From an uncultured Methanocorpusculum sp. (lineage in GTDB: Archaea > Halobacteriota > Methanomicrobia > Methanomicrobiales > Methanocorpusculaceae), in the NCBI RefSeq assembly GCF_963667985.1, contig NZ_OY764081.1:1523599-1587598 (forward strand): 64,000 nucleotides of DNA, given 5' to 3'. Position numbers and translations under genes: made by a program. This document shows positions 1 to 64,000 of the stretch, one piece after another. Every line of letters starts with the position of its first letter. Positions within the stretch are counted from its first letter, which is position 1. The notes beneath the pieces are model-generated. The model made no database searches, had not been told where the DNA came from, and was given only the letters and a program-made list of their open reading frames with translations.

Positions 1-802
1 CCATCTGCTGAATTGGAATTGCATATGTCAATTCTGAAACCAGCTTTTCAGAATCAAACGTCTCACCATATTTTCTAATTTCTTTTGATAACTGAGAGTA
101 ATTCCTTCTGATGATCTCCGGGACGGATGGTTCAGTGTAAGATTTTAGCTCTTCACAAATAGCTTTGAGCTCTTTCGAATATTTTAGATATGTCTTTTTA
201 AATTTATCTTGATTTTTAACATAACGGTGCAGGTTATTCAATATTGTAAATGATTTATCGGATAATCTGATACTCCTAAGCAGTTCTAAATCAGAGCAGG
301 CATCGGCCAGATCATCAGAGAAAAATTTGTCGGCCAGCAAATCTAGAGATATATCATTGAGTTTTATGGAATACTTATCAATAATTCCAGATTCAGCATC
401 ATCTTCAGTATAATAAAATACATGAACATCTGATTTCAGCATCTTGACGTTTTCCATAACAAAAGCCTTCGGCTTAAGTTCACAGACCACACGCACATAC
501 TCTTTTACCAGCTGATTATTCAGATTAATAAGCTGATTGCGCTGTCTGTTGGCATTTGAAAAACCCTGACACGGAGGACCGCCGATTACAACATCAATTT
601 TCGTTGATTTTTTGAGCAACCGGCTGTAATCTAATCCGATGACATTCTCATATACATCCGTGTTAGGATGATTTTTTACATAGGTTTCACGAGCAAAACG
701 GTTATTTTCAACAAAGGCTTCAACAGTGTATCTCCCAGTTTGAAGAAAGCCGAGGCTCAGACCGCCAGCACCTGCAAATAGATCAACTGCACTGTAAGAC
801 AT
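1..802 (-). CDS. C5 DNA-cytosine methyltransferase, N-terminal part (runs off window)
   Basis: Transfers a methyl group from SAM to cytosine C5 in DNA, presumably as the modification partner of the adjacent GHKL/Z1/AIPR defence genes. Read from an ATG at 802, the frame is open to the window edge (267 residues visible). Motif I is DLFAGAGG at about residues 7-14 (SAM binding), the catalytic motif IV is PPCQGFS at about 76-82 with the nucleophilic Cys, and motif VI ENV is near 117-119. After that comes a long variable stretch; target recognition and motifs IX-X would lie outside. It follows the AIPR remnant by 70 bases on the same strand, which suggests one operon. The family call is firm; the sequence specificity cannot be read. 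Confidence 0.93.
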   Translation of the reverse strand, partial: MSYSAVDLFAGAGGLSLGFLQTGRYTVEAFVENNRFARETYVKNHPNTDVYENVIGLDYSRLLKKSTKIDVVIGGPPCQGFSNANRQRNQLINLNNQLVKEYVRVVCELKPKAFVMENVKMLKSDVHVFYYTEDDAESGIIDKYSIKLNDISLDLLADKFFSDDLADACSDLELLRSIRLSDKSFTILNNLHRYVKNQDKFKKTYLKYSKELKAICEELKSYTEPSVPEIIRRNYSQLSKEIRKYGETFDSEKLVSELTYAIPIQQM

Positions 803-872
803 ATTATTAACTACATATTGGGTAGCTGAGATTATTAGTCTGCTGCTTAAAAATTTGTAAATGGAAATCCAA

Positions 873-1178
873 TCACAATTTATTAGCTTCATATCGTTCT
901 TTTAACAATGTCCAGCATGCGTCTTTTTTACACCATTGACCGACATTTACACCAGGTGTTTCCGGTTTCATAAAATGATTCCAAACCTTATATGAGAGTT
1001 CCTCTATTTTGAGAGCAACTTCCGGAGATATTCTCTGGTGTTGCCAAATGTAGGAATCATCAACCATATCTCCGAAGTATTCTGATAGAAGGGCTATTGT
1101 GTAGCAATTCTGCTGCGCTTTCCAATCTCCAAATCTCAAACCGGCAATAATCTTATCACATTCGTTGAATAAGATCAC
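873..1178 (-). pseudogene. AIPR protein, C-terminal fragment
   Basis: A 101-residue frame that opens at a GTG overlapping the stop of the preceding frame. It reads as the detached C-terminus of the AIPR protein rather than as an independent gene. The segment IWQHQRISPEVALKIEEL and the ending WCKKDACWTLL resemble the conserved tail of Z1-associated AIPR proteins as I remember it. Restoring one G at the GG run (1178-1179) joins it in frame to the middle fragment without losing a codon. A small separate protein translated by coupling cannot be excluded. Confidence 0.6.
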
Positions 1179-1904
1179 CTTTCAATCATACTTTTATAGG
1201 ATTCTTCAGTTGGTTTTGTTATTTCGCCTTTTTTAATCAGCTCAGAAAATTCAACAAAATTTGTCTCAAGCCCTTTGGCAACAATATGGGGCTGTTTTCT
1301 CCAAAGCATAAGGCATTTGGCAGCAACAGTTTTTGAAACCTTTTTCTTTGGATCGTTAAATTCTTTGAATTTTTTCTTGTCCCCTGCAGTGGGCTGACGA
1401 CTGACTTCAACTGCATACTGACCCCTTGCTCTTTCATAGAACCATCTGTATGCTGCTTTCCCTTTCTCTTCGGGGATATATGTTGACCTGGAATATTGAG
1501 CCATGGCAATATGATAGCCGTCATTTGCACTGAAATCAGACATTTTTATTTCATTCTGACTGTTTGCATATTTCGAAATATTGCTAATGATTTCATCGAA
1601 TTTTTCAACATCTTTAATGACCGTTAATTTCATTTGAACATTAACATTGCTCAAATCTGTTTTTTCTTGTAATGCACGGGCAATTGATGCTGTTGTCTGC
1701 CCTCCGTTAACAATTTGCCACCCCAATAATTCATTAATATAAACCATATTATCTTTGGAGCGTTCATCATCAATTGTTATATTTTCTGCAATTGTAGATA
1801 TCCCGTTATTGTAGGCCATAAACATTTCCGGCTCATTAGACAGAGTAGTACGAATTCCTCTGTTAACTTTACCCTGTGCCTGTAAATATGAGCGGACATT
1901 TTTT
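1175..1904 (-). pseudogene. AIPR protein, middle fragment (core AIPR domain)
   Basis: AIPR (abortive infection phage resistance) proteins occur in phage-defence loci; their activity is not settled for this subgroup. This frame carries the hallmark segments FMAYNNGIS and QIVNGGQTTASI, about 45 residues apart. An internal ATG at 1825 exists, but conserved-looking sequence in the same frame continues upstream to a run of six T at 1899-1904 (six A on the coding strand). There a missing A separates it from the N-terminal fragment. It ends at a TGA at 1175-1177 that the next fragment overlaps. Confidence 0.75.
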
Positions 1905-2622
1905 CAATTAATTTCTGTCCTTCATCTTTGTAGATGGATGCTAGTAATTTACCAGCAATAATTCCCACATAACAATCATATATTTCATTTTCCCCTCCGA
2001 CTTTTATTAATGGTAATTTAGTATCGTATTTATTTTTCAGCCGAATTACAAGAGGTTCTGCAACTTTTTTCGTGAATACCGTCTGCCAAACCCGGTCTAA
2101 ATCCCACACATCATATTTTATAATTATTTTATCAACAGCAGAGTCGGGCGGTATGTTTAATGTTGCTACTTTGTTAGTCAGCAAAATAATATGGACAGTG
2201 TCTATTTGAGATATTATTTTTTTAATAAATTGGAATGCAATATAACCATTACTTACCTCTTCCGCCTCTAAAAAGAAATCTGTTTTACAGTTTTTGAAAA
2301 ACCTGAGAGCCTGCTTTAACTGCTTCTCAGCTTCGTTTTTTCCGATTTTCGCAACCTCTGTTTCGCGGGAATAATCGCAGACTAAAAGAGTTAATGTATT
2401 GAAATATGCACTGAATGAATATCCATTAATCCGCATATTATCGCTTTTTTTCTTATAACTCAGTATTTCTGCATCAGAGGTCCGCTTTTCCCCGGCATCA
2501 GCCAAATATGAGAGAAAGACCTTTGTAAACGCCTCCATTGATGAAATATTTTCATTTTCTGCAAAAGTGCTAACTTCCTCCATAATCTCAGAATTAAAGT
2601 CTTTCATTTGTTCAATATCCAT
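1777..2622 (-). pseudogene. AIPR protein, N-terminal fragment
   Basis: Starts with ATG at 2622, overlapping the end of the DUF4420 gene by 11 bases, so it was translationally coupled to it. The first about 240 residues look like a normal N-terminal AIPR region. The last about 40 residues, after the A6 run at 1899-1904, are out of frame and end at 1777. With the A6 run read as A7, this fragment continues directly into the middle fragment. The restored protein would be about 580 residues, within the usual AIPR range. Either the gene is dead, or slippage on the A run gives some full-length product. Confidence 0.72.
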
Positions 2623-3640
2623 TTATATCACCATTTTTCAATACATTTTCTTCAAAATAAGCTGAGTCAATTAAGTAGTTTTCACATACAGCAAGATCTA
2701 ATGAGTAACTCACTGACGAAATGCCATTTTTAAGATCACTGCGTATTATCTTTGGAAATTGTGAGGAGACCAAGTAACGTTGCGTATTCAAGAGGGTAAA
2801 TTTCTCCAAATACAAATCACCTTTTTCAACAAGATATCCGGTTTTGAAAAGTTTCTGCGTGAATTCTTTTTCAACATTGAGGTCATTATTAAGGAGTTGT
2901 TGAATTGATGAAACAATTTCACGCAGTGATTCTCCGTCAACTTTACTGTGACGAAGGGAGTAAAACACCAGATACAGATCGCCCGCAACATTTGATTGAT
3001 CAAGTTGGGACTCACTGCTGATTATTACTGTGTTTGTCCTTTTTGATGATGTTTTGACCTCAACTGCATTGCCTGCAATATAAAAATCATGGATTTCTGC
3101 ATTCGGTCCCGACCACAGATATACTGCTGAACATCCGGATAGTTCAATATATTCTTTCAAGAATACCAACTCACCATAAAGGCCCTGTTGTTTTTCCAAG
3201 GAGAATTTCAAATCAGATGAGATAGAAAAGAACTCTTTCCATTTCAGAAGAACATTTTGTACTACCGTCGATAACTTTTGTTCATTTGAAATGTCCCTGA
3301 TATTTTCCTCCAAATCTGCAATTACTGTCTCAAATATATCTGCATCATAATCAGGAAGCTGTTGAAAAATAAGATATGTGCCGCAAGCTGACGCATATTC
3401 GTTTATTTCAGCAATCATTATTTCAATTCCATCCCATCTCGGAAGTTTAGCTAAACTGCACATCGTCATAGTATTCCATCTAATACAGAATTCTCTTGTT
3501 TTCTGTGCAGCATCGATGACATACAGTGTGGGTATGCAATTCGTTTGGTTCCAGACTAATCTTGAGAATTTACCGCTTGCTGCTGTAATATCTGCAAGAA
3601 TTGATCGGTATATTATTGTAACATTACTCAAGGTCTTCAT
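2612..3640 (-). CDS. PD-(D/E)XK nuclease-fold protein (DUF4420 type) of the defence locus
   Basis: Probable DNA endonuclease of the Z1/GHKL/AIPR system. The likely start is ATG 3640, overlapping the end of the Z1 gene by 17 bases; the open frame extends upstream to 3748 but only through Z1 coding sequence. The 342-residue product has GLYGELVFL near residues 153-161, HDF with Asp at about 185 and VEVKTSSK with the Glu-x-Lys pair at about 194-196. This is the ordered acidic-acidic-Lys signature of PD-(D/E)XK enzymes. SSESQL follows at about 208-213. It is the only intact member between two broken neighbours, so it may persist as an orphan. The fold call rests on motif order. Confidence 0.82.
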   Translation of the reverse strand: MKTLSNVTIIYRSILADITAASGKFSRLVWNQTNCIPTLYVIDAAQKTREFCIRWNTMTMCSLAKLPRWDGIEIMIAEINEYASACGTYLIFQQLPDYDADIFETVIADLEENIRDISNEQKLSTVVQNVLLKWKEFFSISSDLKFSLEKQQGLYGELVFLKEYIELSGCSAVYLWSGPNAEIHDFYIAGNAVEVKTSSKRTNTVIISSESQLDQSNVAGDLYLVFYSLRHSKVDGESLREIVSSIQQLLNNDLNVEKEFTQKLFKTGYLVEKGDLYLEKFTLLNTQRYLVSSQFPKIIRSDLKNGISSVSYSLDLAVCENYLIDSAYFEENVLKNGDINGY

Positions 3641-4199
3641 TTTCCAACCCCACATCATTAACTCTATATGACAGGATATCTCCTTTATTCCGATTATGTG
3701 GGAATACCGCCACGAAAGCGAAAGGAGTCGGGTATTCTTCGCCCTCAATCTTTAACTTTTCAATATTATCTGTGTCTAAGGGGTAAAGAATCAGAAGACC
3801 TTGGGTTCTTTCTCTTACATTTTCCCGGAGATAATCTGCAGATACCTTTTTAGCCCCCTCCCTTTTTTTGTCCGATTTCAGCTTATTCATAGCGTCAATT
3901 TGATCCTGTGAATAATCCAGATATTCATGGTCCAATGACGTGAGAGTCTTCAAGGAAAAAACACCATTTACAACTGAACCTTTTTTCTTGGTGTCACGCT
4001 GGATACCCCTGCCTATATTTTCGACAGGACCGACAGTAAGATCATGATATTTTCCAATGTTGATCAGGCATACTGTCCAATCAGTAAGTCCTCCGAATTT
4101 AAGTTGGTTTTCAACGTAATCTGCCATGTTATTACTATTTGTTTTTGTGATACGTCTCGTTGTTTTGTACTTCTTAAAGAATTCAGCAATTAATTTCCC
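3624..4199 (-). pseudogene. Z1 protein, C-terminal fragment
   Basis: Continuation of the Z1 gene after its premature stop and frameshift. From about 4357 the original frame stays open past the TGA (reading IDVDAAIYQNNFDAVVELL). It then needs one extra G at the GGG run (CCC on the plus strand, 4197-4199) to pass into this frame, which opens with GKLIAEFFKKY. An ATG at 4127 could start a 167-residue product. The fragment contains ERTQGLLILYPLD and ends LENEDLE, close to the tail expected for Z1 proteins. It overlaps the DUF4420 start, as in an intact operon. Confidence 0.7.
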
Positions 4200-4357
4200 T
4201 GGCTGATGTATCCAGAAAATGTGATTGGATTGTGATTTTTTTTCTTCAACCCAAGTTCTTTTACATATTCATCTGCATTCATAGGAGGACCAAGAGAACG
4301 CAGCAGCTCGACTACGGCATCAAAATTATTCTGATATATCGCTGCATCTACATCTAT

Positions 4358-5893
4358 TCACGTTGTCTGCGAGAATGTATTGCTGAATGACAACTCAAAG
4401 TCTCGTCCAGTACGAAGTTTATTTCTATTGGAGATGAGCATATCCGGATGAGTAGCTACACGAAGACCAAATTCTTCTGGTGTAGCATCCAAATCATTCA
4501 TATAATCGATCTGCTGCAGAAGATTTTCAGTTGCAATAGATATGTGTCTGAAATTATCGTATAAACTGGATGGAACAAATAATCGGCATAAATCAAGATA
4601 GCCAGGCCTGTATCCAAACCATCTGCCCATCTGCATTAGGGTATCGTAATTTTTTGAAGGACGTGAGAAATAACTCACCGTTAATCCTTCTAAAGTAAGT
4701 CCCCGTGACAATTTGTCACCGCCTAGAGCAATTACATTATATGGCAGATTTTTGTCTATGTGTTCTTTGTAGGTTAGAAAATCTTCACTATCTCCGTTTA
4801 TCTTCTTCAGTCTAATTTTGTCGGGACCATCACGAGATAGTGACCTGAGCTCTTTTTCGATATTTTCCCATGTTTCAACCGGCAGTTTCCCAACACGATT
4901 TCGATATAATTCATGCATCTTTTTCGAAGTTGGCAGATAGTCATCCGTCCAAAGGGTTTTCAAATTTTGGAGAGTATCTTCATCATTGAAAATGATCTGA
5001 ATTTGGAGTGCTTCAAGATAATTGTTGATATCATTTTCCCAAAGAGAATGCTCTGATTTTAAGCGGTCAGTATGAATCAGCATAGAATTCGGGTGATTTC
5101 TTTGCCCCCTGCAGTTTCGTGCTGCTGTTGACAGAAAAAACATTTGAATGGCTGATTCCAGCATCGGCCCAATAGATTCTTTATTATTTAAACCAGATTC
5201 CAGATTTTGTTCTGTTTGTGTACTGTTATCTGAAACAATTTCCCGATAAAGGGGCATATCTTCATTCTCATCATTCTTCAATCCGAAGAATTCTTTTGCC
5301 CCGAAATATTGTGTACATTTCTCCCAATAATTATTGAGGGCCTCCAATACAGTCTTATTTTTCTTTGTAACAATTATGAGTGGAGGGTTCAGAGAGATTG
5401 TCAACTTTTTATTATTAAAATCTCCATTTTCGTCTCGAGATGTGAATGCTTGAACTGGAAAATCAGATAATGGCTGATTTCTGCTGATAATTGGGTTTGC
5501 AAGGACATTCATTACTGTGTCTGTTGATACATCGATACTGTTTTCTACAACGACAGGGTCCCAGTTTTTCTTTTCAATCAGGTATTTTGAATAGCGTGAC
5601 CAGTAATTCAATTTGTTATTTTGAACTTTGTAATCAGACCACCAATGAGAATTACGGACATTCTTACCATAAATTCCAACTGTATTTCCATATTCAATCG
5701 AACAATTTATCTCACCTTCCAAATATTGGGATAAATGATCAGTATCATGAATAAGCGGTTTGTATTTAGCAACAATCTCTTCAATAGCTTTTGACTGTTT
5801 TAAATCTCGGGTGCTTATTTCTTTTTTACATTCTTCATACGCTGAAATGTACAGCAGCCTCTGCGAGTAATCAAGTTCAGAAATGTCAATCAT
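4358..5893 (-). pseudogene. Z1-domain helicase-like protein, truncated and lacking Walker motifs
   Basis: Z1 proteins are superfamily II-like ATPases found beside MutL/MORC-type ATPases in restriction-like systems. The C-terminal Z1 hallmark is clear: IALGGDKLSRGLTLEG followed by MQMGRWFGYRPGY. The frame is 511 residues and contains no GK[ST] P-loop and no DExx-type Walker B. From memory of the family, the segment after VMNVLANP and the one between NNYWEKCTQ and YFGAKEFFGL are where those motifs belong, so both look deleted in frame. The frame stops at TGA 4358-4360, after which coding sequence continues in the same frame. ATG 5893 overlaps the end of the GHKL gene by four bases. Confidence 0.85.
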
Positions 5894-7518
5894 TTTTTAT
5901 CACTTTCAAAAAGTTGTATTATCTCATCTTTGAGATATGCGAAATACGGCATTTCTAAAACGGTCTGTTTAATTTCCTCCGGATCGCATCCACCTTTTCT
6001 AAACCCTTCAATCAATTCTTTGACACGAAGGATATCAGTATCTTTGTCAAATTCATCAATTATTTTATTTTGCTCATTATCCTGTGAATATTGAACCAAA
6101 CCAGTCAGCAGAACCGGTGAAAAATTCTCTATAAGTGAGATATAAGAACTAAAAATCTCTTTTTGTTCAGAAATTAAGGATTGATGCAGTGAAATATACA
6201 AAGTATGCTTCTTATTTAAATGATAAGAATATTCACCATTAACAGATTTTCTTTGTTCCCATACAGCACCTAGTGAAGGGCGTGCTGAGCCTTTTGCGTA
6301 GGAACCTCGTGAATTATAGACTTTGGTTGATTTTTCCGTGCAGTCGGCAACAATCCGTTTAAGCATTTCCAGAATATAGATCGGGACAGTGGTTTTAGAT
6401 TTGTCAACAGTTATTTTCCACTCTTCATCATGACTTGGGAGAATATCCACTTGTATTCTCGCTAAATTAAACGTCATCTCCTTTTTTATAATATCAAACC
6501 AGGTTCCGTATTTAATCAAACGTCTGTTTCTGTAGAGATATATTCCCTGATTGCGCATCCAGCCTTGCTTTCCTCCAGCCGCATTATATTCATCTTCTGA
6601 GGAAAATTTAGATCTATGCGGCAGAACATATGGTTGAATAGTTATCTCACCATTTTCACTGTTAACTATTTCTTCATCGAGTTCCTGTGTGGCACGATTA
6701 GCTAGAATAAATGGATTCCAGTGAACAACCGGTTCAGTATTTATTATTATTTCTAACTCGTCCTCCTCAATAAATCTATGAAAAACCAAGGACAAATGAG
6801 ATTGAATTGATGATAATTTGCGGTAAAAATTTTGTTTAGATTTATCAATATTTTTGGCATCTATCAATGAGTCCAACTTTTCAATCAGGATAATAGTACC
6901 GCTTGGTAATTGGGAAAGTTCATTGCGGTATTTGCGAATAATATCAGTTTCATCATTTACGCAGATATTCCAGTTCATTCCTTCACAGCGGCATATATTA
7001 TCCAAATCCCAGCATGCGTCGGTTATATTGCTGCCATCATTAGTTATGACAGTAAGCCTTCGTCCCAAATATGTACCGGCTGTCTTTAAGCCCAATCCAA
7101 AGCGTCCCAAATCAGAATCTGTACGTGTTGTTGAGAAATAGAATGCAGCCAATTTCATAGCTTCAATAAGCGTTGACTTATCCATTCCTTTCCCATTATC
7201 ACATACAGTAATAATTGAATTTTCATCTAACCATTTAAATTCGATATGAATTTGGGTAGCTTCTGCAGATATGGAATTATCAACTAAATCAGCAATAGCG
7301 GTTTCGGGAGTATAACCCATATTCCTCATTGCTGCAAAAAGAGTTGGATCAGGCGGTGCTTCAACAATTTCAGGCAAGTCTTTTTTACTCCTACGTGATC
7401 TTATAAGAAATAGACAATTAACGGGATTTTCCGCTATTGTTATTAGTATTGGTAATGAAACTTTTATCTGTATATAGCTTATTGCAGTCTGTTGTAACGT
7501 AAAATAGTGCTCTGTCAA
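5890..7518 (-). CDS. GHKL ATPase, MutL/MORC-like, of the defence locus
   Basis: ATP-dependent dimerising clamp of the Hsp90/MutL/gyrase B fold, the first gene of the locus. GHKL motifs are all visible: N motif AIADLVDNSISA (about 74-85), G1 motif DNGKGM (107-112) and G2 motif GRFGLGLK (138-145). A MutL S5-like region and a long C-terminal part follow. The start is uncertain. The longest frame begins at a TTG (7518), but an ATG at 7522 with GGAG six bases upstream is in another frame and reads only 34 codons. Conserved sequence begins near DLPEIVEAPPDP (about residue 48), so the N-terminus may be shorter, or the 5' end shifted. Confidence 0.88.
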   Translation of the reverse strand: MTEHYFTLQQTAISYIQIKVSLPILITIAENPVNCLFLIRSRRSKKDLPEIVEAPPDPTLFAAMRNMGYTPETAIADLVDNSISAEATQIHIEFKWLDENSIITVCDNGKGMDKSTLIEAMKLAAFYFSTTRTDSDLGRFGLGLKTAGTYLGRRLTVITNDGSNITDACWDLDNICRCEGMNWNICVNDETDIIRKYRNELSQLPSGTIILIEKLDSLIDAKNIDKSKQNFYRKLSSIQSHLSLVFHRFIEEDELEIIINTEPVVHWNPFILANRATQELDEEIVNSENGEITIQPYVLPHRSKFSSEDEYNAAGGKQGWMRNQGIYLYRNRRLIKYGTWFDIIKKEMTFNLARIQVDILPSHDEEWKITVDKSKTTVPIYILEMLKRIVADCTEKSTKVYNSRGSYAKGSARPSLGAVWEQRKSVNGEYSYHLNKKHTLYISLHQSLISEQKEIFSSYISLIENFSPVLLTGLVQYSQDNEQNKIIDEFDKDTDILRVKELIEGFRKGGCDPEEIKQTVLEMPYFAYLKDEIIQLFESDKK

Positions 7519-7522
7519 TCAT

Positions 7523-8019
7523 TTTTATCTCCGACTTTATATAGCAACGTCAAATCCGGCTGGACCACGAGTAAAAATCAATTGGAAGGCCCAGTGAATA
7601 TTCCCGTCCAAACCACCTCTCTCCCCACTTGTTATCTCTCTGGCCGCAAATCAACCCCCGCCTCAGTTAAAGCCGCCCATTTAACGTCCGACCCGCTCCT
7701 CCTATAAAAACCCGCATTACCACGTATTACGTGAAAACATACCTTCAAATAACCTCAAAACCAACAAAAAATGAGACAAGTTCGTATAGGAAAAAAGAAT
7801 CAGTGCGGTCCGGCATACGAGTCCTGCGGGACGGTTAGCTATTTTAGGGTACGGTTCGCAGCCACATAAGTCGTCCTCCTCTGCCCACGGGCCAACCTGA
7901 AAATTTCTTCCTCTCCGAACTGATCACGAACCCCAGGTTCGCGACACAACGGAACTCAGGCCCCTCGTTTGGTCTGAAAAATTGTACGGATACCCGCCAG
8001 GGGTAAACTTGAATTAACC
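7523..8019. other. Gene-free stretch left of the small RHH-like gene
   Basis: No convincing coding frame on either strand. It holds a TATA-like CCTATAAAAA at 7701-7710 followed at 7721-7733 by the perfect palindrome CACGTATTACGTG, which together look like a promoter with an operator. The nearest plus-strand gene starts almost 290 bases further on. The rest shows no repeat or RNA gene that I can recognise. Confidence 0.4.
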
Positions 8020-8262
8020 ATGAACACATTAATGAAAATGACAGAAATCGAAGATTTCAAAAATGTAACGACAATCAGATTAAACACTGCGATCAACTCG
8101 AGCCGCGTCAGATTCCCTGACTCGCTGTCCGTAAAGATCCCCACTTTCTCACGACAGGGACTCGAGATCGCAGCACAGGAACAGGGGCTCACCCTCTCCG
8201 AACTCACGCGGGACATCGTCGAGGCATACCTCGAAGAATACCTCAAAAACAAAAAACGCTGA
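8020..8262 (+). CDS. Small protein, possible ribbon-helix-helix type
   Basis: 80 residues; starts at ATG 8020 or at in-frame ATGs 12-18 bases later, with no clear ribosome binding site. The first half contains a strand-like TTIRLN and FPDSLSVKI. The second half, LEIAAQEQGLTLSELTRDIVEAYLEEYL, predicts two helices (shown here as LEIAAQEQGL and LSELTRDIVEAYLEEYL). That layout resembles antitoxin or repressor proteins of the ribbon-helix-helix class. No toxin gene lies beside it; the next gene is the GxxExxY element. The function is inferred from shape only. Confidence 0.55.
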   Translation: MNTLMKMTEIEDFKNVTTIRLNTAINSSRVRFPDSLSVKIPTFSRQGLEIAAQEQGLTLSELTRDIVEAYLEEYLKNKKR

Positions 8263-8317
8263 AAAGCGGATCCATTTCTCTTTTTTTGATAGGCGTTACA
8301 CGACATTGGTGTATATT

Positions 8318-8525
8318 CAATTTGGGAAAGGTACGGCTGGGTGCGGACACATGAGAAACCCCACCGCGAATAATCGCGAATCAACGCGAATCGCATTTTC
8401 CTTACGCTGTCCTCTTGTCCTCGTCGTTTCACTCTTCGGCCGCGTTCCTACGCTCCGCCTTATCGGCTCCGCGTGGCCGGAACGCCAGCGTGGAAAATGC
8501 TGGAAAACCCGCGACGCGGGTTTTC
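8318..8525. repeat. Left arm of the GxxExxY inverted-repeat element
   Basis: About 200 bp, repeated in inverted orientation at 9014-9185 and again, nearly identically, at 15287-15495. Outer to inner: CAATTTGGGAAAGG, three CGCGAAT iterons starting at 8365, 8375 and 8385 (exactly 10 bp apart), a GC-rich core (containing CTCCGCCTTATCGGCTCCGC), and an inner hairpin AAAACCCGCG/CGCGGGTTTT next to the end of the enclosed gene. The hairpin with its T run could also end transcription. Confidence 0.85.
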
Positions 8526-8531
8526 TTCTAT

Positions 8532-8966
8532 TTATTTGGGTACATTCTCCTTTCTGAAGTAGTGATCGTTGGTGTAGACAAACCGTTTCCAGTCGAGCTT
8601 GCCTTTCTTCCCAAAGTTTATCAGAATCCCCACATGAATTTCGGTCGCCTTGAGATAATTGATCAGTTGTGGATCATCAATTTCAGTCAATCGGGAGATT
8701 GCTTTTAGTTCAAGGATGATTTTTCCATAACAGACGATATCTGCCTCAAAGAAACCGGGGAGTTTCACTCCTTTATAATAGATATCGAGGTGTTTCTTGT
8801 GTTCGAACGGAACTCCCTGCAAACCGAATTCAACCTCCAAAGCATCATGATAGACGCCCTCCAGAAAGCCGATCCCGAGCGTATTGTACACAGTCATCGC
8901 ACAACCGATAATTTTTCGAACCTCTTCCGGGTAAAGAACATCAGGATTATCCACACCAGTATCCAT
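8532..8966 (-). CDS. GxxExxY family protein (PD-(D/E)XK-like fold)
   Basis: 144 residues. The naming motif is GFLEGVY at about residues 34-40. The nuclease-fold core is FFEADIVCYG (Asp at about 75) followed by ILELKAI, giving the D...ExK pattern of PDDEXK_3 proteins. The biochemical role of the family is unknown. The gene fills exactly the space between two inverted repeats (8318-8525 and 9014-9185), with only a few bases from its stop to the left hairpin. It therefore looks like the cargo, or the enzyme, of that element. The start ATG 8966 is preceded on the coding strand by an AT-rich TTTTTATTACC that may be its promoter. Confidence 0.88.
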   Translation of the reverse strand: MDTGVDNPDVLYPEEVRKIIGCAMTVYNTLGIGFLEGVYHDALEVEFGLQGVPFEHKKHLDIYYKGVKLPGFFEADIVCYGKIILELKAISRLTEIDDPQLINYLKATEIHVGILINFGKKGKLDWKRFVYTNDHYFRKENVPK

Positions 8967-9013
8967 GAAATTCTCTTCATTTTCAGGTAATAAAAAGATA
9001 TCTCTGATGAAAA

Positions 9014-9185
9014 GAAAACCCGCGACGCGGGTTTTCCAGCATTTTCCACGCTGGCGTTCCGGCCACGCGGAGCCGATAAGGCGGAGCGTAGGAACGCGGC
9101 CGAAGAGTGAAACGACGAGGACAAGAGGACAGCGTAAGGAAAATGCGATTCGCGTTTATTCGCGGTGAGATATCTCATGTGTTCA
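9014..9185. repeat. Right arm of the GxxExxY inverted-repeat element
   Basis: Inverted copy of 8318-8525: hairpin AAAACCCGCG/CGCGGGTTTT on the inside, then the core with GCGGAGCCGATAAGGCGGAG, and ATTCGCG iterons on the outside. It has two iterons rather than three. Matching is nearly base for base through the core, which suggests recent duplication or active conversion between the arms. Confidence 0.85.
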
Positions 9186-9273
9186 CATCCATCCAGTCAT
9201 GAAAAAAATATGTTGGGCAATTTATTACCACAGCACCATCTGAAGTAACGTGATGCGGATCACCTCTCAACGT

Positions 9274-9495
9274 CTAAGGCTGGTGGTAAGAATGCGTTAT
9301 GTTATTGACAGAGATTAACACAAACAATCCAATGGGAAATGCTGTTAAAAGCACCATACAAGTGTTAAATAAATAGAATCCTGACCAGTCACCACTGATA
9401 ATGGAGAGCTTCCATACCACTTGAGAGTAGATGATCCAAACTAAAATTGTTATAAATTCTTCAATAAGTAATCCCGAAATAATTTTTAAATCCAT
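9274..9495 (-). CDS. Small membrane protein, unknown
   Basis: 73 residues with two hydrophobic segments: about residues 4-30 (IISGLLIEEFITILVWII) and about 42-63 (FNTCMVLLTAFPIGLFVLI), and a short polar C-terminus. I do not recognise a family. It stands alone between the GxxExxY element and the 163-aa/34-aa gene pair. No strong ribosome binding site is visible, so coding status is plausible rather than sure. Confidence 0.45.
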   Translation of the reverse strand: MDLKIISGLLIEEFITILVWIIYSQVVWKLSIISGDWSGFYLFNTCMVLLTAFPIGLFVLISVNNITHSYHQP

Positions 9496-9725
9496 AATAT
9501 AATCAATTTACATATTTCAAATACGTCGATTAAACTTTCGGTGACTTTTTTCCAAGCTATTGTACCTTCATATAGTAATCCATGTTACTTGTCGTTTATT
9601 CAAAACGAGAGTTGAAAGTCTGGGTCAAAGAAACTGTCATCAGTTCACCATCCGCCCGCCAAAAAAGAATTCCGTATGGGGGGAAGCCCCCTGCACGGAA
9701 ATAACATGATATCCACAAGGGAGGT

Positions 9726-9830
9726 TCATCTCTGCCCTACAAGTAATCCCTCGACCATCTTCCCAAAGAGCATGATCAAAAACCCGAGGAACACAAGGAT
9801 CAGCTTCCTAAACCGGCGGGAGATCTGCAT
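9726..9830 (-). CDS. 34-residue single-pass membrane peptide
   Basis: A very short gene 12 bases after the stop of the 163-residue gene. Its start ATG (9830) is preceded by AGGGAGGCGGAG, a purine-rich ribosome binding site that fills the whole gap between the two genes. The product has a basic N-terminus (RRFRK) and one hydrophobic segment, LILVFLGFLIMLFG, then KMVEGLLVGQR. The spacing and binding site suggest coupled translation. The role is unknown; small holin-like or signalling peptides look like this, but nothing here proves either. Confidence 0.55.
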   Translation of the reverse strand: MQISRRFRKLILVFLGFLIMLFGKMVEGLLVGQR

Positions 9831-9842
9831 CTCCGCCTCCCT

Positions 9843-10334
9843 TCAGCAGAGGCCGGGCTTCGTGTCCGCCCAGGTCTCGACTGTGGCGAGGGTGGCGTCG
9901 TCAGCATAGCCGGAGACGATTAACGAATCCCGGTTGAAGCTGATCTGGAAGGTGTCGGTCTCAAGCTTTGCGGAGATCCGAACATTCCAGGTCGCGTCGG
10001 TGCCGATCTCGGAGGTCTCGGCCGTGCCGCCGTTCCCGAATGCGGTCTTGAGATCCGCACTGCCGGTAAGAGCGGTGATCGCTGCGGCGTATTCGTCCCG
10101 GGTGTATGCCGTAACCTGAACCTTGCCGTTCATCTCGGAAGTGTTCGGATCGAAGTAGCCGACATAGGTCTTGTAGGTCTCCTTCCCAAGCTCCACTTCG
10201 GCAAGGCCGAGAGGATTTGTCTCGCCCGTAATTTCTGCGACGATCGCATCATACGCGGCGGCGTTCGTAAACTCTGCGGTGAAGGTCCTCTTCGAGGACT
10301 TCGAGACTGCTGTCTGAATGAAATCTGCTGTCAT
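9843..10334 (-). CDS. Hypothetical 163-aa soluble protein
   Basis: No family recognised. The sequence is acidic, rich in Ala, Thr and Glu, and alternates strand-like stretches (KTYVGYFD, GKVQVTAYT, WNVRISAKL, FQISFNRDSLIVSGYA). It has no signal peptide or membrane segment. This composition is common in virion or tail-like structural proteins and in pilin-like domains, but no hallmark supports a choice. It has its own promoter region with an inverted repeat around the TATA-like box and is followed by the 34-residue membrane peptide. Confidence 0.72.
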   Translation of the reverse strand: MTADFIQTAVSKSSKRTFTAEFTNAAAYDAIVAEITGETNPLGLAEVELGKETYKTYVGYFDPNTSEMNGKVQVTAYTRDEYAAAITALTGSADLKTAFGNGGTAETSEIGTDATWNVRISAKLETDTFQISFNRDSLIVSGYADDATLATVETWADTKPGLC

Positions 10335-10361
10335 GATTTTGTCCCGAGATCAGTTGGGGCC

Positions 10362-10392
10362 CCGTCCAACCTCTGATTATATTCTTGGACGG
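10362..10392 (-). promoter_or_regulatory. TATA-like box enclosed in an inverted repeat (operator)
   Basis: Perfect 8-bp arms CCGTCCAA (10362-10369) and TTGGACGG (10385-10392) flank an AT-rich centre reading GAATATAAT on the minus strand. The centre is about 45 bases before the 163-residue gene's ATG at 10334, a normal distance for an archaeal TATA box with a short leader. A repressor bound to the arms would cover the TATA box. Confidence 0.6.
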
Positions 10393-10509
10393 TTGTCGGG
10401 ATAGCGGTAAAGTTTTTGCGGATTTTTCACAAAAAAGATGGGTTTATATGGAGGGATTTGGGAGTGGTGTCGTTCCTATTTTTCGGGCGGTCGGGAGGGG
10501 GGGGCAGGT

Positions 10510-10553
10510 CCAATTACTAATTTGACAGATATTAGTAATAAATTAGTAATTGG
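10510..10553. repeat. AT-rich inverted repeat with ATTAGTAAT units
   Basis: Arms CCAATTACTAATTT (10510-10523) and AAATTAGTAATTGG (10540-10553) are perfectly complementary over 14 bp. The 16-base loop holds a third ATTAGTAAT (10531-10539). It lies four bases beyond the rloB stop. It may end rloA-rloB transcription, but it has no clean T run, and the three spaced units look equally like a protein-binding site. Confidence 0.6.
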
Positions 10554-10557
10554 GATT

Positions 10558-11211
10558 CTACTCAGACAGCGGACACATGTCCCTGATTTCTTTGATAAGG
10601 AGATGTAGACTTGTACATGGGCACATCTTCGATGGACTGGTTATCCCATTTCCCTTATGTTCATGCAATTTCCCCTCTGCACGCTCAATTGCTTTCATCT
10701 CATCTCCATTTTCGGAGAGATGCTCGTATATCTTCTCATTTCCTTTTGTGTAGGTACATGAGGTGTGTTTTTTGAACACGATTTTAAACGTATCCTGACA
10801 GCATTGTGATGACGTCTCCCTGCAAAGCTCTCCGAAATACGCAGAAAACCAGACTTCGATACATGGATTCGACCAGCCAACCGAGAGTCCTTCTTTCTTT
10901 GCGTTCTTTATTATCTTATCAAATTCAGGTCTTTCATCATAATCAAAAACGATCCAGGTATGCTTCACATACATAGGTTCAATATTCTGTAACCTCTTGC
11001 ATTCTGCAATGAAGTCTGCTGGATCGTTCGTCTGAAAAACTCTGAGAGCAAATTTGTTCTGCTGATCCGCCGGCAGACTCTTTTTCAGTCCGTTGAGATA
11101 ATGCCGTTCCGTTCCCTTTGCATCAGTCATTACCAGATAATGTTCGCACTGGATGGGTTTCCATCCAGTCAATCTCCGCTTTCTCCCCCCGTTTCTACTT
11201 GTATTCGGCAT
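10558..11211 (-). CDS. rloB: RloB-like Toprim-family protein
   Basis: Toprim-fold protein paired with an ABC-type ATPase, probably the effector nuclease of an antiphage pair related to the AAA/Toprim systems (RloAB, PARIS, OLD). The start is ATG 11211 with GGAG four bases upstream, inside the end of the ATPase gene; the longer TTG start at 11226 has no such site. Motifs: the first Toprim strand is HYLVMTDAKGTERHYL (about 24-39), where the usual acidic CEG is replaced by TDA. The DxD motif is VFDYDE (about 88-93). SNPCIEVWFSAYF (about 114-126) is the typical RloB block. The length (217) fits the family. Confidence 0.8.
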   Translation of the reverse strand: MPNTSRNGGRKRRLTGWKPIQCEHYLVMTDAKGTERHYLNGLKKSLPADQQNKFALRVFQTNDPADFIAECKRLQNIEPMYVKHTWIVFDYDERPEFDKIIKNAKKEGLSVGWSNPCIEVWFSAYFGELCRETSSQCCQDTFKIVFKKHTSCTYTKGNEKIYEHLSENGDEMKAIERAEGKLHEHKGNGITSPSKMCPCTSLHLLIKEIRDMCPLSE

Positions 11212-12475
11212 GCTTCTCCGATACAACGTTGATCTTCTTCAGCTCCGGGATCGCCCCGTACTTTCCCAGAAGATAATTCTTGGCGTAATTTTCATCTTTA
11301 CGGATCTTTGCAACATTTTCTCCCTTAAAGTCGACGAGAGAATACAAACATGAGGCACCGTTTCCATCCTTCTCCGTGAACCAGATCTCATCGCGCCTGA
11401 GAAGATCGCTGGAGAGTAGCCAGGAATCATGCGTAGTAAAGATCAGCTGGGCATTGTTCGGATTTGTTTCTTTATCAAGGAATGTTATGATGAAATCCTG
11501 AACCAGAAGGGGGTGAAGACGTGCATTGAGTTCATCGATGAAAAAGACCCCGCCGGATTTAAGAACATTCTTCAGAGGATAGTACAGAACAAACATCTTC
11601 TGTGTTCCTGCAGATTCTTGGGCAAGAGGAATATTGACAGTTTCACCAGATCCGTTTACCTGGTGAACAGCATCTATCCTATATTTTGGAGATGAGTTCG
11701 TTTCTGAACTTGGAATCTCTTCAACATTGAAATCAACGATCCCGTGATCGAATGTGGAGAGATATGCGGCAACTTCCTTTCTGAAGGTCGGTTCTTTTTC
11801 AAATCCTGGCGGCATCTGTAGTGATAAGATGAAATTCAAATCCGGGCTTCCAAAATCCAGGAAGTGCAATTTAAAGAACCAATCATGTATGGTTTCCAGT
11901 ATCGGTACTTTGAGCTTTGCACCAAGAGAAACGATCAATGCTTCATCCTGTAGGGAAACCTTCAGATTATCCCGATACTCCTTTGGAATCTTTGGGAATG
12001 CGATTTCACTCCCTCTTTCCCTATACAGTATCGGGTAGTATTTGCGTCCGGTTTCAGCTTTGTAGTTGAGCCATTCCTCAGAAACTCCCATATTGTCTAC
12101 AGTGAACCCATAATTGTAGATTTTCCCTTCCTCGTCGTTCAGCGTGAAGTAGACTTCAAATAAGGAGGGCATATCTTTCGAGGCGGTACTCAGAAGGAAC
12201 GGCAGAGGTTTTTTGTAAACCTTTGTTTTTCCTGTATCTTTAGCTCCGCCAAAGTTGAAGGATTTCGTAACGTAATACGACATGTATCCAAACGCATCAT
12301 ACACATTCGTTTTTCCAGAAGCATTCGCTCCGTAAATCGCGGCAGTTTTGAGTATTTTCTCCTTTCCAATAGTTACGACATGATGTGGATGTTCCGTGAC
12401 CTTGGTTGCGGATAAATCCAGAATCGTTTCATCTTTGAAGGATTTGAAATTTTTAAACTTAAACTGAATGAGCAT
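11195..12475 (-). CDS. rloA: RloA-like AAA/ABC ATPase
   Basis: 426-residue ABC-class ATPase of the RloA/AAA_15 kind, the sensor partner of RloB. The N-terminus FKNFKSFKDETILDLS is typical of the class. Walker A is GANASGKTN at about 49-57, Walker B is VFFIDELNARLHP and the H-loop is IFTTHDSWLL near the C-terminus. The segment ESAGTQKMF stands where the ABC signature helix begins. Its end overlaps rloB by 17 bases, so the two are co-translated. It is preceded by a well-marked promoter and operator region. In known relatives the ATPase senses a phage protein and releases the Toprim effector; whether that holds here is inference. Confidence 0.85.
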   Translation of the reverse strand: MLIQFKFKNFKSFKDETILDLSATKVTEHPHHVVTIGKEKILKTAAIYGANASGKTNVYDAFGYMSYYVTKSFNFGGAKDTGKTKVYKKPLPFLLSTASKDMPSLFEVYFTLNDEEGKIYNYGFTVDNMGVSEEWLNYKAETGRKYYPILYRERGSEIAFPKIPKEYRDNLKVSLQDEALIVSLGAKLKVPILETIHDWFFKLHFLDFGSPDLNFILSLQMPPGFEKEPTFRKEVAAYLSTFDHGIVDFNVEEIPSSETNSSPKYRIDAVHQVNGSGETVNIPLAQESAGTQKMFVLYYPLKNVLKSGGVFFIDELNARLHPLLVQDFIITFLDKETNPNNAQLIFTTHDSWLLSSDLLRRDEIWFTEKDGNGASCLYSLVDFKGENVAKIRKDENYAKNYLLGKYGAIPELKKINVVSEKHAEYK

Positions 12476-12494
12476 TTCATGTACATCCTGGAAT

Positions 12495-12556
12495 CACAAT
12501 ATTGTGTACAATGTACTACAATGTAATACATACAACTGAGACTTAATCTCATATAA
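12495..12556 (-). promoter_or_regulatory. rloAB promoter with stacked operators
   Basis: Reading towards rloA (minus strand): a TATA-like TTTATATG at about 12549-12556, then two direct copies of a 9-bp unit (TACAATGTA on the plus strand, at 12507-12515 and 12517-12525), then the perfect 12-bp palindrome CACAATATTGTG at 12495-12506. The coding start is ATG 12475. The TATA-to-operator spacing puts the repeats at the expected transcription start, where a bound repressor would block it. Confidence 0.6.
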
Positions 12557-12635
12557 ATGTATTCCAAGTGGTTGTTTTCAATAATATGCATCGTTCAATA
12601 CATGACCCGTTCTGTTTTGATAAAAAATAGAGGCC

Positions 12636-12836
12636 CTAAAGCTTCAGCTTTTGCCGAAGCTCCTCGGACATAATTATTACCGGCTTTCTAAGCGTATGCC
12701 GCAGTTCCGCCGTACGCACCGCCGACACGGGACATCCGACCCTCTCTGCGATCTCCTCCCGCGTCATGCCTTTTCGAAGCATCCAAAGAAGCGTCTCCTT
12801 ATCCCGTAACTCCGAATATTCATACCATTGCTTCAT
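12636..12836 (-). CDS. Small helix-turn-helix protein
   Basis: 66 residues. The segment MTREEIAERVGCPVSAVRTA (about 24-43) is a classic helix-turn-helix, followed by a basic stretch. It could be a repressor of the neighbouring virus-like genes or a DNA-binding subunit such as a small terminase domain. It is preceded by a GGGGGTTTACCCCC stem at 12837-12850 flanked by two CTTCATC copies. No dedicated partner gene is visible. Confidence 0.6.
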   Translation of the reverse strand: MKQWYEYSELRDKETLLWMLRKGMTREEIAERVGCPVSAVRTAELRHTLRKPVIIMSEELRQKLKL

Positions 12837-12993
12837 CGGGGGTAAACCCCCTCTTCATCCCTGGTATGTATTCGCAAGTTTCCATCGAAACCTTGCTCGC
12901 AAATCAGAGATTTGCTCGGCTGAGGTCGTCTGCTTCGCATCCGACCCGCCTCCACTAAGGGCGAGCCTATCGGCTCACCCCGTCGATACCACA

Positions 12994-13499
12994 TCATTCC
13001 CTGACCCTCACCACCTTCGCCAGGCTCTCGTGCGGGACCTCCTTCACATACCGTGCCGCCTCGTCTGCCGGGAGCGCCTTCTTTAGATCAAGCAGATTCA
13101 CCCGTTCGACCTTCGCCACACGGTCACGGCCCGCCGTCTCCACCGCCAGATCATACAGGGCCGCAAGACCGATGAATCGCTTCGCATCCGACGGCCGGAT
13201 GAAGACGAGGCTGTCATATACATCCGGCAGCTCGTCCAGGAGGAGGGCCGTGTTCACGACCTTGTCCGTCGGGATCTCGAGTACGAACTCGTCCGAGGCG
13301 AGCCCTTCTGATCTGATCATCCCGATCAGTTCCGCATGCCGCTCTTCAAGAGCGTCGTCAGCTCCTTCATACAGTAGAGAAACTCCTGATACCGGTATGC
13401 CGCGGTGAACGCCTCGTCGGAGACCGGCCGCCACTCGAAGAGCAGCGCCTCCAGATCCGTCGGGGCGGGCGAGTCAGCCGGCGCTGATGACTCGGCCAT
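12994..13499 (-). pseudogene. Frameshifted 168-aa protein of a virus-like cluster
   Basis: The true start is ATG 13499, overlapping the HNH gene stop by one base and preceded by a strong GGAGGTG site. It reads 57 residues (MAESSAPADSPAPTDLEALL to its stop at 13326). A second frame covers 12994 to about 13360 and holds the rest (AELIGMIRSEGL, VLEIPTDKVVNTALLLDELP, VRVRE end). Adding one G at 13351-13354 joins them as KELTTALEERHAEL, a smooth helix. I do not know the family. The gene is either broken by one missing base or recoded. Confidence 0.6.
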
Positions 13500-13969
13500 T
13501 ACGGCACCTCCTTATAGGTCCGGCGGGTCACGAGCCGCCAGATCGTGGACCGCGAGACCCCAAACTCGGCGGCCATCACCGGCGGGGAAACACCCTTGGC
13601 ATACCTCTCCCGAAGCACGGCCACCTCGTCGCTGCTGAAGAACCGGAGCATGTACCCGGATTTCGGACGGTTGTTTTCCCGTGCGGGGATCAGCCGGAGG
13701 TTTTCGAACCGGCAGTCGGTGAGGTCGCCGTTTATGTGATCAACTTGGAGGTCGAAGTCGGTCGGGAGGTCCTGGTAGGTCCGGCAGGCCCCGGCGATGT
13801 AGACGGCACGGTGCCGCTGGATCTTGACGCGGCGTCCGTGGAAGGTGACGGAGGCCTCCTGGTAGCCGACGTTGTTCGTGCAGAACCGCAGCGGTTTGCC
13901 CGTCCGGGTGGAGATGATCTCTCCTTTGGCAGGGTCGAGAGTCCAGTCCATGGAGCTGAGTTTCGTCAT
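13499..13969 (-). CDS. HNH endonuclease with C-terminal helix-turn-helix
   Basis: Probable free-standing HNH (homing or viral) DNA endonuclease. The preferred start is ATG 13969 (MTKLSSMDW...); the frame stays open to 14098 but that part reads like non-coding DNA. HNH core: RHRAVYIAG, then LQVDHINGDLTDCRFENLRL with the DH and N residues in HNH_3 order, then ENNRP. The tail LRERYAKGVSPPVMAAEFGV, SRSTIWRLV is a helix-turn-helix that would aid site recognition. It is translationally coupled to the downstream frameshifted gene. Such genes are typical of viruses and integrated elements. Confidence 0.82.
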   Translation of the reverse strand: MTKLSSMDWTLDPAKGEIISTRTGKPLRFCTNNVGYQEASVTFHGRRVKIQRHRAVYIAGACRTYQDLPTDFDLQVDHINGDLTDCRFENLRLIPARENNRPKSGYMLRFFSSDEVAVLRERYAKGVSPPVMAAEFGVSRSTIWRLVTRRTYKEVP

Positions 13970-14094
13970 GATGACGAGGTCCTGGAGCCGGATGCCGGGA
14001 AGGCGCTGGGGGGACGACTTTGTCGTTGCTCTCAGAGGAGGAGGGTTGGCGACGAAGTCGACAACCTTAGCTGAGCAAACCGAAGGTTTGCGAG

Positions 14095-14592
14095 TCATTC
14101 TTCCTCCCGTTTGATGATGCTGGCGAACTGTTTTGTGCGGTATTCGATGATCTTCACCCGGCGGGTGTTCTGGTAGATCTTGAGCCAGTCCCGGATGTCG
14201 GTATCCTCGGGCACCATGCCGCAGCGTTCGAGTATGAGGATCTTGAAGTCGTGTCCGAGGTTCGCAAAGGCGACCCCGATGCCCCGCATGGCGATGACGG
14301 GGAGGGCGATCTCATCCAGGATCTGGACGAAGGTCCGCATCTGGAGGAGATGCTTTTCGTTGAGTCCATGGAGGTTTTTGAGTTCCTTTTCGGTGACTGG
14401 GTTAGGGGACGGTTCGCCGTCAATGGTCTCTCCGTAGATGAGGAGATGGGCACAGGCGGTAAACAGGTCGGTGCGGCTGACAAAGCCGAGATTTTTTGCG
14501 ATGCTGTCGAGGGTTTCATACTCCTCTGGTGTAATGTTGAGATATGCGTTCTGTCTCATTGCTGTAATTTTTCCGGGATCGTTATCCTTCAT
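14095..14592 (-). CDS. Hypothetical 165-aa protein of the virus-like cluster
   Basis: No family recognised. The N-terminal LNITPEEYETLDSIAKNLGF and the following segment suggest a small helical DNA-binding or structural head; the rest is mostly helical (NEKHLLQMRTFVQILDEI) and basic at the end. The start may be ATG 14592 or the in-frame ATG 14559 (MRQNAYLN). The first codons from 14592 lie within the GAAGKAT tandem repeat, which favours the later start. It ends at 14095, just before the HNH gene region on the same strand. Confidence 0.65.
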   Translation of the reverse strand: MKDNDPGKITAMRQNAYLNITPEEYETLDSIAKNLGFVSRTDLFTACAHLLIYGETIDGEPSPNPVTEKELKNLHGLNEKHLLQMRTFVQILDEIALPVIAMRGIGVAFANLGHDFKILILERCGMVPEDTDIRDWLKIYQNTRRVKIIEYRTKQFASIIKREEE

Positions 14593-14841
14593 CCGTCATA
14601 CTTCATCCTTCATACTTCAGGGATGATTTCTGAAAGGGATGCCCCGGCTATTTTTTTCTCTGTCTTTTTTCGAGACCTCACAGTAACTATATATACTTTT
14701 AGAAAGAAAGAAAGAAATAACGCAAGAGTGTTTCGGCAGCTCATCTCTCTAGGGGAGAGTGCGGCTGAAAATTTTCCGGTGTATCTTTTTTTCAAGAATT
14801 AAGAGTGAAGGATGAAGTATGACGTATGAAGTATGAAGTAT
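14586..14841. repeat. Two opposed arrays of 7-bp GAAGKAT repeats
   Basis: At 14586-14618 the minus strand reads GAAGTAT/GAAGGAT heptamers in tandem. At about 14809-14840 the plus strand carries the same heptamers (GAAGGAT, GAAGTAT, GACGTAT and so on). The arrays face each other across about 190 bases that hold a strong TATA-like CTATATATACTTTT (about 14688-14701) and an AAAG tetranucleotide run. No gene is supported between them. Confidence 0.65.
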
Positions 14842-15048
14842 GGGTTCATTCGCGGGGTATCCGATCACGCTCAATACTTTGAATAGTCCAAAGGTCTAAG
14901 AGAGTAGTGTCTGTTCATTTCGTTCCCTGTAAAGTCTGAATTGGGCAGACACGTTTTGCATTTCTGCTGTTTGTTTGGATCACTTCCCGAGGTGTTTTTC
15001 CCCACACTATTGTTGGATGTTTTTTGATAAAATACTGTGTTTTTGAGT

Positions 15049-15118
15049 GATATCTGATGATATTTGATGGTATTTTATGACATATTATGATGTCTTATGG
15101 TGTGTTGTGGTATGTTCC
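15049..15118. repeat. Seven imperfect 10-bp repeats
   Basis: Units at 15049, 15059, 15069, 15079, 15089, 15099 and 15109 read GATATCTGAT, GATATTTGAT, GGTATTTTAT, GACATATTAT, GATGTCTTAT, GGTGTGTTGT and GGTATGTTCC. The period equals one DNA turn and the units drift steadily rightwards. The surrounding 14842-15286 stretch holds no gene I can support. Confidence 0.6.
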
Positions 15119-15286
15119 GGCGGGATGCCGGCAGGTGTGGTCTTTTACAGAAAATACGCTAATGTCCGTATGGGATGTACTTCGATTTCGTGTATGGGTT
15201 TTGCTCTCCGACTCGCTTGAATTGGATCCCCGCCAATACTGTGTAAGTCTTAGTGAAATAGGACTTACGAGGTGTTAGTATCAATC

Positions 15287-15712
15287 CAATTCGGAAAGGG
15301 TATGGTCGATTGCGGACGCATGAGATATCCCACCGCGAATAATCGCGAATAAACGCGAATCGCATTTTCCTTACGCTGCCTTCTTGTTCTCGTCGCTTCA
15401 CTCCTCGACCGCGTTCCTATGCTCCGCCTTATCGGCTCCGCAAGGCCGGAACGCCAGCGTGGAAAATGCTGGAAAACCCGCGTCGTGGGTTTTCTGCCGA
15501 GAGAGTGGTGATATTTTTTTTAATTACGAGGATTTGAGATTCTTTAAAGAAAACCCGCGACGCGGGTTTTCCAGCATTTTTCGTTTCGCCGTCCCGACCA
15601 CGCGGAGCCGATAAGGCGGAGCGTAGGGACGCGACCGGAGGTCAAGAGGGCGAAACAGGAAAAATGCGATTCGCGTTTATTCGCGATTATTCGCGGTGGG
15701 ATTTCTCATAGT
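15287..15712. repeat. Near-empty copy of the GxxExxY inverted-repeat element
   Basis: Two arms, 15287-15495 and 15549-15712, inverted to each other and closely matching the arms at 8318-8525 and 9014-9185: CGCGAAT iterons every 10 bp outside, the same GC core, and inner hairpins of the AAAACCCGCG type. Only about 50 bases lie between the arms and no gene fits there. It looks like a deletion derivative or a non-autonomous form. Confidence 0.85.
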
Positions 15713-15875
15713 TCCAAAGAATACCTTACACGAAGTCAGAATACACTCGACAAAAAAGAGATTTTCTTTTTTCTAAATCCAAAAACCTTAGGATATTTTC
15801 ACCGTGGGCAGCCCGCAGTCACTCCCCCGCACCCCGAAATCAGAAAAGAGAATCTTTCCTCCGCCCCTGTCCCCC

Positions 15876-15998
15876 TTTTCGTGAATTTCGTTGATTTTCG
15901 TGGATTTGGTGTGGGGGAGGGGGAGGGCACCATATGCATATCCACCAAGCTAATTCTTTATTTTTCGTGTTTTCGTGTGTTTTTCGTGTTTTCGTGTG
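15876..15998. repeat. TTTTCGTG repeats upstream of hypD
   Basis: TTTTCGTG occurs at 15876, 15895, 15962, 15970, 15981 and 15989. The last four form two tandem pairs ending about 85 bases before the hypD start. The gene-free stretch 15713-16081 otherwise shows only AT-rich promoter-like DNA (AATATACGATATCG at about 16024). Confidence 0.6.
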
Positions 15999-16081
15999 AT
16001 GAATGCGCTCATCAAAAAGAATCGAATATACGATATCGAAAAGATGTGATTATCTGGAGTGACGTGCAATATACATACATT

Positions 16082-17110
16082 ATGACGCTCGGCACGGATA
16101 TTGCAAAAAAACTCTCCGAAGTAGTAGACACCGACATCAGGATCATGCACGTCTGCGGCACCCATGAAGCCGCCATCGCCAAATACGGCGTCAGATCCGT
16201 CCTTCCTCCCCAGATGAAGATCGTGATGGGACCCGGCTGCCCGGTCTGCATCACCCCCCAGGGAGAAATCGATGCCGCCTGCGAACTTGCCGAGCGGGGC
16301 TGCATCGTCTGCACCTACGGAGACCTCCTCCGCGTCCCCGGATCCAAAACCTCCCTCGAACACGTCAAAGGCGACGTTAGGATCGTCCAGGGAATAACCA
16401 AAGCAGTCGAAATCGCACGCCAGAACCCGGGAAAAGAAGTCGTATTCATCTCGGTCGGATTCGAAACAACCGTCCCGACCGTCGCCACCATGCTGATCAC
16501 CAACCCGCCCGAAAACTTCAGCATCCTCGTCTCCCACCGGCTCGTCCCCCCCGCAATGAAATGGCTCATGGAACAGGGCGAAGCCGACCTCCACGGATTC
16601 ATCCTCCCCGGACACGTCTGTGCCGTCATGGGCTACCATGAATACGACCAGTTTAAAGTCCCGCAGGTCGTCGCCGGATTCGAACCCGAAGACATTCTCC
16701 TTGGCCTTCTCATGCTCGCCGAACAGATCAAAAACGGCGAAGCAAAAGTCGAAAACGCCTATCCCCGCGTTGTCACCTACGAAGGAAACGTCAAAGCCCA
16801 GAACCTCATGAAAGAAGTCTTCACCCCGGCAGACGTAGAATGGCGCGGATTCCCCGTCATTCCCGAATCAGGCCTCGGCCTCAAACCCGAATTCGAAGCC
16901 TTCGACGCCCAGAAAAAGTTCGACCTCGTCTATGAAAAGGTCACCAAAAAGGACGGCTGTATCTGTGACCGCGTCCTTCGAGGTCTCGCCGACCCGTCCG
17001 ACTGCAAACTCTTCGGCAAAGCCTGCACCCCGCGGGTGCCTGTCGGTCCCTGCATGGTCTCGCACGAAGGAGCATGCCGGATCTGGTATCAGTACCAGCA
17101 GAAGAGATAA
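16082..17110 (+). CDS. hypD: [NiFe]-hydrogenase maturation protein HypD
   Basis: Cytoplasmic iron-sulfur scaffold that, with HypC, assembles the Fe(CN)2CO centre of [NiFe] hydrogenases, used in methanogenesis from H2. The start is ATG 16082; upstream in-frame sequence to 15881 lies in the TTTTCGTG repeats and is not protein-like. The 342 residues match HypD size. HVCGTHE is at about 23-29, GPGCPVC at about 50-56, the thiol redox segment is at LPGHVCAVMG, and C-terminal cysteines in CICDRVLRGLADPSDC bind the [4Fe-4S] cluster. No other hyp gene is adjacent. Confidence 0.96.
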   Translation: MTLGTDIAKKLSEVVDTDIRIMHVCGTHEAAIAKYGVRSVLPPQMKIVMGPGCPVCITPQGEIDAACELAERGCIVCTYGDLLRVPGSKTSLEHVKGDVRIVQGITKAVEIARQNPGKEVVFISVGFETTVPTVATMLITNPPENFSILVSHRLVPPAMKWLMEQGEADLHGFILPGHVCAVMGYHEYDQFKVPQVVAGFEPEDILLGLLMLAEQIKNGEAKVENAYPRVVTYEGNVKAQNLMKEVFTPADVEWRGFPVIPESGLGLKPEFEAFDAQKKFDLVYEKVTKKDGCICDRVLRGLADPSDCKLFGKACTPRVPVGPCMVSHEGACRIWYQYQQKR

Positions 17111-17120
17111 CGGTACGGGC

Positions 17121-17780
17121 ATGAAAACCTACACCAACATCGTCTTCGACCTGGACGGAACACTCACCGACCCCGCGGTCGGGATAATCAACTCCTTCAT
17201 CTACGCGATGGAGAAATGCGGCATCACCGTCCCTGACAGAAGCGAGATGCTCAAACTCATCGGGCCGTCGCCCGTCCAGTCGTTCCAGGAACTCTACGGT
17301 CTTTCGCACGAAGAAGCGACGACCGCCGTCAGATATTACCGCGAGTTCTACCGGACAAAAGGCATATTCGAAAGCGGCGTCTTTCCAGGAATCGAAGACC
17401 TCCTCAAATCCCTCCAAGAGGAGGGAAAGACCCTAATGGTCGCTACGGCAAAGGTCGAACAGTTTGCAGAGACCGTCCTCAAACACTTCGGGATCGCACA
17501 GTATTTTACCTGCATCGCCGGCAGCAATCTGGCCAACACGATAACGCATAAAAGCGAGATCATCAAAGCGGCCATGGAACGCTGCAGTATAACTGATCTC
17601 GAACACACCGTCTTGGTCGGCGACCGGATGCACGACATCCTCGGCGCAAAAGACGCCGGGATCGATTCGATCGGCATATTGTACGGCTACGGAACGAGAG
17701 AGGAACTGGAAAACGCCGGGGCTGACCTCATCGCCGAAAGCGTTCTGGATCTGAAAAGGATCCTGTCACCCCAGGTATAA
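17121..17780 (+). CDS. HAD-family phosphatase (phosphoglycolate phosphatase-like)
   Basis: Haloacid dehalogenase-superfamily phosphatase of 219 residues. The start ATG 17121 lies ten bases after the hypD stop, with the same strand suggesting an operon. Motif I is FDLDGTLTD with nucleophile Asp10 and Asp12, motif II is VATAK, and motifs III/IV are in VLVGDRMHDILGAKDAG. An alpha-helical cap (about 20-85) marks subclass C1, as in Gph and related nucleotidases. The exact substrate cannot be told from sequence. A repair role on phosphoglycolate or nucleotides is the usual assignment. Confidence 0.88.
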   Translation: MKTYTNIVFDLDGTLTDPAVGIINSFIYAMEKCGITVPDRSEMLKLIGPSPVQSFQELYGLSHEEATTAVRYYREFYRTKGIFESGVFPGIEDLLKSLQEEGKTLMVATAKVEQFAETVLKHFGIAQYFTCIAGSNLANTITHKSEIIKAAMERCSITDLEHTVLVGDRMHDILGAKDAGIDSIGILYGYGTREELENAGADLIAESVLDLKRILSPQV

Positions 17781-17825
17781 ATACTCTCACGTGTAATATA
17801 CTAAGGCGTTCAATCGAACGTATCT

Positions 17826-17898
17826 GCACCGATAGGGTAGTCAGGATATCCTATGGGCCTCCGGAGCCTATGACTCGGGTTCAAATCCCGACCGGTGC
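17826..17898 (+). tRNA. tRNA-Arg (anticodon CCG)
   Basis: Cloverleaf: acceptor GCACCGA, D arm GGGT...ATCC, anticodon arm TGGGC-CTCCGGA-GCCTA with CCG after U33, T arm TCGGG-TTCAAAT-CCCGA, acceptor 3' CCGGTGC, discriminator G73 at 17899. No CCA is encoded. Pair 7-66 is A with C rather than a canonical pair. Confidence 0.92.
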
Positions 17899-18012
17899 GT
17901 CGTTTTCTTTTTTTGTTTCTGTTTTCTAAACATCCCGCGTTCTGCGTGCGGCATCCAAATCGGATCCGAACCGCGGGAAAACCCTCTTTTGGCCCTGAAA
18001 ACCCAGATACCA

Positions 18013-18065
18013 TTAAATACAAAAACCGCATATGTTTATTCACAGTGTGAACATCACATTGTGAA
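18013..18065 (+). promoter_or_regulatory. tRNA-Cys promoter with a double palindrome
   Basis: A TATA-like TTAAATAC at 18013-18020 is followed by TTCACAGTGTGAA (18039-18051), itself a palindrome, and TCACATTGTGAA (18054-18065). The two halves are inverted copies of each other with one mismatch. The tRNA-Cys gene begins at 18073, so the palindrome covers the expected transcription start. Confidence 0.55.
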
Positions 18066-18072
18066 TTCTCGT

Positions 18073-18143
18073 ACCAGGTTGGCGGAGCGGCCACGCGACT
18101 GCCTGCAGAGCAGTTCTACGCCTGTTCAAATCAGGCACCTGGC
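18073..18143 (+). tRNA. tRNA-Cys (anticodon GCA)
   Basis: Acceptor ACCAGGT, D arm GCG...CGC, anticodon arm ACTGC-CTGCAGA-GCAGT with GCA after U33, T arm GCCTG-TTCAAAT-CAGGC, acceptor 3' ACCTGGC, then U73 at 18144, the cysteine identity base. A1 faces C72, which is not a normal pair. No CCA is encoded. It is directly upstream of the SepCysS genes. Confidence 0.92.
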
Positions 18144-18181
18144 TTGTCATTTCAAAAACCGCATAGCGTCTGTGCGGAAAA

Positions 18182-18382
18182 ATGCAGACGCTCCATGAAA
18201 AAATGTCACAAAAAGCGATCGATGCAGTATTCACCGGCCTGTTCAATCTGACCGACATACGGGTCACCCTTAGGGAGACCTCGCCTTTGCATCATCTCAC
18301 CGATGAACAGAAGGAACGAACAAAAGACACCATCGAAAATATCAGAAAACAGCTTGAGATCCTCGAGGGAGAGCTCTTATGA
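18182..18382 (+). CDS. Small helical protein, likely SepCysE N-domain-like partner of SepCysS
   Basis: 66 residues, mostly helical, ending in a charged helix (TKDTIENIRKQLEILEGEL). Its stop overlaps the SepCysS start (ATG 18379) by four bases, so the two are translated together. In tRNA-dependent cysteine synthesis, SepCysE tethers SepRS to SepCysS, and in some methanogens its N-terminal part is fused in front of SepCysS. This gene has the size and position of that part as a separate chain. The assignment rests on context, not on a motif I can point to. Confidence 0.6.
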   Translation: MQTLHEKMSQKAIDAVFTGLFNLTDIRVTLRETSPLHHLTDEQKERTKDTIENIRKQLEILEGELL

Positions 18383-19557
18383 AATGCGCAGGGCAGATCG
18401 AAGCCCGCGCCGTGGAAGAATCCTCGATCAATCTCGATCCGATCCAGGCGGCCGGAAGACTCACGCCCGAAGCGATGAAAGCCGTCATCGCGTGGGGGGA
18501 CGGATACTCCGTCTGTGACAACTGTCATAAACCCTTCCGCCTGGACTATGTGACAAAGCCGCCGATCGCAGACTTCCACGAAGAAGCCGCCAAATGGCTC
18601 GGGATGGACAAGGTCCAGCTCGTGCCCGGAGCACGGCGGGCATTCCAGGAAGTCACCGGGGCACTTGTCGGAAAAGGCGACCCGGTGATCATGACCGGGA
18701 TGGGGCATTACACGGCGTATTTGTCCGTCGAGGTCGTAAACGGCGTCGTCCGAGAAATCAGACCGACGGCCGACCACCACATCACCGCCGATGCCGCCGC
18801 CGAGTCGATCGAAAACGCCGTACGCGAGTTCGGCTATGCTCCAAAACTCGTCTTTGTTGATGCGGTCGATTTTATGTACGGCAACATGCATGAAGTCGAA
18901 CAAATCGCCAAAGTCGCCCACCAGTATGACATCCCCGTTCTCTATAACGGGGTGTATACCGTCGGCGTTCTTCCGGTCGACGGCAAAAAACTCGGCGTCG
19001 ATTTCGTGGTCGGATCCGGGCACAAAAGCATGGCGGCCCCCGCCCCGTCCGGCATTCTCGCAACCACCGACGAGTATGCGGACACCGTTCTTCGCACAAC
19101 AAAGATCCAGGGGGATATCACCGGCAGAAAGTTCGGCATTAAGCAGGTCGGGATCCTCGGCTGTTCGCTGATGGGCGATCCCGCAGTCGGGCTGATCGCC
19201 TCTTTCCCGCGGGTGAAAGAGCGGGTCAACCACTTCGACGAGGAGCTGAAAAACCACAATATCGTGACCAACGCCCTGCTCTCGATCGAAGGAACAAAGG
19301 TCGCTTCTGAGTATCCGCGAAAACACACCCTCACCCGGATGGACACGGCGGGGTCCTTCGACGTCATCGCACGGACCCATAAAAAACGCGGCTTCTTCCT
19401 CTCGAGCACCTTAAACAAGCGGGGGATCACCGGCATCATGCCGGGCGTCACCAAACAGTGGAAGTTCAACACCTACGGACTGACCGCCGCACAGGCGGAG
19501 TATCTCGCCGATGCGTTCATCGAGATCGCCGAAGAAAATAGTGTGGTTGTGGGGTAA
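18379..19557 (+). CDS. pscS: Sep-tRNA:Cys-tRNA synthase
   Basis: PLP enzyme converting O-phosphoseryl-tRNA(Cys) to cysteinyl-tRNA(Cys), the second step of RNA-dependent cysteine synthesis after SepRS. 392 residues. The PLP lysine is in GSGHKSMAAPAPSG (Lys at about 216). The essential cysteines correspond to SVCDNC (about 46 and 49) and ILGCSLMGD (about 262). The C-terminus RGITGIMPGVTKQWKFNTYG is typical. The gene is coupled to the small upstream SepCysE-like gene and lies 235 bases after tRNA-Cys, its substrate RNA. It ends in a hairpin with a T run. Confidence 0.95.
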   Translation: MKCAGQIEARAVEESSINLDPIQAAGRLTPEAMKAVIAWGDGYSVCDNCHKPFRLDYVTKPPIADFHEEAAKWLGMDKVQLVPGARRAFQEVTGALVGKGDPVIMTGMGHYTAYLSVEVVNGVVREIRPTADHHITADAAAESIENAVREFGYAPKLVFVDAVDFMYGNMHEVEQIAKVAHQYDIPVLYNGVYTVGVLPVDGKKLGVDFVVGSGHKSMAAPAPSGILATTDEYADTVLRTTKIQGDITGRKFGIKQVGILGCSLMGDPAVGLIASFPRVKERVNHFDEELKNHNIVTNALLSIEGTKVASEYPRKHTLTRMDTAGSFDVIARTHKKRGFFLSSTLNKRGITGIMPGVTKQWKFNTYGLTAAQAEYLADAFIEIAEENSVVVG

Positions 19558-19572
19558 ACCCCCTTTTTTTAT
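19551..19572 (+). terminator. Hairpin and T run after SepCysS
   Basis: GGGGTAAACCCC, which includes the TAA stop, followed at once by eight T. It lies between the SepCysS gene and the convergent lipoprotein gene and could serve both. Confidence 0.6.
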
Positions 19573-19579
19573 TTGTTTT

Positions 19580-20371
19580 TTATTTGGTGAAGACCATCAC
19601 CACATAGTTGTTTTCATTCGCCAGTTCACGGCACTGTTCGGTAAAGCCGATCATCGTCATCTTGTCCGCAAACGAATCCGGCGTGTTCTTTCCATCGGTA
19701 TAGACCGCCGCGATCACCGTACTGACGTTCTGACTGAGGAAGTCGGCCTCGTACTGGACGACGGAATACTCGTGTCCGACGATATTCATGACGAGAGTTA
19801 TATTCGACTTGAACCCGGCATTCTGTGCAAGCTGCTGGACCGTGGTCGTATTCACTTCAACGGACTTGACAAGGACACCGTCCGACCGAACGATCCGGTT
19901 GTTCGTGATATCCGACGTTACCGAAATAGCGACCGTGTTCGATCCGTATCCTATCGCCTTCTGGACGAACGTGACGCCGAGATCGTTATTCTGTTTCGTC
20001 AGGTTCAGTGACGGGATAAGATACGGGTTCGGCTCGACCGAAACCTGATTCACCGACATGGTCAGCTTATCGTTCATATACGCCGAAAGCATGCCTATTC
20101 CCGCACCGAGTTCGATCAGGGGATTCTGCGGGACAAGATATTCGTCCACTGCGGCGACCATTTCTGGTTCATAGCTGTTTGGATCGAGCAAAAGCTTCCA
20201 GATAAATGTCCCGTCGACATACGTCGGATCGACCGAGATCAGATTTCCGCGGATCATGATCTCGTTTGGGGTCGGATTCACCAGACCGACACACCCGGCC
20301 GTCAGAACGAATCCGACAATCAAAATAGCCAAAATCAAAACCGAAACGGTTTTTCTCCCCGGTGTATTCAT
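19580..20371 (-). CDS. Lipoprotein with an FkbM-like methyltransferase fold
   Basis: The first about 27 residues are a signal peptide (VLILAILIVGFVL) ending in a lipobox LTAGC, so the mature protein should be lipid-anchored outside the cell. The rest resembles class I SAM-dependent methyltransferases of the FkbM kind. Motif I is LIELGAGIGMLSAY, an acidic end of strand 2 is in VSVEPNPYL, VTFVQKAIG follows, and a late LVMNIVGHEYSVVQYE matches the usual KxDxEGxE region but lacks its acidic residues. SAM is not expected outside the membrane, so this may be a binding or structural derivative. Confidence 0.7.
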   Translation of the reverse strand: MNTPGRKTVSVLILAILIVGFVLTAGCVGLVNPTPNEIMIRGNLISVDPTYVDGTFIWKLLLDPNSYEPEMVAAVDEYLVPQNPLIELGAGIGMLSAYMNDKLTMSVNQVSVEPNPYLIPSLNLTKQNNDLGVTFVQKAIGYGSNTVAISVTSDITNNRIVRSDGVLVKSVEVNTTTVQQLAQNAGFKSNITLVMNIVGHEYSVVQYEADFLSQNVSTVIAAVYTDGKNTPDSFADKMTMIGFTEQCRELANENNYVVMVFTK

Positions 20372-20525
20372 AGTAAACTTTCGGAGGGCAATCTATTTGT
20401 AGATATTGTTTGATCCGGGAAAAATCATTATGGCCCATCCGGCCTCCCTCACTTTTTTGCCGCTCCCCCTTCTTCTCACCACATAGAAGTAGGGTGTGAT
20501 GGGGTGAAATCCCGGGGTAAATAAC

Positions 20526-20579
20526 GTAAGTATAAACATATCCGTTACCAAATAATATGTGCCGTGAGAGGAGGGTTGG
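20526..20579 (+). promoter_or_regulatory. ATP synthase operon promoter and ribosome binding site
   Basis: A TATA-like AGTATAAACAT lies at about 20528-20538, some 45 bases before the ahaH start. GAGGAGGG ends five bases before the ATG at 20580. This is the only clear promoter before the nine-gene operon. Confidence 0.6.
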
Positions 20580-20909
20580 ATGAAAACTGAGGTTCTGAAA
20601 AGCATTAAAGAAACCGAAGCAAAAAGTAAATCCACAATCACCGCAGCCGAAAGTGCCGCTGAGCAGACACTTGCAAATGCAAAACTCGAAGCTGACAGCC
20701 TGATTGCCAAGGCAGAAACCATTGCCGAGGATTACAAAAAGCAGAGACTTTTAGATGCACGGAATGTAGCAACAGCAAAGCATGCCGCTATTGTTACTCA
20801 GGGAAAGGCAGACGCCGATCACCTGATTAACGCAGGAAGCAAAAAGCTCCCGCAGGCAACTTCGCTATTCGTAGAGCGGTTCAAGGAGAAACTGCATGTT
20901 TCAGCCTAG
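20580..20909 (+). CDS. ahaH: A-type ATP synthase subunit H
   Basis: First gene of the nine-gene operon. A 109-residue, almost fully helical protein rich in Ala, Lys and Glu with heptad spacing (EAKSKSTITAAESAAEQTL), fitting the peripheral stalk. It forms a right-handed coiled coil with subunit E that holds the A3B3 head against rotation. A strong GAGGAGGG site precedes ATG 20580. Its end overlaps ahaI by 14 bases. No membrane segment is present. Confidence 0.92.
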   Translation: MKTEVLKSIKETEAKSKSTITAAESAAEQTLANAKLEADSLIAKAETIAEDYKKQRLLDARNVATAKHAAIVTQGKADADHLINAGSKKLPQATSLFVERFKEKLHVSA

Positions 20910-22881
20910 ACCGATGACCCATTTGTTAATTGCCGTGAGCAAGGAGCAGATGGCGTCAGTTGTGACCGAATTATATCGTCACCAGATTTTCCACATCACC
21001 GATTTTGTAGATCAGGGGAAAGAAGGCTATGAAGGAGTTAAAATCGGCGTTCCTTTTGAAAACGCCGGAGAGCTCTCGACTAACCTCCTGAAAATACGCT
21101 CCATTGAGAGTGTGTTCCAGACCACCCCGTCTACGCAAAGCACTGTCCAGATGCGTCCTGCAGAAACGATTCGAGCAGCAATAGATAGCGAGCTTCCCAA
21201 AATTGAGGAGGAAGTTAGCAGTCTCACGGTAAAGCGATCGAATGCAGAGACCCGTATCCGGGAATGTGAACAGCGTATCAACGAACTCAAACCATTTGCC
21301 TTAGTGCCTCTAGAGCTTGATCTCTACAGAGGTTACGAGAGTCTGACGGTTTTTGCAGGGTACATCGAGCATGACCTTGACATCTCTGTTCCGCACGAAA
21401 AGACTTACGTCGCGGGAAAAGACGGAAACTTCATAGTCGTCTTTGCAGAGAGCAAAAACGCAGCAGACATCGAAAGGCAGCTGGCAGATGCAGGCTTCCA
21501 GAGCGTTTCCCTGCCGGTCGAATCCGGCACGGTCCAGGCAGCAGTGGAGAAATACACTGTCGAACTGGGCAAAGTGACACAGATCCGCGAAGACTGTACC
21601 GCAAAGATCGTTGAACTGAAAGCAAAATACGCAGACTTACTCGCCGCTTGCGATGAATTATTGTCCTGCGATGTGGAACGTGCCGAAGCGCCACTTCGAT
21701 TTGCAACCACCGACGAAGCTTTCGTCATTGACGGCTGGATCCCAACCGACACCGTGGAGAAAATCACAGCAGCACTCAACCAGGCAACTGGTGAACGCGT
21801 TTATGTAACCGTTGATCCTTCGGATTACGAAGCGACCGCGGTACCGGTGGAATATAATAATCCATCATTTGCAAAGCCCGCCGAACTGTTTATGGACCTG
21901 TATTCCCGTCCAAAATACAAAGAACTGGACCCGACCATTATCCTTGCGATCATGTTCCCCTTGCTCTTTGGATTCATTGTCGGCGATCTGGGATATGGTC
22001 TTCTTTATCTGGCTCTTGCCCTCGTCCTTCGTAAGACGTTACTTAAGATGGGCGAAACGGGATACAAAGCCTTTATCATCATCCTTGGAGCAGCTATTTC
22101 AACGAGCGTCTTCGGACTTCTCTATAGTGAGTTCTTTGGTATGAGTCTTCCCTGGCACTCGATTATTTTCTCCCGTCACCTTCCAATTGGTGCCGGCATG
22201 GAACACGCGATGCCCCAGGTTATTGAACTGCTGATAGTATCAGCCCTTCTTGGTGTCATCTACATCAGCGTTGGCCGTTTCTTCGGAATGATCAATCACT
22301 ACAGAATGGATCACCCCGGAAGCCACCGGACAAAAGCAGTCCTTGCACAGCTTGGATGGAACTTTATCCTGTGGGGCATTCTGGTGCTTATCCTGAGTGT
22401 GGCTGACTTAAACGAATACTGCCAGTTCCCCTTTGCACTTCCCACATTTGTCGCGTACCCGACCATTGCTGGAATCGCAGGTGCAATTCTGATCGTCGTT
22501 GGTTGTGTGTTCGTCGCAATTGAGAACCCACTTGACCTGATGGAAATCCCAACAAACACGCTTTCCCACATGCTGTCCTTCTGCCGTCTTGCTGCAGTCG
22601 GTCTTTCATCCGTGGCGATCGCAATGGTCGTAAACTTCATGGCTGTCGATTTATTCATCAGCCCTGCTATGGCCAACCTGGATGTTGTTGGTGTACTATT
22701 GATTATCGTGGGTGTCATAATTCTCATATTAGGTCACGCACTCAACGTCGCCCTTGGTATACTTGGCGGTGCACTCCACCCGATTCGTTTACACTATGTC
22801 GAATTCTTTACCAAATTCTACCAGGGCGGAGGAATCATTTACAAGCCCTTTGGACTTAAAAGAAAATTCTCTGAGGAATAA
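20896..22881 (+). CDS. ahaI: A-type ATP synthase subunit I (a subunit)
   Basis: 661-residue membrane stator with the half-channels for the driving ion. About 330 N-terminal soluble residues with coiled coil (NAETRIRECEQRINELKPF) contact the peripheral stalks. The C-terminal half has about seven to eight membrane helices (MFPLLFGFIVGDLGYGLLY, LIVSALLGVIYISVGRFFG, LSFCRLAAVGLSSVAIAM). The essential arginine is probably the one in SFCRLAAVGLSS. The family's GDLGYG motif is present. It overlaps ahaH and is followed by ahaK after three bases. Confidence 0.95.
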   Translation: MFQPRPMTHLLIAVSKEQMASVVTELYRHQIFHITDFVDQGKEGYEGVKIGVPFENAGELSTNLLKIRSIESVFQTTPSTQSTVQMRPAETIRAAIDSELPKIEEEVSSLTVKRSNAETRIRECEQRINELKPFALVPLELDLYRGYESLTVFAGYIEHDLDISVPHEKTYVAGKDGNFIVVFAESKNAADIERQLADAGFQSVSLPVESGTVQAAVEKYTVELGKVTQIREDCTAKIVELKAKYADLLAACDELLSCDVERAEAPLRFATTDEAFVIDGWIPTDTVEKITAALNQATGERVYVTVDPSDYEATAVPVEYNNPSFAKPAELFMDLYSRPKYKELDPTIILAIMFPLLFGFIVGDLGYGLLYLALALVLRKTLLKMGETGYKAFIIILGAAISTSVFGLLYSEFFGMSLPWHSIIFSRHLPIGAGMEHAMPQVIELLIVSALLGVIYISVGRFFGMINHYRMDHPGSHRTKAVLAQLGWNFILWGILVLILSVADLNEYCQFPFALPTFVAYPTIAGIAGAILIVVGCVFVAIENPLDLMEIPTNTLSHMLSFCRLAAVGLSSVAIAMVVNFMAVDLFISPAMANLDVVGVLLIIVGVIILILGHALNVALGILGGALHPIRLHYVEFFTKFYQGGGIIYKPFGLKRKFSEE

Positions 22882-22884
22882 AAA

Positions 22885-23136
22885 ATGGCAATCGAATCTA
22901 TGACAGTAGAAGCAGCAACAGCATTAGCATCCGGATACACCGCAATCGGCGCAGGTCTCGCAGTAGGTCTCGCAGGTGTCGGTACCGGTATTGGTGAAAT
23001 GGGTATCGGAGCAGCCGCCGTTGGCGCAACAGCAGAAGACCGTGGAATGTTCGGTCTTGCATTACTCTTCACCGTTCTTCCGGAAACCGTCGTTATCTTC
23101 GGTCTCGTTATCGCACTGCTCTTGATCTTCGTCTAA
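22885..23136 (+). CDS. ahaK: A-type ATP synthase subunit K (c ring proteolipid)
   Basis: 83-residue two-helix hairpin forming the rotor ring. Helix 1 is glycine-rich (TAIGAGLAVGLAGVGTGIGE) with Glu38 near its end. Helix 2 (LALLFTVLPETVVIFGLVIA) has the ion-binding Glu67 in a PET triplet. One carboxylate in the second helix is normal for the ring. The Thr after Glu67 and the helix 1 carboxylate resemble sodium-binding sites, so the coupling ion could be Na+ or H+. The product is the usual single hairpin, not a fused multimer. Confidence 0.95.
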   Translation: MAIESMTVEAATALASGYTAIGAGLAVGLAGVGTGIGEMGIGAAAVGATAEDRGMFGLALLFTVLPETVVIFGLVIALLLIFV

Positions 23137-23151
23137 GCGGAGCAGTCTGAT

Positions 23152-23730
23152 ATGGGACTTGAGGTAGTAGTAGACGAAATCAAAGCAAAGGGTGACCGAG
23201 AAGCTGCAACTATCAAAGCAGCAGCAGAGGCACAGGCACAAGAAATCGTCAACGAAGCAAACCTCCGTGCAAACGAGATCCGTCTCTCAGCCGAGAAAGA
23301 CGCTGATACGCAGGCCGACCGGATCATGATCCGTGAAGTCGCAAGCGCCAATCTGGTCGTGAAACGTGATTTCTTAAACGCACAAAAGGAACTTCTTGAC
23401 AAAGTCTACACCAGTGCAGCAGAGGAAATCGCTAACCTTCCGGCAGACGTACACGCAAAAGCCGTACGTGAACTCTTAAAAGAGGCTGCCAAGCAGATCA
23501 AAGCGGGTGTCGTTTTCACTAACGCACGCGACGAGAAGGCTGCAAAAGAGGCAATTAGCGGTTTAAAGACCCTGAGCGGATTTACGTTTGGAAGAATCAC
23601 CGACATCGCCGGCGGTGTCGTTGTACAAAGTACCGATGGTCAGCTCACACTTGACTTCTCATACCAGACCTTTATGGGTGAAGTCTGGGAAACAAGTCTG
23701 AAAGATGCATCGGAGATATTGTTCGGATGA
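23152..23730 (+). CDS. ahaE: A-type ATP synthase subunit E
   Basis: 192-residue peripheral stalk protein. The N-terminal half is a long coiled coil (AAEAQAQEIVNEANLRANEI) pairing with subunit H. The C-terminal globular domain, with VVVQSTDGQLTLDFSYQTF, binds the top of subunit B. The start ATG 23152 is preceded by GCGGAG. Length and domain order are normal for the family. Confidence 0.94.
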   Translation: MGLEVVVDEIKAKGDREAATIKAAAEAQAQEIVNEANLRANEIRLSAEKDADTQADRIMIREVASANLVVKRDFLNAQKELLDKVYTSAAEEIANLPADVHAKAVRELLKEAAKQIKAGVVFTNARDEKAAKEAISGLKTLSGFTFGRITDIAGGVVVQSTDGQLTLDFSYQTFMGEVWETSLKDASEILFG

Positions 23731-23738
23731 GGTAAACA

Positions 23739-24797
23739 ATGACTGAGGTAATGAGCGGAACTGCTCCCTATATCTATGTTTCAACCCGCATGCGGGTCCG
23801 CAAAGCGAAGCTCATCCCGCGGGAAGAATATCTTCGCATGCTGAACATGGGTCTCACTGAGTTCACCAGACTCATTGAGGAGATGGAGTACAAACGCGAA
23901 ATCGATGAACTTTCAGCATCCTTTAAAGGTGTCGACCTCATCGAAAACGCCATGTCCTGGAACCTTGCAAAGGAGTATCAGCGTGTGATCGCTCTGGCTC
24001 CTGGAGAGATGAAAGGATTTACCCGTGATTACCTGCATAAGTGGGATATCCAGAACATTCTGAGTATCCTGCGAGGTAAAGAACTCGGATTTTCCGACGG
24101 GAAGATCCGTGCAGTACTTGTCCCGGCCGGTGCACTCGATGCATCGACGCTGGACCGGCTTGTCGCCGAGTCATCGGTTGAACGTATCGTTGAACAGCTG
24201 CCCGTAAAGCAGATGTCGGCGATCCTCAGCGAAGGACTCAGCGAGGCGATCGAGACCCATTCCTTTGGGAAGATCGAGAACGAGCTGTATAAGTACTATT
24301 ATGCAACGCTGATCAAAGCAGCACGTGGCGGTATGAAGGGCGGACGTCCGTTCCTGAAATATGTCATGTTCGAAATCGACATCAAAAACATCACCAGTGT
24401 TTTCAGAATGCGTGCACAGGGTGGCGACAACGCAGCCCAGCAGAACATCTGGATCCCCGGCGGTTCATTCAAACCTGAAGAGCTCGAAAGACTCAGCAGT
24501 GTTGAAAGCACCGATGAAGTGGTCGATTCGCTGAAAAAGAAGATCAAAGTCACCGTGCTCCTTGATGCACTTGAATCTCTGCGTGAGAAGAAACCGATTT
24601 ATTCGATCGAAAGCACCCTGATTGCAGCCCAGCTCAATCAGATGGACAAAGTATCGAAACGCAATCCGTTCTCAATCTCGCCACTTCTCGTGTATCTCGA
24701 AAGAAAGAAGTATGAAGTATCCAATCTCCGTGCCATTGCCCGTGGAAAAGAAGCAGGCTTGGACGCGGAGACGCTCGAAAAGTACCTGGTGATGTAA
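23739..24797 (+). CDS. ahaC: A-type ATP synthase subunit C
   Basis: 352-residue central-stalk adaptor (V-type subunit d equivalent), a funnel of helices that sits on the c ring and receives the D-F axle. The N-terminal YIYVSTRMRVRKAKLIPREE and the C-terminal YLERKKYEVSNLRAIARG are typical of the family. The stop is followed directly by the ahaF start (24798), with no gap. Confidence 0.94.
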   Translation: MTEVMSGTAPYIYVSTRMRVRKAKLIPREEYLRMLNMGLTEFTRLIEEMEYKREIDELSASFKGVDLIENAMSWNLAKEYQRVIALAPGEMKGFTRDYLHKWDIQNILSILRGKELGFSDGKIRAVLVPAGALDASTLDRLVAESSVERIVEQLPVKQMSAILSEGLSEAIETHSFGKIENELYKYYYATLIKAARGGMKGGRPFLKYVMFEIDIKNITSVFRMRAQGGDNAAQQNIWIPGGSFKPEELERLSSVESTDEVVDSLKKKIKVTVLLDALESLREKKPIYSIESTLIAAQLNQMDKVSKRNPFSISPLLVYLERKKYEVSNLRAIARGKEAGLDAETLEKYLVM

Positions 24798-25100
24798 ATG
24801 GAAATCGCAGTAATTGGAAATAAGGAGTTCGTCTTGGGATTCCAGCTCGCTGGCATCAAAAAGACCTACTCTGCAGAAAATCCCGAAAAACTTGCCGAGA
24901 CCATTACGAAGGTACTTGACGACACGAATGTGGGCATACTTGTGCTGCAGAGCACTGACCTTGAACAGATCCCGCGTCGCCTGCAGGTAATCATTGAAAA
25001 TTCTGTCAAACCGACCATCGTTACAATCGGCGGGCAGGAGGCAGGTCTCTCCCTGAGGGAGCGTATAAAACGTTCGGTGGGTGTTGATTTGTGGAAGTAA
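24798..25100 (+). CDS. ahaF: A-type ATP synthase subunit F
   Basis: 100-residue central-stalk subunit with a Rossmann-like fold that binds subunit D and modulates activity. The family start [19 protein letters not shown] and the C-terminal [14 protein letters not shown] helix are visible. It starts at the base after the ahaC stop and overlaps the GTG start of ahaA by ten bases. Confidence 0.94.
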
Positions 25101-26836
25101 ATAGCAAACCAGGAATACTCAAAAGAATTGCAGGACCTGTGGTCACTGCAGTTGATCTTGATGCACACATGTATGATGTGGTCAAGGTCGGAAACGAGGA
25201 ACTGATGGGAGAGGTCATCAAGATCGACGGTGCAGACACCGTTATTCAGGTCTATGAATCTACCACGGGCATTCGCCCGGGTGAGCCCGTCATAAACACC
25301 GGTCTTTCGCTCGCAGTCGAGCTTGGTCCGGGTCTCTTGACCAGTATCTACGACGGTATCCAGCGTCCGCTCGAAGTGCTTATCCAGAAGATGGGTAACT
25401 TCATTGCACGCGGTGTTACCGCACCGGGACTGGACCACGAGAAGAAATGGACCTTCAAACCGGTCGTTCACGTCGGAGACACCGTTGTCCCCGGACAGAT
25501 CGTCGGTGAAGTTCAGGAAACACGCAGTATCGTGCACAAGATCATGGTCCCGCCACTCGCAAAGGGCGGCAAGGTCACCAAGATCAATGCAGGAGACTTC
25601 ACCGTTGATGAGATCGTCATCGAACTCGACTCCGGCGAATCCTTCCCGATGATGCAGAAATGGCCGGTCCGTGTCCCGCGTCCGTACGTGGAAAAACACA
25701 GCCCGAGCATCCCCCTCCTGACCGGACAGAGAATCCTTGACGGACTCTTCCCGATCGCAAAAGGCGGAACAGCAGCTATCCCCGGACCGTTCGGATCCGG
25801 AAAGACCGTTACCCAGCAGCAGCTGGCAAAATGGTCCGACGCAGAAATCGTGGTCTACATCGGCTGCGGTGAACGCGGAAACGAGATGACCGAAGTTCTG
25901 ACCGAGTTCCCCGAACTCCAGGACCCGAAAACTGGAAACTCTCTCATGGAGAGAACGATTCTCATCGCAAACACTTCCAACATGCCTGTGGCAGCCCGTG
26001 AAGCATCCGTGTACACCGGTATTACTCTTGCAGAGTACTTCCGTGACATGGGCTATGACGTTGCATTAATGGCAGATTCCACCTCCCGGTGGGCAGAAGC
26101 AATGCGTGAAATCTGTTCACGTCTTGAAGAGATGCCCGGAGAAGAAGGTTATCCGGCATACCTGTCCTCCAGACTCTCCGAGTTCTACGAGCGTGCAGGA
26201 CTTGTCGAGCCTCTCGCAGGTGGATCAGGCTCTGTTTCCGTTATCGGCGCAGTTTCTCCTGCCGGCGGAGATTTCTCCGAACCGGTCACGCAGAACACGC
26301 TTCGTATCGTCAAAGTCTTCTGGGCACTCGATGCAAACCTCTCCCGCCGTCGCCACTTCCCGGCAATCAACTGGCTGCAGTCCTACTCTCTGTACATGGC
26401 TCAGCTGAACGATTACTACGACGAGAAGGTCTCCCCCGACTGGAACAAGCTCCGGTCCTGGTTCATGGAAGTTCTTCAGAAGGAAGCCGAACTGCAGGAA
26501 ATCGTGCAGCTCGTCGGATCCGACGCACTGCCGGAGACCGAACAGATCACCATCGAAGTCGCCAGAATGATGCGGGAACTTTTCCTGCAGCAGAACGGTT
26601 TCGACCCGGTCGACACCTACTGCGATCTGCCAAAGCAGCTTGACATGTTCAAGATGATCAGAACCTACGCAGACCTTGCATACGCCGCACAGGCAGCAGG
26701 CGTCCCGCCGTCGCAGATCCTTGCAGTCAAAGCAAAGAACGAAATGCCGCAGGTCAAATTCACCAAGGACTACAAACCGGTTCTTGACAAGATCTACGCA
26801 GGCATGGAAGCAGAATTCAAGGCACTGAGGGCATAA
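25091..26836 (+). CDS. ahaA: A-type ATP synthase catalytic subunit A
   Basis: 581-residue catalytic ATPase subunit. A GTG start at 25091 inside the end of ahaF gives the expected N-terminus. The P-loop is GPFGSGKTV at about 232-240. The long non-homologous region that marks A subunits lies at about 115-185. Walker B lies in [19 protein letters not shown] and the arginine finger partner is in subunit B. No intein or insertion is present. Confidence 0.97.
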
Positions 26837-26838
26837 AC

Positions 26839-28215
26839 ATGAAAGAATATAAGACAGTCTCTAAAGTTGCCGGACCACTGCTTTTCGTCGAAAAGACCGA
26901 GCCAGTCAGCTACGAAGAGCAGGTCAGCCTTGTTCTTGCCGACGGCACGATGAAACGCGGACAGGTCCTCGATACCTCCGAAGATCTCGTCGTCGTACAG
27001 TGTTTCGAGACCACTACCGGTCTTGGACGCGACACCGGTGTCCGTTTCCTTGGTGAAACCTTCAAGATGCCGGTCTCAAAGACCATGCTCGGACGTATCC
27101 TCTCCGGCGGTGGAAAACCCATCGACGGCGGACCGGCTATCGTCCCCGACAAGCGTCTCGACATCAACGGAGCAGCTATCAACCCGTATGCACGCGGAAC
27201 GCCGAGAGATTTCATCCAGACCGGTATCTCCACCATCGACGGAACCAACACCCTCGTTCGTGGTCAGAAGCTTCCGATCTTCTCGTCTGCCGGTTTACCG
27301 CACAACGAGATCGCACTTCAGATCGCCCGTCAGGCAAAAGTGCCCGGATCATCCGACGAATTCGCCGTAGTTTTCGCTGCAATGGGTATCACCCGTGAAG
27401 AAGCAAACTACTTCATGGCAGACTTCGAGAGAACCGGTGCACTCGAGCGTGCAGTCGTTTTCCTGAACCTCGCTGACGACCCCGCCGTCGAGCGTACGGT
27501 CACGCCGCGTCTCGCACTCACCACTGCCGAGTACCTTGCATACGAGCTTGGTTACCACGTGCTGGTTATCTTAACCGATATGACGAACTACTGTGAAGCA
27601 CTTCGTCAGATCGGTGCTGCCCGTGAAGAAGTTCCGGGTCGCCGCGGATATCCGGGTTACATGTATACCGATCTTGCATCCATCTACGAGCGTGCAGGTA
27701 TCATCAAGGGCCTGAAAGGATCCGTTACCCAGATTCCAATCCTTACCATGCCCGGTGACGATATCACCCACCCGATCCCCGATCTTACCGGATACATCAC
27801 GGAAGGTCAGATCGTTATTTCCCCGGAGTTACACCGTAAGGGTATCTATCCGCCGATCAACGTTCTGCCGTCTTTGTCCCGTCTGATGAACCTCGGTATC
27901 GGAAAGGGCATGACCCGTGAGGACCACAAGAAGGTCTCCGATATGATGTACTCCGGTTACGCAGAAGGTGTCGATCTCCGCGGCTTAGTGGCCATTGTCG
28001 GAAAAGACGCACTTTCAGAGCGTGACCAGAAGTTCTTAGAGTTCGCCGATGCATTCGAAGACAAGTTCGTTCGTCAGGGATCCGACGAGGACAGAACCAT
28101 CGCCCAGACGCTTGACGTCGGATGGGGTATGTTCACCCAGCTCCCGGAGAGCGAACTTGAGAAGCGTATCGACCGTGACCTCATTAAGACCTATCACCCG
28201 AACTACAGGAAGTGA
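26839..28215 (+). CDS. ahaB: A-type ATP synthase regulatory subunit B
   Basis: 458-residue non-catalytic partner of subunit A. It lacks a P-loop, as normal for B; the homologous site reads [32 protein letters not shown] and [20 protein letters not shown] are highly conserved family blocks and include the arginine that reaches into the A-subunit site. It begins two bases after the ahaA stop. Confidence 0.97.
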
Positions 28216-28222
28216 GTAAGTC

Positions 28223-28885
28223 ATGGCGCTGAACGTGAAGCCTACCAGATCCGAACTGATCGCCCTCAAAAAGCGTATCAAGCTCTCGGAGCGTGGGTAT
28301 AAGCTTCTGAAAATGAAGCGCGACGGACTTATCCTTGAATTCTTCAAGGTGTTAGCGGAAGCTAAAGATCTCAAAAATCAACTTGCCGAAAAGTACGAAC
28401 GTGCACAGAGAATGATTGCGATCGCAGAAACTGTGGACGGAAGTATCGGTGTGAAGTCAGCGGCGTTTTCAGCATCTGAAAACCCGGTGATCGACCTGAA
28501 AAGCAAGAACATTATGGGAGTTGTTGTACCAAAGATCGAGTCCCAGAGTGTGAAGAAGTCTCTCACGAACCGCGGTTACGGCGTTCTTGGAACGTCCGCC
28601 GCGATCGATGAGGCTGCCGACGCATTCGAGGAGTTAGTAGAGTGTATCATCCTCTCCGCTGAACTGGAGACGACTATGAAGCGCCTCTTAGACGAGATCG
28701 AAAGTACAAAGCGCCGTGTGAATGCCCTGGAATTCAAGGTTATTCCGGAGTTGATCGAAGCCCGTAACTTTATCAAGATGCGGCTCGATGAAATGGAACG
28801 CGAAGAATTGTTCCGTATGAAAAGAACAAAGGGTAAGTCTGCCGCAAAGGCCGCAAAACTCTCCGCTGCACACGCAGCAGAATAA
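28223..28885 (+). CDS. ahaD: A-type ATP synthase subunit D
   Basis: 220-residue central axle. Two long antiparallel helices at the ends ([17 protein letters not shown] near the N-terminus, [20 protein letters not shown] near the C-terminus) form the coiled coil that turns inside A3B3. The Lys- and Ala-rich tail ([16 protein letters not shown]) is longer than in many relatives. Last gene of the operon; no ahaG follows. Confidence 0.95.
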
Positions 28886-28899
28886 TAATGCGGAACTGC

Positions 28900-28995
28900 A
28901 GGAGACCGGGAGAACCTCAGGGATCCCCGGGGATATCCGGGATCTTCTAACCCGAATCTCTTTATTCTTTTTTCGACTGTTTTTTTATTTCAACC
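28900..28995 (+). terminator. Probable ATP synthase operon terminator
   Basis: A GC-rich dyad (GATCCCCGGGGAT followed by ATCCGGGATC) at about 28920-28945 is followed by T-rich tracts (TTTATTCTTTTTT and TTTTTTTAT) to about 28990. T tracts alone end transcription in many archaea. Confidence 0.5.
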
Positions 28996-29060
28996 GGGAT
29001 ATCTGACCGGTTTTTCCGATAAGAATATTCATATTATCTCCCGTCCCTTTAGTTTAAACA

Positions 29061-30008
29061 ATGAATACCCAGTTCCCCGCCGATAAAGCCGATAAAATAG
29101 CGGAAATGTTTTCATTTACCGATGATGAAAAACAATCGTTTTGCAATACGGCAAACGCAATTCTTCAGACCCACGAGGACGAGGATCCGAATAAAATAAT
29201 CACCGCCGTCTGCGAATATGCCGATCTCATAGCCAAAAGCAAAGGAGCCGGCTACACCCCGAAAATCGCCCGGCAGAAGATCGGGGACGTTCTTCTAACA
29301 AGCATCGAACCGCCGTGCGGGAGCAACACCTATATCCTGGAAACAAAGGAAGGGTTTCTCGTGATCGACAGCGGATTTCCCTGCTATGCCGAAGATCTGA
29401 AACGGACGGTCCTCTCGCTCTATCCAGATTTTGGAAAGCAGAAGACCGAGCATATTATCACCCACATCGATATGGATCATATGGGGGCGATGGATCTGTT
29501 CGACTGCGTATATCTGAATGCGGCGAGTCTGGAAAATTTCACTCGGGAAAAAGCCGGGGTCGCGAACTACCGGGTCAAGAATCCGAGCCGTGCCCCGTTC
29601 TATGATATGGTGGTGATGCTTACCGGCTATAAAACCCCGTATTTGGAAAACGTCACTCTCTTAGACAGTGTGAAACCCGATCCGACACTTCCTCTCTCAT
29701 ATATCGGCGATCTGAAAACCGCAGGCCTCACCTTTTCGGTGTATGAAGACTTCGGCGGCCATGTGGAAGGGTCGATGCTCTTCCTCGAAAACGAGATCGG
29801 ACTCATTTTTACCGGCGATATCCTGATCAATCCAGACGGCTTCACGCCCGAGCAGCTGAAAGTCAACCGCTACCCGGCGATCCTTGCAGGCGGAAGCGTG
29901 AACGAGGATTCAAAGAAAGCTGCCGCAGAGCGGTTTGCGGCGTATGACATGATGCAGGGAAGACGATGGATGATCTGTCCCGGGCACGGGAACGTTTTCC
30001 AGCTGTAA
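29061..30008 (+). CDS. MBL-fold metallohydrolase
   Basis: 315-residue metallo-beta-lactamase-fold enzyme. A helical N-terminal region (about 1-85) precedes the fold. Metal ligands are THIDMDHMGA (the common HxHxDH with Asp in place of the second His), the later GGHVEGS, FTGDIL, and PGHGN at the end. The replaced His suggests an altered metal site or a non-standard reaction. Substrate unknown. It is monocistronic between the ATP synthase operon and the convergent S17e gene. Confidence 0.85.
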   Translation: MNTQFPADKADKIAEMFSFTDDEKQSFCNTANAILQTHEDEDPNKIITAVCEYADLIAKSKGAGYTPKIARQKIGDVLLTSIEPPCGSNTYILETKEGFLVIDSGFPCYAEDLKRTVLSLYPDFGKQKTEHIITHIDMDHMGAMDLFDCVYLNAASLENFTREKAGVANYRVKNPSRAPFYDMVVMLTGYKTPYLENVTLLDSVKPDPTLPLSYIGDLKTAGLTFSVYEDFGGHVEGSMLFLENEIGLIFTGDILINPDGFTPEQLKVNRYPAILAGGSVNEDSKKAAAERFAAYDMMQGRRWMICPGHGNVFQL

Positions 30009-30063
30009 AATCCCTTCTTTTTCGCAATTTTAACAACGATGCATATTCAGCAAAAACAGGTCT

Positions 30064-30112
30064 ATACTGGTAAGTAAAGAAAAAAACGAAAAGACGTTGG
30101 AAAAAGATATTG
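30064..30112 (-). terminator. T-rich terminator after S17e
   Basis: On the minus strand, T tracts follow the rps17e stop within about 15-55 bases (CTTTTTCC, CTTTTCG, TTTTTTTCTTT). No strong hairpin is seen. Confidence 0.45.
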
Positions 30113-30122
30113 AGCTGGGAAT

Positions 30123-30317
30123 TTACCGGCGTGCGGGAGTGGTGTTGACCTTGCGGGTAACGTATCCTGCGACACGGTTGCGGATCATTTTGCTTTCAAT
30201 CGTGGTGATTTCAGCAACAACTTTCTTGTTGTCGTCAAAGTTGCCGTTGAAACTGTTTCCGTGCTGTTCGAGAAGGGCGGTGCCCATTGATTTGATATAA
30301 CTTGGCTTGATTCCCAT
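30123..30317 (-). CDS. rps17e: 30S ribosomal protein S17e
   Basis: 64-residue archaeal/eukaryotic small-subunit protein. MGIKPSYIKSMGTALLEQHG at the start and RNRVAGYVTRKVN at the end match the family throughout. It is the last gene of a minus-strand group with the ThiN and HD genes, nine bases after the ThiN stop. Confidence 0.95.
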   Translation of the reverse strand: MGIKPSYIKSMGTALLEQHGNSFNGNFDDNKKVVAEITTIESKMIRNRVAGYVTRKVNTTPARR

Positions 30318-30326
30318 GAGTATTCC

Positions 30327-30839
30327 TCAGATGTCTATATATGTAAGACGTTGAGATATGATAAGTATTCTGTTTGCTACCTCCTCAGGAGTGGTTCCAA
30401 GGAGGCATATCCTGCCCGGTCCGCGGGAAGATTCGGGATTGGCTATGGCAAGCGGCACGCCTTTTCTGCATACCGAAGCGATCCCCCAGTCCATGGTCGA
30501 GATACCGGCCGGGAACTTTTCCGGGTCATAGACCTCGACGTCCCGAAGAGTTTCTACGGCCGTTGCGAGAATGTCATCCTCATAGCGTATGCATGCCGCC
30601 GAGCGAATGGTGGGATCGAAACGCCGGACGGTAAGAAGGGTCTTGACGATCGGTTCATCGACGCCGAACCCGACGCTCGAACCTCTGGCGATGGCGACGC
30701 CTTTCTTGTCGACGGCGTCGGCGGTCGCATAGGCGATCGCCAGATCGTCCCGCGGAATGATATAGCGCGAGACATCCTGCAGTTTGCCGTGAGCCTTCTG
30801 CAGATCGCGGAGAACCGCCGACTGTGCTCCGGCACCCAT
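30327..30839 (-). CDS. thiN: ThiN-domain protein (thiamine-phosphate synthase)
   Basis: 170 residues forming a stand-alone ThiN domain, the archaeal alternative to ThiE that joins HMP-pyrophosphate and thiazole phosphate. More often ThiN is the C-terminal part of a ThiD-ThiN fusion. Typical blocks are SVGFGVDEPIVKTLLTV, ACIRYEDDILATA and STMDWGIASVCRKGVP. Some single-domain ThiN proteins act as regulators instead, so the enzymatic role is likely but not certain. It starts at ATG 30839 within the stop of the HD gene (TGATG). Confidence 0.82.
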   Translation of the reverse strand: MGAGAQSAVLRDLQKAHGKLQDVSRYIIPRDDLAIAYATADAVDKKGVAIARGSSVGFGVDEPIVKTLLTVRRFDPTIRSAACIRYEDDILATAVETLRDVEVYDPEKFPAGISTMDWGIASVCRKGVPLAIANPESSRGPGRICLLGTTPEEVANRILIISQRLTYIDI

Positions 30840-31390
30840 CAGTTCAGCCCCAGTTCGTCTTTTACCGCAGTGATCTCGGAAATAGCGATCTCATACATTC
30901 GTTCCCTCGGGACGAGAGCGTCGCCAAGAGCGATCCTTGTCCGGTCGCATCCTGCGGCGAACGAAGGGGTCTTGTACTTCTTCGTGACCGTCTTCAACGT
31001 CACATCGGATATGTTTCCTCCCTTGACATACGCACAGGCGACGATCAGTCCAGACACACTGTCGGCGACCTGGAGACAGATCTCCACAGGGGTCGTATAG
31101 TCGGTACCGAATATCATGTGATTGTGGCGTTTGATTGGAAGAGCGATCTCGTCGCCGACACCTGCCGCACGAAGGATCTCGTATCCGGCAAGTCCGTGCT
31201 TTTCCATATCCTCGTCGATCTCCTCGAAGTCGATGTCGTGAAGGATGCCGATCGTTTCCCAAAGGACAGCATCTTGTCCCAACTCAGTCGCCAGACCCTT
31301 CATGACGGCGGCGGTCGAGATACAGTGACCGACAAGCGAGGGAGTGGCTACATGTTGTTTGAGAAGCGTGAGTGCCTCTGTTTTTTCCAT
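30839..31390 (-). CDS. HD-domain (HDIG) hydrolase
   Basis: 183-residue HD-superfamily metal phosphohydrolase. GHCISTAAVM supplies the first His, GILHDIDFEE the HD pair, IKRHNHMIFG further metal-binding histidines and CLQVADSVSGLIVA the last Asp. Small stand-alone HDIG proteins of this kind are widespread and their substrates, nucleotides or cyclic nucleotides, are mostly unknown. Heads an HD-thiN-rps17e group read on the minus strand, with the thiN start fused to its stop. Confidence 0.85.
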   Translation of the reverse strand: MEKTEALTLLKQHVATPSLVGHCISTAAVMKGLATELGQDAVLWETIGILHDIDFEEIDEDMEKHGLAGYEILRAAGVGDEIALPIKRHNHMIFGTDYTTPVEICLQVADSVSGLIVACAYVKGGNISDVTLKTVTKKYKTPSFAAGCDRTRIALGDALVPRERMYEIAISEITAVKDELGLN

Positions 31391-31445
31391 GTCCTATTTA
31401 TTGGATATGAAAAGGGATAAGAGTCTCGACGCACAATGTATTTGT

Positions 31446-31628
31446 ATGCAAGATTGGATACTTGATGTGATCATCGGCGTCTCGGCAATCATTTTGTTTG
31501 CCATTCTGCTTCTGGGTCTGCCCCACGTCCTCCCGGCGGCCTATGGATACGTAGCAGCTTTCCTGATTTTCGTGGCATACCTCACAACTGCAGGACTGAC
31601 AGTAATTAAAAAATCGATCCAAAAATAA
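31446..31628 (+). CDS. Small two-helix membrane protein
   Basis: 60 residues with two hydrophobic segments: VIIGVSAIILFAILLLGL and GYVAAFLIFVAYLTTAGL. The start chosen is ATG 31446; an in-frame ATG at 31407 gives 13 more polar residues. A TATA-like CTATTTATT at about 31393-31401 fits the later start with a short leader. It is divergent from the HD gene. No family is recognised. Confidence 0.6.
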   Translation: MQDWILDVIIGVSAIILFAILLLGLPHVLPAAYGYVAAFLIFVAYLTTAGLTVIKKSIQK

Positions 31629-31658
31629 ATTTATATTTTTTTACCAAAACTTGAAAAG

Positions 31659-33347
31659 CTATTCCTGCTTTTCCAGGGCTTTATAATCCGTTTTATTCAT
31701 TTTGGTAAGGGGCATCGCTTCCAGAATCGAGATCGAAACCGGAACGCTCCAGTGATTCAGATTCGCTTTGGCAAAGGCGATAATGTCTTTTATCGCGGCC
31801 TCGGGGTCCATCTTCTCCTTCAGCGTTACATAGAGTTTGATCCGCGTATCCGTCTTCCAGGGAATACCCATTGCGCACGACTGGGAGATGATCGGGCACT
31901 TTTCCATGACGGCCTCGATCATGAGAGGATAGACATTGTATCCGTTGACTTTGACGAGCCGCTTGTATCTGCACCGGAAATTGATGTTGTTCCCTTCCCC
32001 GATCGAGACGATATCCCCGGTGTGGAGCCAGATGCGGCCGTCGTCATGCATGCGGAGAACGGCGGCGGTCTCTTCAGGATTTTTGTAGTAGCCGGTCATG
32101 ATTGCCGGACCGATCATACACAGTTCTCCTTCCTCGGTGTTAGGCAGGACGTCAGTCGTTCCGGGAGCGACAACGCATATCTCCGTTCCGGCAAGAGGGA
32201 CACCCACGCCCCCTTCCTTTAACGTGGAGTAATGCACGCCGGTGATAACACAGGCCCCGCCGGCTTCGGTCAGACCGTAGCCCGGACGGAACTCTGCTCC
32301 GCCTTTTTCTTTTCCGAGTATGTCGTTATACCTGTAGGCAAGCTCGGGGCTTACCCGGTCCCCGCCGCACACCAGATGTTTGACGCAGGAGAGATCCTTT
32401 CCTTTGAGATGCGGATACATCCGCTCGTACATCGCAGGAACGCCACAGAGAAACGCCATCTTCTCTTCTACGATGAACTTTGCGCACTCCTTCGCATCGA
32501 ACCGCGGACAAAGAGCGACCCGCATCCCTGACGAGAGCGGCGTGTGGATGCAGACGGTCAGACCAAACGCATGGAAGATCGGCAGCACGGCAAGGAACCC
32601 GTCTCCGATATGCGGTTTGCCGTCTACATAGTCATAGAGAAGCTGGGTCGCCAGATAATTGGCCGAGGTGTTTGAAAGCATCACGCCTTTCGAGGGGCCG
32701 GTCGTGCCGCCGGTGTACATGATGACGGCAGTATCCTCAGCCCTGACATCGTGCGGGGGAAGGGACGCGGTCTTCAAAAATTCGCGTCCTTCTTCGAGAA
32801 GAGCGTCCCATTCAGAGGATCTGCCGGTCGTCTGTTTGGCGTGACGAACCGAACGGTTGTAGACCGTCTTCATGACCCAGCCTTTGATGCCTGCGGGGAA
32901 GTAGGTGGGCGTTTTACAGCGGATGACCTCGACGTCGAGACCACTGCAGTGTTCTTCGTTGATCTCAAACGTCAGAACGATCCGGGATTCGGTGAGTTCC
33001 ACCGCGTATCGGAGTTCATCTTTCGTTGAAAGCGGGTGCACGAGATTGCAGACGGCGCCGATCCGGTTGACGGCATATGTGGCGATAACGCTTTGCGGGA
33101 TATTCGGCAGAAAAATGGTGACGAAATCGCCTTTTTTCACACCGTGCTGCATGAGTCCGGCAGCACAGGCATGTACCTGCTCCATCAGACTGCGGTATGA
33201 TATGTAATTATTATAATACTGTATGGCGATTGCTTGGGGTCCTGCATGGGTTCCACCGTATGTGAGCATCGTGTAAAGAGACCTTTTTGTCTCATTTGTA
33301 TACTCAAGTTTGGTGATGGAATCATTTCTGTATATGCGGGCGTTCAT
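31659..33347 (-). CDS. Adenylate-forming acyl-CoA ligase, paralog 1
   Basis: 562-residue AMP-forming ligase (ANL superfamily): activates a carboxylic acid with ATP, then usually transfers it to CoA. The start ATG 33347 gives MNARIYRNDSITKLEY, matching the N-terminus of the next paralog; the longer frame to 33407 adds an unmatched stretch. P-loop MYTGGTTGPSKGVMLSN, motif PGYGLTEAGG, HTGDI, and the catalytic Lys near the end in LTKMNKTDY. Substrate unknown. It is one of three tandem paralogs. Confidence 0.88.
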   Translation of the reverse strand: MNARIYRNDSITKLEYTNETKRSLYTMLTYGGTHAGPQAIAIQYYNNYISYRSLMEQVHACAAGLMQHGVKKGDFVTIFLPNIPQSVIATYAVNRIGAVCNLVHPLSTKDELRYAVELTESRIVLTFEINEEHCSGLDVEVIRCKTPTYFPAGIKGWVMKTVYNRSVRHAKQTTGRSSEWDALLEEGREFLKTASLPPHDVRAEDTAVIMYTGGTTGPSKGVMLSNTSANYLATQLLYDYVDGKPHIGDGFLAVLPIFHAFGLTVCIHTPLSSGMRVALCPRFDAKECAKFIVEEKMAFLCGVPAMYERMYPHLKGKDLSCVKHLVCGGDRVSPELAYRYNDILGKEKGGAEFRPGYGLTEAGGACVITGVHYSTLKEGGVGVPLAGTEICVVAPGTTDVLPNTEEGELCMIGPAIMTGYYKNPEETAAVLRMHDDGRIWLHTGDIVSIGEGNNINFRCRYKRLVKVNGYNVYPLMIEAVMEKCPIISQSCAMGIPWKTDTRIKLYVTLKEKMDPEAAIKDIIAFAKANLNHWSVPVSISILEAMPLTKMNKTDYKALEKQE

Positions 33348-33503
33348 GAACCATATACGTATGAATGGTACTATATTATAGCTGGCGGTCACGCAAAATT
33401 TGAACAAATTCTGCAGAAAATAATCCCAATAGATTCACCAGAGAGTATATATACTTCAGCCCAAAATGGACCCCTCATTGGGGGAGGGTATGAAAAAAAA
33501 AGA

Positions 33504-35192
33504 TTAGACCTTATCCTGGAGCGCCATGTAATCGAGTTTGTTCATCTTCGTCATCGGCATCTCATCAAGGATGACGAACGCTTTTGGAACACTCCAGTGG
33601 TTCAGATGTTCGGTCGCAAAAGCAAGCAGATGTTTCTCCGCTTCGGCATGATCCATCTTCTGTTTGAGGGTCACATACAGTTTGATCCGGCGGTCATCCC
33701 GCCACTTGAAGCCTACGGCGCAGGCTTTGGCAACGATCGGACAGGCCTCCATTGCCGCTTCGATTAAGGGAGGATAGACGTTATACCCGTTCACTTTAAC
33801 CAGACGCTTAATGCGGGATCTAAAGCAGAGATTGTTCTCCTCCCCGATCGCGAATATGTCTCCCGTATGGAGCCAGAGTTTTCCGTCGGGATGGACCTTC
33901 AGCACATCGTCTGTGGCCTCGGGATTTTTATAATACCCTTGCATCAGCGAAGGACTGGAGATGCAAAGCTCTCCTTCTTCACCATCAGGGACCACATCAA
34001 AGGTCCCGGGATTCACAAGGCAGATGTCCGTTCCTTCGACCGGAATCCCCACGCATCCTTCGGGGAACGCCTGATAATGGTTCCGCGTAAGAGAGCAGGT
34101 CCCGCATGCCTCGGTCAGCCCGTAGCCTGGACGGAACTCCGCACCTCCCTTGTCTTTTCCTAAGATGTCGTTATACCGGTAGGCGAGGTCGTGACTTACC
34201 CAGTCTCCTCCGCAGACAACGTGCTTCATAAATGAAAGGTCGTGATCTTTCAGATACGGATACATCCGCTCATACATAGCGGGAACGCCGATCACATAGG
34301 CGACCTTTTCTTTCAGAAGAAGGCTGCTGCACTCCTTATCGTTGAACCGGGGGGAGAGCATGACCCGCATGCCGGAGGAAAGCGGGGCCTGGATGCAGAC
34401 CGCGAGCCCGAATGCATGGAAGAGCGGAAGGATCGCAAGGAATCCGTCGCCGATATGGGCGGTGTGCGTGACGTTTTCGAGCAGAAGACGCGTCGTGACG
34501 TAGTTCACCGACCAGTTCGATATCATGACCCCTTTGGCGGGCCCGGTCGTGCCGCCGGTGTACATGATGACAGCCGTGTCGTCGGCTTTTCCTTCTAAAG
34601 GCGGGAGAGGTGTTGTATGGAGCCGCTTTTTGCCGGCCGCCAGAAGATCGGTCCACTCGGTGACGCGGGAAGCGGCCTTCGGCGATTTCCGGACCGTGTA
34701 GGAATACACGGATTTCATCACGAATCCCTTCGGACCCGGCGGGAAATATCCCGGCGTTCTGCATCGGATGATATCCACATCGAAGTTGGCCGCAAGACCT
34801 TCGTTCAGTTCAAACGTGAGAATAAGTTTGCTGTCCGTGAGTTTGACCGCATTCTCCAGCTCCGACAGGGTCGAGAGCGGGTGGACCATATTGCATACCG
34901 CACCGATCCGGTTCAGGGCATAGACCGCAATCACGCACTGCGGGATGTTCGGCAGAAAGAGCGTGACGAAATCGCCTTTCTTTACGCCGCGATCGAGAAA
35001 ACCTGCGGCACAGGTGTCGATGAGATCATACAGTTCCCCGTACGTGATCCGGTTGTCGAAATATTGAATGGCAACGGCCTCGCGGCCTGCATGCTGCACG
35101 CCGTAGTTGAACATGGAATAGAGAGACTGCTTCGTTTCGTCAGTGTATTCCAGTTCGGTCTTCGCGTCGTCTCTAAACACAGGACGTGACAT
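33504..35192 (-). CDS. Adenylate-forming acyl-CoA ligase, paralog 2
   Basis: 562 residues, closely similar to paralogs 1 and 3 along its length. P-loop MYTGGTTGPAKGVMISNW, GYGLTEACGTCSL, HTGDIFAIGEEN, and MTKMNKLDY with the adenylation Lys. The acyl-pocket region differs from paralog 1 around CGTC versus GGAC, a hint of a different acid. It begins three bases after the paralog 3 stop, so those two are one transcript; paralog 1 follows after about 156 bases. Confidence 0.88.
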   Translation of the reverse strand: MSRPVFRDDAKTELEYTDETKQSLYSMFNYGVQHAGREAVAIQYFDNRITYGELYDLIDTCAAGFLDRGVKKGDFVTLFLPNIPQCVIAVYALNRIGAVCNMVHPLSTLSELENAVKLTDSKLILTFELNEGLAANFDVDIIRCRTPGYFPPGPKGFVMKSVYSYTVRKSPKAASRVTEWTDLLAAGKKRLHTTPLPPLEGKADDTAVIMYTGGTTGPAKGVMISNWSVNYVTTRLLLENVTHTAHIGDGFLAILPLFHAFGLAVCIQAPLSSGMRVMLSPRFNDKECSSLLLKEKVAYVIGVPAMYERMYPYLKDHDLSFMKHVVCGGDWVSHDLAYRYNDILGKDKGGAEFRPGYGLTEACGTCSLTRNHYQAFPEGCVGIPVEGTDICLVNPGTFDVVPDGEEGELCISSPSLMQGYYKNPEATDDVLKVHPDGKLWLHTGDIFAIGEENNLCFRSRIKRLVKVNGYNVYPPLIEAAMEACPIVAKACAVGFKWRDDRRIKLYVTLKQKMDHAEAEKHLLAFATEHLNHWSVPKAFVILDEMPMTKMNKLDYMALQDKV

Positions 35193-35195
35193 ACG

Positions 35196-36902
35196 TTACT
35201 CAGCCTGCTTTTTTTCGTTTGCCCGTGAAAGTTCCTGCTTTTCCAGCAGACGGTAATCTATCTTATTGAATTTCGTCATCGGAAGATCGGCGACGAACTC
35301 AACCTTGGCCGGAACGCTCCAGCGGTTCATCTGGTCTTTGGCGTAATCGATCAGGATCTTCTCTTCCTCAGCCGCATCAAAGGAGCCGAGCGGCTTTTCC
35401 GGAACAACGAAGAGTTTGATCTTCCGGTCAAGCTTCCAGGGGGTCGCAACGGCGCAGACCTGTTTGATATCGGGATGGTTCTGCATCGCCTCCTCGATGA
35501 GGGTCGGATACACATTATAACCGTTCACCTTCACGAGGCGTTTGTGCCGGGAACGGAAACAGACATTTCCGTCCTTTCTGATCACGACCAGATCGCCGGT
35601 GTGGAGCCAGACGTTTCCATCATCATGGAGCCGGAGAACGTCCTTTGTGGCCTCTTCGTTCTTGTAATACCCTTTCATCACCGAAGGCCCGAGGAAACAG
35701 AGTTCGCCTTCCACGCCGTCGGGCACGAGTTCCGTTGTGCCGGGTTTTACGACGCAGACTTTTGTGCCGGTAACCGGAGATCCGACACAGCCGGTCGGGA
35801 GTTTTTCATACTGGTTCGCGACGAGACAGCAGGCACCGCACGCCTCCGTCAGCCCGTACCCGGTCCTAAAGAGGATATCGGCCTTGGATTTTCGTAAAAG
35901 AACATTGTATTTATTGGCGAGCTCTTCGGAGACGCGGTCTCCTCCGCTGACCATGAGCTTCATTCTGGAGAGATCTTTATTTTCGAAGTAGGGATACATG
36001 CGTTCGAACAGAGCCGGGACTCCCGGGAGGAACAGGATATCTTCGGAGAAGATCTGCTGGGCGCATCCCTTAGGATCGAATCTTGGGATCAGAACGATCT
36101 TCATACCGGAGATAAGCGGTGCATGCACGGAAACCGCCAGACCAAAGGCGTGGAAGATCGGGAGGATCGCAAGGAACCCGTCGCCCACATCGGTTTTTCC
36201 CTCGCCGATGTCGATCAAAAGCTGGATGGACATCGAGTTTACCGCATAATTGGAGAGCATGACGCCTTTCGAGTCGCCCGTCGTTCCGCCGGTATACATG
36301 ATGACGGCCGTATCGTCGGGTAAAACGTCGTCGGACGGGAGCTTGAAGCCGTCTTTGAGCAGTTTCTTTCCTTCGGCAAGAAGATCGGTCCACTGCGTGA
36401 TCTTTGCAACGTTCTCTGCCTTTGGATATTTGCGCATCACAAACCGGAATCCTTTGTCCAGCACGAATCCTTTGGGGGTTGAGGGGAAGTAGCCGGAGGT
36501 CCGACATCTGATGACCTCGATATTTTTCCCGGAGAGAAGGCCTTCATTGACTTCGCAGGCGAGAACGATCCGGCTGTCCGTGAGTTTGAGGGCATAATCG
36601 ATATCTTCCTGAGGGGATAAGGGATGGACCATATTGCATATTGCGCCGATCCGGTTGACGGCATAGAGAGCCAGAACCCCCTGAGGGATGTTCGGCAGGA
36701 AAATAGTGACATAATCGCCTTTTTTCACACCATGATTCACCAGGGCTGCCGCGATCGCATGAACCTCGTCCATGAACTGTTTGAACAGGATGTGCCTTCC
36801 GTAATATGCGGCCGCGGGTGATGTATTGCCGGCCCTATTGAAACCATATAGAAGTGCTTCGTACAGCGAACGTTTGTTTTCTTCAGAGTAATGTAATGTC
36901 AA
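35196..36902 (-). CDS. Adenylate-forming acyl-CoA ligase, paralog 3
   Basis: 568 residues, first of the three tandem ligases. P-loop MYTGGTTGDSKGVMLSNY, FRTGYGLTEACGACCL, HTGDLVVIRKDGN, and the catalytic Lys in MTKFNKIDY. The N-terminus is shorter than in the other two (begins MTLHYSEENKRSLYEA) and the C-terminus carries an extra charged tail (ELSRANEKKQAE). Such clusters in methanogens may activate fatty or aromatic acids; nothing nearby reveals the substrate. Confidence 0.88.
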   Translation of the reverse strand: MTLHYSEENKRSLYEALLYGFNRAGNTSPAAAYYGRHILFKQFMDEVHAIAAALVNHGVKKGDYVTIFLPNIPQGVLALYAVNRIGAICNMVHPLSPQEDIDYALKLTDSRIVLACEVNEGLLSGKNIEVIRCRTSGYFPSTPKGFVLDKGFRFVMRKYPKAENVAKITQWTDLLAEGKKLLKDGFKLPSDDVLPDDTAVIMYTGGTTGDSKGVMLSNYAVNSMSIQLLIDIGEGKTDVGDGFLAILPIFHAFGLAVSVHAPLISGMKIVLIPRFDPKGCAQQIFSEDILFLPGVPALFERMYPYFENKDLSRMKLMVSGGDRVSEELANKYNVLLRKSKADILFRTGYGLTEACGACCLVANQYEKLPTGCVGSPVTGTKVCVVKPGTTELVPDGVEGELCFLGPSVMKGYYKNEEATKDVLRLHDDGNVWLHTGDLVVIRKDGNVCFRSRHKRLVKVNGYNVYPTLIEEAMQNHPDIKQVCAVATPWKLDRKIKLFVVPEKPLGSFDAAEEEKILIDYAKDQMNRWSVPAKVEFVADLPMTKFNKIDYRLLEKQELSRANEKKQAE

Positions 36903-36996
36903 ATATGTATCCTCCGATCAAGCGGTAAAAAAAAATCCCATAGTATTATTTACGTGGGAACATATAATAGAAACGGAAATATTTTTGTCTATTTTA

Positions 36997-37206
36997 TCAC
37001 TTAATAGACAGAATTGTGTAACCGGACTCGGAAATTACCTTGGTAAACTCGGCATCCGAAACCTCGGCCGAAAGTTCCACCGCGGCGGTCTTTGCTTTGA
37101 GATCCACAACTGCCGAGACGACCCCAGGGATACGTGAGAGAACTTTTTCCACAGTCATTTTGCAGTGTTCGCACATCATGCCGTCGATGGTAAGTACTTT
37201 TTTCAT
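36997..37206 (-). other. Possible internal start giving a free CopZ-like chaperone
   Basis: ATG 37206 is in frame with copA. On the coding strand it is preceded by AGAGGAAACC, so GAGG stands five to six bases upstream. Starting here gives a 69-residue protein MKKVLTIDGMMCEHCKMTVE..., a complete heavy-metal-binding domain of CopZ size. E. coli copA is known to yield both a pump and a free metal-binding domain, there by frameshifting. Use of this start is inference. Confidence 0.4.
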
Positions 37207-39429
37207 GGTTTCCTCTTTTGAAGTAGTTGGTATCTCCGATGTAAAAAATCTAAGCCTGAGGGCATTCAATACGACGCAGACCGAAGAGAGACTCATCGCC
37301 AGAGCCGCAAAGCCGGGAGAGAGTTTCCATCCAAAGGGCACAAAGAATACGCCGGCAGCAAGAGGGATGCCGATCGTGTTGTAGATAAAAGCCCAGAAAA
37401 GGTTCTCCTTGATGTTTCGAAGCGTGGCACGACTAAGGCGGATCGCCGAAACGATGTCCCAGGGATCGCTTTTCATCAAAACATAGTCGGCGGATTCAAG
37501 AGCGATATCGGAACCCGCACCAATCGCGATACCCACATCGGCTCTTGCAAGAGACGGCGAGTCGTTGATCCCGTCGCCGACCATGATGACGTGATGCCCC
37601 ACTTCCTGCAGTGCTCTGACCTTTCCCTCTTTTTCTGCGGGCATCACTTCGGCGATCACATTGGAAATCGAAAGCTGCCCGGCGATGGATTCGGCCACTG
37701 TCCGGGTATCGCCGGTCAAAAGGATGACATCCAGACCAAGATCCTGCAGTCCGGCGATAGCCGCTTTGGAGGTGGGCCGGATCCGGTCGGCAACGGAGAT
37801 GATGCCAAGCAGTTCCTTTCCGGCGGCGAAGTACAGGGGAGTCCCGGTCATGTTAGCAGGTGTGAGAGACACACCGTTCTCTTCCATGAAGGCATCGTTT
37901 CCGGCATAACAGATCTTCCCGTTCACCGATGCAGATACCCCTCTTCCCGGAACCGAGACGAAATCCTGCGCTTTAACCGGCACGATGCCGTGTTCTCCTG
38001 CATAGGTGACGACGGCTTTTGAGAGAGGGTGTTCCGATGCGAATTCGACCGAAGCGGCGATCAGCAGGAGGTCTTCCGTTGTCCCTGAAAGGGTGACGAC
38101 CTCAGTGACCTCGGGCTTTCCAATCGTGACAGTCCCTGTTTTATCGAGAAGGATCGTGTCGGCACGCCCCGCAGTCTCGAGCGACTCTGCGGATTTGATC
38201 AGAATGCCAAGCGAAGCGGCCTTTCCGGTCGCGACCATGATGGCGACCGGTGTGGCAAGTCCCAACGCACAAGGACAGGAAATAACAAGAACCGAAATCG
38301 CGATAGAAAGGGCAAACGTAAAGGGCTCACCGAGAAGCAGCCAGACCCCGCCAGAAACAACGGCGATGGTCATCACCAGCGGCACAAAGATCCCGCTCAC
38401 TTTGTCGGCAAGTTGTCCGATCGGGGCCTTGGATGCGTTCGCATTCTGCACGAGTTCGACGATCGCGGCAAGCGTCGTGTCCTCACCGACCTTTTCCGCA
38501 CGGAACGTAAAACTGCCAAGCGAGATCGTTCCTGCCGAGACGGCGTCCCCCGGATTTTTGACGACCGGAATACTTTCGCCGGTCAACGCCGACATGTCGA
38601 TCGGTGCCGAACCTTCCGTGATCATGCCGTCGACCGGGATGCCGGCACCAGGTCGAACAACTATAAGATCGCCGACCACTACCTCTTCGGCGGGGACGAT
38701 CACTTCAACGCCGCTGCGGAGGACAGTTGCCGTCTTCGGGGCAAGGTCGATGAGTTTTCTGACCGCCTCGGTGGTCTTTCCTTTCGTTCTCGCCTCGAGA
38801 TACTTGCCGATCGTAACAAGCGAAAGGATCATCGCCACCGATTCGAAGTAGAGGTCCATGGACCTGGTCCCGGCAGCGGCCGTATCGCCGGTCGCCAGAG
38901 CTGAAAATATCATGTAGATCGCATACAGCCCGTATACGAGCGCCACAAGAGAGCCCATCGCCACAAGCGAGTCCATGTCCGGGGCACGGCGAAAGAGTGC
39001 CGGGATGCCGGATGCGTAGTATTTGTTGTTCGCGATGACGATGGGAATAGTCAAACCAAGCTGGACAAGGGCGAATATCCCGGTGTTTGCCGGATCATGG
39101 GTCCATTCGAGGAGGGGGAACCCCCACATATGGCCCATCGACACATACATAAGCGGAATAAGAAAAGCAAAAGAAACAATAAGCCTGATCTGCATCGGGC
39201 GAAGCGAAGCCCCCCCGCGGGGGGTATCGCCCAAAACCAGATCATACCCGGCTGCCCGCACGGCCTGCCGGATCTGGTCATCGGATACATCATCCGAGTC
39301 GACGACCAGACGATTTTCCAGAAGATTCACTGACGCGGAGTTCACGCCATCTACACTTTTTGCGGCCTTTTCAACATGAAGAGAGCATGCCGAACAGGTC
39401 ATGCCGGATACTGAGTAGGTTTTTTTCAT
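36997..39429 (-). CDS. copA: Copper-exporting P1B-type ATPase CopA
   Basis: 810-residue copper pump. The N-terminal metal-binding domain has MTCSAC (about 10-15). The eight-helix transporter has CPC at about 385-387, the actuator TGES at 283-286, the phosphorylation motif DKTGT at 429-433 and GDGIND near the end. A second metal-binding domain with MMCEHC sits at the C-terminus (about 742-810), an unusual place. A methionine with a ribosome binding site opens that domain. The start overlaps the sua5 stop (ATGA), and DUF5612 precedes sua5, so copA is the end of a three-gene operon. Confidence 0.95.
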   Translation of the reverse strand: MKKTYSVSGMTCSACSLHVEKAAKSVDGVNSASVNLLENRLVVDSDDVSDDQIRQAVRAAGYDLVLGDTPRGGASLRPMQIRLIVSFAFLIPLMYVSMGHMWGFPLLEWTHDPANTGIFALVQLGLTIPIVIANNKYYASGIPALFRRAPDMDSLVAMGSLVALVYGLYAIYMIFSALATGDTAAAGTRSMDLYFESVAMILSLVTIGKYLEARTKGKTTEAVRKLIDLAPKTATVLRSGVEVIVPAEEVVVGDLIVVRPGAGIPVDGMITEGSAPIDMSALTGESIPVVKNPGDAVSAGTISLGSFTFRAEKVGEDTTLAAIVELVQNANASKAPIGQLADKVSGIFVPLVMTIAVVSGGVWLLLGEPFTFALSIAISVLVISCPCALGLATPVAIMVATGKAASLGILIKSAESLETAGRADTILLDKTGTVTIGKPEVTEVVTLSGTTEDLLLIAASVEFASEHPLSKAVVTYAGEHGIVPVKAQDFVSVPGRGVSASVNGKICYAGNDAFMEENGVSLTPANMTGTPLYFAAGKELLGIISVADRIRPTSKAAIAGLQDLGLDVILLTGDTRTVAESIAGQLSISNVIAEVMPAEKEGKVRALQEVGHHVIMVGDGINDSPSLARADVGIAIGAGSDIALESADYVLMKSDPWDIVSAIRLSRATLRNIKENLFWAFIYNTIGIPLAAGVFFVPFGWKLSPGFAALAMSLSSVCVVLNALRLRFFTSEIPTTSKEETMKKVLTIDGMMCEHCKMTVEKVLSRIPGVVSAVVDLKAKTAAVELSAEVSDAEFTKVISESGYTILSIK

Positions 39430-40022
39430 TTCGCGTTTTCTATAAAGAAACGGGCGATGTCGTCCAGCATCGCGCCTGGACGCTCGATGTTTCTTGTTTC
39501 AAGATTGACGACCGTGCTCGGGATCCCCGGAAGCACGCCGCCGTCAAGCAGATAATCATGAGGTACGTTGACCTGGTCGACACTTACGGGCGAGATCTCG
39601 CCTGAGATGTTTGCCGAGGTCGCGGTTATCGGACAGTCGAACATGGAGATCAGTTCAAGAGCGAGGGTATGATCCGGATACCGTATCCCGATCGTGCCCG
39701 TCCCTCCGGAAAGGTCGCTCGGCAGACAGTTTTTCACCGGGAGAACGATCGTGACCGGACCTGGAAGGAACTTGCTGATGAACCTTTCTGCAAACGGGCT
39801 GACGTCTGCAATGCCGTAGATCATCTCGATATCGGAAACGGCGACCGAGATCGGTTTTCCAAGAGGCCGCTGTTTTGCTTCGTAGACTTTGATGACGGCG
39901 GTGTCCGACAATGCGTCCGCACCGAGACCATACACAGTTTCCGTCGGATATACAACAAGGCCGTCGCGGGATAAAACGCGGACGGCTTTTTCTATTCTGC
40001 TCTCTTCGGTTGGTGTTATCAT
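39426..40022 (-). CDS. sua5: L-threonylcarbamoyladenylate synthase (Sua5/TsaC)
   Basis: 198-residue YrdC-domain protein making threonylcarbamoyl-AMP from Thr, bicarbonate and ATP for the t6A37 modification of ANN-decoding tRNAs. Typical blocks are VVYPTETVYGLGADA, KQRPLGKPISV, PGPVTIVLP and CPITATSANISGE. It is the short, TsaC-like form without the C-terminal Sua5 domain. It overlaps DUF5612 at its start and copA at its end, an odd operon for a tRNA-modification gene. Confidence 0.93.
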   Translation of the reverse strand: MITPTEESRIEKAVRVLSRDGLVVYPTETVYGLGADALSDTAVIKVYEAKQRPLGKPISVAVSDIEMIYGIADVSPFAERFISKFLPGPVTIVLPVKNCLPSDLSGGTGTIGIRYPDHTLALELISMFDCPITATSANISGEISPVSVDQVNVPHDYLLDGGVLPGIPSTVVNLETRNIERPGAMLDDIARFFIENAK

Positions 40023-40690
40023 CAGAACTCTTCCCCTTTCACTTTTGCAATATCGAATACGCCGATCGTGCTGATATGCATCACGGCCATGACCCCGGCC
40101 TGGATCGGATCGGTGACCACAAGATCGGCCGCCGAAGAGGCGCTTCCCGCCATTTTGAGGCAGATGACCGGGATGCCGTCCGCCTGGATAGATTTAATGG
40201 CAGTGGTTATCTCGCCACCCATCAGGGAACCGGCAAGGACAAGGATCGAGGCGCGGGGCAGGCGGCCAACCGCTTCCACGGCACGCGCCAGATTCTGTTC
40301 TCCAACAAGAGGGATGGTATCAACGGAGATGCGTTCGCCTCTGATATTATGCCGGTCGGCTTCGTTGACGGCTCCCATCGCGACCTGGGCAACCTGGGCC
40401 CCGCCGCCGATGATGATGACGCGCTTTCCAAAAATTTCCCCGAACGTGTCGTGCAGAACAACCTCACGAACGCCGGTTACGAGGCGGAGTTCCGAGAGGA
40501 TCGAATCAGTGTCGTCCCCACCTTCAATCTCGATATCCGCCCACGCAAAGTCCTTATCCGGTCCGCGGGTCAGAATCTCCTGCTGGATCGCGGTGATGTT
40601 CGCATTGTGTTCAGCACATACCGAACCGATATCTCTGAGGATACCTTTCTGATTGTCGGCTATGAGACTGAGTGCGTGATGGGACACCAT
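40022..40690 (-). CDS. ACT-domain protein of the DUF5612 type
   Basis: 222 residues. The N-terminal ACT domain (LSLIADNQKGILRDIGSVCA, NANITAIQQEI) should bind an amino acid or similar ligand. The C-terminal DUF5612 region has a glycine-rich segment VIIIGGGAQVAQVAMGAV and LVLAGSLMGGEITTAI. The family is restricted mainly to methanogens and its role is unknown; sensing amino-acid status is a fair guess. First gene of the DUF5612-sua5-copA operon, and its stop shares a base with the sua5 start. Confidence 0.82.
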   Translation of the reverse strand: MVSHHALSLIADNQKGILRDIGSVCAEHNANITAIQQEILTRGPDKDFAWADIEIEGGDDTDSILSELRLVTGVREVVLHDTFGEIFGKRVIIIGGGAQVAQVAMGAVNEADRHNIRGERISVDTIPLVGEQNLARAVEAVGRLPRASILVLAGSLMGGEITTAIKSIQADGIPVICLKMAGSASSAADLVVTDPIQAGVMAVMHISTIGVFDIAKVKGEEF

Positions 40691-40701
40691 AAAAATCGAA
40701 T

Positions 40702-40771
40702 GCGATAACCGGGGATCGAACCCGGATTAGAGGCTTGGGAAGCCCCTGTCATGCCATTAGACCATTACCGC
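40702..40771 (-). tRNA. tRNA-Gly (anticodon CCC)
   Basis: Minus strand: acceptor GCGGTAA, D arm with TCTAATGGCATGA, anticodon arm GGGGC-TTCCCAA-GCCTC with CCC after U33, T arm CCGGG-TTCGATC-CCCGG, acceptor 3' TTATCGC, A73 at 40701. CCA is not encoded. Confidence 0.93.
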
Positions 40772-40813
40772 ATCTCAGTAATATATTGTTTGCAGAGATA
40801 TAGAGGTTTCTTA

Positions 40814-41467
40814 TTATGAAGTGAGCTCGGTGGTCTCGAGCGCGTGATGCGTGATGCCGCAGAGGTTGTACCTGCCCCCTTCTGAGTGGACATAGCCTTT
40901 CGACGCAAGAGAGCGCAAAGCTGCCGTGACCTCGGGGATGCTCCGACCGCTGGTATCGGAGAGTTCGATCGGCGTTAAGGGAGCATACACTAATGCGAGA
41001 AGAAGTTCGGCTTCTATATTGTTCTGGAACACCGTTCTTCCGTTGACGATCACGTCACCCATCATCTCGTCGATGTCCTTTTCCACGGCTTCAAGATTTT
41101 CGATGAGTTTTTCCCGGGAGTCGAGAAGACGGCGGATCATCATGATCTTGTCGGAAAGCGGGAGGATCTCGCCGTTATCGGCAGAAACGGTCTCTATCGG
41201 CTGCTCTGATTTTGTCACCTGGACCGAGAGGGTGAAGTCATTGACGAGGTAGTAGTATTTGCGCCGCTTGTCATCCTGATAGCTGGAGATGACCGCTTCC
41301 TTCTGCATGATCGCAAGGTGTTCGATAACAGCTTTCGGGTTGATGACCAGCCGGTCGGATATTTCGGTGACGAAGCATGGTTTCTGCCGGAGAAGATCAA
41401 GGATCCGTCTTCGATTCCGGTTTCCAAGGATGTCCAGTAAGTGAGATATGTTATCCTGATCAAGCAT
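40814..41467 (-). CDS. ArsR-type winged-helix regulator
   Basis: 217 residues with two winged-helix-like parts. The first is at about 8-70 (NRNRRRILDLLRQKPCFVTE, ISDRLVINPKAVIEHLAIM), typical of archaeal ArsR proteins. The second is near 150-205 (PLTPIELSDTSGRSIPEVTA, LRSLASKGYVHSEGGRYNLC). A central coiled coil (SREKLIENLEAVEKDIDEMM) separates them. It stands alone between tRNA-Gly and S2; its target is unknown. A palindrome about 80 bases upstream might be its own operator. Confidence 0.82.
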   Translation of the reverse strand: MLDQDNISHLLDILGNRNRRRILDLLRQKPCFVTEISDRLVINPKAVIEHLAIMQKEAVISSYQDDKRRKYYYLVNDFTLSVQVTKSEQPIETVSADNGEILPLSDKIMMIRRLLDSREKLIENLEAVEKDIDEMMGDVIVNGRTVFQNNIEAELLLALVYAPLTPIELSDTSGRSIPEVTAALRSLASKGYVHSEGGRYNLCGITHHALETTELTS

Positions 41468-41544
41468 TTTATCAAGATTACATTATGTAAGGGGATATTT
41501 CTTTAAATGTCTTCTGATTGTTTCACAAATAATCCAAGACCGTT

Positions 41545-41557
41545 GAACCGTCGGTTC
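41545..41557. promoter_or_regulatory. Palindrome GAACCGTCGGTTC
   Basis: Perfect 6-bp arms around one T, 78 bases before the ArsR-type gene start at 41467 and on the far side of a possible TATA (ATTTAAAG on the minus strand at about 41498-41505). A candidate operator. Confidence 0.4.
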
Positions 41558-41621
41558 ACTAAAAAAGGGGGGATTTTCTATTTTATTGTGCTGAGGAATC
41601 GCCTTGGGCGGATTGTCAGCT

Positions 41622-42230
41622 TTAGAACTCAGACTCGAAGTCTTCGACCGTCATGGCTGAGACGATGCCTTTCTGTCTGAGGAACTCTTTGGTTAACAGG
41701 AAGTAAACCATAGAGAGTGCTTTGCGTCCCTTGTTGTTGGTCGGGATGACGAGATCAACGTTGTTTGTACGGTTGTTGATATCACAAAGGGCAATTACCG
41801 GCATACCGCACTGGACGGCCTCGATGATGACCTGGGCATCTCCGATCGGGTCGGTGACGATAACGACCGAGGGTTCAACATACTTCGGGAGTTTCGGGTT
41901 GGTTAAGGTTCCTGGGATGAATCTTCCAACATGGGAGAGAGCGCCGATCGTGTCTGCGAACTTCTGTGCCGGGTACTGACCGTACTGACGGGAGGTGACG
42001 ACGAAGATCTTTGCAGGCTCGTAGCGTGCAAGGAACTTTGCTACCTGTTTGATCCGCTCGTCGGTTTTTCTGATATCGATGATATAGAGACCGTCGGATC
42101 TGACACGGTAGATGAAGTCTTTCATGTCGTTGTCTTTCTGCTGGGTTCCAATATGGACACCGGCGGCAAGATATTCTTCTACAGATACTAATGGTTCGTT
42201 TAATTCAATTCCAAGTTCATTGTCGGTCAT
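41622..42230 (-). CDS. rps2: 30S ribosomal protein S2
   Basis: Small-subunit protein, 202 residues from ATG 42230. That start lies directly after the enolase stop, with GAGGAG about eight bases upstream; the frame runs further back to 42248 inside enolase. Blocks: [59 protein letters not shown] and [20 protein letters not shown]. Last gene of the RNA polymerase/ribosomal cluster in this window. Confidence 0.96.
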
Positions 42231-42231
42231 T

Positions 42232-43431
42232 TTAGAAATGCTCCTCAATTCTTATAAGTTCATTTAGTTTAGCAATGCGCTCTCCACCAACAACGCCGCT
42301 CTTCATAAAGCAGCAGCCGAATGCCGTTGCAAGATGGGCGATGGTGTTGTCGGTCGTTTCACCAGATCGGTGGCTCATGACCGTTTCATACCCGTAATCA
42401 TGGGCGAGACTGATCGTTTCGAAGGTGTCCGTCAGAGTCCCGATCTGATTTGGTTTGATCAGGACACAGTTGCAGGCATCAAGTTTGATACCTTCTTCCA
42501 GACGGGAAGCATTCGTAACGAACATGTCATCACCGCAGATAAGAGTGTCGCGGCCGGAGACTTCTTCGGTGATACGTGCAAACCCTTCGAAATCCTCTTC
42601 CTGAATCGGGTCTTCGACATAGATCAGGTTGTATTTTTCGGTCAGGTCGGCAATGTATGCAATCTGCTCCTCAGTAGTTCGCTTTGCATTCTTATAGACG
42701 TATCTACCGCTTGCGGCATCCCACATCTCCGATGCGGCAACGTCAAGTCCCATGTGGACTTCGATGCCGGTTTCGTCAAAGACTTTCGTGGTTGCTTCGT
42801 TTACGATTTCAAAGGCTTCAAGGTCGGCGATGTGCGGAGCCCATGCCCCTTCGTCGCCTTTACCGCAGCCCTTACCGCGCGCGATAAGGATCTCTTTTAT
42901 GCGTTTGTGGACGAGGGCATTGGTGAATACGGCTTCAGCAGCGGTGGATGCGCCGGTCGGCACGATAAGGAACTCCTGAATATCGGTTGCGTCAACCGCA
43001 TGAGCGCCACCGCCGATAACATTTCCTAACGGCAGCGGGGTCTGGGAGATAAAAGCGCCACCGAGGTACTGATAGAGTTCCATGTTGAGTGTGCTTGCCG
43101 CTGCTTTGGCGTTGGCAAGAGACAGAGCCACGGCGATGTTGGCGCCGATTCCGGAAAGATCGGACGTTCCGTCGACCTCATGCAGGGTGTCATCGAATCC
43201 GCGCTGATCGGCAGAATCAAGTTCTATCAGTTTGGGGAGGAGGTTGATATAGGCATCGGCCACGGCCTCGTCGCACGGACGGACTTTTGCCTCATAGATA
43301 CCGGTAGAGGCTCCGCTCGGAGCGCAGGCACGACCGAATCCGCCGGAGATCGTGGAGATCTCGGCTTCGACGGTCGGATTGCCGCGGGAGTCCAGAATTG
43401 TCCGAAGAAGAATGTCGGAAATTTCAGTCAT
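42232..43431 (-). CDS. eno: Enolase
   Basis: 399-residue glycolytic/gluconeogenic enzyme interconverting 2-phosphoglycerate and phosphoenolpyruvate with Mg2+. [14 protein letters not shown] opens the protein, GASTGIYEA forms the flexible loop, [14 protein letters not shown] and CGDDMFVTN give metal ligands, [13 protein letters not shown] carries the catalytic Lys, and [16 protein letters not shown] follows. Its position between RpoK and S2 is the classic archaeal order. It also serves gluconeogenesis from CO2-derived carbon here. Confidence 0.97.
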
Positions 43432-43433
43432 AC

Positions 43434-43622
43434 TTAAAGCACCTCTGAGCAGGTACCGAACTGGCGTTTCACCGTTATCGGGACCCGATCAGCGTCGAAC
43501 TCCTCTAACGCGATGTCAAGAGGATCAATCTTTACGGTTTTCACGAGAACCGGAGCTCCCATAGAAATCTGTAAAGCACGTGCCCCGACGATGCGGGCAC
43601 GTTCATAACGTGTATATGTCAT
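43434..43622 (-). CDS. rpoK: DNA-directed RNA polymerase subunit K
   Basis: 62-residue homolog of eukaryotic Rpb6 and bacterial omega, which aids assembly and promotes clamp stability. [20 protein letters not shown] is the family core, and the C-terminal VPITVKRQF is normal. It begins between tRNA-Pro and enolase and its stop precedes eno by two bases. Confidence 0.96.
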
Positions 43623-43660
43623 AGAAAATCACATCCACAAATAAGAGAGAATGGAAAAAT

Positions 43661-43734
43661 GGGGTCGCTGAGATTCGAACTCAGGTCACTACGTCCCGAA
43701 CGTAATAGGATGGTCCAGGCTACCCTACGACCCC
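43661..43734 (-). tRNA. tRNA-Pro (anticodon CGG)
   Basis: Minus strand: acceptor GGGGTCG, D arm GGGTAGCCTGGACCATCC, anticodon arm TTACG-TTCGGGA-CGTAG with CGG after U33, T arm CTGAG-TTCGAAT-CTCAG, acceptor 3' CGACCCC, A73 at 43660. It lies inside the cluster between rpoN and rpoK. Confidence 0.94.
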
Positions 43735-43750
43735 GCAATTCATTCATGTC

Positions 43751-43939
43751 TCACGTGTACGGATACAACTCATCAACAGTCTCTTTGTGAGAGAGAAGCA
43801 TTCTTCTGCAGCAATATCGGTCTAACCCGAGTGAATCCAGAATCTCTTTCGGATCCTCGCCCGCAGCTTTTCTCTGTTGATATTCTTCCCATACAGTAGA
43901 AATTACTTTTCCACAGGTGAAACATCGAACTGGTATCAT
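43751..43939 (-). CDS. rpoN: DNA-directed RNA polymerase subunit N
   Basis: 62-residue zinc-binding subunit (Rpb10 homolog). [13 protein letters not shown] supplies the first two zinc Cys and [12 protein letters not shown] the other two, the invariant family signature. It is part of the D/L assembly platform and is followed by tRNA-Pro then rpoK on the same strand. Confidence 0.97.
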
Positions 43940-44012
43940 AAGTTATCTTTACGTCCTTATTAAATTGTTGATATGTGGGGTTGCCCCCTCCATATATTCT
44001 GTATGCTGTGCC

Positions 44013-44411
44013 TTAACGATAAGACTTCTGGAACCGTGCACGTGCACCGCGTCCATGAGGCTTCTTCGCTTCTTTCTGACGTGAGTCATTGACAAGGAGC
44101 GTTCTGTCGTAAGAGATGTACACTTCCTTGATCTTCGGGTCATTGGTCCAGGAAAGGATACCGCGGCCAAGTGCCGTGCGGATTGCCTCTGCCTGACCCA
44201 TGACGCCTCCGCCGGAGACATCAATATCGACATCGACGTTGTCGATGGATCCTGGTGCAAGTGCAAGTGCCTCGGAGATCTTCATGCGAATGATCTCGTT
44301 ACCGTATACTTCAAGGGGGACGGAGTTAATTCTAACTCTGCCTTTTCCCTCGCGAAGGGTGGCGCGGGCAATTGCGGTTTTTCTTTTTCCACTGGTGTTA
44401 ATAATTTTCAT
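44013..44411 (-). CDS. rps9: 30S ribosomal protein S9
   Basis: 132-residue protein whose basic C-terminal tail (HGRGARARFQKSYR) reaches the decoding centre. SGKRKTAIARATLREGKGRV at the N-terminus and GGGVMGQAEAIRTALGRGI are conserved. It follows rpl13 by 14 bases in the standard archaeal order. Confidence 0.97.
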   Translation of the reverse strand: MKIINTSGKRKTAIARATLREGKGRVRINSVPLEVYGNEIIRMKISEALALAPGSIDNVDVDIDVSGGGVMGQAEAIRTALGRGILSWTNDPKIKEVYISYDRTLLVNDSRQKEAKKPHGRGARARFQKSYR

Positions 44412-44425
44412 CTTAGATCACCTGT

Positions 44426-44854
44426 TTAGAATTTTGCTCCAAGGTTTTTGCTGATCTCACCAACAGAGATGTATCTGGCTCCGCTCAGCCGGCTGCGGTG
44501 AGCGTCTTCCAGAACTTCCGCCTCGACGTCTATGAGTTCGTAAGGAACTCCGACGTATGCCTTGACGCGGCGGAAAGCTGCTGCTCCCGGCCGTGTCTTG
44601 TAGGGGATCATACCGCGGATGGTGCGTTTTACCAGGTGATCCGGGCGTCTTGGAAGGAACGGACCTCCTTCGACGGATCCGCGAACACGCTTAACCTGGT
44701 ATTCGTTTAAGACCATTGCACGAGCGCCGGATACGATGACCTTCTCGGCATTGATGATTGCAATCTCCTCACCGGCGAGGATGCGGGTTGCAACAATACT
44801 GGATAGTCTTCCAAGAAGGAGATTTTCTCCATCAATAACTGTTACCATACTCAT
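44426..44854 (-). CDS. rpl13: 50S ribosomal protein L13
   Basis: 142-residue large-subunit assembly protein. GRLSSIVATRILAGEEIAII and LPRRPDHLVKRTIRGMIPYK are characteristic archaeal L13 blocks. The start may be ATG 44854 or the in-frame ATG 44848; both lie just after the rpl18e stop. Confidence 0.96.
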   Translation of the reverse strand: MSMVTVIDGENLLLGRLSSIVATRILAGEEIAIINAEKVIVSGARAMVLNEYQVKRVRGSVEGGPFLPRRPDHLVKRTIRGMIPYKTRPGAAAFRRVKAYVGVPYELIDVEAEVLEDAHRSRLSGARYISVGEISKNLGAKF

Positions 44855-44855
44855 C

Positions 44856-45209
44856 TCACCTCAGGATCCTTACGCGGCTTCCTTTCGGATTTGCAGCGAC
44901 AAGCTCTTCGATTGTCATGCAGGTGCCTTTTGCTTCGGTGATTTTCTCGCGGGCTGCATCGGAGAAGTTGAGAGCTGCAACGGATACGGAAGTACCAATT
45001 ACACCTGCTGCGAGCACTTTGCCCGGAACCAGGATGATCTCATTCTCGTTTGCATAGCGGTTGATTTTACCGACGTTCACTTCTGCCTGATTCTTGCTGG
45101 ACGTGTTCAGACGGCCGGCAATTTCACGCCAGATGTTTGCCTCGTTCTCCCGGGATGCGCGTTTAAGCATCATGATTAAGGATTCGAGACGTGGGTTAGT
45201 TTTATTCAT
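44856..45209 (-). CDS. rpl18e: 50S ribosomal protein L18e
   Basis: 117-residue archaeal/eukaryotic large-subunit protein with the L15/L18e fold. NEIILVPGKVLAAG and VAALNFSDAAREKI match the family, and KGSRVRILR closes it. The start ATG 45209 directly follows the rpoD stop without a gap. Confidence 0.96.
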   Translation of the reverse strand: MNKTNPRLESLIMMLKRASRENEANIWREIAGRLNTSSKNQAEVNVGKINRYANENEIILVPGKVLAAGVIGTSVSVAALNFSDAAREKITEAKGTCMTIEELVAANPKGSRVRILR

Positions 45210-46037
45210 TTACAGTCCCTCCTGTAATGCTTCAATAAGATCTGAGGATCTTGACTTGATATGCAGCAGTGCTCTTTCAATGATCTCTTTCACCGGCAAG
45301 GACCCGTCGCTTTCAACAACGAAGATGAACTTCGTGCTGTCTGCACTAATAATAATAGCAGGGTCTTCGCCGATGCCACTGTCCATACATGCAGTCTCGC
45401 AGAGACGGCATAACGAACAGTCTTTTTCCTTGCTTTCGCCGTTTACAACACGGATGCTGACGGTATCTTTGGTGAGTTCCAGAACGTCGCGTGGACATTC
45501 GGCAACACATTTTCCGCAGCCGTCACAGGTATCTTTGATGGTGATGACCGGATATTCGGAGTAACCGCAGGCAAGAGTCGGCTGCCATTTGGCATGCTCT
45601 TTTCCGTAGTTGACTTCCGCCACTGCCTCCAAAACGACCTTCTGATTTTCCCAAAGTTTGACGATCGGGATATTGTTGTGGACCGGGACGACGTTCTCGT
45701 CCATGGAGATAAGATCACCGGAGGTGACCATCTTCGGGCCTTCAACACTCAGGGTAAACATTACCGTGCAGTGTGGACATCCCTCGCCACCGCAGGAACA
45801 TCCGCTTCGCGGAACGTACTGCGAGAGGTCGGTCTTAATGGGGATGAGACCAAGTCTGTGTGCCAGCATCTCGTCAAAGAGAACGCTGGTATTGTCATAG
45901 ATGCGGATATCTTCGATGGCGAGGGTTGGCACCTCACCGATCATCGAGCGACGAAGTGCGTTGGCAAATGCAGGAGTCGCTCCGTGAATAGTAAAACGTG
46001 CGACAGAGTCATCGAGCCTGCTGAATACAAGATCCAT
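45210..46037 (-). CDS. rpoD: DNA-directed RNA polymerase subunit D with two Fe-S clusters
   Basis: 275-residue Rpb3/alpha homolog that pairs with RpoL to start polymerase assembly. Inserted between the dimer parts is a ferredoxin-like domain with both four-Cys sets intact: CDGCGKCVAECP and CSLCRLCETAC. So this lineage keeps two [4Fe-4S] clusters, a pattern seen in some methanogens, whereas other archaea have one or none. An earlier cysteine set, SGCSCGGEGCPHC, is an extra possible metal site in the N-terminal half. Redox sensing by the polymerase has been suggested. Confidence 0.96.
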   Translation of the reverse strand: MDLVFSRLDDSVARFTIHGATPAFANALRRSMIGEVPTLAIEDIRIYDNTSVLFDEMLAHRLGLIPIKTDLSQYVPRSGCSCGGEGCPHCTVMFTLSVEGPKMVTSGDLISMDENVVPVHNNIPIVKLWENQKVVLEAVAEVNYGKEHAKWQPTLACGYSEYPVITIKDTCDGCGKCVAECPRDVLELTKDTVSIRVVNGESKEKDCSLCRLCETACMDSGIGEDPAIIISADSTKFIFVVESDGSLPVKEIIERALLHIKSRSSDLIEALQEGL

Positions 46038-46433
46038 TCAGACTCTCCTGCCTCTTCTGCCACCTTTGGCACGGATGCTGTCGTGTGGTACCGGAGTTAC
46101 GTCTTCGATTCTGCCGATGCGCATACCTGCACGTGAAAGTGCACGAATTGCTGCCTGTGCGCCGGGTCCGGGTGACCGCTGTCTTCCGTTTCCGGGAGCA
46201 CGAACACGAATGTGGAGTCCGGTAATGCCTTTGTCCTTGGAGGCCTGGGCGATGTTGATTGCCATCTGCATTGCTGCGTAGGGCGATGACTCATTGCGGG
46301 CCTGCTTAACGACCATTCCACCGCTGGATTTGCAGATGGTTTCTGCACCCGAAAGATCGGTTACGGTGATGATGGTGTTGTTGAATGAGGCAAAGATGTG
46401 GGCAATACCCCATTTTTCAGTTGCTTCTGCCAT
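46038..46433 (-). CDS. rps11: 30S ribosomal protein S11
   Basis: 131-residue protein of the small-subunit platform. [20 protein letters not shown] at the start, [20 protein letters not shown] and the tail [20 protein letters not shown] are invariant family blocks. It is one base pair group from rpoD in the order S4-S11-RpoD. Confidence 0.97.
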
Positions 46434-46435
46434 GA

Positions 46436-46981
46436 TTATGCCCTCTGATTCATGATGCGCTGGCGTTCACCATTTGCTTCATCGCCGAGACTGGAGGTTG
46501 CGTAATACACAATGCCAGCCTCTTCTGCAATGGAGACCATGTAGCTTGGAACGCTCACACGCTGACCATTGATAGCAATGTGTCCGTGGGTGATAAGCTG
46601 ACGTGCCTGTTTCGGGCTGCGTGCAAGACCTTTGCGGTAGACGATCGTCTGAAGGCGGCGCTCAAGGATGTCTTCGACTTTTAAAGACAGAATGTTATCC
46701 ATTGCTGCGTCCGGGCCAAGAAGGCCGTAGCGCTGGAGCGTGCCGACAAGTTCATCGCGGCGGGCAATTGTCTTGGGCGCTTCACCGATGGATGAGGTCA
46801 TTGCGAGAACTTCACGGGCGCCGCTTCTGTGCTTTCTCAGCACTTCGGTGGCTCTCCAGATCTCGCGTTTGTTACGCAGACCGTAGGTGATCGCAAGGAC
46901 GCGTTCTGATTCAATACGCGACTTCTCGAAGCGGCGCTTCGGGGAAGAGTATTGTTTGGTGTTCTTTCCTGGGTATCCCAT
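46436..46981 (-). CDS. rps4: 30S ribosomal protein S4
   Basis: 181-residue primary 16S rRNA-binding protein, archaeal form. It begins [20 protein letters not shown]; the S4 RNA-binding domain is at about 103-165 ([39 protein letters not shown]). It lies between rps13 and rps11 as usual. Confidence 0.97.
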
Positions 46982-46995
46982 TTTAAATCACCTGC

Positions 46996-47448
46996 TTAGT
47001 TCCGCCTCTTGGAGACACCGACGATCTTTCCAAATCTGCCGGTTGCTTTAGTACGCTGTCCGCGAACTTTGAGACCATTCTCATGACGGATACCGCGGTA
47101 ACACCGCATCTTCTTCATGAGGTTGATGTCATCTTCCTTCGCAAGGGAAAGGTCGCTGCCGTAGAGGTGTTTCGGTTCTCCCGAGTACACATCTACCGGG
47201 CGGTTGACCATCCATTTTGGCACTGAGGCAGGGTATGCTTTTACCTGCTTTTCAATCGCGGCCACATCTTCATCGCCTAAGAGACCCATGGTGGCACGGG
47301 TGTCGACGCCTGCACGGCGTGCGATGATGAGTGCGGCATGGAGGCCGATGCCCTTAATGCCGGTGAGCGCGAGCTGCACAGGCTGGGTACCGTCCAGATC
47401 AGTGTTAATGATCCGCACAAAATATTTTAATTCTGACTCTTCAACCAT
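46996..47448 (-). CDS. rps13: 30S ribosomal protein S13
   Basis: 150-residue head protein contacting tRNA and the inter-subunit bridge. IINTDLDGTQPVQLALTGIK near the start (archaeal extension), GIRHENGLKVRGQRTKATGR near the end. First gene of the S13-S4-S11-RpoD cluster; upstream lies tRNA-Ser. Confidence 0.97.
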   Translation of the reverse strand: MVEESELKYFVRIINTDLDGTQPVQLALTGIKGIGLHAALIIARRAGVDTRATMGLLGDEDVAAIEKQVKAYPASVPKWMVNRPVDVYSGEPKHLYGSDLSLAKEDDINLMKKMRCYRGIRHENGLKVRGQRTKATGRFGKIVGVSKRRN

Positions 47449-47521
47449 TTTTTCGCCTCTCTTTTGGAGAGTTTAGTCTAAATTTGAAACACACAAAATG
47501 TGCGTGTTGCGTATGTTAAGC

Positions 47522-47605
47522 GCAGACGGAGGGATTTGAACCCTCGAGTCCCAGGGGGACACAGGTTTAGCAAACCTGCGCCATACCAGGCTTGGCTACG
47601 TCTAC
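47522..47605 (-). tRNA. tRNA-Ser (anticodon GCT)
   Basis: Minus strand: acceptor GTAGACG, D arm GCC...GGC, anticodon arm CAGGT-TTGCTAA-ACCTG with GCT after U33, a long variable arm (GTCCCCCTGGGACT), T arm GAGGG-TTCAAAT-CCCTC, acceptor 3' CGTCTGC, G73 at 47521. A class II tRNA, as expected for Ser. Confidence 0.94.
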
Positions 47606-47659
47606 AGAGAACTCCGCATCTTTCCTTCCGAGGATCGGAAGGCTACACGTTATCTAGAA

Positions 47660-47725
47660 GATATATGCAGGTCGACACTCGCAGTATGCCAGATACTGCT
47701 CCACTAAACTGAGTGCTCTATTATG
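47660..47725 (-). other. tRNA-like remnant upstream of tRNA-Ser
   Basis: The minus strand reads a D-arm-like CTCAGTTTAGTGGAGC, then a stem-loop CAGTA-TCTGGCA-TACTG, then GTGTCGACCTGC, which looks like a T arm that lost part of its 5' strand. The loop lacks the invariant T33 and the acceptor ends do not pair. It may be a decayed tRNA or another small structured RNA. Confidence 0.25.
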
Positions 47726-47783
47726 TAAGGGTTAGAGCAATATAATACTTCGCCTATCTCTCTATGGAGAAAAACAAAATGTA

Positions 47784-48056
47784 TTAGTTTTTCAGACAGC
47801 TCAGAAGAGCGTCGCAGCGGTCGATCATATGCTGGGCGGCTTCACGCATTACGGTGAGCGGCTCTTTGGTAGCTCCGGGCTTCATGGTGATAAACACTTC
47901 TGGGTCGGAGAACTGGTATTTGATCACGTATTTGGCAACATCCACTTCAGGATCTGCAAGGATCTCATCCACCAGCGCATTGACGATGGTGTGCCCTTCA
48001 CCTTCGAGACTGACCCGTATCTTATCTTTCTCAAGCTCGATAATCTTCAGCTTCAT
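47784..48056 (-). CDS. rpoL: DNA-directed RNA polymerase subunit L
   Basis: 90-residue Rpb11 homolog that dimerises with RpoD. EGEGHTIVNALVDEILADPE is the alpha-motif region shared with bacterial alpha. From ATG 48056 the protein begins MKLKIIELEKD, the usual start; an upstream in-frame ATG at 48068 adds four residues. The gene lies apart from the main cluster, about 180 bases upstream of the tRNA-Ser gene. Confidence 0.93.
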   Translation of the reverse strand: MKLKIIELEKDKIRVSLEGEGHTIVNALVDEILADPEVDVAKYVIKYQFSDPEVFITMKPGATKEPLTVMREAAQHMIDRCDALLSCLKN

Positions 48057-48120
48057 TCCCTTATACATTCGCCGGACGACACTATATAATTGTGGGATGG
48101 ATCAATGCCAAAAAAGGGAT

Positions 48121-48735
48121 TTAAAGGATTTTCTGAGTGAAGGCAACCTGACCGGAGATACGGGTGATCCGCACCTTGACATTCTGACCGGCCTTGGTTC
48201 CGGCGACATAGAGAATATATTTACCGATTCTTGCAACGCCGTCGCCTTTCTTGCTGATCGATTCGATATGGACCTCGAGTTCCTTTCCTTCCTCGATCGC
48301 AGGGCCCTGAACCTCGGTTTTCGCTTTGCGTTTACGGATAGGTCTCTTCGATCCGCACGCCTCGCAGAGAAGCATCAGAACACGGTCTTCTTTGACGAGT
48401 TTCGTGTCCGGCCTGCCGCATTCTGAGCAGATGACGTAATCGCCGACATAGGTCTCTAAAATCGCATCGAACTGCGCCTGTTCGAACTTTCCATTGAACA
48501 CCGCGCGGGTCCCGTCGATCTTGCCTGCCGTACCAAGTTCGCCCAGAATGAACTTCATGAAATGATCGGGATCACGGTTGAGGGTATCGGCGATATCGGA
48601 AAAGTTCTCGAGGACCGTAGTTTTCCCCTCGAGGTAGATCTTCGCCTTCGGCATGACGAACCGTTCGCCGGTCTCCGTCGGTTCCCCTATCCCGGAATAC
48701 ACGGCCTTTAACATATCTTCGTATGACTGCACCAT
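48121..48735 (-). CDS. Translation initiation factor aIF2 beta with C-terminal TRAM domain
   Basis: 204 residues. Beta subunit of the factor that brings initiator tRNA to the ribosome. The N-terminal part is the aIF2-beta/aIF5 core (DPDHFMKFILGELGTAGKID, GKFEQAQFDAILETYV). A C2-C2 zinc ribbon follows at about 98-127 (CSECGRPDT and CEACGSKRP). Residues about 145-204 form a TRAM domain (ISKKGDGVARIGKYILYVAG, VKVRITRISGQVAF), an RNA-binding module. The fusion is known in some euryarchaea and probably strengthens RNA contacts. Confidence 0.93.
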   Translation of the reverse strand: MVQSYEDMLKAVYSGIGEPTETGERFVMPKAKIYLEGKTTVLENFSDIADTLNRDPDHFMKFILGELGTAGKIDGTRAVFNGKFEQAQFDAILETYVGDYVICSECGRPDTKLVKEDRVLMLLCEACGSKRPIRKRKAKTEVQGPAIEEGKELEVHIESISKKGDGVARIGKYILYVAGTKAGQNVKVRITRISGQVAFTQKIL

Positions 48736-48923
48736 AATACATACACGTTGGTCGTAAGAACATATAGGTCTGATGCACCGGATAAGACTCCCGCCCCGTT
48801 TTATCCAGTAAAGGAATAGGGCGATCCAACAGACCCGGCAAATGCCGTTTCAAACGCCGTACTACTATTTATATTTGGAAAAAAGAATTTGATTAGATAT
48901 TTGGTATCTTTGGGATATCCAGC

Positions 48924-50095
48924 ATGAAAGCAAGACCAGAAGCCGCAATATCGCCGACGATCGGCGTGATACTTCTCATCTTTCTAACCGTAGTTCTTGT
49001 CGGCATAGCCGGGCTGGTTTTTTTCGGCTTTGCTGATAATCTAACGGAGCCAAAACATGCATATATCACCGCAGAAACAACGGGAAACACCACAAATCCT
49101 CTGGTCCTGCGTGTCTGGGACATCGGTGGCGGGACTGTGTTAAAAGATCTGATCGTTTCCGTAAACACGCCGGACGGAATCAGTATCGGGACACCGACCA
49201 AGATTTCAAATGCATTTTATGTGGGGGAGACCATCCCAATCGAATTCGACGACAGCTTTCCAAAAGGAAACTACCTTGTGACAGTAACCGGCGAATTTGC
49301 CGACGGAGCGAAACAGGTGCTCTTTACCAAAAATATGGAGCTTGGAGCCGACGGCCAGAAGATCAAGGAGGTCAGTACGGAAAAGCTCTTCCTTATGGCA
49401 AATTATGCATACTGGGCGCCGAACAAAATCTATCTGACGGATACGACCCCCTCAAGAATATCGCGAACATCGCATACTGGACGCTTGATCTTGGCTACTC
49501 CGGGGTGGACATACAGGTATTATTCGATCAGGCGGACGATTACAGCTATACGTATCCGGCCGAGGCATTCAACGGAACGTCGCAGAAATTCCTGATCACC
49601 TATATTGCATATTATATCGATGGAAAATCCAAGACGACCGTGCAGAAAGAAGTACAAATGTACATCAGCGAACAGCCGGGCGAACTGGGAGAGTATCTGA
49701 AAAACTACAAGATCGGAGGAGAATCCCTGCAGGGAACTGGGGACAAAAACCACCACATATCCCTCATTGGAATCCTGGCCACTGAAGTCTGGAGAAACTA
49801 TATCAGTGGGAGATCTATCGAAGTAGATGGACAGGAACATCCCGCCCTTCAGATCAATCTGAACGATCCAAAAGAAGGAGCAAGTTCCGTTTCGATCACC
49901 AGTGACACGGAATTCTGTATTGGTCGTCCCCCCAATTCTATAAGTTTTGCACCCGGCGAAACCTATGAGGGAGGCTTTGAGACCTTTTATCTCAATACGG
50001 CAAACAGGACCGCGATCAATGTCACCTTAAAAGTGTTCGACGTAAATAACACCAAATTAGCCGAACAGACGACCGTGATCACCATCAGGGACTGA
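48924..50095 (+). pseudogene. Archaeal type IV pilin-like surface protein, frameshifted
   Basis: The N-terminus AISPTIGVILLIFLTVVLVG is the class III signal and core helix of archaeal pilins (DUF1628 type), processed by an EppA/PibD-like peptidase and assembled outside the membrane. The first frame runs 48924-49595, but its last about 50 residues are nonsense. The second frame, open from about 49452 to 50095, holds the real C-terminus (NIANIAYWTLDLGYSGVDI onward). One extra C in the CCCCC run at 49447-49451 restores a single protein of about 390 residues. The C run could allow on/off switching. Confidence 0.75.
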
Positions 50096-50157
50096 CTGCA
50101 TCAGACGATAGTGAAGAGAGATTCTGCAAGACGTAAATAATTAAAAAAAGAAGTGGA

Positions 50158-51375
50158 TCAGTTCCCGAATTTTTTCCAGGACTCTTCCAGCGCAGCGATC
50201 GCCGGAAGCTTCTTTCCGGTCAAAAATTCGATGCATGCCCCCCCTCCTGTCGAAAGATGGGAATACTGGGGTTCAAGACCTAGCTGCTCGATTACCGCCA
50301 CCGTGTGGCCGCCGCCGCAGACGGAAAAGTCCACATTCGCCGCCGCACGCAGGAGTTCGAATGTACCGGACGCGAACTTTGCCTCCTCGAAGACACCGGC
50401 CGGACCGTTGAAAACGATCGAACCCGAGTTTCTCAGTGCTTTTGAGAACTGCACAATAGAATCCGTACCCATATCGAGGATCGGGCAGTCTTTGGGAACA
50501 CGGGTGATCGGATACTCCTTCCGCTCATCATGTTCTTTGACCGCGACGTACTCCGGCAGGAGAACCTTGTCGGGGTAGGAGTCGAGAATGGATTTTGCCT
50601 TGGCCACTTCATCGTCGTAGCCGAGCATATGGATAAGATTTCGTGAAGGCTCGCCGATGTCGATCCCTTTTGCCAGATAAAAGACGTTTGCAACCACGCC
50701 GAAAATGGCAACCCGGTCGGCGGTCTTGTTTGCCAGAACGTTTCCGGCAACCGCGATGGAATCATCCACCTTCGTTCCGCCCAGAACGAAGGTCACGGGT
50801 TTGGGCGCCGAGGTGAAAACTTTGGAAAGCATGGACACTTCCTTTTCCATGAGAAGGCCGGCAACCGTTTTCATGGCATAGGAAAGACCGGTGATCGTCG
50901 GCTGGGACCGGTGGGCCGTTCCGAATGCATCATACACAAAAAGATCGGCCATCGAGGCAAGTTTTCGAACAAGATGGGTCTTTGCTCCGTCCTCCGGCTT
51001 CATGGTCAGATTCTCTTCTGCGGAGAACCTGACATTTTCCAGAAGAACGATATCTCCCGGGTGAGAATCACGGATAGCGTGCTTCGCACAAGTGCCGAAG
51101 ATATCATCCACGTAGGTGACCGGCATATTCATGAGCCGCTCCAGTTTATCGGCGTGGGCGGCGAGCGTGGTGAAATCCTTTTTCCCGGGCCGGCTCTGGT
51201 GAGCAAGGACCACAACGCGGGCATCTTCCAGTGCCTGCAGGGTTGGGATGTGTTCGCGGAAACGTTTATCGTCCAAAATAGTATTGGAGGAAGGATCTAT
51301 AGGGGAGTTGAAATCCACACGGACGAGAACGGTTTTTCCGCGTGTTTCAATATCTGCAAGAGTCCCAAAGTTCAT
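50158..51375 (-). CDS. pgk: Phosphoglycerate kinase
   Basis: 405-residue glycolytic/gluconeogenic kinase interconverting 3-phosphoglycerate and 1,3-bisphosphoglycerate. KTVLVRVDFNSPID at the N-terminus, the LAHQSRPG and HRSQPTITG substrate loops, GGTKVDDSIAV and, near the end, FSVCGGGHTVAVIEQLG with STGGGACIEFL for ATP binding. The archaeal form is usually about 410 residues. It is convergent with the pilin gene. Confidence 0.96.
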   Translation of the reverse strand: MNFGTLADIETRGKTVLVRVDFNSPIDPSSNTILDDKRFREHIPTLQALEDARVVVLAHQSRPGKKDFTTLAAHADKLERLMNMPVTYVDDIFGTCAKHAIRDSHPGDIVLLENVRFSAEENLTMKPEDGAKTHLVRKLASMADLFVYDAFGTAHRSQPTITGLSYAMKTVAGLLMEKEVSMLSKVFTSAPKPVTFVLGGTKVDDSIAVAGNVLANKTADRVAIFGVVANVFYLAKGIDIGEPSRNLIHMLGYDDEVAKAKSILDSYPDKVLLPEYVAVKEHDERKEYPITRVPKDCPILDMGTDSIVQFSKALRNSGSIVFNGPAGVFEEAKFASGTFELLRAAANVDFSVCGGGHTVAVIEQLGLEPQYSHLSTGGGACIEFLTGKKLPAIAALEESWKKFGN

Positions 51376-51418
51376 ATCAAAAAGATTGGCTTTTTGTACC
51401 TATAAATACCAAGTGTCT

Positions 51419-52483
51419 TCACGGCCCGGGAGACGGGGCATCGGGATTTTCTTTCTCTGCCGTCTCCGCTTTCTTTGCCATGGCTTCGTCCCGCATCCGC
51501 ATTTTTTCCAGCATCTTCTTTTTGGAGCGGTAGTAGTTCAGCGGATGGGAAACCGATTCGCAGAGCTTATCTTTATTAACGCAGACCCCATGCGTCAGCA
51601 TGGTGGCACAGGAAGGCGTGGTATATTCATTCGTCAGGATATGATCGACCTGATAATTCGTCATATCCGGATTATAATCCGGGCTTCGCGCAAAAATTCC
51701 CGCAACCTGCTCGGCGTTCATCCCGACGTTATGCAGAAACGCCGTCATGGAAAAACGGCCCGAATGCGTAAGATTCACGCCTGCCGCCGCCGCAGCGATC
51801 AATGCCTGGATACAGGGAGGATACGCCGACTCGTCGATCGCTCCGAACTCGACAAGTGTTCGCTCCTGCACGGCGGAGAGGATCCGATCACTCCACGGAA
51901 GATACTCTTTTGCGATCGACTCGGGGATGTCGAGCGGCAGACCGGAGGAGAGGATCGCCCGGATCCTTTCGGCGATCAAAACATCCATCTCGTCGGAAGA
52001 GACGGAGACAAACCCGTTTTCCACGTCCCGGTTGATCAGCCGCCACTTCGCATCACACACGCGGGAGGCGAGTTCCACATACCGGATGACGGGAAGAGAA
52101 CCGTCGCCGAGTTCGAGACCCAGTTCCTCGCAGACCCGTTTTTTCAAAAGTTCGTTCTCTTCGGCATGGAAATACGCATAGACGCGGGATGCTTCCATTT
52201 TGCAGAGCCGGTCCATTGTCCGTTTGTCTTTCGATGCGGAGGCGAGCACCCGTGCAAGAACATACGTTATGATATCGGAGACAACATCGTCTTCCGACTC
52301 GGGGTAGACGGTTTTTCCGTCAAGTGCCGTAATCACCCGTTCAGCAGCGCGGTCGAGATAGGAACAGCCGATCTTCGAGCCGGAAAGCCCGGCAACTTTG
52401 ATTCCGCGGGATGCAAGCAGCCCCTGTGCTTCAGGTAAAAAAGGATAATGAGCCAGGTCGCGCTTTTCAACGGACGTGCGCAT
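51419..52483 (-). CDS. priL: DNA primase large subunit
   Basis: 354-residue partner of PriS, needed for primer initiation in DNA replication. The four conserved cysteines of its iron-sulfur domain are in PPCIQALI, PSCATMLTHGVC and KLCESVSHPL. The Pro- and Lys-rich tail (KKAETAEKENPDAPSPGP) is variable. It stands six bases after the pcn stop on the same strand, which makes a replication operon. Confidence 0.93.
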   Translation of the reverse strand: MRTSVEKRDLAHYPFLPEAQGLLASRGIKVAGLSGSKIGCSYLDRAAERVITALDGKTVYPESEDDVVSDIITYVLARVLASASKDKRTMDRLCKMEASRVYAYFHAEENELLKKRVCEELGLELGDGSLPVIRYVELASRVCDAKWRLINRDVENGFVSVSSDEMDVLIAERIRAILSSGLPLDIPESIAKEYLPWSDRILSAVQERTLVEFGAIDESAYPPCIQALIAAAAAGVNLTHSGRFSMTAFLHNVGMNAEQVAGIFARSPDYNPDMTNYQVDHILTNEYTTPSCATMLTHGVCVNKDKLCESVSHPLNYYRSKKKMLEKMRMRDEAMAKKAETAEKENPDAPSPGP

Positions 52484-52488
52484 AACGG

Positions 52489-53232
52489 TTAATCTGCCTC
52501 GATCCTCGGAGCAAGAAGGTAGCCCACACTTCCCTTGCCGCCTGCATAGACGAAGGAGAACTGGACCGGGTGATCGGTGCCAAGGCGGATCTGGACCTTG
52601 TCGGCACGGCCGATCGATTTGCCCATGTCTTTGAGATAGTCAAGAGAGAAAAGGGATCTTGCATCCGCACAGGTGAGATAATGCACATCATCGCCGGTAA
52701 GTTCGCGTTTGATCCGGTCGGAATCACCGTCGGCATTCATGGTAAAAACGCAGGTGTCCGCAGACACGGCAAGGGAGATCTTATCGGAAACCATTGAGGA
52801 AGCCTTGATGGCATCATTGAACATTACGCCGGGCACTTCAAAGGTTGCGGGCAGATTCAGGTTCGGCGCGTTCGGGTCTTTTCTGATGGTCTTTGTATCA
52901 AGCAGGGTTATCGAATATTCATACCCGCCGAAACTGATTTTGAGTTTTTTGCCGGAGTCGTCAAGTTCGAGAGAGACGATATCCGTTTTGCCGATCATGG
53001 ACATCATCGATCTGATCTTTTCGATGTCGAGACCAATTTCACAGGGTTCTGCCGCGAATGTGAGAAACGCCGATGCAGAGAGTTCCAGGGAAACCATTGC
53101 CACGTTGGAGGTATCCACCGTGATGGTTCTGATCCCCTTCTCGTCAACGTGAAGACGGCATTCGTTTACCAGTGCTGAAACCGCATCGATGGTCTCACGG
53201 AAAATATCTGCTTCAATGGTTGCTTTTAACAT
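52489..53232 (-). CDS. pcn: DNA sliding clamp PCNA
   Basis: 247-residue homotrimeric clamp that tethers polymerase and repair enzymes. The start is ATG 53232 (MLKATIEADIF); the frame opens earlier at 53259 without support. HVDEKGIRTITVDTSNVAMV, LDIEKIRSMMSMIG and YLLAPRIEAD at the end are typical, the last including the C-terminal strand that precedes the partner-binding loop. Followed by priL. Confidence 0.96.
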   Translation of the reverse strand: MLKATIEADIFRETIDAVSALVNECRLHVDEKGIRTITVDTSNVAMVSLELSASAFLTFAAEPCEIGLDIEKIRSMMSMIGKTDIVSLELDDSGKKLKISFGGYEYSITLLDTKTIRKDPNAPNLNLPATFEVPGVMFNDAIKASSMVSDKISLAVSADTCVFTMNADGDSDRIKRELTGDDVHYLTCADARSLFSLDYLKDMGKSIGRADKVQIRLGTDHPVQFSFVYAGGKGSVGYLLAPRIEAD

Positions 53233-53337
53233 CAATATAACCCCTTGACACACTCTCATATATTAGCGTGACAAACTTTAATAGTATAATTATATCCGCG
53301 CTCATATAAGATATACGTTAAGTTGGGTGAAAAAACA

Positions 53338-53949
53338 ATGGGATCACAATGGACAAAAGATAATGTATATAGAAAAGCTATGCGGGACGGGTATAGGGCC
53401 CGCTCGGCATACAAACTCATCGATATCAATGAACGATTCAATGTAATCCGGAAAACGGATAACGTGGTGGATCTCGGGGCGGCCCCCGGGAGCTGGCTTC
53501 AGGTTCTCAAAACGATGACCGAAGGCCAGCTCTGCGGTGTTGATCTGAACCCGATCATTCCTCTTGAAAACGTCATCACGATCACCGGCGATTTTACCGA
53601 CCCGGTGATTCAGGCAAAAGTCCGGGAGGCCATGCCGCTTGTGAACGTCGTGGTATGCGACGCGGCCCCCCACCTCTCCGGAGCGAAAGCCTATGATCAG
53701 GCACGGGTCATGGGTCTCAATGAAGAAGCACTGAACTTTGCAAGCGGCCTTTTAAAACAGGGCAGCAATCTGGTCATGAAATCCTTTCAGGGAGCCGATT
53801 TCAACGAACTTCTCGACCTTGTCAAGGAAAAGTTCTACTCGGTCAGGGTTATCAGATCAACGGCCACCCGTCGGGGAAGTACCGAATGCTATATCATTGC
53901 AAAGAACTTCATAGGAGATGCCGATGACGACAGAAAAAAACGCGAGTGA
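53338..53949 (+). CDS. rlmE: 23S rRNA 2'-O-ribose methyltransferase RlmE
   Basis: 203-residue FtsJ/RrmJ-family enzyme methylating a uridine 2'-OH in the peptidyl-transferase region of 23S rRNA. The start ATG 53338 is preceded by GGGTG; a TTG at 53323 is less likely. RARSAYKLIDIN carries the first catalytic Lys, VVDLGAAPGSWLQVL is the SAM site, CDAAPHLSG gives the catalytic Asp, and MKSFQG and STECYIIAKNF the second Lys and Glu. It overlaps moaA by 26 bases. Confidence 0.95.
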   Translation: MGSQWTKDNVYRKAMRDGYRARSAYKLIDINERFNVIRKTDNVVDLGAAPGSWLQVLKTMTEGQLCGVDLNPIIPLENVITITGDFTDPVIQAKVREAMPLVNVVVCDAAPHLSGAKAYDQARVMGLNEEALNFASGLLKQGSNLVMKSFQGADFNELLDLVKEKFYSVRVIRSTATRRGSTECYIIAKNFIGDADDDRKKRE

Positions 53950-54883
53950 TATTCTCACCGACACCTATAACCGAACAATCTCGAACGTCAGAATAGCCGT
54001 TACGAGTGCCTGCGACCTCCGATGCATTTACTGCCACTGGGAAGGCGAGGGAGAAAACGGCTGCACGCGGGATGACCGTGCCTCCCAGATGACGGCTGCG
54101 GAGATCTCGGAACTGATCGGCGTTTTCGCCGAGCTTGGCATCACAACAATAAAAATCACCGGCGGAGAACCTCTTCTCCGGCCCGATCTTCTGGATATCA
54201 TCCGGTCCATTCCCCCCCACATCGAGTCGTCTCTCACGACAAACGGCACGCATCTCGCAAAATATGCAAAAGACCTCAAAGAGGCGGGTCTTTCACGGGT
54301 GAATGTAAGTCTGGATACAATGAACCGGGACACGTACATAAAAATCACCGGAAAGGACAGACTGAAAGATGTTCTTGACGGGATCAATGCGGCCCTTGCC
54401 GTAGGTCTGACCCCGGTCAAACTGAACATGGTCATCCTGAAAGGGATGAACGATCACGAGATCGACGATTTTCTTGCCTTTGTGCGGTCACAGGGAGACA
54501 ATCTCATTCTGCAGATCATCGAACTGATGGATTTGAACGGCTGGACGGACGACATGGACCCGGCAGTCCACGGAAACCCGGAAATGGTTGCGGGTCTTGA
54601 GGAGAAGTTTGCGAAAAACTCCACGCAGGTAACGACCAGGCATATGCACCACCGGAGAAAGTATCTGGTCGACGGCGCTTTGGTAGAGGTCGTTCGACCC
54701 ATGCACAACCCGGAGTTTTGTGCAAACTGTAACCGGCTTCGCGTAACTTCCGACGGCCTTCTAAAACCCTGCCTGCTTCGAACCGGAAACGAAGTATCGA
54801 TCCGGGGGCTGCACGGGAACGAGCTGAAATCCGCCATTGCGGCCGCAGTTAAGAACCGGAGCCCGTATTTTTTCGCGGAATAA
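53924..54883 (+). CDS. moaA: GTP 3',8-cyclase MoaA
   Basis: 319-residue radical SAM enzyme that begins molybdopterin (tungstopterin) cofactor synthesis, needed here for formylmethanofuran dehydrogenase. The start ATG 53924 has GGAG six bases before it; an ATG at 53918 is closer to that site. The first cluster is CDLRCIYC, the second C-terminal cluster is CANCNRLRVTSDGLLKPC, and KITGGEPLLR binds SAM. The C-terminus lacks the twin Gly of bacterial MoaA, ending in FFAE, which is common in archaea. It overlaps rlmE. Confidence 0.93.
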   Translation: MTTEKNASDILTDTYNRTISNVRIAVTSACDLRCIYCHWEGEGENGCTRDDRASQMTAAEISELIGVFAELGITTIKITGGEPLLRPDLLDIIRSIPPHIESSLTTNGTHLAKYAKDLKEAGLSRVNVSLDTMNRDTYIKITGKDRLKDVLDGINAALAVGLTPVKLNMVILKGMNDHEIDDFLAFVRSQGDNLILQIIELMDLNGWTDDMDPAVHGNPEMVAGLEEKFAKNSTQVTTRHMHHRRKYLVDGALVEVVRPMHNPEFCANCNRLRVTSDGLLKPCLLRTGNEVSIRGLHGNELKSAIAAAVKNRSPYFFAE

Positions 54884-54940
54884 CCGGGGATCACAGAGAA
54901 TTAATTAGAGAATACCTCCAACACTTAAGCAGAATTTCAT

Positions 54941-56632
54941 ATGACAGAACCTACCGGCAACATCGGAGACTACGAGGAGAACTACAAGACCTTCTCCATC
55001 GATGTCCCGAAACATTACAACTTTGCGTTCGACGTCATTGACGCCTGGGCAAAACGCGACCGCAACCACCTTGCGATGATATGGACGAACCAGGACGGTG
55101 AGGAAAAAAAGTTCACCTTCTGGGACATGATGGTCCACTCAAACGAGGCGGCAAATATCCTGATGAAGTTCGGTATCCAGAAGGGTGACCGTGTTCTTCT
55201 GATGCTCCCGCGGGTCCCCGAGTGGTGGATCCTGGTTCTCGGCATCATGAAGCTCGGTGCTGTCTACAGCCCGTCCCCCCACATGCTTACCGTCAAGGAT
55301 ATCGCCTACCGTATCAAGGTCGGCGGCTTTAAGATGGTCATCACCGACAGCGAAAATATGGCTAAAGTGGATGAGGTAGCGACCCAGTGCCCCCACCTTC
55401 AGCTCCGCATGATCGTTGACGACAAACCGGGAGAAAAGGTCCCGATCCCCTGGATCGGCTACCAGAACGAACTCAAATATCCGGCACCCGTCTCGACGAA
55501 ACTCGTCAGCACAACCGGGCGCAAAGTTCTTGCAACCGACCCGATGCTGATCTACTTCACGTCAGGAACCACGAAAGACCCGAAGATGGTGCTGCACGAT
55601 AATGCGCACCCGCTCGGGCAGACGGTGACGGCGAAGTTCTGGCACGACTTGACGGAACATGATGTCCACTTCACGGTCTCGGATACCGGCTGGGCAAAAT
55701 GCGGCTGGGGTAAGATCTACGGCCAATGGATCTGCGGAGCCTGTATTTTCGTGTACGACTACCGTACGAAGTTCCACGCGACCGAGCTTCTCCCGCTCAT
55801 CGAAAAATACGGCATCACGTCGTTTTGTGCGCCACCGACGATCTACCGTATGCTGATCATCGCGGATCTCAAAAAGTTCTCCTTCTCGGAACTGAGAACC
55901 TGCACGAGTGCGGGCGAGCCGCTGAACCCGGAGGTCATCCGGATCTGGCGCGAAGGAACCGGTCTTACGATCCGCGAAGGATACGGACAGACCGAGACCT
56001 GCTGCTGTATTGCAACGCTGCCTGGAATGGAAGTCAAGCAGGGTTCGATGGGCAAACCGGTCCCGGGATGGCATATCCAGCTCCATGACGACGACGGAAA
56101 CGAAGTCGTGAAAGGAGACATCGGCAAGATCGCGGTATCGCTCAATCCAAGACCCGTCGGATTAGTCAGGGAGTATCTGAATAATCCGGAAGAGAACGCC
56201 GCGATGTTTCTGAACGGCTGGTATTACACCGGAGACAAAGCACGCATCGACGATGACGGCTATTACTGGTTCGTCGGCAGAAACGATGATGTGATCAAGA
56301 GTTCGGGATACCGTATCTCTCCGTTCGAGGTGGAGTCCACTCTCCTTGAGCACCCGGCAGTCAAAGAGAGTGCCGTGGTCGGTTCGCCGGATGAGATCCG
56401 CGGCATGGTCATCAAAGCATTCATCGTGCTACACGAAGGATACGCGCCTACGGAAAAACTCGCAAGAGAGATCCAGGAGTATGTGAAGCGGACGACCGCA
56501 CCGTACAAATACCCAAGACTCATCGAGTTCCTGCCGGAGCTGCCGAAGTCGTTTTCCGGAAAGATCAGACGCGGAGAACTGCGTGACCGCGAGATGAAGC
56601 GTTTCGAGACCGAAGGAAACGGCGACCAGTAA
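54941..56632 (+). CDS. AMP-forming acyl-CoA synthetase (medium-chain type)
   Basis: 563-residue ANL-superfamily enzyme activating an acid with ATP and CoA. P-loop YFTSGTTKDPKMVLHDNAHP, the aromatic motif GYGQTETCC, YYTGDKARIDDDGYYW and RNDDVIKSSGYRISPFEVES, and the Lys for adenylation in PKSFSGKIRRGEL. It resembles acyl-CoA synthetases of the MACS type more than the three paralogs at 31.6-36.9 kb. Used for acetate or branched acids; substrate unproven. Followed by tRNA-Leu. Confidence 0.9.
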   Translation: MTEPTGNIGDYEENYKTFSIDVPKHYNFAFDVIDAWAKRDRNHLAMIWTNQDGEEKKFTFWDMMVHSNEAANILMKFGIQKGDRVLLMLPRVPEWWILVLGIMKLGAVYSPSPHMLTVKDIAYRIKVGGFKMVITDSENMAKVDEVATQCPHLQLRMIVDDKPGEKVPIPWIGYQNELKYPAPVSTKLVSTTGRKVLATDPMLIYFTSGTTKDPKMVLHDNAHPLGQTVTAKFWHDLTEHDVHFTVSDTGWAKCGWGKIYGQWICGACIFVYDYRTKFHATELLPLIEKYGITSFCAPPTIYRMLIIADLKKFSFSELRTCTSAGEPLNPEVIRIWREGTGLTIREGYGQTETCCCIATLPGMEVKQGSMGKPVPGWHIQLHDDDGNEVVKGDIGKIAVSLNPRPVGLVREYLNNPEENAAMFLNGWYYTGDKARIDDDGYYWFVGRNDDVIKSSGYRISPFEVESTLLEHPAVKESAVVGSPDEIRGMVIKAFIVLHEGYAPTEKLAREIQEYVKRTTAPYKYPRLIEFLPELPKSFSGKIRRGELRDREMKRFETEGNGDQ

Positions 56633-56808
56633 GATACAATCGGGCATGGTCAACAGCGCGTGAACCGGCGGAACCACACATATTTTTCTCCGCAGGCGAG
56701 CCGGTTTGCCGCGAATAAAACCGCATGTATATTTAGCAGGACATCAAATATCTAAAAGCACGTTTGTGCAGTGATTCCTTTGTTCATGCAGAGGGGTCGA
56801 GCATATCT

Positions 56809-56892
56809 GCGAAGGTAGCCAAGCCAGGTTAAAGGCGCCAGCTTCAGGGGCTGGTCTCGTAGGAGTTCTGGGGTTCGAATCCCTTCCTTCGC
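56809..56892 (+). tRNA. tRNA-Leu (anticodon CAG)
   Basis: Acceptor GCGAAGG, D arm with AGCCAAGCCAGGTTAAAGGC, anticodon arm CCAGC-TTCAGGG-GCTGG with CAG after U33, a long variable arm (TCTCGTAGGAGTTC), T arm TGGGG-TTCGAAT-CCCTT, acceptor 3' CCTTCGC, A73 at 56893. A T-rich terminator follows at about 56898-56930. Confidence 0.94.
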
Positions 56893-56893
56893 A

Positions 56894-57393
56894 CTTGTTT
56901 TGTAACTTTTTTTGAGGGTTTTTAATGCGGGTTGTATTCTATCTATTTTTTTGGATAGGAGTGCGGGGAAAATCTCTGAAAAAAGACAAACCCCTTCCCC
57001 CTGAAAATAGGAAAGGGGCGGCATGGTCAAAATAGAGACCGAAGATTTCAAACTGTATTTTCGATCTGAACGGAAACGTAACAAAACCGCTGCAGATCGA
57101 TCGGGCAGGAGAAACGGTTCCACAACTCCTGTCCTCACTATCCTGATTCGATCTTAGGCCATATAAACCCCGAACCGCGCGGTGCGATAATGCCCCGGGT
57201 TTTGGCGAGGGAGGGGTGGTCGGTGAGTGAGGATGGAGGTCAGGGAAGTAAAAAAATCAAGTGAGGGTGATAGATTATGCGTGGAAACATGCTGAGGAAA
57301 AACCGTTCGCAAATCATAGATTTGCTCTCCGACTCGCTTCGCTCGCTTGCGTGCGGGTTTTTCTAATCTTCCCTCTCTTTTTTTCTGATTCGA
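56894..57393. other. Gene-free stretch before the restriction island
   Basis: No supported gene. After the tRNA-Leu terminator it holds a CCCCTTCC...GGAAAGGGG hairpin near 56990-57017 and the small hairpin GCAAATC-ATA-GATTTGC (57309-57325). The latter also occurs with slight changes at about 12909-12925 and at about 14070-14093. Next comes a CTCGCTTCGCTCGC run and GTGCGGGTTTTT close to the island boundary. Confidence 0.4.
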
Positions 57394-57441
57394 GGTGCGG
57401 GGCCGCGACTCCGGCGCGGAGCGGCCCGCGGTGGAGATATC
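57394..57441. repeat. Left 48-bp inverted repeat of the restriction island
   Basis: Matches the reverse complement of 62619-62666 at 46 of 48 positions. GC-rich, with GGTGCGGGGCCGCGACT at the outer side and GCGGTGGAGATATC inside. It is separated from the right copy by 5.2 kb that contain only the type ISP gene. Confidence 0.88.
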
Positions 57442-57632
57442 TTATTTGCAGAGGCGCTAATCTGTTTCCAAGTAGTTTATCTGAGCAACCCACGGGAAGA
57501 TATCCTAATCTCACGGATGCGTGAATAATTCTGGCAGGTACCGGTACTAACCGCAGATTTGCGTGATAACAACGGCGGAGAAGAGGAATATTTTTCCGTG
57601 AACGATTGGTTCAATTCTTATAAATAGAGTTG

Positions 57633-60068
57633 ATGACCAATAAAACACTTAAGGACCTCTTCATTATCATGAATTTTCAGACCGTTTTAGCCAAGCATCG
57701 TGAACTGTCGTTTTCTGAACATGACAAAGGCAATCGTTTTGAACGGTTGATGCAGGGATTTTTAAAAACAGATCCGATTTATGCCAGTCAATTTCAAACT
57801 GTCTGGATGTGGGATGAATTCCCCTATAAATCTCAGTTTGGCGGGCATGATGTTGGGATCGATCTGGTTGGATTAACGTATGATAATGAATACTGGGCAA
57901 TTCAGTGCAAGTGTTATCAGGCAGATACTTCTATTGACAAAGGTAGTGTAGATTCTTTTTTATCAACTTCCAGCCGGGATTTTGTTGACGATAAGCAGGA
58001 GCGTGTTCGTTTTACCTGCCGTCTCTATATTTCCACGACAAACAAATGGGGTGCAAATGCCGAAGAAGCTCTTAAAAACCAGAATCCCCCGGTTATTCGC
58101 CTAAGTCTGTTTGATTTAGAGAGTTCGCCGGTCGACTGGGATAAATTGAATGCGGGTGTGTTCGGTTCAAAGGCCCGAAGTGGAAAGAAAAGAATTCTCT
58201 CTCACCAGAAAGAGGCTTTAGAGGCTGTTCATACATATTTCGGGACAGAAGACCGCGGCAAACTGATTATGGCCTGCGGTACTGGAAAAACCTATACCGC
58301 ACTAAAAATTGCGGATCATGAAACCGAAGGAAAGGGTTTGATTCTGGTATTGGTTCCTTCGATTGCTTTGATGGGGCAGACCTTGAAGGAGTGGTATTCG
58401 GATGCGGAAAAACCTATCAATGCGGTCTGCATCTGTTCTGATCCGTCTGTTTCCCGGAAAAAGAAAGAGGATGATAATGTTGACACATCCAGCGTTGTAG
58501 ATCTGGCGATGCCTGCAAGTACGGATGTGAAAAATATTTTACGACAGTTTGAGCATATCCGGCGGAATCGAAACGAGGGTATGACGGTCGTCTTTTCAAC
58601 GTATCAGAGTATTGATGTCATTTCCCAGGCACAGAAGCGTTTGGAGATTATTTTTGATCTGATCATTTGTGATGAAGCACACAGAACAACCGGTGTTACT
58701 TTGGCAGGGTCAGATGAATCAGCGTTTGTGAAGGTGCATGATAACGCGTTTATTCCTGCTAAAAAGCGGTTATATATGACTGCCACCCCGCGATTATTTA
58801 GTGAGAGCAGTAAAGCGAAGGCCGATCTGAATGACGCGGTATTGTGTTCGATGGATGTTGAGAAGCTCTATGGCAAAGAGATTTTCCGGTTAGGGTTTGG
58901 TCAGGCGGTCGATGAGGGGCTTCTTACGGATTATAAGGTCCTGGTTCTGACTTTAAGTGATAAGGATATTTCTCCATCTGTTCAGCGCATGGTGGCTGAT
59001 GTGGACAATACGATTTTATCGGATGATGCTTCCAAACTGATCGGCTGCGTGAATGCTCTTTCGAAACAGATCATCGGAGATGAGGGTATTATTCATGAGA
59101 CGGATCCGATGCCGATGAAGAAGGCGGTGGCCTTTTGTCAGAAGATTTCCGTGAGCCGGGAAGTTACGAATTATTTCAATGAAGTTCCTGAAAAGTATAT
59201 TGCCGATCTGCCGGAGGAGAGAAGGGGGGAAATATCTCAGGTACAATCAAAGCATATTGATGGTTCGATGAGGGCGACGCAGCGTGATGAATTGCTCCAC
59301 TGGTTGAAGGAGGATAGTGACGAGTGCAGGATTTTAACAAATGTCCGCTGTTTATCCGAGGGGGTGGATGTTCCGTCTTTGGATGCGGTGATGTTTTTAT
59401 CGGCACGAAATTCCCAGATCGATGTGGTTCAGTCGGTCGGCCGTGTGATGCGGAGGGCCGCGGGGAAGAAATATGGGTATATTATCATCCCGGTGGTTAT
59501 CCCCAGTGAGATCTCACCCGAGAAGGCTTTGGATGATAATGAACGGTTCAAGGTTGTCTGGACCGTGCTGAATGCACTTCGTGCTCATGATGACCGGTTT
59601 AATGCGACGATCCATAAGATCGATCTGAATAAGAAGCGGCCGACGAAGATTCTGATCGGCGGCGTCCAGCATTGGGATGGAGATGAGGAGGAGGGAGAGA
59701 GGAGAGGAGTATCAGCAAAAACGATCCAGACGAGACTTCAACTGCAGTTTGAGGAGTTGAAGGATACTATCTATGCCCGGATGGTTGTGAAGGTTGGGGA
59801 GCGTCAGTATTGGGAGTTATGGGCAAAGAAGGTGGCGGATATTGCAGAGAAGCAGATCGGGCGGATCAAGAGTCTTGTTAATAATACTGATGTTATGGAG
59901 GTGTTTTCCGGGTTTGTTTCGAGTCTGCAGGAGAATATTAATCCGACGATCGATGACGATCAGGCGATCGAGATGCTTTCCCAGCATATGATCACGAAAC
60001 CGGTGTTTGAGGCTCTGTTTGAGAATTATTCGTTTGCCGAGCATAATCCGGTTTCAAAGTCGATGTAG
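57633..60068 (+). pseudogene. Type ISP restriction enzyme, nuclease-helicase part
   Basis: N-terminal part of a single-chain restriction-modification enzyme of the LlaGI/LlaBIII kind, which translocates on DNA and cuts after head-on meeting. Start at ATG 57633 or ATG 57669 (MNFQTVLAKHREL). An Mrr-like nuclease domain has GIDLVGLTYDNEYWAIQCKC (Asp and QxK). The helicase has Walker A MACGTGKTYTALKI, DEAH in IICDEAHRTTG, MTATPRLF and the arginine motif SVGRVMRR. The frame ends at TAG 60066-60068, just after NPVSKSM. The intact relatives continue with Gln here, so a CAG to TAG change is the likely cause. The next frame is in phase. Confidence 0.88.
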
Positions 60069-60071
60069 AAG

Positions 60072-60719
60072 ATGATCGGTATTCTTGAGGAGAATGCGTT
60101 TGAGAAGGATACGGAGTCTCTGTCAAAATTCTATGATTCGGTGAAGGAGACGGCAAAGGGTCTTGATAATGCCGAGGCGAAGCAGGCCGTTATCGTTAAG
60201 CTGTATGATAATTTCTTCAAGATGGCGTTTCCCCGAATGGTCGAGCAGCTGGGAATCGTTTACACGCCGATCGAGGTTGTGGATTTCATTATCCATTCGG
60301 TTGATGATGTTTTGAAAAAAGAGTTCGGACGTTCTTTGACAGACGAGAATGTGAATATTTTAGATCCGTTTACGGGTACCGGTACGTTTGTGACACGGCT
60401 TTTGGAGAGTGGGTTGATCAGCGAAAAGGATCTGCCGAGAAAGTATTCGAAGGAGATTTTTGCAAACGAGATCGTGCTTTTAGCATATTACATCGCTGCG
60501 GTCAATATCGAGAATGCGTATCACAGCCGGATGCCGGAGAATACAAAGTACCAGCCGTTTAACGGTATCTGCCTGACGGACACGTTCCAGCTGAATGAGT
60601 TTACAGCCGGTGAACATTTAGCAGAAGAGTTTTTCCCGAAGAACAATGATCGGGTGAATATCCAGAAGAAGACGCCGATCACCGTTATAATGAGCAATCC
60701 TCCGTATTCTGCGTGGTAA
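60072..60719 (+). pseudogene. Type ISP restriction enzyme, methyltransferase N-part
   Basis: Continues the same reading frame directly after the TAG. It starts with the coupler helix (ENAFEKDTESLSKFYDSVKE) and the N6-adenine methyltransferase: motif I DPFTGTGTFVTRLL and motif IV NPPYSAW. It is stopped by TAA right after NPPYSAW (60717-60719), where relatives read a Gln, again a single C to T difference. Read past the stop, the frame stays open with KAANNNAQNQNYPELDKRI until about 61113. An isolated product would lack the rest of the methyltransferase. Confidence 0.85.
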
Positions 60720-62551
60720 AAAGCAGCAAATAACAATGCTCAGAATCAGAATTACCCAGAACTGGATAAGCGAATTGAAGAGACGTATGTAAAGGATTCA
60801 GCGGCTACAAATAAAAATTCATTATATGATTCGTATATCAAGGCATTCAGATGGGCAACTGACCGATTAAACAAAAACCAGAGCGGAATCATCTGTTTTG
60901 TATCGAACGGAATCATCTGTTTTGTATCGAACGGAAGCTGGATCGATGGAAATGCTACGGACGGATTCAGAAAACATTTAGAACAGGAATTTTCCTCGAT
61001 ATATGTTTTCAACCTTAGAGGTAATCAGCGGACAAGCGGCGAGTTGAGTAGAAAAGAGGGGGGAAAATATTTGGTTCTGGTTCCAGAACTCCCGTTACAA
61101 TTACTTTACTCGTGAAGAAACACCAATCAGAAAATCAGAAGGCTGTAATTTATTACAATGACATTGGCGATTATCTGAAACGTGAGGAGAAACTTGCTAT
61201 TATCAAGAACTTTGGAAGCGTGGGTAATCCGGAGATGCAATGGATCATCCTTCATCCAAATGAAGATGGTGACTGGATCAATCCGAGAAATCCGCTATTT
61301 GACACCTTTATCCCTATTGGCGACAAAAAAGGCGATGAAGCAGAGGTAGCATTTTTTATTCCAATCTATTCAAGAGGTTTGTCTACAGCGAGAGATGTTT
61401 GGTGTTATAATTCTTCCAAAGAGGTTCTTATTAAGAATATTAATGAATCCATTATCTATTACAATTCACAGGTTGATACTTTCAAAGCAGCAAAATCACA
61501 GGATTCCAAGTTGTGCGTTGATGATTTACTCAAATATGACTCTACGAAATTTAGTTGGGGTACAAATCCAAAAAGAGACCTTGAGAAATTTATAAAATAT
61601 TCGTATGATGAGACTTCTATCAGGATTGGACATTATAGGCCATATTTTAAACAACATGTATTCTTTAATCGTCAGTTAAATGATGCAGTATATTATCTCC
61701 CAAAACTGTTCCCAACGCCTGAGACTAATAATTTGGTGATTTGTATTGATTCTGTTGGAGCAATCAAAGAACCATCACTATTGATAACAGATATCCTACC
61801 TGATTTACACCTTACAGGAACTTCGCAGTGTTTCCCACTTTACTATTACGAAGAAAAAGGAAACAGCGGTGTAAGGATCCAGGATGCAGCACAGACTCCG
61901 TTGTTCGCTGCCGCGGAAGAGGAGACTTCCTATTATCAGAGAAAGGACGGCGTCTCTGATTTCATCCTCAACAAAGCACAAACACAGTATAAAGATACGG
62001 AGATCACCAAAGAGGACATCTTCTATTACGTATATGGCATTCTTCACAGCAAAGAGTACCGGTCAACATTCTCCAATGATCTGAAAAAGATGCTTGCACG
62101 AATTCCCTTGGTCGAAAAGAAAGAGGAGTTCTTCGCATTCAGCGAGGCAGGACGCAAACTTGCTGACCTGCATCTTCATTACGAGGAGATCCCGCCGTAT
62201 CCTGATGTGGAGATCAGCGGTGCCGAGTTCGAGAATTTCCGCGTTACCCAGATGAAGTTTGTTAAAAAGGGTGACAAGAGCCGGATCATCTATAATAGTT
62301 CCATCACGCTTTCCAATATCCCCGAGAAAGCATACGCGTATATCGTCAATGGAAAGAGTGCGATCGAGTGGATCATGGAACGATACTGCGTAAGTGTTGA
62401 CAAAGCAAGCGGTATCAAAAACGATGCAAATGACTGGGCAGATGAAGTCGGCAACCCGCGTTATATACTGGATCTCCTGCTGAGTGTCATCAATGTCAGT
62501 GTTCAGACGGTCGATATCGTTGATTCGTTGCCGAAATTACAATTTGCGTGA
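60720..62551 (+). pseudogene. Type ISP restriction enzyme, methyltransferase end and target recognition
   Basis: From 60720 the frame reads TNKNSLYDSYIKAFRWATDR, a duplicated GIICFVSN block, and FNLRGNQRTSGELSRKEGG, then loses phase at the AAAA run at 61064-61067; one extra A restores it. The last part is open from 61112 to 62551 (479 residues, LVKKHQSENQKAVIYYND onward). Conserved tail: AYIVNGKSAIEWIMERY, SGIKNDANDWADEVGNPRYI and IVDSLPKLQFA. It contains the target recognition region. With all breaks repaired, the whole protein is about 1640 residues, close to known type ISP enzymes. Confidence 0.84.
60885..60932 (+). repeat. Perfect 24-bp tandem duplication in the methyltransferase
   Basis: A 24-bp unit (GGAATCATCTGTTTTG plus TATCGAAC) occurs twice without a change, adding GIICFVSN in frame just before GSW. 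Relatives have one such block (conserved SNGSW strand). It is thus a recent insertion in the catalytic domain. Confidence 0.9.
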
Positions 62552-62618
62552 AAAAAACGTTGTTGAGCGGCGGGGTGATGTACATAAAGAGAATCCCGTC
62601 TCCTACATGCAAAAATAC

Positions 62619-62666
62619 GATATCACCACCGCGGGCCGCTCCGCGCCGAAGTCGCGGCCCCGCACC
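62619..62666. repeat. Right 48-bp inverted repeat of the restriction island
   Basis: Reverse-complement partner of 57394-57441, differing at two positions. It starts GATATCACCACCGC and lies 68 bases after the end of the type ISP gene. Confidence 0.88.
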
Positions 62667-62699
62667 CCGATAAAAACAAAAATGAATGATAACCAAAAA

Positions 62700-62873
62700 G
62701 AAAAACCCGCACGCGGGTTTTTCCCCAGCATTTTTCCAGACGGCGTGCGATTTCTGCGCAGGCGATAAGCCGGAGCAGAGCACGACGACGCAAGAAAAAT
62801 GCGATTCGCGAGAATTCGCGGAGATTCGCGGTGGGATTTCTCTTGTGTCCCCTCCCAGCCTTACCCTTCCCGA
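62700..62873. repeat. Single arm of the GxxExxY-type repeat
   Basis: Same order as the arms at 9014-9185 and 15549-15712: a hairpin AAAAACCCGC/GCGGGTTTTT, a core with GCGATAAGCCGGAGC, then three ATTCGCG iterons 10 bp apart and an outer CCTTACCCTTCCCGAAT. Sequence in the core has drifted more than in the other copies. No facing arm exists near it. Confidence 0.72.
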
Positions 62874-62876
62874 ATC

Positions 62877-63704
62877 TCACCCTTCCGCCTTTTCACTTTC
62901 TGCCTCCGGCAGCTTCTCCAGCACCAAAGCCAGGATCACACCCAGAATAAATCCGAACACATGACCAAAGAAATTGATCAGATCTCCATCCATCAGACCC
63001 ACTACATCCATAGTCAGAACAAACAACCCCGCGGTCCACACCACAAACACCGTCGTTAAGCAGAAGAGAAACGCAAACAGCCCGGACAGGGATCTGAATA
63101 GTCCGGGATCTGACTTCCTCATAGATTTATAGGAATAAGATCCCGCTAACAAAATTAGCTGGATCAGGAAGATCCCTACAATGGCAGTAACGACTCCGGA
63201 AAACCCAATCACATCCACCGACTCCGCGGATATCAGCCTCCATCCAATAACCGAACTCAGGGAAACAAACACCGGGAGAACGAAAACAGTCAGCACGTTC
63301 AGACAGAAAAGATAATACGGCGGCATCGGTTTTTTCCGCAGCCCTTCGCGCGCCCAGATCGTCAGCAGAACTAAACCTGAAAATAAAGCATATCCTAACA
63401 CATTGTTCAGCAAATGAGACATGTCCATATGGAAATAGGAAGAAACAAACGTGGACAAAGGTGTCGGAGACATAGTATCCATCTTAATGATCGACCTGAA
63501 CTCTTCAGCGGTCAGAGAAGAGATGCTGCCGATGTTATCATAGACCAGCTGACAAACAAACAGCGCAATGCAGACAAATAGAATAAACAGAGCTGAAGTG
63601 ATATATTTGTGATCCATCAGCCAGCGAAGGCCGAATTTTACGGCAAAACTTTTTGCAGGGGTTTTTGTCGTCATCTTATCAGAATGATACTCTGTTGTTT
63701 TCAA
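62877..63704 (-). CDS. Rhomboid-like intramembrane protease
   Basis: 275 residues with about six membrane helices and a short charged C-terminus. Rhomboid features: FHMDMSHLLNNVLGY (the HxxxxxHxxN box), GFSGVVTAIVG with the GxSG serine, and NFFGHVFGFILG with the catalytic His in the last helix. So the Ser/His dyad and the stabilising Asn all appear present. The start is ATG 63704 or the in-frame ATG 63674. Substrate unknown. Stands next to the GxxExxY-type repeat at the edge of the restriction island. Confidence 0.75.
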   Translation of the reverse strand: MKTTEYHSDKMTTKTPAKSFAVKFGLRWLMDHKYITSALFILFVCIALFVCQLVYDNIGSISSLTAEEFRSIIKMDTMSPTPLSTFVSSYFHMDMSHLLNNVLGYALFSGLVLLTIWAREGLRKKPMPPYYLFCLNVLTVFVLPVFVSLSSVIGWRLISAESVDVIGFSGVVTAIVGIFLIQLILLAGSYSYKSMRKSDPGLFRSLSGLFAFLFCLTTVFVVWTAGLFVLTMDVVGLMDGDLINFFGHVFGFILGVILALVLEKLPEAESEKAEG

Positions 63705-63786
63705 AACTCATAATAGAAACCCGGGAAAAAAAAGATCTTTTGATCACCCGTTCGCGCCTCAGCAAACGGACGGCTCACGTCCAGAA

Positions 63787-63999
63787 TCACACCACCCTGC
63801 CCAAAGGCCCCCTCCCAACAAACTCCCTTACCTCATCTTCCCCGAACTCCTCCCGGATCATCTTCCTCACCCACTCCCGATAGATCGCCCGCTTACTCTC
63901 AACAAGCGACGTGCCGCACTCACTGCAGAACTTCGCCCTCCCCGCATTCACAAAAGAACACTCCGGACATACATTCACAAGACCAAGCCTGCTCTGCAT
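63787..63999 (-). CDS. Small zinc-ribbon protein
   Basis: 70 residues. Two CxxC knuckles, CPECSFVNAGRAKFCSECG, form a zinc ribbon near the N-terminus; a charged helix (YREWVRKMIREEF) follows. ATG 63999 is the earliest Met inside the window, but coding sequence may extend beyond the edge. Zinc-ribbon proteins of this kind are common and of unknown role. Confidence 0.65.
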   Translation of the reverse strand: MQSRLGLVNVCPECSFVNAGRAKFCSECGTSLVESKRAIYREWVRKMIREEFGEDEVREFVGRGPLGRVV

Positions 64000-64000
64000 A

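Follow-up and report, generated by a model that had tools for sequence, protein, structure and literature searches.

The closest described systems to the locus analysed here are the RAYT proteins and their REP palindromes. In PMC3116915, the palindromes of the SBW25 RAYTs were described in inverted pairs and in tandem clusters beside each RAYT, with one flavour for each RAYT. According to PMC8266576, the RAYT protein, a HuH enzyme whose substrate is the single-stranded REP hairpin, co-evolves with its palindrome. The present locus is a GxxExxY gene of an uncultured Methanocorpusculum sp., and it was studied within a window of 64,000 nucleotides, which is the whole stretch of DNA that was analysed (contig NZ_OY764081.1). 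The reading favoured here, at a probability of roughly 0.6, is that GxxExxY genes and the phased iteron palindromes surrounding them constitute one functional unit, the cognate sites of which spread with help from the nuclease.

The gene was framed by two inverted arms (8375-8527 and 9012-9164), which were 153 nt long, 99% complementary and separated by 484 nt. The alignment score of the arms was 303, whereas the best score in 300 random placements of similar design in the same window was 26. A weaker symmetry continued beyond the arms for 48 nt at 83%, reaching 8335 and 9194. Three exact CGCGAAT iterons were positioned on the left side at a spacing of 10 bp, where 0 were expected from 100 shuffles, and two inverted copies, one fewer, were positioned on the right. 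The hairpin GAAAACCCGCGACGCGGGTTTTC, 23 nt in length, occurred on the inner side of both arms, and the left one folded. The initial annotation had described a gene framed by inverted arms with phased CGCGAAT iterons outside and a hairpin inside; all of these features were recovered, at the coordinates that it had given. The inner hairpin contained runs of A and T, and iteron palindromes fold strongly (two gene-less palindromes of the kind described below gave z values of -11.2 and -10.3 relative to shuffles), as would suit arms that act in RNA as long hairpins, terminators or transcript processing sites and have no part in movement. Such a role was judged highly improbable. The regular word spacing of 9-11 bp points to the binding of duplex DNA, the Rfam family search of the arms returned no match, and folding alone leaves the link between word and protein unexplained. 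The features of the window are collected in Table 1.

Table 1. Positions of the GxxExxY element, its parts and related copies in the window
Feature	Position	Strand	Basis
Left arm, outer part (weaker inverted symmetry)	8318-8364	+	Inverted-repeat alignment; recurs at many genome places
CGCGAAT iterons, three, 10-bp spacing	8365-8391	+	Pattern match, 0 mismatches
Left arm core	8392-8502	+	Inverted repeat, 99%
Left arm inner hairpin	8503-8525	+	Inverted repeat and folding
GxxExxY gene, predicted PD-(D/E)XK nuclease, family PF13366 / TIGR04256, 144 aa	8532-8966	-	Profile, alignment, structure model
Right arm inner hairpin	9014-9036	-	Inverted repeat
Right arm core	9037-9147	-	Inverted repeat
CGCGAAT iterons, two, inverted	9148-9164	-	Word search
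Right arm, outer part	9165-9194	-	Weaker inverted repeat
Gene-less copy, left arm (iterons 15334-15360)	15289-15495	+	Sequence match and iteron pattern
Gene-less copy, right arm (iterons 15669-15695)	15548-15709	-	Sequence match and iteron pattern
Single arm, partnerless (iterons 62804-62830; hairpin 62700-62723 by eye)	62700-62875	-	Sequence match and iteron pattern

The surroundings of the element were also inspected. Defence-like neighbours, comprising Z1 and HATPase genes and RloB and AAA_21 genes, were located at window positions 4358-7518 and 10558-12475. A gene on the minus strand (9843-10334), together with its flank (9748-10557), had no Pfam match; its sequence recurred in relatives and, in the own genome, at six or more further positions, and its copies often adjoined GxxExxY elements. 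The region 7688-8273 contained a small ORF (8020-8262) and conserved upstream sequence, and a 99% copy of 7688-8215 was present at G000:C1:742647-743174.

The window protein matched PF13366 (E 6.9e-38, 130.1 bits, cut-off 22) and TIGR04256 (E 2.5e-38, 131 bits, cut-off 35), and the GxxExxY motif corresponded to G33..E36..Y39. E36, Y39, D76, E86, K88, Q100 and N117 were invariant in 85 aligned sequences, and Y104 was nearly invariant. D76, E86 and K88 form the D...(D/E)xK catalytic core of PD-(D/E)XK enzymes, so that the D...ExK core suggested in the initial annotation was borne out by the whole alignment. The structure predicted for the protein (pLDDT 89, pTM 0.83) had its best Foldseek match, a weak one, in SSO0001 (4ic1), which we take to be a Cas4 protein (E 1.7e-3, Z 8.0), and the other near folds, among them many nucleases of the PD-(D/E)XK fold, included lambda exonuclease, RecE and several restriction enzymes; the sequence search of the PDB yielded no relative, with a best E of 0.0046. 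A Q-x3-Y pair is typical of the Cas4, lambda exonuclease and RecE branch. The Pfam scan at E 0.001 returned PF13366 alone, without the HuH Y1 TnpA-REP transposase, and no known transposase domain was found in the protein by Pfam and NCBIfam-type profile searches. Judged from its conserved residues, the GxxExxY protein is a predicted PD-(D/E)XK nuclease with a full catalytic core.

The generality of the framing was evaluated in a bacterial set of 80 loci, which came from many phyla according to the record titles and were collected by a scan of species genomes with a 20-sequence alignment. Loci with short flanks were left out, so that 73 of the 80 entered the inverted-repeat test and 76 the word search. 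The flanks aligned as an inverted repeat with a score of at least 40 for 34 of the 73 genes, compared with 3 of 604 control windows on the same contigs, and with a score of at least 30 for 52 genes, compared with 23 control windows. The de novo word search, in which one word had to be repeated at 9-12 bp on both flanks in inverted orientation, identified such a word around 50 of 76 genes but in only 4 of 563 control windows. Usually three copies stood on each side, about 10 bp apart, and a stricter cut of at least five copies in all retained 48 genes and 1 control window. No flanking word was called for the other 26 of the 76 genes, which counts against the favoured reading. Words of the form CRCNNAN were found for 88 of 187 distinct genes, mostly as two or three copies a side, and pointed towards the gene in 85 of the 88; the remaining 99 genes had no call in this narrower class, and they too count against the reading. 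The framing was specific to the family. In the same 30 genomes, GxxExxY genes were framed in 23 of 29 tested loci, whereas genes of PF05635, a four-helix bundle family, were framed in 1 of 25 (30 loci each before cut loci were left out). Repeats lying equally around unrelated genes, which the initial annotation had named as evidence that would speak against it, were therefore not what the control windows and the PF05635 genes displayed. As a separate observation, several GxxExxY genes (L224, L250, L252, L260 and L187) were clustered on the same strand of a single contig (G076:C4), in a region of about 13 kb.

The flanking word was then compared with the protein. Protein similarity and word similarity were correlated with a Mantel rho of 0.355, and the highest value in 500 permutations was 0.086. 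The nearest protein carried the identical word in 40 of 76 cases (7.3 expected), and the word changed 33 times on the protein tree, compared with a mean of 54.6 and a lowest value of 50 for shuffled labels. Moreover, pairs from different genomes at 60-90% protein identity had a common word in 95 of 150 cases, whereas pairs from the same genome had one in 3 of 27. Hence, the flanking word goes with the GxxExxY protein rather than with the genome that carries the repeats. At the level of single residues, raw associations linked residue 16 (T or V/S) with iteron base 5 (G or A; z 18) and residue 42 with base 7 (z 17.7). Once relatedness was taken into account, the co-changes on the tree were weak (p 0.034 for residue 16; best p 2.5e-4 in 416 tests) and linked no residue convincingly to a base, and both associations are regarded as leads only.

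The genome to which the window belongs (1.76 Mb, one contig) contained three PF13366 genes. The second gene (1591628-1591969) was enclosed by a different long inverted repeat of 197 nt at 96% with CGCGAATCGGCGCGAAT outside, and the third (94947-95291) by a weaker one (75% over about 190 nt) for which the word was CACGAAA. CGCGAAT triplet arrays numbered 29 in this genome, compared with 1 for the reversed control pattern. At least seven facing pairs of arrays had no GxxExxY gene between them, and single arms were also present; an example of each lies in the window (Table 1). None of these additional copies and framed genes had been noted in the initial annotation. Dispersed copies were likewise found in bacteria. 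The CGCAGAT triplet occurred in 15 of 30 genomes at 1-63 places each, whereas the reversed control gave 0 except for one genome with 1. When the word of a genome was assigned from its fetched genes, which do not cover all GxxExxY matches, CGCAGAT arrays were detected in 11 of the 12 genomes assigned this word and in 4 of 18 others (G066, 59; G089, 8; G076, 3; G070, 2). CACGAAT arrays were present in 3 of 3 genomes with a gene of that word (6, 23 and 128 places) and in 4 of 27 others (1, 11, 5 and 1). The CGCAGAT and CACGAAT counts include arrays at genes and overlapping counts in longer arrays, and the small ones (G061, G069, G071 and G083) may consist of nothing else.

Many of the array places proved to be gene-less palindromes, in which three iterons and three inverted iterons were separated by a loop of about 23 nt; 43 distinct palindromes had a length of 58-120 bp, with a median of 75 bp. 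In G088, iteron palindromes were repeated in tandem every 98 bp next to a GxxExxY gene of the same word (L409, G088:C233:19400-30400). With tandem arrays excluded, 5 of 24 palindromes were located by alignment inside an outer inverted repeat, compared with 0 of 107 control positions; four of the five were in a repeat of another word or sequence, and one was a cluster of the same word and not a nest. The strict word test gave 2 of 24, compared with 0 of 116. The initial annotation had proposed that the ends and any target duplication be defined, and no duplication was visible: three-base direct repeats were found at the edges of 0 of the 43 palindromes, many of which come from tandem arrays (shuffled mean 0.2). 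Two-base edge matches numbered 18 against 7.9, but were mostly the self-complementary GC and hence also inverted.

According to the favoured reading, the GxxExxY nuclease would recognise its own iteron word, presented as two inverted arrays with about one helical turn per copy, and would nick or cut DNA at or near the iteron palindromes. The DNA between the inverted arrays would be copied or moved elsewhere through host repair or recombination. The DNA so transported could be the gene itself or the short loop and occasionally, in a single archaeal genus, other genes; the gene-less palindromes may be non-autonomous copies that are served in trans. Binding, cutting and copying by repair would together yield the gene, empty palindromes, nests and tandem arrays.

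The family was present in 20 of the 61 genomes searched, the own genome included. Within the genus of the window the number of matches per genome ranged from 0 to 18 in a patchy manner (18, 0, 3, 2, 0 and so on), and matches were rare in the other genera of the order. Among the single GxxExxY genes of the genus, 31 were scorable and 27 of these were framed by inverted arms scoring at least 60, with shuffles reaching at most 25; L119 was left out of this scoring for its masked stretch. The four genes below the threshold were L112, L126, L127 and L128, and the two genes from outside the genus (L073 and L077) had no such arms. The outer words varied from gene to gene. In 10 of 11 elements tested, the best match of an arm was an arm of another element and not its own partner, indicating that the arms are not always kept alike within one element. 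Like the lack of target duplications, this counts against the favoured reading.

It was also considered whether the palindromes benefit the host, as tags for genome maintenance or for the distinction of own and foreign DNA, and are kept by selection instead of selfish spread. The distribution of the family is chromosomal, as would suit such tags: relatives of the window protein occurred in 8 of 72,556 plasmid records, and none was found in phage records or, by one short-pattern search, in viral contigs. The occurrence, within one genome, of several paralogues whose words differ would also fit. The patchy occurrence in the genus, the tandem and nested copies and the differing content of matching sites do not fit, and this explanation was considered unlikely. 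An algal virus GxxExxY protein is listed in PMC12085832, and viruses are thus not free of the family.

Convergent pairs of GxxExxY genes were found at fourteen loci of the genus (L090-L103), and had no arms of their own. An outer inverted repeat framed the pairs in the 12 loci that were testable of 13, with scores of 56-356 and shuffles of at most 27. The only phased word in these 12 loci was a low-complexity one at one locus, and the pairs were not counted as iteron elements; their lack of meaningful iterons also counts against the favoured reading. In the loci profiled, the product encoded between the paired genes was DpnI, a DNA-cytosine methylase, a GmrSD plus DUF4268 protein, or an HSDR_N protein. 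The genes enclosed at L090-L103 were exchangeable and mostly of defence type. A more far-reaching proposal can be formulated, to which we give somewhat less than even odds. GxxExxY genes and their palindromes would represent a new class of mobile DNA, widespread among bacteria and archaea and driven by a Cas4-like PD-(D/E)XK nuclease, with a 7-base word for each member in phased triplets. Gene-less palindromes would be mobilised in trans and would give rise to nests and tandem arrays, and exchangeable defence cassettes would be carried, in one archaeal genus, by the same ends and by paired GxxExxY genes.

Three matching sites, A, B and C, were compared among relatives. At site A, a GxxExxY element filled about 870 bp between two conserved flanks in G015, whereas G003 had 113 bp at the same place with the element absent, and RloB and AAA genes were in place in G000. 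At site B (own genome 1324844), a gene-less pair was shortened in G000 and full in G015, no arms were present in G003, and in G012 (L344) arms of the other type enclosed 4.3 kb that contained a Dsr1 gene split in two and lacked GxxExxY. L344 was the one case of other genes between two intact arms. At site C (own genome 96405), G000 and G015 each had a single arm, and G020 had a gene-less pair of the other type. Islands occupied the site in two further relatives: that of G003 comprised RloB and AAA genes together with one arm, whereas that of G012 had a DitA match and no arm was detected there. Content and occupancy therefore vary at these sites, without exact single insertions being isolated. 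Two other repeat families were noted near such sites, namely repeats of about 90 bp based on a ATTAGTAATTGG-type imperfect palindrome at an intergenic hot spot near site A (L301:1-3701, L302:1-4701; G012, G020) and a second intergenic inverted-repeat family of the GCGGGTTGGACGCTGAAAGCGG type around element sites of the genus (L339, L344, L107).

The initial annotation had suggested a search for other copies and empty sites, and had named identical positions in all relatives with no empty site as evidence against it. The relatives differed at matching sites, and copies and variable occupancy were found; a clean empty site for the window element itself was not, the flanks being rearranged and containing multicopy sequence. 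G020 matched the left neighbour (window 5900-7630) at 90%, and G012 and G003 matched the element at 88-90%. Around the gene-less copy of the window, seven relatives had no such array by pattern, but the upstream flank was not conserved.

These comparisons bear on two further explanations. In the first, GxxExxY would be a homing-like selfish gene that cuts the element-less allele, whereupon the gene and its arms are copied in by homologous repair, and the gene-less palindromes would be decayed or deleted copies. The PD-(D/E)XK core speaks for this, as do a site found filled in one relative but empty in a second and the lack of target duplication, the last being what homing would give. However, homing targets one allelic site, whereas dozens of unrelated positions carry the palindromes, and the gene-less palindromes are intact with a short loop and do not resemble a decayed gene; this explanation was held to be fairly improbable. 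In the second, the arms would be the ends or recombination sites of an unrelated element with another transposase or integrase, and GxxExxY would be one passenger among others, like the defence genes. L344 could be read in this manner, as could the islands with RloB/AAA genes and with the DitA match at site C. From genome to genome, the word nevertheless goes with the GxxExxY protein, paralogues within a genome have different words, and PF05635 genes of the same genomes are unframed, which makes a passenger role distinctly unlikely. The small mobile element proposed initially, with a nuclease acting on its own ends, is thus favoured by comparison as far as an element and a nuclease between its own ends are concerned, whereas excision, insertion, binding of the iterons and cleavage of the ends are inferred and no target duplication was seen.

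In the accessible part of the open-licence literature, GxxExxY was mentioned in passing only, PDDEXK_3 and the CGCAGATT double repeat were not found, and none of the titles examined for ATTCGTGT dealt with iteron palindromes or GxxExxY; descriptions of related kinds were likewise not found there. Neither its enzyme type nor its phased-word ends fit a described mobile system known to us. If the favoured reading is true, a repeat system spread over many bacterial groups and archaea would be driven by a family that is listed by its motif name only, and it would become possible to test where many unexplained intergenic palindromes (CGCAGAT, CACGAAT and CGCGAAT triplets) come from. Each protein would have its own short word, which may help the study of DNA choice by small nucleases, and the swapping of defence genes at hot spots in the genus of the window may be explained.

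Among the known systems, PF05635 (the 23S rRNA intervening-sequence family) resembles GxxExxY in being small, multicopy and scattered, and occurred in 24 of the same 30 genomes, but lacks phased inverted iteron framing. Insertion sequences and MITEs share one gene between inverted ends and gene-less versions with the same ends; GxxExxY, in contrast, has no known transposase domain or target duplication, and its ends are phased iterons. Membership of the DDE-type insertion sequences or MITEs was rejected on target-site duplication (0 of 43), and that of the homing endonucleases, which use one allelic site, on the many places of the palindromes. The Cas4, lambda exonuclease and RecE branch is linked to GxxExxY by the weak Foldseek matches and by the D, ExK and Q-x3-Y residues, which are conserved in GxxExxY; we know of no framing by cognate palindromes for these enzymes. 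The likeness is more extensive for RAYT/REPIN, as far as the cited papers describe it. It covers cognate palindromes beside the gene, dispersed gene-less inverted pairs, palindromes that differ between paralogues, clusters in tandem next to the gene and co-evolution of protein and palindrome, and the absence of a visible target duplication at GxxExxY palindromes agrees with it. Unlike the HuH enzymes of the RAYT family described there, the GxxExxY protein has PDDEXK_3 as its only family match, and its sites are phased direct-repeat arrays on each side. By analogy, the GxxExxY system would work like RAYT/REPIN, and it is not a member of that family because its enzyme belongs to another superfamily. 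If this is true, a second and independent invention of the RAYT/REPIN way of life, built on a Cas4/recombination-exonuclease fold, would be represented.
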